Origin: a virus
Reading direction: 5' to 3' (one strand)
Length of the DNA: 24,915 bases
IMG/VR virus record: IMGVR_UViG_3300032285_001329
Span: 1 to 24,915 of that record
Under the pieces are notes generated by a model. The model was not told the origin of the DNA, ran no database searches, and saw nothing but the letters and a program-made list of their open reading frames with translations. Position numbers and translations under genes: made by a program. Shown here one piece after another: positions 1 through 24,915 of this stretch; positions within the stretch are counted from its first letter, which is position 1; the number at the start of each line of letters is the position of its first letter.

Positions 1-134
1 AACGCACTTGATGCGTTTGTCTTGTAGTGGTTTAGGTTCAAATTTATTGATTGTGATGTCCACACTTACAAGCATCATAGTGGTTACGGCTACAGTTCCT
101 ATGATACCAAAAATCCACTCTCTATTCGTCATAT
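1..134 (-). CDS. Small membrane-anchored protein, partial (cut by window start)
   Basis: An ATG at 134 on the minus strand opens a frame that stays open for 44 codons to the window edge, so the C-terminus is missing. Residues 6-25 (IFGIIGTVAVTTMMLVSV and following) form one hydrophobic segment that could cross the membrane. A charged stretch rich in Lys and Pro follows. The gene is the last one visible in the leftward operon and lies downstream of the SleB-type hydrolase, so a lysis role (holin or spanin subunit) is conceivable. Nothing in the visible part proves this. No strong Shine-Dalgarno is seen before this start. Confidence 0.55.
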
Positions 135-177
135 ATTTGTTCGCAATACTATAGACTTTTATCTAAAGAACTATTAT

Positions 178-747
178 TTACCAAACCCAAGATACAAATG
201 TATCTCTAACGCCTTTTTTAACTGGAGACACACGATGAGGATATAAAAAAACAGATGGAAATATCATAATTTCTCCAGCTTTAATTTTGTACTCTTTTTC
301 TTCATCAAACATAAGAAATTCACCACCTTCATAATCATTATTTAATGATCCAACGATTGAAAGTATAGGAATGCCTCTTCTTTCTCCTTCAAAAAGAGAA
401 TGAATATGGTCGCAATGAATTGCCATTAATTGACCTTCTTTATATCTATTAAATCTAACTGAAGAAAATCCTTCCCAAGATCCAAAGTAATTAGTTGCAA
501 AATCTTCTGCTATGTACTTATAGATAACTTCCCAAATTTTTTGCATTAATTCTTTTTTGCTATGAATTTCCTCATAAGAAATATCTAATTCTTTGCTACC
601 ACTCATTGAAATATTATTTTTGTTTGTAACATTGTAAAATGTATGTTTTTTCCAATTTGCGAGTTCTAATTCTTTTCTTATTTTTTCACAAAAATCTTCA
701 TCAAGCGATTGATATATTTTAATGTAATCTTCTAATTTTTTAGTCAA
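178..747 (-). CDS. 2-oxoglutarate/Fe(II)-dependent dioxygenase, prolyl-4-hydroxylase-like
   Basis: This 189-aa protein has the double-stranded beta-helix signature of 2OG-Fe(II) oxygenases. The HxD metal pair is H111-C-D113, after the typical RFNRYKEGQ strand. The third ligand is H171 in YPHRVSPV, and R181 sits where the 2-oxoglutarate-binding Arg is expected. GGEFLMF and AGEIMIFPS are the usual strands between them. Enzymes of this family use O2 and 2OG to hydroxylate protein, nucleic acid or small-molecule substrates; the substrate here cannot be read from sequence. The start is TTG at 747, which overlaps the stop of the upstream gene and has GGAG at a good distance. The gene is visibly more AT-rich than the replication genes and sits beside a second family member, which suggests acquired cargo. 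Confidence 0.85.
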   Translation of the reverse strand: MTKKLEDYIKIYQSLDEDFCEKIRKELELANWKKHTFYNVTNKNNISMSGSKELDISYEEIHSKKELMQKIWEVIYKYIAEDFATNYFGSWEGFSSVRFNRYKEGQLMAIHCDHIHSLFEGERRGIPILSIVGSLNNDYEGGEFLMFDEEKEYKIKAGEIMIFPSVFLYPHRVSPVKKGVRDTFVSWVW

Positions 748-1357
748 TTTTTAACTCCGTGAAATTTTCTTTGCTTCCAAAAATTCCTTTAATAAATGTA
801 TTAAATGCAAGACAAATTCTTGTTTCTTCAGTAACAACTTCTTGAACATCATGAGCCAAATTTGATGGAAAAGCACATATACGACCAGTATAAACAGGAA
901 ACCACCAAGATTCTGCATTGTGTTTATCAAATTCAGTGCTATAAAATGATAATCGCGGATAACTATTTTTATGAAAATAAATTTTATCTTGATCTCCATC
1001 AGCGTTTATATAAAGAGTGCCCGATATAAAGCTATTTGAATGTTCGTGTTTATGGTGGTATTCGCCTTTTTTTGTAAAGCTTAACCATGATTGAGTAATA
1101 TATGCTTCAGCAGGATAGCTTGGCTTATATACCTTTTTAAGGTACACATTAACAAATTCAGTTATTTCTTTTTTTAGATTTGCAAATTCAGGTTCATCAA
1201 GAATATAACTATTTATACTTACCATATTTCCATAATTTTTTTTTATCTCTTTTGAATGTTTTTCTACAAAAGAAATTTCTTCTTTAGTAAAATCTCTATC
1301 TAAATCAGAAAACATAACAGTTGTAGGAAAAAGTAATTCAATTGATGGCTCTTTCAT
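740..1357 (-). CDS. Second putative 2OG-Fe(II) oxygenase (TIGR02466-like)
   Basis: The protein has 205 aa. It begins with a short segment ending in LLFPTTV, as is common in the TIGR02466 / 2OG-FeII_Oxy_5 group. The likely metal-binding strand is SWLSFTKKGEYHHKHEHSN followed by SGTLY (residues 90-115), with candidate ligands H102, H104 and H106. The distal His is H169 in SNLAHDV, and R180 in ETRICLAFN is the likely 2OG-binding Arg. These are family-level resemblances and the exact ligands are uncertain. A good ribosome site (GAAGGA) precedes the ATG. The stop overlaps the start of the neighbouring dioxygenase gene by 8 bases, so the two are probably translated together. It is AT-rich like its partner. 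The substrate is unknown. Confidence 0.75.
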   Translation of the reverse strand: MKEPSIELLFPTTVMFSDLDRDFTKEEISFVEKHSKEIKKNYGNMVSINSYILDEPEFANLKKEITEFVNVYLKKVYKPSYPAEAYITQSWLSFTKKGEYHHKHEHSNSFISGTLYINADGDQDKIYFHKNSYPRLSFYSTEFDKHNAESWWFPVYTGRICAFPSNLAHDVQEVVTEETRICLAFNTFIKGIFGSKENFTELKID

Positions 1358-1366
1358 TTTTATCCT

Positions 1367-1735
1367 TCAATAAAAAATATGATTATTGATGACTACTTTA
1401 ACAGGTTTGTGAAGAGCCCAAATAGGCTTGGGTTTAAGATTGACTTCATGAAAGTGATAGGCTCCTTTCGATGTGTCGTTTATTTTTAACGACATAATTT
1501 GTTGTGCTAGTAATATAAATGGTCTCAGTTCGTAAGAGCCACGCTCAGGTGGCTTAATCTTACCATACCAAGAAAATTGATAAGGTCTTGACATCTCTGC
1601 ACAGACTCTATTTGGATTAAAGTCAGCTCTTCGATACAACACCATTCCTACGGCAATTTGACCAGCTTGAGGCTCACCGCGTGCCTCCATGAACATTGTC
1701 TGCGCCAAACATGTAAGCGCTAGAGTTTCTATCAT
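1367..1735 (-). CDS. Cell wall hydrolase, SleB family (probable endolysin)
   Basis: The 122-aa protein matches the SleB-type hydrolase core. FMEARGEPQAGQIAVGMV near the N-terminus contains the candidate catalytic glutamate E17 in EARGE. It is followed by VC and the QFSW motif typical of the family, then AYHFHEV and KPIWA. Proteins of this family cleave the glycan backbone of peptidoglycan. In a phage this is most simply the endolysin. The protein is essentially the catalytic domain alone and has no clear cleaved signal peptide, so release through a holin would be expected. A very strong AAGGAGG ribosome site (1741-1747) precedes the start. It lies upstream of the two dioxygenases and a partial membrane protein in the leftward operon. 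Confidence 0.88.
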   Translation of the reverse strand: MIETLALTCLAQTMFMEARGEPQAGQIAVGMVLYRRADFNPNRVCAEMSRPYQFSWYGKIKPPERGSYELRPFILLAQQIMSLKINDTSKGAYHFHEVNLKPKPIWALHKPVKVVINNHIFY

Positions 1736-1771
1736 GATTACCTCCTTGTTAAGGGCTCTTTGCGTGAGAGC

Positions 1772-1999
1772 TTACTTGTTATCCTCCAAGACTCTTGCGA
1801 TGTCTTTATTCATGGAAGCTACAATTTCTACGCATCGAGCATGCTCTTTAAGACGAACACTGTCAGAAATAACAGCTTCAATCTTACGAGCATATTCTAA
1901 GATGTCTAATGGCTCACCTTGTGGGTCTGTATACAAACCATTAGGGTCATCGTTGTTACAATAAAAAAATATCTGTTTTATCAAGTCTTCGTTAATCAT
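1772..1999 (-). CDS. Small hypothetical protein (75 aa)
   Basis: I do not recognise a family. The protein is acidic, begins with INEDLIKQIFFYCNN, and then has a helical half (residues 32-70) with regularly spaced charged residues and the phrase DSVRLKEHARCVEIVASM. Proteins with a C-terminal 'EHARC' helix of this kind are common as short phage hypotheticals. It sits in the leftward operon between the exonuclease and the endolysin genes with a short gap on each side. A weak AGGAGTAAAT-type ribosome site lies before the ATG. Confidence 0.7.
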   Translation of the reverse strand: MINEDLIKQIFFYCNNDDPNGLYTDPQGEPLDILEYARKIEAVISDSVRLKEHARCVEIVASMNKDIARVLEDNK

Positions 2000-2007
2000 A
2001 TTTACTC

Positions 2008-2814
2008 CTACTTATATTTATTCTTTAATTGCCAATACTTCAGTAACGAACAAAACATTTCAAATCCTCGTGTCAAGTCCTCTTCAGTCCATTCGATTAT
2101 TTTGCAGAGACCTGCCGTGTTGCGAGAAACGAAAATGTTGGCACATCTTGCGTGAGGTATGCCGAGCCCTACTCGATATGCAGATAATTGCATTAAGTGT
2201 TCATCATAGGCTAACACATCCTTAGGGTCTGTAAAGTCTTTTGTCTTAATATCGACCACAATCCCATTGCCAGTAGGGTCAATTTGTGCATGTAAGTCAC
2301 ATTTTCCTGCAAAACCTAATTCATGACCAAAAGAACGCTCAGCAATCCATCCAATCCTTCCATATTGCTCTTCTAACGCACGAACGCATCCTTGGACATG
2401 ATCTTGATACTTATCGTGGCTTCTGCCCTCAAAAAACGATTCTATAGCTGTATGGATGTCTGTACCTAAATTAGCTGCATCCCTACCCTGTTGTTTAGAA
2501 TCTTGAATGATTCGGTCAATATAGTCTTGCTCTGATTCGCCTTCTCTTTTTGTGGAGGTTAAAGCTGCCATAAGCACTTGAGTTTGCATCCAAGCAACCA
2601 ATGCAGGTTTAGCCGCAACACCTAAAATAGTAGTCACGGATGGCACTAAGTCCATAGTTCTAGCATCTCTTAGCGTGGTATTGCGCTCATTTCCATTCTT
2701 ACCTATGACTGTATACTGCGGTATACCATCTCTTGTGTACCAATGGTTTGATTCAGAAGCTCGAATCTTTGGTGGCTCTGATGCGTAAAATAAACTTTTG
2801 CTTTGTTCAGTCAT
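2008..2814 (-). CDS. PD-(D/E)XK exonuclease, RecB/Cas4-like
   Basis: The 268-aa protein carries the motifs of phage RecB-like nucleases. They are a VPSVTTIL segment near residue 58, GTDIHTAIE (117-125) with the helix-borne His, and E165-LGFAGKCDL with D173. The core VVDIKTK follows, with D188-x-K190, and then the QLSAYR motif at 209-214. This spacing fits a Mg2+-dependent exonuclease that processes DNA ends in recombination or replication. The neighbouring SSB-like protein and the rest of the leftward operon support a recombination module, though no annealase is recognised. The start at 2814 has GGAG about 7 bases upstream and overlaps the preceding gene by 8 bases. Confidence 0.85.
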   Translation of the reverse strand: MTEQSKSLFYASEPPKIRASESNHWYTRDGIPQYTVIGKNGNERNTTLRDARTMDLVPSVTTILGVAAKPALVAWMQTQVLMAALTSTKREGESEQDYIDRIIQDSKQQGRDAANLGTDIHTAIESFFEGRSHDKYQDHVQGCVRALEEQYGRIGWIAERSFGHELGFAGKCDLHAQIDPTGNGIVVDIKTKDFTDPKDVLAYDEHLMQLSAYRVGLGIPHARCANIFVSRNTAGLCKIIEWTEEDLTRGFEMFCSLLKYWQLKNKYK

Positions 2815-3070
2815 TTTTAAACTCCATATCTAATTCATCGGTATGTTTAATTACATCATCAAATTCTTTATCTGTTGTGCCTCTATATGTATAGTGCATA
2901 GCATTCTTTTGAATTTCACCATCATGGATGTCTAGCGCGCCATCAAAAATAAATCCACATCCCTTTAAAAATATTTCCATGTTAGCTATTACATCACCTA
3001 AATCATCAGACTCAAACTTTAATGTATTTTTATAGCCATCATCTTTCATTTCAAATTTGTACTTAGTCAT
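2807..3070 (-). CDS. Small acidic hypothetical protein (87 aa)
   Basis: No family is recognised. The protein is acidic, with a beta-rich first half (KYKFEMKDDGYKNTLKFES) and a helix around DLGDVIANMEIFLKGCGF. This resembles the short proteins often found beside phage nucleases. It overlaps the exonuclease start by 8 bases, so translational coupling is likely. The gene lies only 2 bases after the stop of the DUF3310 fusion gene. Confidence 0.72.
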   Translation of the reverse strand: MTKYKFEMKDDGYKNTLKFESDDLGDVIANMEIFLKGCGFIFDGALDIHDGEIQKNAMHYTYRGTTDKEFDDVIKHTDELDMEFKND

Positions 3071-3072
3071 AA

Positions 3073-3747
3073 TTATCTTTCAGTTAAAAATCTGTGAAGT
3101 TCTTTTGAATACCACTCTATCTTTCCTGCATCTTCGCTTGATTCACCTTTAAGACCTATGCGACTTGTATACTTCATAATGTTGCCACGCAAATATCCAA
3201 CATACTCTTCAGGTGAAAGCTTGGCTCTGATGTATTCTATGGTTTCTATTCCTCCTTGCGTATAGTGCGGAGGGTGATTGACCATGTCAGGTTTTGGCTT
3301 GTCCTTATTTTCTCTATCTATTTCCAAGTGTCTCTCCTTATGATGTCTTTTACATAGCCACACAACATCAAGTGGTTTGTTATAATCTTCATGGTGGGCA
3401 ACTACATGCTCTGTAGTGCCACATCGTTCACAAGGCTGTCTAACTAATCTACCTGTTTGAACCGCATAAGCTACGTCTTGATGTGCTTTTTGTTTTAGCT
3501 TATTTTCTTGAAGCCAAAACTTTTTATTAGGCGCAATCTGTTTAAAAGACAAAAGCTTTTTATTACCTCTGTTTTCATTAACTTTTTTGTTATGGCAAAT
3601 CTTACACTGACCGCACAGCCCATCTTTGTTAATTGCTGATTTATAAAAGTCTGTAGCAGGCTTTGTTTCATAACAAGCACTACAAATTTTTGTAAACTGT
3701 ATGGGCTGTTGCTCAGGATTATTTGCGTCAGACGCAATAATTGTCAT
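3073..3747 (-). CDS. Zinc-finger / HNH-like / DUF3310 (SaV-like) fusion protein
   Basis: Three modules can be read in this 224-aa protein. Residues 20-55 hold a four-Cys zinc motif (C22, C25, C48, C51, with KICSACYETKPATDFY) of the kind that heads some phage HNH proteins. Residues 104-140 hold a second zinc site (CERCG, VAHHEDY, WLCKRHH), which looks like a small HNH-type fold. Residues 155-224 match DUF3310: VNHPPHYTQGGIETIEYI, then GNIMKYTSRIG and a closing KIEWYSKELHRFL helix. DUF3310 is the family linked to T7 gp1.7, a nucleotide kinase. Whether this copy keeps any catalysis is unknown. The start has no strong Shine-Dalgarno and abuts the SSB-like gene stop, so re-initiation is likely. 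Confidence 0.8.
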   Translation of the reverse strand: MTIIASDANNPEQQPIQFTKICSACYETKPATDFYKSAINKDGLCGQCKICHNKKVNENRGNKKLLSFKQIAPNKKFWLQENKLKQKAHQDVAYAVQTGRLVRQPCERCGTTEHVVAHHEDYNKPLDVVWLCKRHHKERHLEIDRENKDKPKPDMVNHPPHYTQGGIETIEYIRAKLSPEEYVGYLRGNIMKYTSRIGLKGESSEDAGKIEWYSKELHRFLTER

Positions 3748-3749
3748 GG

Positions 3750-4394
3750 TTAGAACGGCAAATCGTCAGCCATGTCATCAAAATTTGCACTTGGCGCAGA
3801 ATTACTTACGCTAGGGCTACCATGTAAACGATCCCACTCAGGAGATTTTCTGATTCTTTCTTTTAGATAGTCAGAGAAAGTTTCAAATAAACTCATGTCA
3901 GCATCTTCAATAGAGAATAGCTTTAAATCATTCTTACCTTCAGGCAAGCCATTCTTTTTGATTGTTACTGGCACAGGATTGATATTAGCAATGTTTGTAT
4001 ATGTCTTACCGTTAGATTCATTTTCAGCTACAGTAATCATTCCCCATTGACCTAATACATTTTTAAGCTCAAAACCACGAAGCTCTTCTTTAGAAAAAGG
4101 CTTACCTCTCCAAGTTTCTAAGTCTCTACGTAATGTAGCTTTTTCTGCTAATGATAAAGTAAATGTTTTTGATACAGTCATAGGTTCACCATTTGATGTA
4201 ACTAATGGTTGGCCTTGTGAATCTTCTGAATGAACTTCAAATTGAAATAAAACTCTTGGCACATGTTTTACATTTCCCATGTATGTTGACTCTTGTGTGC
4301 CTAAATCAACGATTCTATAACATCTAGCAAGATGCATGCCAGGTGGTACAGGTATAAAACTACTTCCTTCTTCTGCCTTCGCTACTAATCCCAT
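3750..4394 (-). CDS. Putative single-stranded DNA-binding protein with SSB-like acidic tail
   Basis: The 214-aa protein begins with a common phage motif (FIPVPPGMHLARCYRIVDLG) leading into a beta-rich region that could be an OB-like fold (residues 15-140). A low-complexity Ser/Pro/Asn linker follows and the protein ends in DDMADDLPF. This tail closely resembles the acidic ...DDIPF tip by which bacterial SSB recruits partner proteins. Its position beside the exonuclease gene fits a recombination SSB. The functional call rests on the tail and the context, not on a recognised fold. The start has a clear AGGAGAA ribosome site. Other possibilities include a recombination mediator. Confidence 0.7.
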   Translation of the reverse strand: MGLVAKAEEGSSFIPVPPGMHLARCYRIVDLGTQESTYMGNVKHVPRVLFQFEVHSEDSQGQPLVTSNGEPMTVSKTFTLSLAEKATLRRDLETWRGKPFSKEELRGFELKNVLGQWGMITVAENESNGKTYTNIANINPVPVTIKKNGLPEGKNDLKLFSIEDADMSLFETFSDYLKERIRKSPEWDRLHGSPSVSNSAPSANFDDMADDLPF

Positions 4395-4395
4395 A

Positions 4396-4596
4396 TTATT
4401 CTCCTAAATTTGTATTAAATCTTACATCTCTAAATTCACCATTGGATAATCCGCATTCAAAGCGAATCATATTCCAATCATCAGGTGTTGCTATACCACT
4501 TACAGCACGAGTCAACGCTTGTATCAGCATTTGTTGTCGTTCTTGATGAGCTTGATGCCACATAGCTTGTTGGTAATCATCTTCATAAGAGTCCAT
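4396..4596 (-). CDS. Small hypothetical protein (66 aa)
   Basis: No family is recognised. The N-terminal half is a Gln/His-rich helix (YQQAMWHQAHQERQQM) and the rest contains TPDDWNMIRFECGL. The gene has a near-perfect AGGAGG ribosome site before its ATG, overlaps the upstream membrane-protein gene by 14 bases, and ends one base before the SSB-like gene. It is therefore well embedded in the leftward operon and very likely expressed. Confidence 0.72.
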   Translation of the reverse strand: MDSYEDDYQQAMWHQAHQERQQMLIQALTRAVSGIATPDDWNMIRFECGLSNGEFRDVRFNTNLGE

Positions 4597-4837
4597 AAAA
4601 ACCTCCTATCACAATTCCAATCAAAGCTATCACGGACAATACCACAATCAAAGCATCAACCGTCATATACATCCTATTGACAGATTTATATCTTTGTGAA
4701 AGCAAAGCCCTTTGTAGCTTGTAAGCATCTTTATCTATACGAACTTCAAATGGCTCTTGATATAACAATCCTATCTGTACGCCAGTCTTAGTCATATAAG
4801 GTGGTACTTTTCTAAACTTTTTATAATTCGTTTCCAT
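4583..4837 (-). CDS. Small C-tail membrane protein (84 aa), first gene of leftward operon
   Basis: I place the start at the ATG at 4837, preceded by GAGGAAAG. The frame stays open farther upstream to 4900, but that would run into the promoter. The protein has a hydrophilic N-terminal part of about 58 residues and a single membrane segment at the C-terminus (ALIVVLSVIALIGIVIGGF). This suggests a tail-anchored protein facing the cytoplasm. The function is not recognisable. As the first gene after the leftward promoter it should be made early. Confidence 0.7.
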   Translation of the reverse strand: METNYKKFRKVPPYMTKTGVQIGLLYQEPFEVRIDKDAYKLQRALLSQRYKSVNRMYMTVDALIVVLSVIALIGIVIGGFYGLL

Positions 4838-4870
4838 TCTCTTTCCTCTATAAAGTATTTGAGAAATTAG

Positions 4871-4900
4871 AATATAGCATAATTTAATTATTTGTTGCAA
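4871..4900 (-). promoter_or_regulatory. Leftward early promoter
   Basis: On the minus strand, TTGCAA (4900-4895) and TATATT (4876-4871) are separated by 18 bases, and TGC directly precedes the -10 (extended -10). Transcription would begin near 4865, about 28 bases before the first leftward start codon. The -35 box is the same six bases used by the rightward promoter. Confidence 0.7.
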
Positions 4901-4923
4901 TCTTTTTTTTAACCGTGTAATAT
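4895..4923 (+). promoter_or_regulatory. Rightward early promoter
   Basis: TTGCAA (4895-4900) and TAATAT (4918-4923) are separated by exactly 17 bases, a near-consensus sigma-70 arrangement. A start near 4930 gives a short leader with a strong AAAGGAGAT ribosome site (4938-4946) ahead of the regulator gene. Confidence 0.75.
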
Positions 4924-4931
4924 CGAGTTAA
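4909..4931. promoter_or_regulatory. Possible operator overlapping the rightward -10
   Basis: TTAAC (4909-4913) and GTTAA (4927-4931) form a short inverted repeat that brackets the TAATAT box. This is where a repressor such as the product of the next gene could block rightward transcription. The arms are only 5 bp, so chance is possible. Confidence 0.35.
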
Positions 4932-4949
4932 TTTTAGAAAGGAGATAAA

Positions 4950-5156
4950 ATGCAACTAAAAGATTACTTAGATAACAAACCGCATGGATCTAAGGCAGAT
5001 TTCGCTAAGAGCCTTGGTATCACAAAGACTTGGCTTTCGTTGATTTTAAATGGAAGCAAACAACCGAGCATTCAGTTGTGTATTGAGATAGAACGATTAA
5101 CAAAAAGAAAAGTAAAACGAAAAGACTTGAGACCTGATTTTTTTATTGGAGCGTAA
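4950..5156 (+). CDS. YdaS/Cro-like helix-turn-helix regulator (68 aa)
   Basis: The 68-aa protein is a single helix-turn-helix domain. KADFAKSLGITKTWLSLILNG (residues 15-35) is the HTH. The ending CIEIERLTKRKVKRKDLRPDFF matches the YdaS/Cro phage family, whose members typically end in 'IE..T.G.V.R.ELRPD'. It would bind DNA as a dimer. It is the first gene of the rightward operon, directly downstream of the divergent promoters and a small inverted repeat, so autoregulation and control of the leftward/rightward choice are likely. No second repressor gene is seen in the window. The start has a strong ribosome site. Confidence 0.85.
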   Translation: MQLKDYLDNKPHGSKADFAKSLGITKTWLSLILNGSKQPSIQLCIEIERLTKRKVKRKDLRPDFFIGA

Positions 5157-5157
5157 C

Positions 5158-5823
5158 ATGCACTATTACCCACACAACATTGCTGACTATAGAAAGGACA
5201 CTCGATTCCTTACTAAACTACAGCATTGGGCTTATAGAGAATTATTGGATGAATACTATTTAAGTGAGCAGCCAATAACAAATAATGAAAAAGACTTATT
5301 TTGGAGAATGGGAGCAACAACTGATGAAGAACAAAATGCTATCAAAACTGTATTACATGGTTTCTTTGAAGAAACTGAAAATGGTTTTATTCATAAACGC
5401 TGTGATGTTGAAATACAAATTTTTAAGGAAATGCTTGAGAAAAGGTCAAGGGCAGGCAAGGCATCAGGTAAGAGTCGTAGAAGTGAAACGAACACATGTT
5501 CAACACCTGTTCAACACGAGGTAGCTGATGATGAACAAACTAAGAACCAAGAAACAATAACTAATATCCATGTTGTTAGGCCTATGGATGTGAATGTATC
5601 TATTTGGGAAGATTATATGCATTTTCGTAAGGTTCAGAAAAAACCTATTTACGATGCAACTTTAAAGTCTATGAGAAAAGAAGCAGTAGCGGCTGGTATA
5701 AATTTGAATCAAGCTATCACTACATGTCTTGAAAACAATTGGATTTCATTCAAAGCTGAATGGTATGAAAAGATTAAAGGCAAAACAACAGACGGAAATA
5801 CATTTAAGTTGCCCGGAAAATGA
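5158..5823 (+). CDS. DUF1376 replication protein (probable initiator / helicase loader)
   Basis: I chose ATG 5158, with GGAG 6 bases upstream, over an in-frame TTG at 5146 that overlaps the regulator; the protein is then 221 aa. Residues 1-90 are a DUF1376 domain (YYPHNIADYRKDT, WAYRELLDEYYLSEQPI), a winged-helix-like module common in phage replication genes. Residues 95-140 form a polar linker. Residues 142-215 (WEDYMHFRKVQKKPIYD, then EAVAAGINLNQAI and FKAEWY) resemble the C-terminal domain of DnaT/O-like loaders. It precedes the DnaB/RepA-type ATPase gene, as lambda O precedes P. The linker is encoded by a repeat-bearing segment (5485-5565) related to the intergenic array near 15050, so the origin may lie inside this gene. 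Confidence 0.82.
   Translation: MHYYPHNIADYRKDTRFLTKLQHWAYRELLDEYYLSEQPITNNEKDLFWRMGATTDEEQNAIKTVLHGFFEETENGFIHKRCDVEIQIFKEMLEKRSRAGKASGKSRRSETNTCSTPVQHEVADDEQTKNQETITNIHVVRPMDVNVSIWEDYMHFRKVQKKPIYDATLKSMRKEAVAAGINLNQAITTCLENNWISFKAEWYEKIKGKTTDGNTFKLPGK
5485..5565. repeat. TGTTCAACA repeats embedded in the replication gene (candidate origin)
   Basis: Two perfect TGTTCAACA palindromes (5497-5505 and 5508-5516) sit 11 bp apart, after GAAACGAACACA. They are followed by AACAAACTAAGAACCAAGAA (about 5533-5552). The reverse strand of 14975-15097 carries the same order of elements: GAAACGAACACATGTT exactly, then the palindrome array, then AACAAACCAAGAACCAAGAA. Placement within the linker of the replication gene is reminiscent of lambda, whose origin iterons lie within gene O. 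Confidence 0.65.
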
Positions 5824-6173
5824 TTGGTATTCAAGAATTAATAGAAGTTAAGAAAGACTTTATACCTGAAATAGTTGAGGTATATGTTGGTGATGACTCT
5901 GATCAGCATTTTGCTAAAGAGTGGCATAAGTATTCAGATACTTTGGAGCATCCATCGATTGTAATTGAAGATAAAGATAACTTGCATTCTGTTGATTGGA
6001 GATTTGCTTTTAAGTCAACTGTTTTTATACGTGGCAACAACACTGACAGAATGATAAAGGTTTACGAATTAATTAATAAATATTTACCTGAAAGAGTTTT
6101 TATCTTTCACAACGATGGTAAGCAAACAGAAATTATAGATAGCAAAGGATTGTTAAGTGGAATTATTGAATAG
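5820..6173 (+). CDS. Hypothetical protein (117 aa) in replication module
   Basis: No family is recognised. The start overlaps the DUF1376 stop as ATGA, so the two are translationally coupled. The protein is acidic in its first half (VYVGDDSDQHF, HPSIVIEDKDN) and then shows an alternating strand/helix pattern with STVFIRGN, MIKVYELINKYLPERVFIFHND and KQTEIID. This is compatible with a small alpha/beta fold. Its place between the initiator-like gene and the ATPase gene suggests a replication accessory role, but that is inference. Confidence 0.68.
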   Translation: MIGIQELIEVKKDFIPEIVEVYVGDDSDQHFAKEWHKYSDTLEHPSIVIEDKDNLHSVDWRFAFKSTVFIRGNNTDRMIKVYELINKYLPERVFIFHNDGKQTEIIDSKGLLSGIIE

Positions 6174-7107
6174 CGAAGAGATAGACTTTGAGCAGTATCT
6201 TAAGCTCACTGAAGCTCACATGAAGGTAAAAGATGTGAGTGTGTTTATTGACGAGCTCAAAGAAGATGCAAGGAATCCTGTTGTCATTAATAAAATAAGT
6301 ATGCCGTGGGGAAAGACTTTAGGTGAATTTGATTTTAGAAGTGGTGAAGTAACTTTATACGCAGGCAGTAATGGTGGCGGTAAGAGTTTAATCACAGGAC
6401 AGATTGCATTAGGACTAATTAAGCAAGATCAAAAGGTTTGCATTATGTCATTCGAGATGAAACCAAAAAGAACTATATTGAGAATGACTAGGCAATTTAG
6501 TGGTGTTGATTTAGATAATCCGTTTTTAAAAGACAAGGCTAAGGTTAACGAAGAGTATTACGAACGACTAAGAAAGTTTTCTTCAGGGAAGCTTTGGTTA
6601 TATGATCAACAAGGAACGACTAGTTCTAAGCAAGTCATATCAGTTGCTAGATATTGTGCTGTTGAATTAGGTATCACACATATTTTTATTGACTCACTTA
6701 TGAAGTGCGTTGCAGGTGAAGATGACTATAACGGTCAGAAAGCTTTTGTAGATGAATTAACAGCATTAGCACGTGACCACAACGTACATGTACATCTTGT
6801 GCATCACATTAGAAAACTTGAAAGCGAAGAAAAGTTACCAAACAAGAACGATGTTAAAGGTACTGGAGCCATTGCAGATCAAGTAGACAATGTTTTACTT
6901 ATGTGGCGTAACAAAAAGAAAGAGCGCATGATTCGAGATGGTGAAGAGATTAAAGGCATAGCAGCTGACGCTGTATTGATGTGTGAGAAACAACGTAACG
7001 GTGAAAATGAAAACAGTTACCAACTTTGGTATCACAAAGACAGTCAACAATTTGTGGAGGATGAACAAAGCGTGCCAATGGCGTTTGATACTGTAGGTGC
7101 GTTTTAA
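6157..7107 (+). CDS. DnaB/RepA-like ATPase (replicative helicase)
   Basis: The 316-aa protein is a RecA-fold ATPase of the DnaB/RepA group. Walker A is GSNGGGKS (70-77). VCIMSFEMKPK (94-104) carries the conserved Glu. Walker B is HIFIDS (175-180). HVHLVHHIRK (211-220) and VKGTGAIADQVDNVLLMWR (233-251) correspond to the late helicase motifs seen in DnaB and T7 gp4. No primase domain is present, so priming must come from the host or another gene. The start is GTG at 6157 with AAAGGA 7 bases upstream, and it overlaps the preceding gene by 17 bases. It would unwind the phage origin after loading by the DUF1376 protein. Confidence 0.88.
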   Translation: MELLNSEEIDFEQYLKLTEAHMKVKDVSVFIDELKEDARNPVVINKISMPWGKTLGEFDFRSGEVTLYAGSNGGGKSLITGQIALGLIKQDQKVCIMSFEMKPKRTILRMTRQFSGVDLDNPFLKDKAKVNEEYYERLRKFSSGKLWLYDQQGTTSSKQVISVARYCAVELGITHIFIDSLMKCVAGEDDYNGQKAFVDELTALARDHNVHVHLVHHIRKLESEEKLPNKNDVKGTGAIADQVDNVLLMWRNKKKERMIRDGEEIKGIAADAVLMCEKQRNGENENSYQLWYHKDSQQFVEDEQSVPMAFDTVGAF

Positions 7108-7313
7108 TGGTTGATAAAGGCAACATGAGTCGAGAATTTCTTTATCAGTGTTTAGTTCGAGATGTAATTAAAAAAAGAATTGCTGATAGAGACAAAGCTT
7201 TTGAGTTCTTAGGTAGATGGGAAATACATCATAAAAACTCAAAATTAAGGGAAGATGTTTTATATCAATGGACTAAAGGAAACCGTGGAAAGGAGGGTGA
7301 ATGGTATGACTAA
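7107..7313 (+). CDS. Small hypothetical protein (68 aa)
   Basis: No family is recognised. The start shares bases with the helicase stop (TAATG). A second in-frame ATG at 7125 has AAAGG at better spacing and may be the true start (62 aa). The protein is basic and aromatic with REFLYQCLVRDVIKKRIADRD followed by LGRWEIHHKNSK. The IHHKNS phrase recalls the His pair of HNH-like or homing proteins, but no Cys ligands accompany it, so I do not call a nuclease. Confidence 0.62.
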   Translation: MVDKGNMSREFLYQCLVRDVIKKRIADRDKAFEFLGRWEIHHKNSKLREDVLYQWTKGNRGKEGEWYD

Positions 7314-7581
7314 TGAAGTAAATAAACAGTTGATGGACGCACTGGAAGCAATGTGTGAATTGTATGTTCCTGAAGACGAAAGTCATGAGAATGATGCAAT
7401 AGCAGGTTACGCGATGAATATTTTAGAGACAGCTAAGAAAATTGAAACTGCCTATAAAAATAATCCGCTTCCTGAAGATGATGTATGGGAATTGGTTAAG
7501 GATATTAATCCTCACGATCCAATGTATCCAATAAATTTTGCGAGAGCAATCGAACGTAAACATGGCATAGGAGCTGAGTAA
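7306..7581 (+). CDS. Acidic hypothetical protein (91 aa)
   Basis: The start is the ATG at 7306, which has AGGAGGGTGA directly upstream. The frame extends farther upstream inside the previous gene without a better site. The protein is acidic and mostly helical (EALEAMCELYVPEDES-type composition, NDAIAGYAMNILETAKKIE). It contains PEDDVWELVKDINPHDP near residue 55. No known family is recognised. It overlaps its neighbours on both sides. Confidence 0.7.
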   Translation: MTNEVNKQLMDALEAMCELYVPEDESHENDAIAGYAMNILETAKKIETAYKNNPLPEDDVWELVKDINPHDPMYPINFARAIERKHGIGAE

Positions 7582-7838
7582 TGGTAGAAGAAAAGAAAGA
7601 CCCAAAACTTGTTATGGATGACAAGACAGGATTGTTTTCGTTTGAAAAAGAAACAATCACAATTGAAGAACATAACGAAGAGATGTTAAAAACAATGACT
7701 GAGTTTGCTGAAGTTGTTGAGTTATCTATTTTAAGAGAGCGTGACGCATGCGCTAAGGTTGCGCTCGAACATAATAGTGAAACAATTGCTAAAGCTATTC
7801 GTGAACGCGTACCAGCTCAAAGCACGACCATACAATGA
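7581..7838 (+). CDS. Small hypothetical protein with C-terminal charged helix (85 aa)
   Basis: The start overlaps the previous stop by one base and the stop overlaps rusA as ATGA. The C-terminal helix (RERDACAKVALEHNSETIA, then KAIRERV) is a pattern often seen in short phage proteins encoded near RusA resolvases. The function is unknown. The N-terminal part is charged and probably flexible. Confidence 0.7.
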   Translation: MVEEKKDPKLVMDDKTGLFSFEKETITIEEHNEEMLKTMTEFAEVVELSILRERDACAKVALEHNSETIAKAIRERVPAQSTTIQ

Positions 7839-8182
7839 TAGAGCTTGAGTTACCATTTCCGCCATCAGTCAATACTTATTGGAGAAACTTTAATGGGCGC
7901 ATGCTCATATCTAAAAAAGGAAGGGAGTATAGAAAAGCCGTGGCAGATGAAATATTAATTCAAAGAGGTAACAAGCATTTAACAGGCAAGATTAAGATGA
8001 CTATTGAAGCATGGAGACCTGATAATCGTAAGCGTGATTTAGATAATTTACTAAAGGCACCACTCGATGCACTAACACATGCAGGTGTTTATGAAGACGA
8101 TCAATTGATTGTCGATTTAAGAATCTTTTGGGCAGAAGATCAAGCAGGAAAGTTAAAAGTAAAGATAGAGGAGATAGAGTAA
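7835..8182 (+). CDS. rusA: RusA-family Holliday junction resolvase
   Basis: The 115-aa protein is a full-length RusA. It has the N-terminal PFPPSVNTYWR motif, ISKKGREYR, the acidic core RPDNRKRDLDN with D68 and D70, LDALTHAGVYEDDQL with D89, and a final beta strand. These three Asp residues match the catalytic set known in E. coli RusA (D70, D72, D91). RusA dimers cut four-way DNA junctions. Here it would resolve recombination or replication intermediates before packaging. It is coupled to the preceding gene by ATGA and to the next by TAATG. Confidence 0.93.
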   Translation: MIELELPFPPSVNTYWRNFNGRMLISKKGREYRKAVADEILIQRGNKHLTGKIKMTIEAWRPDNRKRDLDNLLKAPLDALTHAGVYEDDQLIVDLRIFWAEDQAGKLKVKIEEIE

Positions 8183-8514
8183 TGAGTGAAATGAGAGATC
8201 CACATAAAGCTGTTGAATATATATTAAGAAATGCCAAAGCGCATGCTAAAGCTAAAGCAGAGCGTAATTACTTAGAAGAATATCGTAAGTCTTTAAAAGC
8301 AATGTTAATGAAACAATGTTTAGAGACAGCGATTGGAGCGCAAGAACGTGAAGCTTACGCGCATCCTGAATATCGTGCACTACTTGACGGTATTAAAGTA
8401 GCAATGGAGGAAGAAGAAAAGCTTCGATGGGATTTGATTGCGGCACAAGCTGCGATTGATATTTGGAGAACTGAACAATCTAACTTACGAGCAGAAGGGA
8501 AAATGACAATATGA
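8182..8514 (+). CDS. Helical hypothetical protein next to rusA (110 aa)
   Basis: I take the ATG at 8182 (TAATG overlap, GGAGATAG upstream) rather than an upstream start inside rusA. The protein is almost entirely helical and charged: AHAKAKAERNYLEEYRKS, then EREAYAHPEYRALLDGIKVA and EKLRWDLIAAQAAIDIWRTE. This architecture, with the EREA.AH.EY and WRTE phrases, recurs in short phage proteins adjacent to RusA genes. Its role is unknown to me. A structural or DNA-associated helper is possible. Confidence 0.75.
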   Translation: MSEMRDPHKAVEYILRNAKAHAKAKAERNYLEEYRKSLKAMLMKQCLETAIGAQEREAYAHPEYRALLDGIKVAMEEEEKLRWDLIAAQAAIDIWRTEQSNLRAEGKMTI

Positions 8515-8735
8515 AAAACTTAAGCCAACAACAAAGATTAATTAAATACCTAGAAAGATTTGGAAAAATTAATCCTGTAAAAGCATGGACACAATTAGGC
8601 ATCTATCGCTTATCAGATACAATTTTTAAACTTCGCAAAGAAGGCTACGACATTGAAACTGCTGATAAAAAAGTTAAGAATCGTTTTAATGAAACTTGTG
8701 TAGTAGCAGAGTATAGATTCAAGGGAATGCTATGA
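8511..8735 (+). CDS. Winged-helix DNA-binding protein (HTH_39-like)
   Basis: The 74-aa protein matches the small phage winged-helix group. QQQRLIKYLERFGKINPVKAW forms the first helices, followed by LGIYRLSDTIFKLRKEGYDI as the recognition helix. V.NRF...VVAEYRF forms the wing. It probably binds DNA and may regulate the middle of the operon. Both ends overlap neighbouring genes by 4 bases (ATGA). Confidence 0.82.
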   Translation: MKNLSQQQRLIKYLERFGKINPVKAWTQLGIYRLSDTIFKLRKEGYDIETADKKVKNRFNETCVVAEYRFKGML

Positions 8736-8953
8736 GTTGCGGCCAATCATGCGACCATGTCTTTGAAAGAACTCAGCTAAGAATTTTAGTAAAAGAAAAT
8801 GGTGACGAAGTTTTACAATTTTTAAGAGATGGTTTTTGGGTTAATGTGCCACGCGAACAAGAAGTTGTGCATGATGAAGCGCAAGACGCATTAGAAAACA
8901 TAGAACAAGAAATCATTGCACGAGCATGTCGCAATGGTGTTTGTGAGGATTAA
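8732..8953 (+). CDS. Cys-containing acidic hypothetical protein (73 aa)
   Basis: Two Cys pairs lie at opposite ends: C3 and C7 in SCGQSCDH, and two more in ACRNGVCED at the C-terminus. They could form a metal site or disulfides. The middle contains a beta strand pair (QLRILVKENGDEVLQFL) and an acidic helix. No family is recognised. The start is coupled to the winged-helix gene by ATGA. Confidence 0.68.
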   Translation: MSCGQSCDHVFERTQLRILVKENGDEVLQFLRDGFWVNVPREQEVVHDEAQDALENIEQEIIARACRNGVCED

Positions 8954-8956
8954 ATT

Positions 8957-9139
8957 ATGGCAGAGTTCGTAGCAGTATTTTTACTTTATACATTTAAGGC
9001 TGCATGGTATTGGTGGCTTGCGTTTGTAATTATGATCAGTTTAGAAGCATGGGCTGAGTATCGAAAGATTATGAGAACTTGGGAGTTACAAAAGAAAGCT
9101 AAAGCATCCCCAAAAATTTGGACTGGCGAAGAAGTTTAA
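8957..9139 (+). CDS. Small membrane protein (60 aa)
   Basis: A single long hydrophobic and aromatic segment covers residues 3-31 (FVAVFLLYTFKAAWYWWLAF then VIMISLEAW). A basic cytoplasmic tail follows. This is either one long or two short membrane passes. Small proteins of this type can be superinfection or lysis factors, but the early-gene position gives no firm support for either. Confidence 0.65.
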   Translation: MAEFVAVFLLYTFKAAWYWWLAFVIMISLEAWAEYRKIMRTWELQKKAKASPKIWTGEEV

Positions 9140-9442
9140 TTGACTAAAGATGAAAAGAAACACCTTGATCTTCTTAGTCAGCTTGGTTGCGTTGTATGCT
9201 CAAGGCTTGGCTACGGAGAGACTCCTGCAGAAATACACCACCCACGTAAGGGTACAGGGCTCGCACTTCGTGCATCCCACTACGATGCAATTCCGCTATG
9301 TCCAGAGCACCATAGAGGACAGAGTGGAGTGCATGGTATGGGAACCAAAGGGTTTGCTAAACACTATGGGTTTGACGAATCCGATTTACTCGAAACCACC
9401 AAGTTACTTTTGGAAGAGTTGAAAAAAAATATCATTAATTAA
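9140..9442 (+). CDS. Ref-like HNH nuclease
   Basis: The 100-aa protein carries a zinc-bound HNH fold like that of the P1 Ref family, with C17 and C20 (CVVC), H33-H34 (EIHHPRKGTG), and LCPEHHRGQSGVHG with C54, H57 and H58. Ref proteins are RecA-dependent nucleases that cut at displacement loops. The same fold is also common in small phage recombination nucleases, so the exact activity is inferred. The start is TTG, directly after the stop of the previous gene (TAATTG), and there is no better in-frame ATG. It completes a recombination set with RusA, the exonuclease and the SSB-like protein. Confidence 0.82.
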   Translation: MTKDEKKHLDLLSQLGCVVCSRLGYGETPAEIHHPRKGTGLALRASHYDAIPLCPEHHRGQSGVHGMGTKGFAKHYGFDESDLLETTKLLLEELKKNIIN

Positions 9443-9455
9443 AAATAGGATAAAA

Positions 9456-10178
9456 ATGTTTTTTATAAAAAAGAAAAGTATAGTGCTTGATTGTTTTACT
9501 GCAAACAAAGATGTTTATGATTTTGCTCCAATACAAAAAGCAAGTAATTTTTATCCACAATGGTTTAAAAATATGCCCCCTACATATGAAGTTGAAAAAC
9601 ATTTTATGCCAACCTTAAAAACTTGTGAAGGTTTTATTGGATATTATCAACACGGAATAATTATGCCTCTGTGGTGTGATTTAGCTTTACGTATAGAAGA
9701 TAAAAACTTTTTTTTATCTTTTTCTGATTTAAAAACATCAGCTGTATTTCACAGTCCTGAACAATGGAAATCTTTTGCTGACCCTAGTAAAGTTGGTCAT
9801 TTTAAAATAAATACACCATGGGCATTTAAATGCAAAGAAGAAATTAATTTTTTACTTAAAAATCCATACTGGCATTACGAACCTTTTATGGACTTTGATA
9901 TTGTTGAAGGTATAGTTAATTATAAATATCAATCTACAACTAATGTAAATATATTTTTAAAAATAAATCAAAGTAAAATTATAAATGTAAATTTTAAAAA
10001 TCCTTTAGCTCATATAATTCCATTAAGTGATAGGCGCATCGAAATTAAAAATCATTTAATTAGCGAAGAGGAATTTAAAAATATAAATCGAGTTCCATTA
10101 GTATCATTTACTAATAATTACCAAACCTATAAAAAAGAATTAACAAAAAAAACAAAAAAATGTCCTTTTGGGTATTGA
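9456..10178 (+). CDS. AT-rich cargo gene of unknown function (240 aa)
   Basis: The protein is rich in Lys, Asn, Phe and Ile, and its codons are more AT-biased than those of the genes on either side. AT-only spacers follow it, including a TAATTTA/TAAATTA hairpin at 10187-10204. Recurrent features are PQWFKNMPPTYE, MPTLKTCEGFIGYY, GIIMPLWCDLALRI and a C-terminal WHYEPF...DFDIVEG half. This looks like the marine-phage hypotheticals that share 'TxKxCxGF...GyxIPLWxD', although I cannot name a family. I see no clear catalytic motif. Its base composition is like the dioxygenase genes, so it is probably recently acquired. Confidence 0.78.
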   Translation: MFFIKKKSIVLDCFTANKDVYDFAPIQKASNFYPQWFKNMPPTYEVEKHFMPTLKTCEGFIGYYQHGIIMPLWCDLALRIEDKNFFLSFSDLKTSAVFHSPEQWKSFADPSKVGHFKINTPWAFKCKEEINFLLKNPYWHYEPFMDFDIVEGIVNYKYQSTTNVNIFLKINQSKIINVNFKNPLAHIIPLSDRRIEIKNHLISEEEFKNINRVPLVSFTNNYQTYKKELTKKTKKCPFGY

Positions 10179-10209
10179 TATTTAATTAATTTAATAGTAA
10201 ATTACATTT

Positions 10210-10461
10210 ATGGCTAGAATACTTATCAATCGTTATCGCAATGTAGCCATAGAAATAAGTCGCAAGGATAAGTGGAGTGTGATTGTAATAGGTTGGGCAC
10301 CAGTAAGACGTATCAAGGTTCTCAACACTGAAGTAGATAGAGAGTGGAAGACGTTTGATAGTGATTTAAAGAGTGCGATTGATCGTATGATGAATAGCAC
10401 AATTGAAGAAACTGCACTGCGTGAACTTAAACTATTACTCAAGGAGATGGAAAATGACTAG
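10210..10461 (+). CDS. Hypothetical protein (83 aa)
   Basis: The N-terminus is beta-rich (ARILINRYRNVAIEISRKDKW then SVIVIGWAP). The rest is a long helix ending in LRELKLLLKEME. No family is recognised. It follows the AT-rich cargo gene and marks the return to the base composition of the operon. No strong ribosome site precedes it. Confidence 0.65.
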   Translation: MARILINRYRNVAIEISRKDKWSVIVIGWAPVRRIKVLNTEVDREWKTFDSDLKSAIDRMMNSTIEETALRELKLLLKEMEND

Positions 10462-10603
10462 ATTAGAATTGATAGCGGAGATTTGTAAACGTATGACTCA
10501 GGACTTAAAAGAAGATAACGATAAAGCCGAAGAGAAAGAGCTTAGCGACCGTGAAGATTTTACTTACGATCCGCACATTATAAAGTTAGCTAGAGACGAC
10601 TAA
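10454..10603 (+). CDS. Small acidic hypothetical protein (49 aa)
   Basis: The start at 10454 has AAGGAG (10441-10446) upstream and overlaps the preceding stop. An upstream extension would lack a ribosome site. The protein is a charged helix (LIAEICKRMTQDLKEDNDKAEEKE) with an acidic centre. No known function is recognised. It ends in TAATG, coupled to the next gene. Confidence 0.65.
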   Translation: MTRLELIAEICKRMTQDLKEDNDKAEEKELSDREDFTYDPHIIKLARDD

Positions 10604-11154
10604 TGATAGCAGTGTTATTTGCTAGAGATGATAGTCGCTATAAAGAACTTGATGGTTATGATGTTTATGACATACATCGTGATGCTAGAACATTTTGTAA
10701 AAAAATGCCTGTAATAGCACATCCGCCTTGTAGGGCTTGGGGTATGTTGTCTCACATGGCTAACCCTAGACCTGATGAAAAGCAACTTGCTTATTTTGCA
10801 TTAGCACAGGTACGTCTTAATGGTGGCATATTGGAGCATCCAAGCGGAAGTCGCTTATGGAAAGAAGCGCCATTGCCCTTAGGTCATAATGTAGATGAAT
10901 TTGGTGGATTTACTATTGAGATTGACCAATTTGATTATGGCCATGTTGCCCATAAAAATACTAAATTATATATATGTGGAATAAATTTTAATGATTTACC
11001 TGTGTTACCTCCTAAAAATAATAATTCAACAGATAGGTCAATTTGCGGTAACGTGAAAGGGACTAAACGCTGCACTCAATATCAAAGAGAATACACCCCT
11101 GATGAATTAATTAAATGGATGACAAAAATATGCGAAAAAATAAATTATGAATAA
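10603..11154 (+). CDS. Small MTase-like protein with PPC motif (183 aa)
   Basis: The N-terminus IAVLFARDDS is a short strand followed by VYDIHRDAR. Then comes IAHPPCRAWGMLS (residues 37-49), whose PPC core resembles the catalytic motif IV of cytosine-C5 methyltransferases. GGILEHPSGSRLW and TKLYICGI follow. At 183 aa it is far shorter than an active C5 methyltransferase and has no visible SAM-binding FxGxG motif. I therefore regard it as a Rossmann-like relative of unknown activity. It overlaps the true methyltransferase gene by 8 bases, so a joint role in DNA modification is plausible. Confidence 0.75.
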   Translation: MIAVLFARDDSRYKELDGYDVYDIHRDARTFCKKMPVIAHPPCRAWGMLSHMANPRPDEKQLAYFALAQVRLNGGILEHPSGSRLWKEAPLPLGHNVDEFGGFTIEIDQFDYGHVAHKNTKLYICGINFNDLPVLPPKNNNSTDRSICGNVKGTKRCTQYQREYTPDELIKWMTKICEKINYE

Positions 11155-12607
11155 AATATTATTCGGTGATTGCCGAGAAACAATTAAACAATTTTTAGAT
11201 GCAGGTGTAAAAGCAAATATGTGCGTCACTTCTCCTCCTTATTACGGTTTGAGAGACTATGGTCATGAAGATCAATTAGGACTAGAGCAAACGCCTGATC
11301 AATACATACAGAACATGGTTGAGGTATTTAGATTAGTTAAGGATTTACTTACAGACGATGGTGTATTGTGGTTAAACATTGGTGATAGCTATTCAAGCCA
11401 TAAGGATTGCAAAAGCACGCCACAAAGTTTTGCTAAAGGCACGCCTAAAGAAAATGCTCACGTTATGGAGCTAGGCAAATCTCGTGTTAGAGACACCAAA
11501 ATGCTTAAATCACAAGGATTAAAAAATAAAGATTTGATTGGCATACCATGGATGTTGGCATTTGCATTAAGAGCTGACGGGTGGTATTTAAGACAAGACA
11601 TCATATGGCACAAACCCAATCCGATGCCTGAGTCAGTAACAGATAGATGCACAAAAGCTCATGAATATATTTTTTTATTATCTAAATCAGATAAATATTT
11701 TTTTGATAGCGATGCAATAAAAGAAAAAGGCGTAATACCTGCAGGAACTAAAGCTGCAAAAGGTAGCGTTGAAAGGCTTAATGAAAAGGGAGTTAATTCA
11801 AGACCTGCGGAATATAAAATTTATGATGGCATGCGAAATAAAAGATCAGTGTGGACTGTAAATACTAAACCTTACAAAGGTGCACACTTTGCAACCTTTC
11901 CAAAAGATTTGATTGATCCATGCATCAAAGCATCATGTCCTGAAAAGGTTTGCGTTGATTGTGGATCTCCGTATAAAAGACAAAAGAAAGTTGAGCGCAA
12001 TTTAACAATTAAAGAAGTTGATCAAATAAGAAACTCACTTGTTGAAAATAATAAAGAAAAGAAACCTTACGCAATCATAGAAGAAGAATTTAGAAATCAA
12101 GTTATTGAGTATAGAAACTTGCCAAAGCACGATGACTTGAGAAAATATTTACAAAAGTTTAGAGCTAGCTCAGGAAAAACCATTCAAGAGATTGAAGATT
12201 ACTTTGATACACAAGCTCCGCATCATTGGTTTGAATCTAATGGAAGCTACCCTGACAAATTTGATTGGATGAAATTAAAAGCATTCTTATTGCTCGATGA
12301 TACTTACGACAAGGCCATGACAGAAGTTTTTTATAAAAGCGGATTGAAGTGTGCTAACAATTATGTTGACGAAGGTTTAATAAAACAATGCAATTGCAAA
12401 ACAAACGAAACTCGAAGTGGCATAGTTTTTGATCCGTTTATGGGAAGTGGCACTACAGCTCAAGTAGCGCTTGAAAACGAAAGACAGTATATAGGATGCG
12501 AATTAAATCCAAATTATGAGGAGTTACAACAAGAGCGTATAAACAGCGTAGTTAAAAAGCAAAAGGAAGATGATTCACAATTTGATTTATTTAAGGAGGT
12601 AGCATGA
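11147..12607 (+). CDS. Orphan DNA (N4-cytosine/N6-adenine) methyltransferase with inserted domain
   Basis: The 486-aa protein has the beta-class order. Catalytic TSPPYYGLRDYG (28-39) comes early and SAM-binding FDPFMGSGTT (428-437) comes late. TSPPY usually goes with N4-cytosine methylation, but N6-adenine is possible. Between them, GVLWLNIGDSY and LRQDIIWHKPNPMPESV are typical. A zinc knuckle begins at C264, C269, C272 (CPEKVCVDCG) but its second half is at C415-C417 (QCNC). About 140 residues intervene, including a helix-turn-helix-like module (LRKYLQKFRASSGKTIQEIE, then YPDKFDWMKLKAFLLL) that may be the target-recognition domain. No restriction enzyme is nearby, so it most likely protects phage DNA. 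Confidence 0.9.
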   Translation: MNKILFGDCRETIKQFLDAGVKANMCVTSPPYYGLRDYGHEDQLGLEQTPDQYIQNMVEVFRLVKDLLTDDGVLWLNIGDSYSSHKDCKSTPQSFAKGTPKENAHVMELGKSRVRDTKMLKSQGLKNKDLIGIPWMLAFALRADGWYLRQDIIWHKPNPMPESVTDRCTKAHEYIFLLSKSDKYFFDSDAIKEKGVIPAGTKAAKGSVERLNEKGVNSRPAEYKIYDGMRNKRSVWTVNTKPYKGAHFATFPKDLIDPCIKASCPEKVCVDCGSPYKRQKKVERNLTIKEVDQIRNSLVENNKEKKPYAIIEEEFRNQVIEYRNLPKHDDLRKYLQKFRASSGKTIQEIEDYFDTQAPHHWFESNGSYPDKFDWMKLKAFLLLDDTYDKAMTEVFYKSGLKCANNYVDEGLIKQCNCKTNETRSGIVFDPFMGSGTTAQVALENERQYIGCELNPNYEELQQERINSVVKKQKEDDSQFDLFKEVA

Positions 12608-12831
12608 TTCTACTAACAGAAAAAGAGCGACAACTTTTAAAAGAGTCAGCAAGTAACATTAGTCCACACGCATTTCAAAGGCTTATGCCTTCCGAAAGAC
12701 GTGAGTATTGGAATATACTTGATAGAACTATTCATTCACTTATGTTGACGCATCCTGATGCTTTTACAGAAAGAGCTGTAGAAGAGATGGATAAGAAGAT
12801 GCGCGACAGACAATCTTATGCGAGATACTAA
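12604..12831 (+). CDS. Small hypothetical protein (75 aa)
   Basis: The protein is helical and basic. It contains MPSERREYWNILDRTIHSLML and a final DKKMRDRQSYARY helix. No family is recognised. The start overlaps the methyltransferase stop as ATGA with AAGGAGG just upstream, and the stop overlaps the next gene as TAATG. Both ends fit an expressed operon gene. Confidence 0.68.
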   Translation: MILLTEKERQLLKESASNISPHAFQRLMPSERREYWNILDRTIHSLMLTHPDAFTERAVEEMDKKMRDRQSYARY

Positions 12832-13013
12832 TGGCTACACAGACAATACATAAAAGCAAAAGGCATGCCAACCCCACACAAACAAAGAACGGCCGCCCTA
12901 AGCTCAAGGCATTCGATTTAAAGGCATTATATGCATTACTCGAGAAGACAGAAAAGGGCAAGAAGCGTCATAAGATAGCCAAAGAGATAGCTAGAAAAAC
13001 TAGCATAGGTTAA
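12831..13013 (+). CDS. Very basic small protein (60 aa)
   Basis: Lys and Arg make up a large share of the protein (KSKRHANPTQTKNGRPKLK, then KKRHKIAKEIARK), so nucleic-acid binding is likely. No family is recognised. It is the last gene of the rightward operon before the pqqA region. Its start overlaps the previous stop. Confidence 0.62.
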   Translation: MATQTIHKSKRHANPTQTKNGRPKLKAFDLKALYALLEKTEKGKKRHKIAKEIARKTSIG

Positions 13014-13026
13014 TGGTTTTCTTGAT

Positions 13027-13054
13027 GCGTACGATAAAGCGTACGATTTATAGT
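13027..13054. promoter_or_regulatory. Direct repeats and possible promoter upstream of pqqA
   Basis: GCGTACGAT occurs twice (13027-13035 and 13039-13047), 12 bp apart, and each copy contains the palindrome CGTACG. Just downstream is TATAGT (13049-13054), a fair -10 box with no good -35 partner, so an activator bound to the repeats could replace the -35. The two CGTACG also allow a 6-bp hairpin with a 6-base loop. Read-through from the operon is an alternative source of pqqA transcription. Confidence 0.4.
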
Positions 13055-13076
13055 GTTATCTGAAAGGAGAACGACT

Positions 13077-13148
13077 ATGTGGACAAAGCCAACAGCGACT
13101 GAAATGCGTTTCGGTTTCGAAATAACTATGTACGTAATGAACAAGTAA
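13077..13148 (+). CDS. pqqA: PqqA, precursor peptide of pyrroloquinoline quinone
   Basis: This is a 23-codon gene with an excellent AAAGGAGA ribosome site (13063-13070). The product starts MWTKP, continues with an EMR segment and FGFEITMY, and ends in MNK. The length and the E15-x3-Y19 spacing are those of canonical PqqA. Known biology of the family: the radical SAM enzyme PqqE, with PqqD, joins this Glu and Tyr, and PqqB, PqqF/G and PqqC finish PQQ. PQQ is the cofactor of periplasmic methanol and other alcohol/sugar dehydrogenases. No other pqq gene is in the window, so the phage must rely on host enzymes. The W2, K4, P5, F14, E15, T17 and Y19 positions all fit the family. The peptide is short, but so many matching positions make chance unlikely. 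The gene lies between operons with its own control signals. Confidence 0.9.
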   Translation: MWTKPTATEMRFGFEITMYVMNK

Positions 13149-13173
13149 TTGCTCATTTTTTAAGCAGTTTGTC

Positions 13174-13247
13174 AAGCAATATCCGTGCCAACTACCCCAT
13201 TTCGATAAGAAAAATAAATCAAAAATAATTGATTTGGGGTATTGCTT
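13174..13247. other. Long imperfect hairpin downstream of pqqA
   Basis: Three nested pairings are visible. AAGCAATA (13174-13181) pairs with TATTGCTT (13240-13247). TACCCCA (13193-13199) pairs with TGGGGTA (13235-13241), sharing TA with the outer stem and leaving an 11-base bulge. AAATCAA (13216-13222) pairs with TTGATTT (13229-13235). Only short T runs follow, so it is not a textbook terminator. In bacterial pqq operons a hairpin after pqqA limits read-through; a similar job is possible here. Confidence 0.5.
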
Positions 13248-13270
13248 TTCCTAATCGTTTAATTTAATAT
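13242..13270 (+). promoter_or_regulatory. Promoter for the small-gene operon after pqqA
   Basis: TTGCTT (13242-13247) and TAATAT (13265-13270) are separated by 17 bases, with the same -10 hexamer as the rightward early promoter. A start near 13277 would place the 14-bp palindrome at the beginning of the transcript. The -35 lies inside the right arm of the hairpin. Confidence 0.65.
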
Positions 13271-13277
13271 TACATCA

Positions 13278-13291
13278 CTATCAATTGATAG
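13278..13291. promoter_or_regulatory. Perfect 14-bp palindrome, probable operator
   Basis: CTATCAATTGATAG reads the same on both strands and lies at the expected transcription start of the preceding promoter. A dimeric regulator bound here would block transcription. I did not find a second copy in the window. Confidence 0.45.
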
Positions 13292-13315
13292 CATTTAAAC
13301 GAAAAGGAAAACGAT

Positions 13316-13594
13316 ATGAAAACATTAGAAAAAACAACACAAGTAGACACATTAGGTTTACTTTTAGCTCAAATCGCTGAACTAGAATCAAAAGCTTCAG
13401 CAATCAAACAATCCCTTAAAGAAGATGGTGCAGGCGTATACGAAGGCTCAATGTTCAAGGCCAACGTAATCGTTTCTAACCGCGCTACAGTGGACTTCAA
13501 ACAAGTATTCGCAGAATGCTCAGTTCCAGCAGAGGTTATTGCTCGCAATACCAAAGCTCAAGAAATCGTAACTGTTAAATTAACTTCAAGATAA
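13316..13594 (+). CDS. Small phage protein with N-terminal coiled coil (92 aa)
   Basis: The N-terminal half is a helix with a heptad-like pattern (LLLAQIAELESKASAIKQSL). It is followed by GAGVYEGSMFKANVIVSNRATVDF, a phrase that recurs in short phage proteins of unknown role, and a final VTVKLTSR strand. The codons are less AT-biased than those of the cargo genes. It is the first gene behind the promoter at 13242-13270, with AAGGAAAAC before its ATG. Confidence 0.75.
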   Translation: MKTLEKTTQVDTLGLLLAQIAELESKASAIKQSLKEDGAGVYEGSMFKANVIVSNRATVDFKQVFAECSVPAEVIARNTKAQEIVTVKLTSR

Positions 13595-13604
13595 GGGAAA
13601 CATT

Positions 13605-13979
13605 ATGTCAACAAGAGCAGTTTACACATTCAAAGACGAATACGATTCATTCAGTGTATATAAACACTACGATGGTTATCCTGAGGGAGAGGGCGCTGGC
13701 ACAGGCGCTTTCGGATTTATCAAGGCAGCTAAAGAATTTGCTTGGGACCTTCCAAGATTTGAAGCTTCAGAGTTTGCAGCTGCATTCATCGCAGCAAATA
13801 AAAACCAAGCTGGTGGTGACCTTTACTTAACTAAAGGTCCTGAAGCTCACGGTGACTTATCATATCGCTATGAAATCACACGCGACGGCAATAAGTTAAT
13901 CGTTAAGACATACAAAGCTAATGACTGGGACTTACATGATCAACAACAATTTACATACGAGGGAGAGAGAGCACTATGA
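13605..13979 (+). CDS. Conserved phage hypothetical protein (124 aa)
   Basis: It starts STRAVYTFKDEYDSFSVYKH and contains YDGYPEG, AWDLPRFEASEFAAAFIAANK and GDLSYRYEIT. I recall this combination as a widespread short phage/prophage protein with no assigned function. Composition suggests a soluble alpha/beta protein of the cytoplasm. The stop overlaps the next gene as ATGA. Confidence 0.78.
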   Translation: MSTRAVYTFKDEYDSFSVYKHYDGYPEGEGAGTGAFGFIKAAKEFAWDLPRFEASEFAAAFIAANKNQAGGDLYLTKGPEAHGDLSYRYEITRDGNKLIVKTYKANDWDLHDQQQFTYEGERAL

Positions 13980-14254
13980 TTAATACTAACGACTTAAAGA
14001 AGGGCACGCCTATCACACTCAAGAACGGATGGGCGGCCGTGATCATGGATAACAAAAAAGGTGCAACGCGCTTGGCTGAAGTTGACGGTATATTTAAAGA
14101 GATTGGATCGGTATATGCAAGTGACATCGATACAGCTTTCGTTGATGGCAAATGGCAGCCAGTGACACGTAAGATGTCTCAAAATGAATTGATGATGAAT
14201 GCTCTTATGGACATGGATAAATTTGAAATGATTTTTGTAGGAGATAAAAAATGA
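13976..14254 (+). CDS. Hypothetical protein with beta-barrel-like N-terminus (92 aa)
   Basis: TPITLKNGWAAVIMDNKKGATRL and EVDGIFKEIGSVYASDIDTA suggest a small SH3-like barrel, followed by a Met-rich tail (NELMMNALMDMDKFEM). The function is unknown. Translation is coupled to both neighbours by ATGA overlaps. Confidence 0.7.
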   Translation: MINTNDLKKGTPITLKNGWAAVIMDNKKGATRLAEVDGIFKEIGSVYASDIDTAFVDGKWQPVTRKMSQNELMMNALMDMDKFEMIFVGDKK

Positions 14255-14388
14255 GCTTTATGATTATTGATGTGATAACAGAGGAAATTGTTGTAAGTGA
14301 TTTTGAATATAGAACTCATGCTGAGTCATGGATTGAAGTGCATGGTAAAGATTATCCTGACGCAGAACTTCAAATAGAAAGGGCTTAA
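14251..14388 (+). CDS. Tiny hypothetical protein (45 aa)
   Basis: This short ATG frame overlaps the previous stop as ATGA and has a GTAGGAGATAA ribosome site. The product (MSFMIIDVITEEIVV, then a helix with HAESWIEVH) is a plausible small alpha/beta peptide. The codon pattern and placement argue that it is real. No family is recognised. Confidence 0.6.
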   Translation: MSFMIIDVITEEIVVSDFEYRTHAESWIEVHGKDYPDAELQIERA

Positions 14389-14390
14389 TT

Positions 14391-14663
14391 ATGATAGGCA
14401 CAAAAGAAAATATTAAGATAGGTGACATCGTTAGAGCTTATGACTTTCAACCTCGCGAAGGTTGTCCTGATTGTTTTATCATTGGAAAGGTAACTGACCT
14501 TGATGGATCATTCTTTGTTGCAGACACTTTGGCTCGTGTTTGGAACGGTAAAATTGATACCCAACAAAACGACAAGAGTCAAGTGACACATAGCTTCCGT
14601 GCGTTATGCCAAAACGAAATGGGCTTTGATAAAGAGTACGAACGTGTTACAATACTAGCATGA
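14391..14663 (+). CDS. Hypothetical protein (90 aa), beta-rich
   Basis: KIGDIVRAYDFQPREGCPDCFIIG opens a beta-rich domain with a Cys pair (CPDC). It is followed by GKVTDLDGSFFVADTLARVW and a C-terminal YERVTILA strand. It resembles short phage proteins of SH3-like fold and unknown role. The stop overlaps the next gene (ATGAG). Confidence 0.7.
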   Translation: MIGTKENIKIGDIVRAYDFQPREGCPDCFIIGKVTDLDGSFFVADTLARVWNGKIDTQQNDKSQVTHSFRALCQNEMGFDKEYERVTILA

Positions 14664-14797
14664 GCGATTTAGAATTTTGGTTGCGCTTTGGAATGTTAAT
14701 TTTGTGTGGCGGATTACTTGTCATCATGATTTTAGTTTCAATTATTCTTGCCGAGTGGAATGAGTTTAAAAAACGCCGAAAGGAAAATCAAAAATGA
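14660..14797 (+). CDS. Tiny single-pass membrane protein (45 aa)
   Basis: The product starts MSDLEFWLRFG, has one hydrophobic segment (MLILCGGLLVIMILVSIIL, residues 12-30) and a basic tail (KKRRKENQK) that should face the cytoplasm. It overlaps both neighbours by 4 bases. Size and topology would suit a pinholin, antiholin or envelope modulator. None of these can be decided from sequence. Confidence 0.62.
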   Translation: MSDLEFWLRFGMLILCGGLLVIMILVSIILAEWNEFKKRRKENQK

Positions 14798-14973
14798 GTC
14801 ATCATAGATATGTTGCTTTAATCGATGGAGAAAAGATTCGTAGCTTCCATAGACGTGACGAATTAATGCATTGGTTAAAAGACAAACCTGAAGCAACCTT
14901 TGTTAAGTATTCAGTTAAGCGTGAGCCAAAAGAAAAGATTGATTTAGATATTTACGCTTTAGCGCCTTTCTAA
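14794..14973 (+). CDS. Small basic hypothetical protein (59 aa)
   Basis: The product starts MSHHRYVALIDGEKIRSFHR and has DELMHWLKDKPEATFVKY and a tail ending in ALAPF. It looks like a compact alpha/beta protein. It is the last gene of the small-gene operon; the repeat-rich intergenic region begins directly after its stop. The start overlaps the previous gene as ATGA. Confidence 0.62.
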   Translation: MSHHRYVALIDGEKIRSFHRRDELMHWLKDKPEATFVKYSVKREPKEKIDLDIYALAPF

Positions 14974-14979
14974 ATAACT

Positions 14980-15007
14980 AGTTCTTAGTTCTTAGTTCTT
15001 GGTTCTT
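14980..15007. repeat. Four tandem 7-mers (A/G)GTTCTT
   Basis: AGTTCTT occurs three times, followed by GGTTCTT once, without interruption. The reverse strand reads AAGAACCAAGAACTAAGAACTAAGAACT. This matches the AAGAACCAAGAA tract that follows the palindromes in the DUF1376 gene. Confidence 0.85.
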
Positions 15008-15011
15008 GGTT

Positions 15012-15093
15012 TGTTCAACACGAGCTCAACTATGTTCAACATATGTTCAACACGTGTTCATCATGTGTTCAACACCTGTTCAACATGTGTTCG
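15012..15093. repeat. Iteron array: TGTTCAACA palindromes on an 11-bp period
   Basis: Perfect TGTTCAACA lies at 15012, 15033, 15044, 15066 and 15077. A one-mismatch copy (TGTTCATCA) is at 15055. Degenerate copies are at 15023 (AGCTCAACT) and 15088 (TGTTCG). Steps are 11, 10, 11, 11, 11, 11 and 11 bp, so all copies face the same side of the helix. Each unit is itself a palindrome (TGTT-C-AACA). The region 14974-15196 holds no supported gene. Besides the arrays it contains a C6-A7-T-C5-A4 tract (15097-15119). Confidence 0.85.
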
Positions 15094-15157
15094 TTTCCCC
15101 CCAAAAAAATCCCCCAAAAGAAAATAAACAAATCATGTAATTGCATACACTAATTGT

Positions 15158-15186
15158 TTGACTTCTCACTATTGTCCGTTTACATT
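15158..15186 (+). promoter_or_regulatory. Possible late promoter for the packaging/head module
   Basis: TTGACT (15158-15163) and TACATT (15181-15186) are 17 bases apart. A start near 15193 would leave only a few bases before the ATG at 15197, which has no Shine-Dalgarno, so the message may be leaderless. The box quality is moderate. Confidence 0.45.
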
Positions 15187-15196
15187 CGTATCTATT

Positions 15197-15769
15197 ATGG
15201 TAGATAAGAAGATAACAAAAGCTAATGTAGTGACATCTTACGAAGGTAAGGATGCTATTAAGCCCATTGTAGAGACACAAGTTCAATCCGATGACTGTGT
15301 AAAGAATAAAGGTGGTAGACCTACACTTTACAGTCTACAGATTGCTTTGGAGATATGTGACAGGATTGCAGACGGCGAGTCTCTTGTAAGTATTTGCAGA
15401 GACGAGCGTATGCCGAAGAAGACTGCGGTGTACGAGTGGCTGTTGCGCCACGAAGAGTTCGCGGAGATATATGCGCGCGCGAGGGAAGACCAAGCCGACA
15501 CATTGGCTGACGAAATCCACGCAATCAGTGACGAACTTCCCCAACAGATTGTTGATGACAAAGGTAAGACTCGTTATGACTCAGCTTACGTTCAATGGCA
15601 AAAGAATCGCGTAGACGCACGCAAGTGGGTTGCTGCCAAACTCAAACCTAAAAAGTATTCAGACCGCATTGCTCATGTTGGCGACAAAGAAGCTGACGGC
15701 ATTCAGGTCAATGTAAACATCTTTGACGAGATGCTAAAGAACTTAGAGCTTAAACGCCAAGCAAAATGA
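15197..15769 (+). CDS. terS: Terminase small subunit
   Basis: From ATG 15197 the protein has 190 aa. A TTG at 15158 in frame is possible but coincides with the -35 box. After a variable N-terminus comes GGRPTLYSLQIALEICDRIADGESLVSICRDE, a helix-turn-helix DNA-binding domain. KTAVYEWLLRHEEFAEIYARAREDQADTLADEI follows, an oligomerisation helix with the 'YARARE.QAD.L..EI' signature of phage small terminases. It ends with DARKWVAAKLKPKKYSDRI. It would recognise the packaging site and present DNA to the large subunit, whose gene follows with a 4-base overlap. Confidence 0.9.
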   Translation: MVDKKITKANVVTSYEGKDAIKPIVETQVQSDDCVKNKGGRPTLYSLQIALEICDRIADGESLVSICRDERMPKKTAVYEWLLRHEEFAEIYARAREDQADTLADEIHAISDELPQQIVDDKGKTRYDSAYVQWQKNRVDARKWVAAKLKPKKYSDRIAHVGDKEADGIQVNVNIFDEMLKNLELKRQAK

Positions 15770-17214
15770 CAGACGTTGTAGAGCTTCTTAAAGACAAAGA
15801 GATAGAAGCGCAGTTCAAGTCACTGCCAATTGCAAAACAAGTCGCGATAGCGTGGCGTATGAAGTGGTTAACTAAAGCGCATGATCACCAAATACTTCCA
15901 CACGGTGACTGGGCTATTTGGTTATTGTTAGGCGGACGGGGAGCAGGTAAGACAAGAACCTCTGCTGAACAGATTGGATGGTGGGCGTGGGAACAACCGG
16001 GCACGCGATGGTTAGTATCCGCACCGACAGCAATGGATGTACGTGGTACATGTATAGAGGGTGAATCAGGATTGCTTAACGTGATACCTGAGATGCTTGT
16101 TGCAGACTATAACAAGTCATTGCTCGAGATCAAGCTAACTAATGGCTCATTGATCAAAGGCATATCAGCGTCAGAACCTGATCGCTTTCGTGGTGGACAA
16201 TACCACGGTGCATGGCTAGATGAGTTAGCTGCATGGGATTACTTACAAGAAGCATGGGACATGATTATGTTCTCCGTGCGATTAGGACAGAACACAAAGA
16301 TTATTGCATCAACGACACCAAGGCCTAAAGACTTGATCGTTGACTTAGTAGGAAGGGCTGACGATGGCTCAGGCGAAGTAGTGATGTCAACTGCATCCAC
16401 TTACGCCAACATCGACAACCTAGCGCCAAGCTTCCAACAACAGATCCTTCAGTACGAAGGAACGAAGCTAGGACGACAAGAGATTTACGCTGAGCTTATT
16501 GATCCTGAAGAAGGTGGGATTGTTAAGCGTGATATGTTTAAACTTTGGGATGCACGTAAACCATTCCCTAAATTTGAATACATCATTCAGTCATATGATT
16601 GTGCTTATACCGAGAAGACAATCAATGACCCAACGGCTTGCTTAGTGTTTGGATTGTTCAAACCTACAGACGGCCCTATGTCAGTGATGCTGATAGATGC
16701 ATGGCAAGAACGCATGCAGTATCCTGATCTAAGACGAAAGGTGCGTGACGAGTATGAAGTTAGTTATGGTGCAGATAGCGAGTCCGACACAGGAGACTTT
16801 GTCAAAGGTAAGCGAGTTGATCTCATCCTTGTCGAAGATAAAGCGGCTGGAATCAGTCTCATACAAGATATGCAACGGGCGCATTTACCAGTGCGAGCTT
16901 ACAATCCCGGTAGAGCGGACAAAGTACAGCGACTATCCATTGTTGCAAACATTATCGCTCATGGACGCGTGTGGATTCCCGAGTCAACAGTACGACGTGG
17001 ATATGTACGTGATTGGGCCGAGGGCTTTGTCTCGCAGATATGTTCGTTTCCTGAAGCAACGCATGATGACTATGTGGATGCATGTACTCAAGCGCTTAGG
17101 TATCTTAGAGACGCAGGGCTGTTAAGTATAGATGCTCCACCAAGAGATGACTATGAAGACTATGCAGACGCTTACGGATACCAAGAACAAAGAGTAAACC
17201 CATACGCCGTATGA
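15766..17214 (+). CDS. terL: Terminase large subunit (ATPase and nuclease)
   Basis: The 482-aa protein is complete. The ATPase half has LLLGGRGAGKTRT (Walker A, 56-63), GAWLDELAAW (Walker B near 149-156) and IIASTTPRP (coupling motif). The nuclease half has acidic residues in SYDCAYTEK (near 277), LILVEDKAAG (near 352) and HDDYVDACTQALRYL (433-447). It pumps DNA into the procapsid and cuts the concatemer. The sequence type is the Terminase_6-like group common in P22-like and marine podo/siphoviruses. The ending of the gene and the next 150 bases are discussed under the neighbouring small frames. Confidence 0.95.
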   Translation: MTDVVELLKDKEIEAQFKSLPIAKQVAIAWRMKWLTKAHDHQILPHGDWAIWLLLGGRGAGKTRTSAEQIGWWAWEQPGTRWLVSAPTAMDVRGTCIEGESGLLNVIPEMLVADYNKSLLEIKLTNGSLIKGISASEPDRFRGGQYHGAWLDELAAWDYLQEAWDMIMFSVRLGQNTKIIASTTPRPKDLIVDLVGRADDGSGEVVMSTASTYANIDNLAPSFQQQILQYEGTKLGRQEIYAELIDPEEGGIVKRDMFKLWDARKPFPKFEYIIQSYDCAYTEKTINDPTACLVFGLFKPTDGPMSVMLIDAWQERMQYPDLRRKVRDEYEVSYGADSESDTGDFVKGKRVDLILVEDKAAGISLIQDMQRAHLPVRAYNPGRADKVQRLSIVANIIAHGRVWIPESTVRRGYVRDWAEGFVSQICSFPEATHDDYVDACTQALRYLRDAGLLSIDAPPRDDYEDYADAYGYQEQRVNPYAV

Positions 17215-17405
17215 TTGTTTATGCAACAAAGCGTGGCGTAGGTGGAAGGCTAATACTAAAGCGATGGATAAAGAAACGTAAGTCAGACATTAACGCAAGA
17301 CGAGACATACGAGTACAGACATACAGACGCTTATGGTGGTGGGACGCAAGCAGATGGGATCAAAGACATGGCCAAGATAGTAACACCGTGCAAGAACATA
17401 TGTGA
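17211..17405 (+). CDS. Doubtful very basic small frame (64 aa) after terL
   Basis: It overlaps the terL stop as ATGA, which favours a real gene. The product, however, is unusually rich in Arg and Trp (RRLWWWDASRWDQRHG), and most of its 3' half overlaps the better supported DUF1289 gene and the open frame upstream of it. No family is recognised. I keep it only as a possibility. Confidence 0.25.
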   Translation: MIVYATKRGVGGRLILKRWIKKRKSDINARRDIRVQTYRRLWWWDASRWDQRHGQDSNTVQEHM

Positions 17406-17541
17406 CCTAGACACAAAGAAACAAATATGCAAGACATGTAAACGAACGGAAGATGAGATAGCAAGTTGGTTAGATTACACACCAAGCGAACGCAAAGAGG
17501 TAATGAAACGTATCAAGGACAGACATGGCAGGACTCGGTAG
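17368..17541 (+). CDS. DUF1289-like small zinc protein (57 aa)
   Basis: The frame ATG 17368 to TAG 17541 encodes TPCKNICDLDTKKQICKTCKR, then TEDEIASWLDYTPSERKEVM and an arginine-rich end. C8, C12, C21 and C24 with the 'RT..EI..W....ERK.V' helix are the DUF1289 signature. This is a family of small bacterial Fe-S/zinc proteins of unclear function. It overlaps the following large gene by 17 bases. The frame is open back to about 17270 with protein-like content but no start codon, so an alternative start or frameshift from an upstream gene cannot be excluded. Confidence 0.75.
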   Translation: MAKIVTPCKNICDLDTKKQICKTCKRTEDEIASWLDYTPSERKEVMKRIKDRHGRTR

Positions 17542-20509
17542 TCTCAAGAAGTTAGAGAATGCATTCAAGGTTGCAGCAGACGCAGCTCGTTCTGAAAAGC
17601 CTGCACAGAAAATGTCTGAAGCTTTGAACCCTCATGTAGGTAAACGTCTATACATCACACAAGCAGATAGAACTGCACTTGATTATCCACAAGGATTGTT
17701 AGGTGGCCCGGGCTATACAGAGTTAGCAAACATAGACCCAACTAAATACAAAGACATCGCATGGGCAGTACAGACACCCGGCATTGCTAAGACTATGGTT
17801 GGATCAATGGCTCTCAATCCTGAAGAAGCTATTTGGACAAATCTTATCGGCTCACCAACGCAACACAAATCAAACAAGGTTGTGTTCGACAGAATCATGA
17901 AGCAGTTTACAGACGCAGTTGCTGAAGACAAGCTCACACCTGAATTACATAAAAAGATTAACGACAGACTTGCTAACATCAAAGACCCAAAGACAGGTAA
18001 GGCGTACTTCCCTGAAGATGTGGATGTTCTATCACCTGAGTTCATTAATCACACAACAACATTCCATCAACGCGGAATCATTGCAGACACATTAGCAGGC
18101 AAAGGTGTTGGAGGTGAGAAGGGAACTATCATTGACTTCCCTCGCGCCATTGCAGAAACAACTGACCCATACTTACTCGGTGCACAGACTGGTGACATCG
18201 GTGACAGACTATTCTCATTGTCAGGCAACATCGAACATAGACCTGAATTACATCCTGCATTCCATACATCGTTAGGCGGTCGCCGTGAATCAGAAGCATT
18301 CAAGCCTGCACCACAAGGCATCGTGTTACAAGACTTCATTAAAGACTTTACAGAACGCACAGGTCGCATGCCAACATACTACGACTTAACGCGTGGATAT
18401 GCACCTAATGTAAAAGTTACAGACGAGATGCTTGAGAACTTATCTAAGGCAGGTCACAAAGACGGTGGACACATTAAACCTTTAGAACTAAACATTCCCA
18501 AACTTAAAGAAGGCAATCTTGTATCAAGAGCAATGGAAGGCTATCGTAAGTCAGCAGACTTCCTAAAGAACTTAGGCATACAAGCTTATGAAGAAGCCAA
18601 AGAAGAGTTACCCACATTATTACATCCAAGAGCTATCCCTGATGTTGTAGCTAATGTAGGCGCAGGCATTGCAGGTATTCCAAGTGACATAGCAAACTTA
18701 ATCGTGCCACCGCTTAACGAAGAAGAGGTTCCTAATTACAAACCACAATTCGGTTCAGAAGACTTACAAGAAAGATTAAAACAAAGTGGCATCACAACTG
18801 GTACAGAGCGTCCACTTGTTGAAGGCATTGCAACATTAGCAAGTCCACGAGGTATTGCAAAGACTGGTAAGGAAGTATTAAAGCACGGTGCAAGACTTAT
18901 TGAAGAAGGTCGAGTACCTGGTCTTATCAATCCAAGACAAAATATTATTCCTGAAGTTGGTGGAGACTTTGGTGTAAGTTTCTTTAGGCCGTCCGAAGAC
19001 ACAATAAGAGGTCACAAGATGGATACTATGCCAGGCAATCAATGGCATGCATGGTTACAATCTAATGCACCTAAGTCATCCAAGAAAGAACTTGAAACCG
19101 CTGGCACAATGGATTGGCTTAAAGATAACAAAGACAAAGTAACTAAGACTGACATCATTAATCATCTTAGAGAGAATGAGCCACGATTAAGATCAAAGAC
19201 ATATAAACCATACGGTGATCATCCTTATGAAGTTGTAGGTAGCGATGACACAGGATGGGATGTTGTTGATACAAGTATGGGTGACAAACCAATTAGTTCT
19301 CATGGATCACAAGATGATGCTTATCAAGCTATGCATGAAGTTGTTGATGTAACACATCCTATAAGCAAATATAAAGAATACACACTACCAGGTGGTGAAG
19401 ACTACCGTGAGATTGTTATTCAAGACAAACCTTTTGGAATTGCGCTCAATAAAAGTTCGCCGGAAGTTGTTGAAGAGGCAATTAGATCATATGGAGAAAG
19501 TGCACTGCCAAGATTAAGTGAATCTCAGTGGAATATTATTGCAAAAAGATTAAATACAAAATTTGAATCATCACATTTCCCTGAAGCTACAAATCCTATT
19601 GCACATTTACGCGTAAACCATAGAGAAGATGCAAATGGTAATCCAACACTATTCATTGAAGAGCTCCAATCTGATTGGGGACAAAAAGGTAAGAAACAGG
19701 GCTTTGATACAGGTGTCACAATTAAAAAAGACGCAAATGATATGTATAGGGCATATGATGGTAATGGAAATTTAATTGAACTTCGACCTTCAAATAATGA
19801 AGGACCTTTTGTTGCTATGTCTACAGAAGAAAAAGTTAGAGAAGCACTTCCAACATCATTTGTATCAAAAGGCATTCCTAAAGGCCCTTACGTTCAAGAT
19901 ACTAAAGATTGGACTGCATTAGCACTTAAACAAGCTATCAAAGAAGCAGTAGACAATGGCAAGACACAAGTAGCTTGGACAACAGGTACACAACAAGCAG
20001 AGCGTTATGATTTAAGCAGACATTTATCGAGTGTATCTCTTAGACCTTCAGAATATAGTAAAGACAAAGTTCATCTTATGGCAATTGACCACGATGGAAA
20101 TCCAGTCATAGAAAAAACTGTTAAAGAAAATGAATTAGATAATTACATTGGTAAAGACTTAGCTAACAAATTAATTAATACACCTACAGGAGGAACTTCA
20201 AACATAAGAAGGCTTGAAGGTCTTGACATTAAAGTTGGTGGCGAAGGTATGAAAGGATACTACGACCAAATACTTCCACAAGTTGCTAATGATGTAATTA
20301 AACAACTTGGCGGTAAAAACAAAGTAAAACCAATGAATATTCTTTTAAACGATTTAGGTGATGACTATGGCAAGAGTGAACAATTAGGTTTTGAAATCAC
20401 ACCTGAGATGATCAAGTTTATTAAAGAAGAAGCAGGCATACCTAAATTTAAACAAGGTGGCAAGATTGATTTAGAAACAGAATTTAAACTAAGGAGACAT
20501 TATGGCTGA
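17525..20509 (+). CDS. Large polyvalent-type protein (994 aa), probably carried in the virion
   Basis: The C-terminal half has the hallmarks of phage polyvalent proteins. There is a PGNQWHAWLQSNAPKSSKKELE / VTKTDIINHLRENEP segment (about 505-560). ATNPIAHLRVNHREDANG with LFIEELQSDWGQKG lies near 685-720, AWTTGTQQAERYDL near 816-829, and VGGEGMKGYYDQILPQ near 903-918. The N-terminal 500 residues are less recognisable. They include an alanine/glycine-rich hydrophobic stretch (about 370-395) that might help cross a membrane. The extreme C-terminus is FKQGGKIDLETEFKLRRHYG. Polyvalent proteins are delivered with DNA and protect or modify it in the new host. The position between terminase and portal genes supports packaging in the capsid. 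No catalytic residues can be assigned. Confidence 0.8.
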   Translation: MAGLGSLKKLENAFKVAADAARSEKPAQKMSEALNPHVGKRLYITQADRTALDYPQGLLGGPGYTELANIDPTKYKDIAWAVQTPGIAKTMVGSMALNPEEAIWTNLIGSPTQHKSNKVVFDRIMKQFTDAVAEDKLTPELHKKINDRLANIKDPKTGKAYFPEDVDVLSPEFINHTTTFHQRGIIADTLAGKGVGGEKGTIIDFPRAIAETTDPYLLGAQTGDIGDRLFSLSGNIEHRPELHPAFHTSLGGRRESEAFKPAPQGIVLQDFIKDFTERTGRMPTYYDLTRGYAPNVKVTDEMLENLSKAGHKDGGHIKPLELNIPKLKEGNLVSRAMEGYRKSADFLKNLGIQAYEEAKEELPTLLHPRAIPDVVANVGAGIAGIPSDIANLIVPPLNEEEVPNYKPQFGSEDLQERLKQSGITTGTERPLVEGIATLASPRGIAKTGKEVLKHGARLIEEGRVPGLINPRQNIIPEVGGDFGVSFFRPSEDTIRGHKMDTMPGNQWHAWLQSNAPKSSKKELETAGTMDWLKDNKDKVTKTDIINHLRENEPRLRSKTYKPYGDHPYEVVGSDDTGWDVVDTSMGDKPISSHGSQDDAYQAMHEVVDVTHPISKYKEYTLPGGEDYREIVIQDKPFGIALNKSSPEVVEEAIRSYGESALPRLSESQWNIIAKRLNTKFESSHFPEATNPIAHLRVNHREDANGNPTLFIEELQSDWGQKGKKQGFDTGVTIKKDANDMYRAYDGNGNLIELRPSNNEGPFVAMSTEEKVREALPTSFVSKGIPKGPYVQDTKDWTALALKQAIKEAVDNGKTQVAWTTGTQQAERYDLSRHLSSVSLRPSEYSKDKVHLMAIDHDGNPVIEKTVKENELDNYIGKDLANKLINTPTGGTSNIRRLEGLDIKVGGEGMKGYYDQILPQVANDVIKQLGGKNKVKPMNILLNDLGDDYGKSEQLGFEITPEMIKFIKEEAGIPKFKQGGKIDLETEFKLRRHYG

Positions 20510-23030
20510 GATGCCCATTGACCCTGAATACGGTCGCAACATACCAGGAATGCCTGACCCTGCAAGTCAAGCGCAAGTCACAGAAACGCCTGACGGAGGA
20601 GCTCAAGTTGATCTTATGCAGTTTGATACTGATGTAGAAGAACTTGAAGATGGTTCAGCCGTAGTTCATCTCGATGAATACAAAGGCCCTGCTGAAGATG
20701 AAGATTTCTATTCTAACTTAGCAGAGACAGTCAATCTTTGGGATTTAGAAAAGATTGGCATGCGTTACTTAGACTTAATTAAAAAGGATAAAGAAGCTCG
20801 TGAGAAACGTGATAAACAATATGAAGAAGGTATTCGCAGAACTGGTATGGGTGATGACGCTCCTGGGGGCGCGACTTTTATGGGAGCTTCTAAGGTTGTC
20901 CACCCTGTTATGGCAGAAGCTTGTGTCGACTTCGCTGCATCAGCGATTAAAGAAATGTTTCCGCCTGACGGCCCAGTCAGAACAAAAGTCTTAGGTGAAG
21001 CTACAACAGAAAAGACTGATGTTGCAGAACGCAAACGCGATTACATGAATTGGCAGTTAACTGAACAGATTGAAGAGTTCAGAGACGAACAAGAACAACT
21101 ATTGACACAATTGCCATTAGGCGGTTCACAGTTCATGAAGTTATGGTATGACGAACATAAGAAACGCCCATGCGCAGAGTTCGTGCCTATCGATAACATC
21201 TTACTACCATTCGCATCAGTAAACTTTTACACAGCACAACGTGTCACAGAAATGCAAGACATTACTGAGTGGGAATTTAAACGCAGAATTGCACAAGGCT
21301 TATACCGTGATGTAGATTTCATTCGCGCAACGATGGAGCCTACAGAAACACACGCAGAAAAAGCTACAAACAAAATTGAAGGTCGTAAGTATCAAGATAA
21401 CGAAGACGGTCTACGCCGTGTATTCCACATCTATACATACTTAGAGATTGATGATGACAAACGCACCAAAGGTGAGATGGCTCCATATGTCTTAATGATT
21501 GACGAGCTTGATAATCAAATCTTAGGTCTATATAGAAACTGGGAGGATGGCGATGAAACATATACCAAGCTTGACTGGATTATTGAGTTCAAGTTTATCC
21601 CTTGGAGAGGCGCTTATGCAATTGGCTTGCCTCACCTTATTGGCGGCCTTAGTGCTGCTCTCACTGGTGCTCTTCGTGCTTTATTGGACACTGCTCATAT
21701 TAATAACTCCGCTACCATGCTTAAACTCAAAGGTGCGAAGATTAGCGGACAGTCTCAACAAGTCGAAGTTACTCAAGTCACTGAGATAGAAGGCGCACCT
21801 GGTGTTGATGATGTACGTAAGATTGCAATGCCTATGCCATTCAATCAACCGTCACCAGTATTATTCCAATTACTTGGTTTCTTAAACGATGCTGCAAAAG
21901 GTGTCGTGTCAACTTCTGAAGAGAAGATTGCTGACATGAATGCCAATGCTCCAGTAGGAACTACACAAGCTTTAATTGAGCAAGGCGCAAAAGTATTCTC
22001 AGCAATACATGCGCGTATGCATGATTCACAAAGACGTGTATTACAAGTACTAGGTCGTATCAATCGTTGGTATTTAGATGATATGAAGAAAGGCGATGTT
22101 ATTGCAGAACTTCCTGTGACACGAGATGACTTCAAGAAAAACTCTGACATCATCCCAGTATCAGATCCACATATTTTCTCTGAAACACAACGTATGGCAC
22201 AGAATCAAGCCGTGCTACAACTCATGCAAACATATCCACAAGCGTTTGATGTGAATGCAGTCTTGCAACGCGTATTGAAACAAATGAAAGTGCCAGGTAT
22301 TAATGAATTAATGCCTAACGCACCTAAACCTGTAGAGATGGATTCTGCACATGAAAATGCTGCAATGGCTTTAGGTAAACCTGCGTTTGCATATCCACGC
22401 CAAGATCATCTTGCACATATTCAAGCTCACTTGAATTTTGCAACTGATCCAATGATGGGTTCAAACAACTTGATTGCACCTAAATTCATTCCACAAGTGT
22501 TAGAGCATATCAAGCAACACATGATGCTTTGGTATACAAACCAAATGGAAGGTTATGCTTTTGCTAATCCTAAAATCCAACAAGACAAATATGAAGATTC
22601 TAAATTTGCTTCAGAGATTGACAAGATCATGGCGGTGGCTTCTTCACATGTCAAGATGGATACACAACAAGTGTTTGCTGGTGTTGTACAAGCTATGCAA
22701 CAACTCGGTCAAGTTATGGGTCAATTTGCTCCACAACCACAAGTCGATCCTGCTGACCAAGCTATCTTACAAGCTTCATTAGCTGAGACACAACGTAGAG
22801 CAGCTCGTGATCAAGCTGATATTCAATTAGCACAAGCAAAACTACAAAACGACATTCAGCAAGAAGACAAGGATAGAGAAGTCAAAGTTGCTATGAATGC
22901 CGAAAACAATTTAACAACCGAAAGATTGAAGACAGCAGAACTTACTGTTGACGAACTTAGGTTGCGTAAAGAGCAGGAGCAGACTGCTATTAAACTGCAA
23001 CATGAAACTCAACGTAACTTAGGGAGATAA
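20502..23030 (+). CDS. Portal protein
   Basis: The 842-aa protein is long for a portal, as in P22 (725 aa). After an acidic N-terminus, DLEKIGMRYLDLIKKDKEAREKR leads into the wing/stem region. LIGGLSAALTGALRALLDTAH and NNSATMLKLKGAKI fall where the tunnel helices should be. VVSTSEEKIADMNANAPVGTTQALIEQ is the strongest portal-like phrase. Residues from about 745 onward (QAILQASLAETQRRAARDQ and beyond) form a long coiled coil, a possible barrel extension. Twelve copies would form the DNA gate at one capsid vertex, contacting the terminase. The start has AAGGAG upstream and overlaps the preceding gene by 8 bases. Confidence 0.88.
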   Translation: MAEMPIDPEYGRNIPGMPDPASQAQVTETPDGGAQVDLMQFDTDVEELEDGSAVVHLDEYKGPAEDEDFYSNLAETVNLWDLEKIGMRYLDLIKKDKEAREKRDKQYEEGIRRTGMGDDAPGGATFMGASKVVHPVMAEACVDFAASAIKEMFPPDGPVRTKVLGEATTEKTDVAERKRDYMNWQLTEQIEEFRDEQEQLLTQLPLGGSQFMKLWYDEHKKRPCAEFVPIDNILLPFASVNFYTAQRVTEMQDITEWEFKRRIAQGLYRDVDFIRATMEPTETHAEKATNKIEGRKYQDNEDGLRRVFHIYTYLEIDDDKRTKGEMAPYVLMIDELDNQILGLYRNWEDGDETYTKLDWIIEFKFIPWRGAYAIGLPHLIGGLSAALTGALRALLDTAHINNSATMLKLKGAKISGQSQQVEVTQVTEIEGAPGVDDVRKIAMPMPFNQPSPVLFQLLGFLNDAAKGVVSTSEEKIADMNANAPVGTTQALIEQGAKVFSAIHARMHDSQRRVLQVLGRINRWYLDDMKKGDVIAELPVTRDDFKKNSDIIPVSDPHIFSETQRMAQNQAVLQLMQTYPQAFDVNAVLQRVLKQMKVPGINELMPNAPKPVEMDSAHENAAMALGKPAFAYPRQDHLAHIQAHLNFATDPMMGSNNLIAPKFIPQVLEHIKQHMMLWYTNQMEGYAFANPKIQQDKYEDSKFASEIDKIMAVASSHVKMDTQQVFAGVVQAMQQLGQVMGQFAPQPQVDPADQAILQASLAETQRRAARDQADIQLAQAKLQNDIQQEDKDREVKVAMNAENNLTTERLKTAELTVDELRLRKEQEQTAIKLQHETQRNLGR

Positions 23031-23032
23031 AC

Positions 23033-23212
23033 ATGAGTGATGACGTAAAAAAATTACAAGCCGAAGACATACGATATAAAACTCGTATTGCTGTAGGTGC
23101 GTGGTTAGACGGTCAATCTTTATCAGAAACTGGTTCAGCGACTATGCCTAAAGCTAATAGCGACCACGGTAATGATTTAGATAAATCAGCTATTGCAAAA
23201 GATAACGCATGA
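23033..23212 (+). CDS. Small hypothetical protein in head module (59 aa)
   Basis: The ATG at 23033 follows AGGGAGATAA just after the portal stop. The product starts MSDDVKKLQAEDIRYKTRIAV and has GAWLDGQSLSETGS and a polar tail. It overlaps the next gene as ATGA. No family is recognised. A small capsid or assembly factor is possible from location alone. Confidence 0.65.
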   Translation: MSDDVKKLQAEDIRYKTRIAVGAWLDGQSLSETGSATMPKANSDHGNDLDKSAIAKDNA

Positions 23213-23397
23213 GGTACGTATCCGACATCATCGATGCTGTAAAAGCGCGTCAGGTGGTGATAGAAAAATCATTAGCGGCAGGACATGCTTCTAGTTTTGA
23301 TTCTTATCAACGCCTTGTCGGAGAGTATGCAGGCTTATCGACTGCGATAGATATTATTAACAACCTTTTAAAAGAGGAAGAAGAGAATGAGCAATAG
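23209..23397 (+). CDS. Small helical protein in head module (62 aa)
   Basis: The product is helical with VSDIIDAVKARQVVIEKSLAA, SSFDSYQRLVGEYAGLSTA and an acidic C-terminal end (LLKEEEENEQ). Short proteins with the 'YQRLVGEY.GL..A' phrase are common between portal and scaffold genes in podovirus-like phages. The function is unknown. It overlaps both neighbours. Confidence 0.7.
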   Translation: MRYVSDIIDAVKARQVVIEKSLAAGHASSFDSYQRLVGEYAGLSTAIDIINNLLKEEEENEQ

Positions 23398-23809
23398 CAC
23401 AGATGCTGGTAATTCGGCTGATTTACAGGAAGCTTTTCCTGTTGTAGACCCTGGTGCTTTTCCATTAGGCGCACGTGTATTAGTACAAATGCGTTTGCCC
23501 AAAAAGAAAATGACTGCTTCAGGAATTATTCTTGCTGCAGAAACAGTGGATACAGAAAAAGCGCAAAATCCGATTGGCAAAGTAGTATCAATCGGCCCAT
23601 TGGCGTTTAAAAAACGCGACACAATGGAGCCATGGCCTGAAGGTTCATGGTGCGAGATTGGTGATTTCGTCCGAGTTCCGAAATGGACTGGGGATCGTTG
23701 GGAAGTAAAAATCGATGATGATACAACAGTCGAGTTTATGCTTATGAACGACCACGAAGTTATCGCAAAATTAACAAGTAATCCATTAGAAATGAGGGCA
23801 TTCGTATGA
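23387..23809 (+). CDS. GroES-like co-chaperonin
   Basis: After about 26 variable residues the 140-aa protein follows the GroES fold. It has GARVLVQMRLPKK (28-40), a mobile-loop-like KMTASGIILAAETVDT (41-56) in which GIIL matches the GroEL-binding hydrophobic tripeptide region, PIGKVVSIGPLAF (62-74), IGDFVRVPKW (91-100) and a final VEFMLMNDHEVIAKL. Host GroES lends the lid to GroEL folding; phage versions (T4 gp31 is the known example) adapt the chamber to the coat protein. The location directly before scaffold and coat genes fits that role. The insertion around WPEGSWCEIG is longer than in bacterial GroES. Confidence in the fold is high, in GroEL binding moderate. Confidence 0.83.
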   Translation: MSNSTDAGNSADLQEAFPVVDPGAFPLGARVLVQMRLPKKKMTASGIILAAETVDTEKAQNPIGKVVSIGPLAFKKRDTMEPWPEGSWCEIGDFVRVPKWTGDRWEVKIDDDTTVEFMLMNDHEVIAKLTSNPLEMRAFV

Positions 23810-24789
23810 TAGAAGATAAAGAAAGTGAAATTATTGACATTAAAGAAGATGCAGACGGTTCAGCAGTTGTAGAATTACCTGAAAGCATTCCTTCTCCTGA
23901 TGTTCAAGAGACAAAATCTGTAGATGAAGACAGTGATGAGGCAGACGAAGCAGCTAGAGCTAAAGAAATGGCAGAGGGTGGAGAGGTTGATCCTGATGCA
24001 GAAGCTGTTCGTGAAGCAAAACGTGCAAAAAGACGTGCTCGTAAAGAGTATCACAAGCAAGTAGCGGTCGAAAAAGACACAAAACTTCATTTATTAGAGA
24101 GACAAAACCAAGAATTACTAGAAAGATTGGCTGTTGTCGAGAGAAAAACCCAAGGAAGTGAAATTGCACGCATAAATAAGGCTATTGAAGACCAAGAGTC
24201 TAAAATTTTGTTTGCAAAACAGAAAATCAAAGAGGCTACAGAGACTGGCAACGGTGATTTACTCACTCAAGCTCAAGAAATGTGGTATGAAGCGAAGAAA
24301 CAGTACGAATCTTTAGAAGGTTTAAAGAGACAATCAGTTTCTCAACCTCAACATCAAACAATTCAAGCACCTGACCCTATGGTTACGCGTCATGCAACGA
24401 ATTGGATGAATGATAATCCTTGGTACGACCCAAATGGTCGTGACCCTGACTCAAAAATTGCATTAACAATCGATAATGCGATGGCTGAAGAGGGTTGGAA
24501 CCCAAAATCACAAGAATATTGGGAAGAACTCGATAATAGACTTGCAAAATATTTGCCGCACCGTTATATTGGTGAGGTAGAAACTAGCGTTAATCCAACT
24601 ACTAGACGACCTAGAAATGTCGTAACTAGTTCAGGCAGGGAAAGCGCAGCGAGTAGTGGTGGTAAAAATACATTTACCTTAACTCCTGACCAAGTCAGAG
24701 CCATGAAAGATGCAGGTATGTGGGACGACCCTGAAAAGCGAGCGAAGATGATTCGACGTTACGCAACTGAAAAAACTAGTCAAAGATAA
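23806..24789 (+). CDS. Scaffolding protein (probable)
   Basis: The 327-aa protein is highly acidic at the N-terminus. A charged coiled coil (about residues 60-175: EAVREAKRAKRRARKEYHKQ, ELLERLAVVERKT and following) precedes a MVTRHATNWMNDNPWYDP region and a basic C-terminal helix (TPDQVRAMKDAGMWDDPEKR). Length, charge pattern and the position between portal and coat genes match P22-type scaffolds (gp8, 303 aa), whose basic C-terminal helices bind coat. It would guide procapsid assembly and then leave or be cleaved. The start overlaps the GroES-like stop as ATGA. Confidence 0.8.
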   Translation: MIEDKESEIIDIKEDADGSAVVELPESIPSPDVQETKSVDEDSDEADEAARAKEMAEGGEVDPDAEAVREAKRAKRRARKEYHKQVAVEKDTKLHLLERQNQELLERLAVVERKTQGSEIARINKAIEDQESKILFAKQKIKEATETGNGDLLTQAQEMWYEAKKQYESLEGLKRQSVSQPQHQTIQAPDPMVTRHATNWMNDNPWYDPNGRDPDSKIALTIDNAMAEEGWNPKSQEYWEELDNRLAKYLPHRYIGEVETSVNPTTRRPRNVVTSSGRESAASSGGKNTFTLTPDQVRAMKDAGMWDDPEKRAKMIRRYATEKTSQR

Positions 24790-24808
24790 ATTATAGGAGA
24801 ATATTATT

Positions 24809-24915
24809 ATGGATTCACGTTTAAAAAAATCATTATCAGCTGGTGGACGCGAGAATCGCGCGAGTCATGACCCCGTTCGTGAGGCACCTGAGGATACGTT
24901 CGTATCATCCGATGA
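24809..24915 (+). CDS. Start of probable major coat protein (partial)
   Basis: The ATG at 24809 has AGGAGA (24795-24800) upstream and the frame is open for 35 codons to the window end. The visible part (DSRLKKSLSAGGRENRASHD, then PVREAPEDTFVSSD) is too short for a family match. The call as coat is by position directly after the scaffold, as in P22-like order. The window cuts the gene. Confidence 0.6.
   Translation, partial: MDSRLKKSLSAGGRENRASHDPVREAPEDTFVSSD

Follow-up and report, generated by a model that had tools for sequence, protein, structure and literature searches.

A phage-encoded PQQ precursor peptide predicted to resupply methylotroph hosts during infection

We analyzed an entire IMG/VR virus record of 24,915 bp, hereafter the window. 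The 72 bases at 13077-13148 on the plus strand translate to MWTKPTATEMRFGFEITMYVMNK followed by a stop codon. The peptide scored 40.4 bits for the Pfam PqqA family (PF08042; cut-off 21.1, E 2.7e-10), in an alignment that spans residues 1-19 of the peptide and the full model (19 of 19). The locus and the phage genes that accompany it are laid out as follows.

12831-13013, plus strand: 60-aa ORF 5' of pqqA, syntenic in sister phages and 85-90% identical there
13010-13026, plus strand: degenerate operator copy TTAATGGTTTTCTTGAT, starting 67 nt 5' of the ATG; putative regulatory site
13028-13045, plus strand: short hairpin CGTACGATAAAGCGTACG between operator and start codon; same sequence in sisters L135 and L151
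13049-13054, plus strand: candidate -10 box TATAGT, weak and not picked up by the sigma-70 scan
13063-13069, plus strand: Shine-Dalgarno sequence AAAGGAG, 7 nt 5' of the pqqA ATG
13077-13148, plus strand: pqqA, 23-aa PQQ precursor peptide and stop, from translation and Pfam
13316-13594, plus strand: 92-aa ORF 3' of pqqA, syntenic in sisters and also present in cousins without pqqA
15158-15769, plus strand: terminase small subunit, TerS (PHROG 1482, E 2.4e-41)
15766-17214, plus strand: terminase large subunit, TerL (Pfam Terminase_6N/6C), the query for sister phages
20502-23030, plus strand: portal protein (PHROG 1216, E 3e-23)

The peptide has both E15 and Y19, the ExxxY pair that is cross-linked by PqqE and becomes PQQ. 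An IUPAC DNA pattern for the family matched the window once and none of 100 shuffles. The gene has the form of a PqqA gene, a short stand-alone ORF (~20-30 aa class) with a ribosome site, and a strong AAAGGAG-type site also lies ahead of most viral copies. It is not adjacent to pqqBCDE. Such adjacency is not a defining requirement for PqqA and its absence is not decisive here, because most pqqA copies in methylotroph hosts also lie away from these genes. Of the window ORFs that we scanned against Pfam, PHROGs or both, none was another pqq gene, and PHROGs has no family for the 23-aa peptide. The original prediction, made from the bare sequence, of an intact PqqA peptide in a virus, with the Glu15/Tyr19 pair, a strong ribosome site and no second pqq gene, was thus borne out.

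Because TerS, TerL and a portal protein are encoded on it, the contig is that of a phage; it also encodes a DnaB-type helicase, RusA and a DNA methylase. With sister records as long as 53-55 kb, the window is probably about half of the phage genome. Two adjoining 2OG-Fe(II) oxygenase genes occupy its left end (178-1357, minus strand). The region 17525-20509 encodes a 994-aa protein that is probably a large virion-associated protein, and its C-terminal part matches a PHROG endolysin profile of 2564 residues. No Rfam families or tRNAs were found near pqqA.

We collected TerL relatives of the window from IMG/VR. The gene was present in every contig that covers the region and has a TerL at least 88% identical. 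In four of these sisters (L121, L126, L135 and L151) pqqA sits between the same two ORFs as in the window, and the DNA around it is only 73-88% identical among the syntenic sisters. One contig with a 74% identical TerL also carries pqqA. The remaining relatives (TerL 69-75% identical), including records of 42-56 kb, are without it, and several of them keep the 92-aa downstream ORF. Since close sisters keep the same placement and most of the 69-75% relatives are without the gene, pqqA is a stable trait of the window clade, and the gene is not missing from sister phages. The 69-75% relatives show that phages of this general type can do without it.

Viral pqqA extends well beyond this clade. A tblastn search of PqqA against 50,697 phage records matched nine records of cultured Methylophilales phages (Venkman, P19250A, MEP301, MEP401, MEP402 and four of Melnitz), in which PqqA is 73-91% identical; these are the cultured methylophages that we found, a set that may omit MEP431-434, phiMB624-A and Venkman EXVC038S, known from taxonomy names. 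The only other matches were one uncultured phage (MW202481) and two records of Acinetobacter phage MD-2021a (CAKLQF020000010 and CAKLQH020000055). The Acinetobacter records were rejected as host contamination: in CAKLQF020000010, one of the two, a bacterial pqqABCD operon lies beside ppk and is followed by a radical-SAM gene, so that record is bacterial chromosome, and both matches are apparently bacterial DNA. The terminases of the cultured isolates are unrelated; Venkman and P19250A have been assigned to a single genus-level cluster (PMC8163748), and we therefore count four lineages. In the IMG/VR collection at least 119 contigs, some as long as 98 kb, 164 kb and 356 kb, matched a PqqA DNA pattern whose chance expectation, estimated from its information content, is well below one. 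Prevalence figures from these collection scans are lower bounds. The closest matches to the window peptide were PqqA of Methylophilaceae and of their phages.

The gene is unannotated in the P19250A, MEP301, Venkman and MEP401 records, and in Melnitz a spurious opposite-strand ORF was called over it. Annotation pipelines missed pqqA because it has only 23 codons. The name pqq is absent from the papers on MEP301, MEP401/402 and Venkman, and in the Melnitz paper PQQ appears solely as a medium additive. Published methylophage records could be corrected at the following positions.

28085-28153, minus strand, in L316 (KX815270, P19250A): pqqA, unannotated
3316-3384, minus strand, in L317 (MW452941): pqqA of a cultured methylophage, not annotated as such
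2997-3069, plus strand, in L318: pqqA of a cultured methylophage, not annotated as such
1018-1086, in L319: pqqA of a cultured methylophage, not annotated as such
2501-2569, in L320: pqqA of a cultured methylophage, not annotated as such

All 120 loci of a first scan, the window included, gave an intact 23-aa ORF, with 57 distinct peptides among them. E15 and Y19 were invariant in all 129 viral copies found. A second scan in which codons 15 and 19 were left free returned the same 119 stretches and no new locus among the matches listed, and therefore, among these matches, no copy without Glu15 or Tyr19 was seen. The ratio pN/pS was 0.20 in viral pqqA and 0.198 in host pqqA; the retrieval patterns fixed several residues, so that conservation and pN/pS are partly conditioned and the constraint is somewhat overestimated in both sets. 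The most frequent viral peptide is letter for letter the most frequent Methylophilaceae peptide. Ten contigs (L003, L008, L010, L013, L016, L021, L028, L032, L067 and L105) carry a divergent type, MWxKPxYExxRLGFExTMYFxxR, mostly directly 3' of another gene and without the palindrome described below. It probably belongs to phages of other PQQ-making hosts.

Comparison of upstream DNA revealed a 17-bp palindrome, CTMAKGA-WWW-TCMTKAG, ~60-120 nt 5' of the pqqA start codon. We fitted a symmetric matrix on 124 host pqqA upstream regions and counted sites of at least 8 bits, which occurred in 92% of the host upstreams and in 0.6% of shuffles. Out of sample, such a site was present in 58% of 118 distinct viral pqqA upstreams, compared to 0.75% when 800 regions ahead of other viral ORFs were scored (p 9e-47); a control of noncoding viral DNA gave 55% and 0.5%. 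The palindrome was seen in P19250A, MEP301, Venkman, Melnitz (TTAATGATTATCCTTAG) and MW202481, and was not found upstream of MEP401 pqqA in the matrix scan. Viral copies scored lower, with a median of 8.5 bits against 19 for hosts. The copy in the window is degenerate (6.8-8.2 bits); a score as high occurs in ~1% of control stretches, and stronger copies are present in most other methylophages. Its position is the second-best in the entire window, and its sequence is identical in sisters L121, L124, L135 and L151. The best match in the window (14345-14361, GTAAAGATTATCCTGAC, 11.5 bits) precedes a 90-aa ORF at 14391.

In the hosts, the palindrome lies ahead of pqqA and of the pqqBCDE operon. 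With at most one mismatch allowed, the M. methylotrophus genome has two sites only, one before pqqB (its product confirmed as PqqB by TIGR02108) and one before a pqqA, and both exact matches in Methylophaga thiooxydans precede pqqA. A looser pattern found further pqqA sites in both genomes. A near-match in M. methylotrophus (L335, 1501-1517) lies before a TonB-dependent receptor gene (1578-3017), possibly a PQQ or lanthanide uptake gene of the same regulon. In Methylophaga thiooxydans (L328, 1501-3016) the gene after the operator and pqqA encodes a MoxY-like histidine kinase; together with its response regulator, this kinase is a first candidate for the PQQ regulator. Our literature search found no paper describing the 17-bp palindrome. 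Because viral pqqA often sits behind a copy of this host operator, its transcription is probably carried out by the host and subject to host PQQ control. No consensus sigma-70 promoter was found near the window pqqA; boxes resembling a -10 element at -40 to -85 preceded 33% of viral pqqA genes and 26% of those in hosts, compared to 2% of controls. RNA folding of the upstream regions was somewhat stronger than in controls (mean z of -1.08 for viral, -1.35 for host and -0.34 for control stretches), a difference that we do not claim as a defined RNA element.

The viral gene travels alone. In 34 pqqA-bearing viral records nothing reached the cut-off of the pqqE family, nor was any PQQ alcohol dehydrogenase found. 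Sub-cut-off pqqE matches in two viral records (22-28 bits vs 381) were rejected as generic radical-SAM proteins. In the PQQ pathway, one PqqA is consumed per PQQ molecule. The hosts carry the substrate gene in several copies: each of 18 methylotroph genomes has 2-12 of them, against 1 in Paraburkholderia, and a single strong pqqE was found in M. methylotrophus. In Methylophilaceae, 3-12 pqqA copies are accompanied by other pqq genes that are usually single-copy (PMC4109929). Dispersed multi-copy pqqA together with a single pqqBCDE set is what one would expect of a pathway limited by the substrate that it consumes. Because each PQQ uses up one PqqA, hosts would raise the dosage of the substrate gene and the phage would add another copy.

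These data are consistent with the following model. The viral gene would encode a functional PqqA, a ribosomal peptide from whose Glu15 and Tyr19 PQQ is built. The catalysts, PqqB, C, D and E, would already be in the host, with the peptide as the stoichiometric substrate. During infection a methylotroph, most likely of the Methylophilaceae, would receive new phage-made PqqA, and its PqqD, E, B and C would keep producing PQQ for the methanol dehydrogenases (XoxF/MxaF), maintaining or raising the PQQ level. The energy supply would then persist after host expression declines, presumably to the benefit of the phage. In the many phages with pqqA behind the host PQQ-regulon operator, the gene would be transcribed by host machinery and obey host PQQ control. 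For the window itself, the pqqA peptide and the operator suggest a Methylophilaceae host; a search with its DNA methylase against 100 Methylophilaceae genomes gave 2 remote matches only and so no independent host link. Judged from sequence, we consider it quite likely that the phage, under host-type control, provides host PqqBCDE with fresh PQQ substrate and so sustains methanol oxidation. The original prediction that the lone gene feeds host enzymes is supported by the viral records without pqqE or PQQ dehydrogenase, the multi-copy host pqqA and the host-type operator.

A lone pqqA would also be explained if the peptide were a decoy that occupies PqqD or PqqE, lowers host PQQ synthesis and shuts down methanol respiration. 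Viruses are known to make short mimics that block host enzymes. However, a decoy should lose or alter its reacting residues, and E15 and Y19 are invariant, with no losses revealed when their codons were freed. The commonest viral peptide, being the commonest peptide of Methylophilaceae, should simply be turned over. Host genomes have as many as 12 copies of their own, and viral pqqA is often preceded by the host operator. Since the substrate residues are never lost in the viral copies found, and an intact substrate yields product, we regard this reading, raised in the original prediction as a competing substrate, as disfavored and unlikely. The strong enrichment of the palindrome ahead of viral pqqA could instead mean that the palindrome is the selected part, titrating a host PQQ regulator, with the peptide incidental. 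This is very unlikely: the encoded protein is itself under constraint (pN/pS 0.20), every copy recovered has an open reading frame, and ~40% of viral copies are without a recognizable palindrome yet encode an intact peptide.

Use of PqqA or its product outside methanol dehydrogenases, with PQQ as an antioxidant or signal or in glucose or other PQQ enzymes, would suit the divergent type (RLGFE...YFKNR in L003, L008, L010 and others), which is without the operator and may belong to phages of other hosts. All cultured carriers, however, infect Methylophilales methylotrophs, and the hosts with many pqqA copies are methylotrophs (PMC4109929), so we consider this option improbable. Phage collections do contain errors such as the Acinetobacter "phage" record that is a contig with a bacterial operon, and pqqA might likewise be a functionless piece of host DNA, either recently picked up or misassigned to a viral bin. 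That notion is extremely unlikely and already contradicted by TerS, TerL and the portal gene on the window, by synteny in sisters whose surrounding DNA has diverged to 73-88% identity, by pqqA in complete genomes of cultured phages and by purifying selection on the gene. With the terminase and portal genes, the peptide shared with hosts and the cultured phages, pqqA has the origin expected of a viral auxiliary metabolic gene (AMG): it is a metabolic gene of host descent in the genome of a true virus. We favor the resupply of substrate to host PqqBCDE.

Whether viral pqqA genes had been reported was left unverified in the original prediction. They had, in one methylophage: pqqA was found in the Lake Baikal population VP_266, with a predicted Methylophilaceae host and a proposed boost of methanol oxidation (PMC7678222, Coutinho et al. 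2020). The idea of a viral pqqA is therefore not new. The gene is also listed among viral genes of reservoir sediment (PMC13188868). Like the window, VP_266 has a virus-borne pqqA without the full pathway, a predicted Methylophilaceae host and the same proposed role. Unlike the window, whose lineage is unrelated, VP_266 is T4-like and encodes a methanol dehydrogenase, whereas the 34 viral records examined here gave no PQQ dehydrogenase. The Lake Baikal paper (PMC7678222) states that P19250A lacks its AMGs; contrary to this as regards pqqA, P19250A carries the unannotated copy at 28085-28153. What the present analysis adds is the breadth of the gene among cultured methylophages, a test of the substrate residues and the shared operator. 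The multi-copy pqqA genes of Methylophilaceae (PMC4109929) resemble the viral ones in being stand-alone 23-aa genes off pqqBCDE, with near-identical peptides and the same palindrome; the viral copies differ in lying on phage genomes and in having operators that are weaker on average.

A comparison can also be drawn with cyanophages. Through psbA, cyanophages supply just the host component that is used fastest and not the entire pathway. By analogy, viral pqqA may also replace the part that turns over fastest, although psbA encodes a large photosystem protein and pqqA a consumed peptide substrate. We lean toward the broader reading that at least four unrelated methylophage lineages each took up the consumed PQQ substrate, with many wired into the host PQQ regulon through the 17-bp operator, such that infected cells would treat the viral gene as an extra host pqqA copy.

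Each cultured methylophage genome found has pqqA, which suggests a rule, and it is not named as pqqA in any record inspected. The gene offers a simple way to assign hosts to viral contigs, and the shared operator should lead to the regulator of methylotroph PQQ synthesis. Cultured phage-host pairs exist, with Venkman or Melnitz on H5P1 and MEP401 on FZCC0133. Collectively, the findings suggest that methanol oxidation in the streamlined OM43 and LD28 bacteria is limited by PqqA supply, and the presence of pqqA in methylophages suggests a general strategy of keeping PQQ supplied during infection.

Follow-up and report, generated by a model that had tools for sequence, protein, structure and literature searches.

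A putative second origin-like module, inverted relative to that of the initiator gene, lies before the terminase genes of a phage

Sequence features of the locus

The window analyzed here, a stretch of 24,915 nucleotides from a viral record (IMGVR_UViG_3300032285_001329), carries an initiator gene beside a DnaB-like helicase gene and, further to the right, the genes for the small (terS) and large (terL) terminase subunits. Repeat arrays are found in both regions (Table 1).

Table 1. Genes and sequence features of the window relevant to the two modules
Feature	Position	Strand	Remarks
YdaS-like regulator gene	4950..5156	+	Considered as binder of the arrays; disfavoured
Initiator gene	5146..5823	+	N-terminal DUF1376 (PF07120), C-terminal part similar to lambda O (phrog_678); candidate binder of the two arrays
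Iteron array in initiator gene	5486..5520	+	Two exact units (5497, 5508) and a half unit
Heptamer run in initiator gene	5538..5572	+	AACTAAG AACCAAG AAACAAT AACTAAT ...; matrix score 28.1
DnaB-like helicase gene	6157..7107	+	Next to the initiator gene
Heptamer run before terS	14977..15011	-	AACCAAG AACCAAG AACTAAG AACTAAG AACTAGT; unwinding-element-like; adjoins the iterons
Iteron array before terS	15012..15093	.	TGTTCAACA-type units at 11-bp steps; six good, two degenerate
Promoter-like sequence	15158..15186	+	TTGACT-17-TACATT, after the array and ahead of terS; retained in relatives whether or not they have an array
Terminase small subunit gene (terS)	15197..15769	+	Sf6-like, PF20901
Terminase large subunit gene (terL)	15766..17214	+	

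In the array before terS, exact TGTTCAACA units start at 15012, 15033, 15044, 15066 and 15077, the unit at 15055 (TGTTCATCA) has one mismatch, that at 15023 (AGCTCAACT) has three, and only a half unit (TGTTCGTTT) is present at 15088. The original prediction spoke of eight helically phased palindromes repeated every 11 bp with one step of 10. The array and its phasing are real and the measured steps (11, 10, 11, 11, 11, 11 and 11) agree with that description, while the number of good units is six, the other two being degenerate. Over the whole window, the units formed a chain of five at 10–12 bp spacing, compared with a maximum of three in 200 dinucleotide shuffles, and the TRF score of the array was 104 (maximum of 62 in 100 shuffles). 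Simple slippage or chance as the source of the array is ruled out by these shuffles, and a chance origin of 15012–15093 is excluded for practical purposes. Neither an RNA family (at gathering score) nor a terminator was found at the array site. Where the packaging genes begin, near window position 15000, the G+C content climbs from about 0.36 to 0.44.

Directly to the left of the array lies a run of heptamers, which the first reading of the letters had missed, as it had the array in the DUF1376 gene and the differing arrays of the relatives. Using a matrix trained on 120 heptamers from the initiator genes of other phages, with the present clade excluded, the run at 14977–15011 ranked first among 49762 window positions (0 of 200 shuffles). 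By nearest-neighbour energy, the heptamer stretch would not melt with unusual ease: 26% of the 35-bp segments in the window match it or are weaker.

The initiator gene and its internal module

The N-terminus of the initiator matches the DUF1376 domain (E = 1.9e-26) and its C-terminal part matches O-like replication initiation proteins (phrog_678, E = 4e-10). Outside the array before terS, the exact TGTTCAACA unit occurs at a single other location of the window, 5486–5520, within this gene. The two sites contain a 33-nt inverted repeat of 88% identity (5485–5517 and 15065–15097), and the initiator linker can be aligned with the terS site over 90 nt without gaps (72% identity). The region 14977–15093 is thus an inverted, non-coding copy of the module of the initiator gene (5486–5572).

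Such modules are not restricted to this phage. A scan of viral contigs for two tandem units yielded 73 stretches, many of them in initiator-like ORFs and followed by AACCAWWAACC-type repeats (judged by eye). A DUF1376 gene is present in 33 of 54 records, and these records contain 23 strict heptamer runs, 22 of which lie in the DUF1376 gene; the one outside is the terS site of the window. The strict pattern requires AAYYA heptamers, so that the looser runs of other close relatives are visible by the matrix only. Mononucleotide shuffles of the 54-record set gave no strict run. Since 22 of the 23 runs fall in DUF1376 genes, the iterons and heptamers within this gene look like a widespread, lambda-type gene-internal origin.

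Several scattered sites of similar kind were also seen. Two TGTTCAACA-type sites lie 1.4 kb or about 180 bp apart in other viral contigs (G047 and G052; G025, G028 and G054), and such sites occur at three places in G058; no initiator gene was detected in these six contigs by the DUF1376 profile. In L250, a TTCAACGACCGTTGAA site near 5689, about 4.3 kb upstream of the helicase gene, resembles the iterons of its own initiator gene. In phiAC-1 (L242), a lone, apparently intergenic ATGCGAACGCATTG unit, about 19.5 kb from the initiator gene, matches the iterons inside that gene.

The predicted structure of the initiator (mean pLDDT 81, pTM 0.45) has two helical domains, the N-terminal one including a beta hairpin, and between them a low-confidence linker (residues 117–139), which is encoded where the iterons lie. 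Foldseek returned no match to the model at E ≤ 0.001, and a sequence search of solved structures gave no relative (best E 0.26). The N-terminus is predicted to be winged-helix-like: a second structure comparison returned many winged-helix domains (Z 4–6), among them RepA-type initiator structures (Z 4.8–5.0), with the N-termini of plasmid initiators and DnaD at Z 4.2–5.0, not above unrelated winged helices. This likeness fits a DNA-binding role of the initiator, without proving it.

The site before terS in close relatives

We compared 23 loci with readable upstream sequence, the window included, whose TerS proteins share at least 67% identity. In 16 of the 23, an array occupies the slot that is bounded by a small upstream gene on one side and by a conserved CCCC(G)AAA stretch on the other. 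The arrays are of mutually unrelated types (TGTTCAACA, CGTAATACG, TTGACGTCAA, TGCAATGCA and CGCATTGCG), with spacings of mostly 11, 22 or 33–34 bp. Unit sequence and number thus vary among relatives, and the spacing stays mostly at multiples of 11, which upholds the phasing on which the original prediction had relied. With the heptamer matrix, the slot gave the top score of the whole locus in all 16 array-bearing loci (0 of 200 shuffles), and nothing was found in the seven loci without an array. In loci of the three-unit types, the palindrome counts are not above those of the best shuffles; the case for these loci consists of the heptamers and of the sharing with the initiator gene, the latter for G012 and G013 only, where that gene is on the contig.

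Five further close loci were obtained via TerL, one with the module (L342) and four without (L343, L344, L346 and L350). The L342 module has another iteron type, with AAGTATAGTT-like repeats beside the heptamers before terS. Altogether, iterons and heptamers are both present before terS in 17 of 28 close loci and both absent from 11, counting among the latter L078, the upstream sequence of which is unrelated and possibly chimeric. In L344 and L346, hardly any sequence separates the end of the upstream gene from the conserved flank. As the module is missing from 11 of the 28 loci, it is not essential to all of these phages, and the natural relatives without it are ready controls.

Nearly all close relatives, whether or not they carry an array, have retained a promoter-like sequence, including its TGTCCGTTTACATT part, ahead of terS (that of L082 and L094 was read by eye, as the pattern search had stopped at an earlier site). 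In the window it lies about 65 bp downstream of the array, an arrangement suited to the main rival explanation, in which the array would be an operator through which the initiator represses or activates the terminase or late promoter, timed by initiator level or fork passage, with no initiation at the site. The distant relatives described below, which have two to three iterons at the start of terS without heptamers, are also in its favor. However, the promoter is kept in relatives lacking the array (L080, L081 and L083), and the heptamers that accompany the iterons in 16 of 16 array-bearing close relatives would be needless for an operator. We consider operator control, and with it the late-gene switch that had been among the roles first suggested, the less likely reading.

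The two sites covary with the DUF1376 domain

Both genes are on one contig in four phages, namely the window phage and G019, with TGTTCAACA iterons, and G012 and G013, with ATACGNNCGTAT iterons. In each of the four, the slot before terS carries the iterons of the phage's own initiator gene, inverted. When the contigs were scanned with the words of the linker, the slot scored highest outside the initiator gene in each of the four phages, and none of the other scanned segments equalled it (0 of 445, 0 of 312, 0 of 236 and 0 of 463). In phages of the same type, linker and terS site can be aligned over about 70–90 nt with iterons and heptamers in register, without gaps in the window phage and G019 and with at most one in G012 and G013. 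The eight within-type comparisons gave 44–74 bits, whereas the eight between-type comparisons gave at most 35 bits, in the heptamer part.

The DUF1376 domains show 90–91% identity within an iteron type and 42–45% between types. The C-termini of the initiators do not follow the type: those of the window phage and G013 share 61% identity across types, and those of G012 and G013 are unrelated within one. This natural exchange of domains, like the alignments, points to DUF1376 as the part of the initiator that would recognise the two sites.

Two other candidates for the binding protein can be weighed against these data. First, the array lies directly upstream of terS, and a pac site had been among the roles first suggested for it; in this reading, the small terminase subunit would bind the array as a pac or cos site. 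The specificity of the site does not follow TerS, which is nearly constant across array types: the proteins are 82–94% alike across the four phages (57–88% in the more variable first 60 residues) although the arrays are unrelated, the distant relatives L298 and L301 share the helix-turn-helix region of TerS although their arrays differ, and the same units are found in the initiator gene. A pac or cos site is disfavoured and is the least probable of the explanations considered. Second, another protein, such as a host factor or the YdaS-like regulator, might bind both arrays; the regulator gene adjoins that of the initiator and would therefore covary as well. Between phages whose arrays differ, however, the helix-turn-helix segment of the regulator hardly changes, in contrast to the DUF1376 domains. 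The regulator is disfavoured as the binder by these comparisons, and binding by any such other protein seems very improbable.

A strong second site was found in 4 of 33 DUF1376 contigs, all of this clade (scores 17–44), and the other 29 scored at most 9; twelve of the 33 are public phage records and many of the others are fragments, in which absence proves nothing. The covariation rests on two clean type pairs and the distant pair L298/L301. That the two sites change together suggests that one phage protein uses both, and such a shared protein may link DNA copying to DNA packaging.

Distant relatives

More distant relatives, with TerS identities near 50%, were collected by helicase and TerL scans. 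In L263, L280, L298, L303 and the L254 group, the CCGAATCGG units found at 11-bp steps in the initiator linker recur where terS starts or close to it, and L301 has CCAAATTGG/CCAATTTGG both in the linker and at the terS start. The iterons at the terS start differ between L301 (CCAATTTGG, L301:17172-17451) and L298 (CCGATTCGG, L298:8741-9020), with a matching change in the initiator linker; the TerS sequence flanking these iterons hardly differs between the two.

An exact palindrome common to the linker and the terS region was found in 10 of the 29 entries compared, representing five distinct lineages besides G013, and the rest have none; among the 29, L252 is G013, L358 is the contig of L280 and L349 is a misplaced match on the contig of G019, and the ten include G013, one duplicate contig and several near-identical entries. 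Since most entries lack a common palindrome, the trait is not shared by all. The terS-proximal iterons of the distant relatives, which partly fall inside the initial codons of the predicted terS gene, have no recognisable heptamers beside them. A further single site in the DUF1376 coding part of these relatives is not always of the linker type, L254 being different. A prophage-based host scan of genome contigs returned two weak TerS relatives (43–45%) and gave no host call.

Proposed function of the second module

Five observations are established by the sequences: i) the duplication of the module, ii) its inverted orientation, iii) the covariation with the DUF1376 domain, iv) the all-or-none occurrence of iterons and heptamers, and v) the phasing. 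With a probability of roughly 0.6, we consider 14977–15093 to be a second, inverted origin module that would be bound by the initiator and load the helicase, serving late initiation or the arrest of forks toward concatemer formation. A second replication origin had been among the roles first proposed, and the view that the array is a selected protein-binding site and not a product of slippage had been put forward with it; both gain from array and heptamers being an inverted copy of the initiator-gene module that covaries with the DUF1376 domain. GC skew and composition of the window gave no clear sign of a second origin.

In the proposed sequence of events, the initiator would assemble on the iterons inside its gene, open the DNA near the heptamers and load the helicase. 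It would also bind the second, inverted iteron set before terS, where the adjacent heptamers may be the place of strand opening or helicase loading. The site could then support a second, late round of initiation or arrest forks coming from the first origin. As has been proposed for oriL and oriR of SPP1, replication would in this way turn to concatemer formation close to the packaging genes. Initiator binding, origin or fork-block activity, and coupling to packaging are what we infer from sequence comparisons.

With two iteron sets of one type on a single molecule, the second array might also act as a brake on replication in the manner of iteron plasmids, either by drawing off initiator molecules (titration) or by becoming coupled to the origin via bound initiator (handcuffing). 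The heptamers, however, would again be needless, and we regard this possibility as very unlikely.

In the literature searched, SPP1 is the only precedent for such paired sites. This phage has one origin within its initiator gene and, about 12–13 kb away, another in a non-coding part of the late region; both (oriL and oriR) consist of direct repeats and an AT-rich element. Its origin-binding protein gp38, whose binding has been measured, has been proposed to stall forks when bound to oriR, the second site, and to trigger the switch to concatemers (PMC6316719, PMC3485210, PMC5615212). The window phage likewise has a gene-internal site and a second site of like organisation about 9.5 kb further on, before the late genes; a RusA-family resolvase gene is present in both phages and, in the window as in SPP1, lies in the same region. 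In SPP1 binding was measured, whereas here it is deduced from sequence. The second site of the window is directly before terS and inverted relative to the first copy, a comparison of orientation that refers to the window phage only. The inverted orientation and the location directly before terS appear to be new.

In lambda, iterons and an AT-rich tract lie inside gene O (PMC7466680). The window phage resembles lambda in having iterons and a special tract inside the initiator gene, between the presumed DNA-binding N-terminus and a C-terminal part that matches the O-like family, but differs in its second copy outside the gene, its palindromic units at 11-bp steps, and a heptamer run in place of a plain AT-rich tract. 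Some iteron plasmids have their origin inside the rep gene, and the window initiator gene similarly carries its own iterons; the window, however, is from a phage, its second site is beside packaging genes, and the fold match of its initiator to plasmid initiators is not above that to other winged helices.

A more far-reaching and still tentative idea is that the module before terS, with initiator bound, is a built-in switch from replication to packaging, which would trap or restart forks from the first origin close to where packaging starts, so that concatemers form where terminase begins, with iteron specificity being exchanged at both sites whenever the DNA-binding domain is swapped. The case consists of two matching origin-like modules, one within a coding sequence and the other free of coding constraint, the specificities of which change together. 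DUF1376, a common domain of "unknown" function, thereby gains a likely one, origin binding, and the paired modules may bear on how phages pass from the replication of circles to the concatemers needed for packaging.
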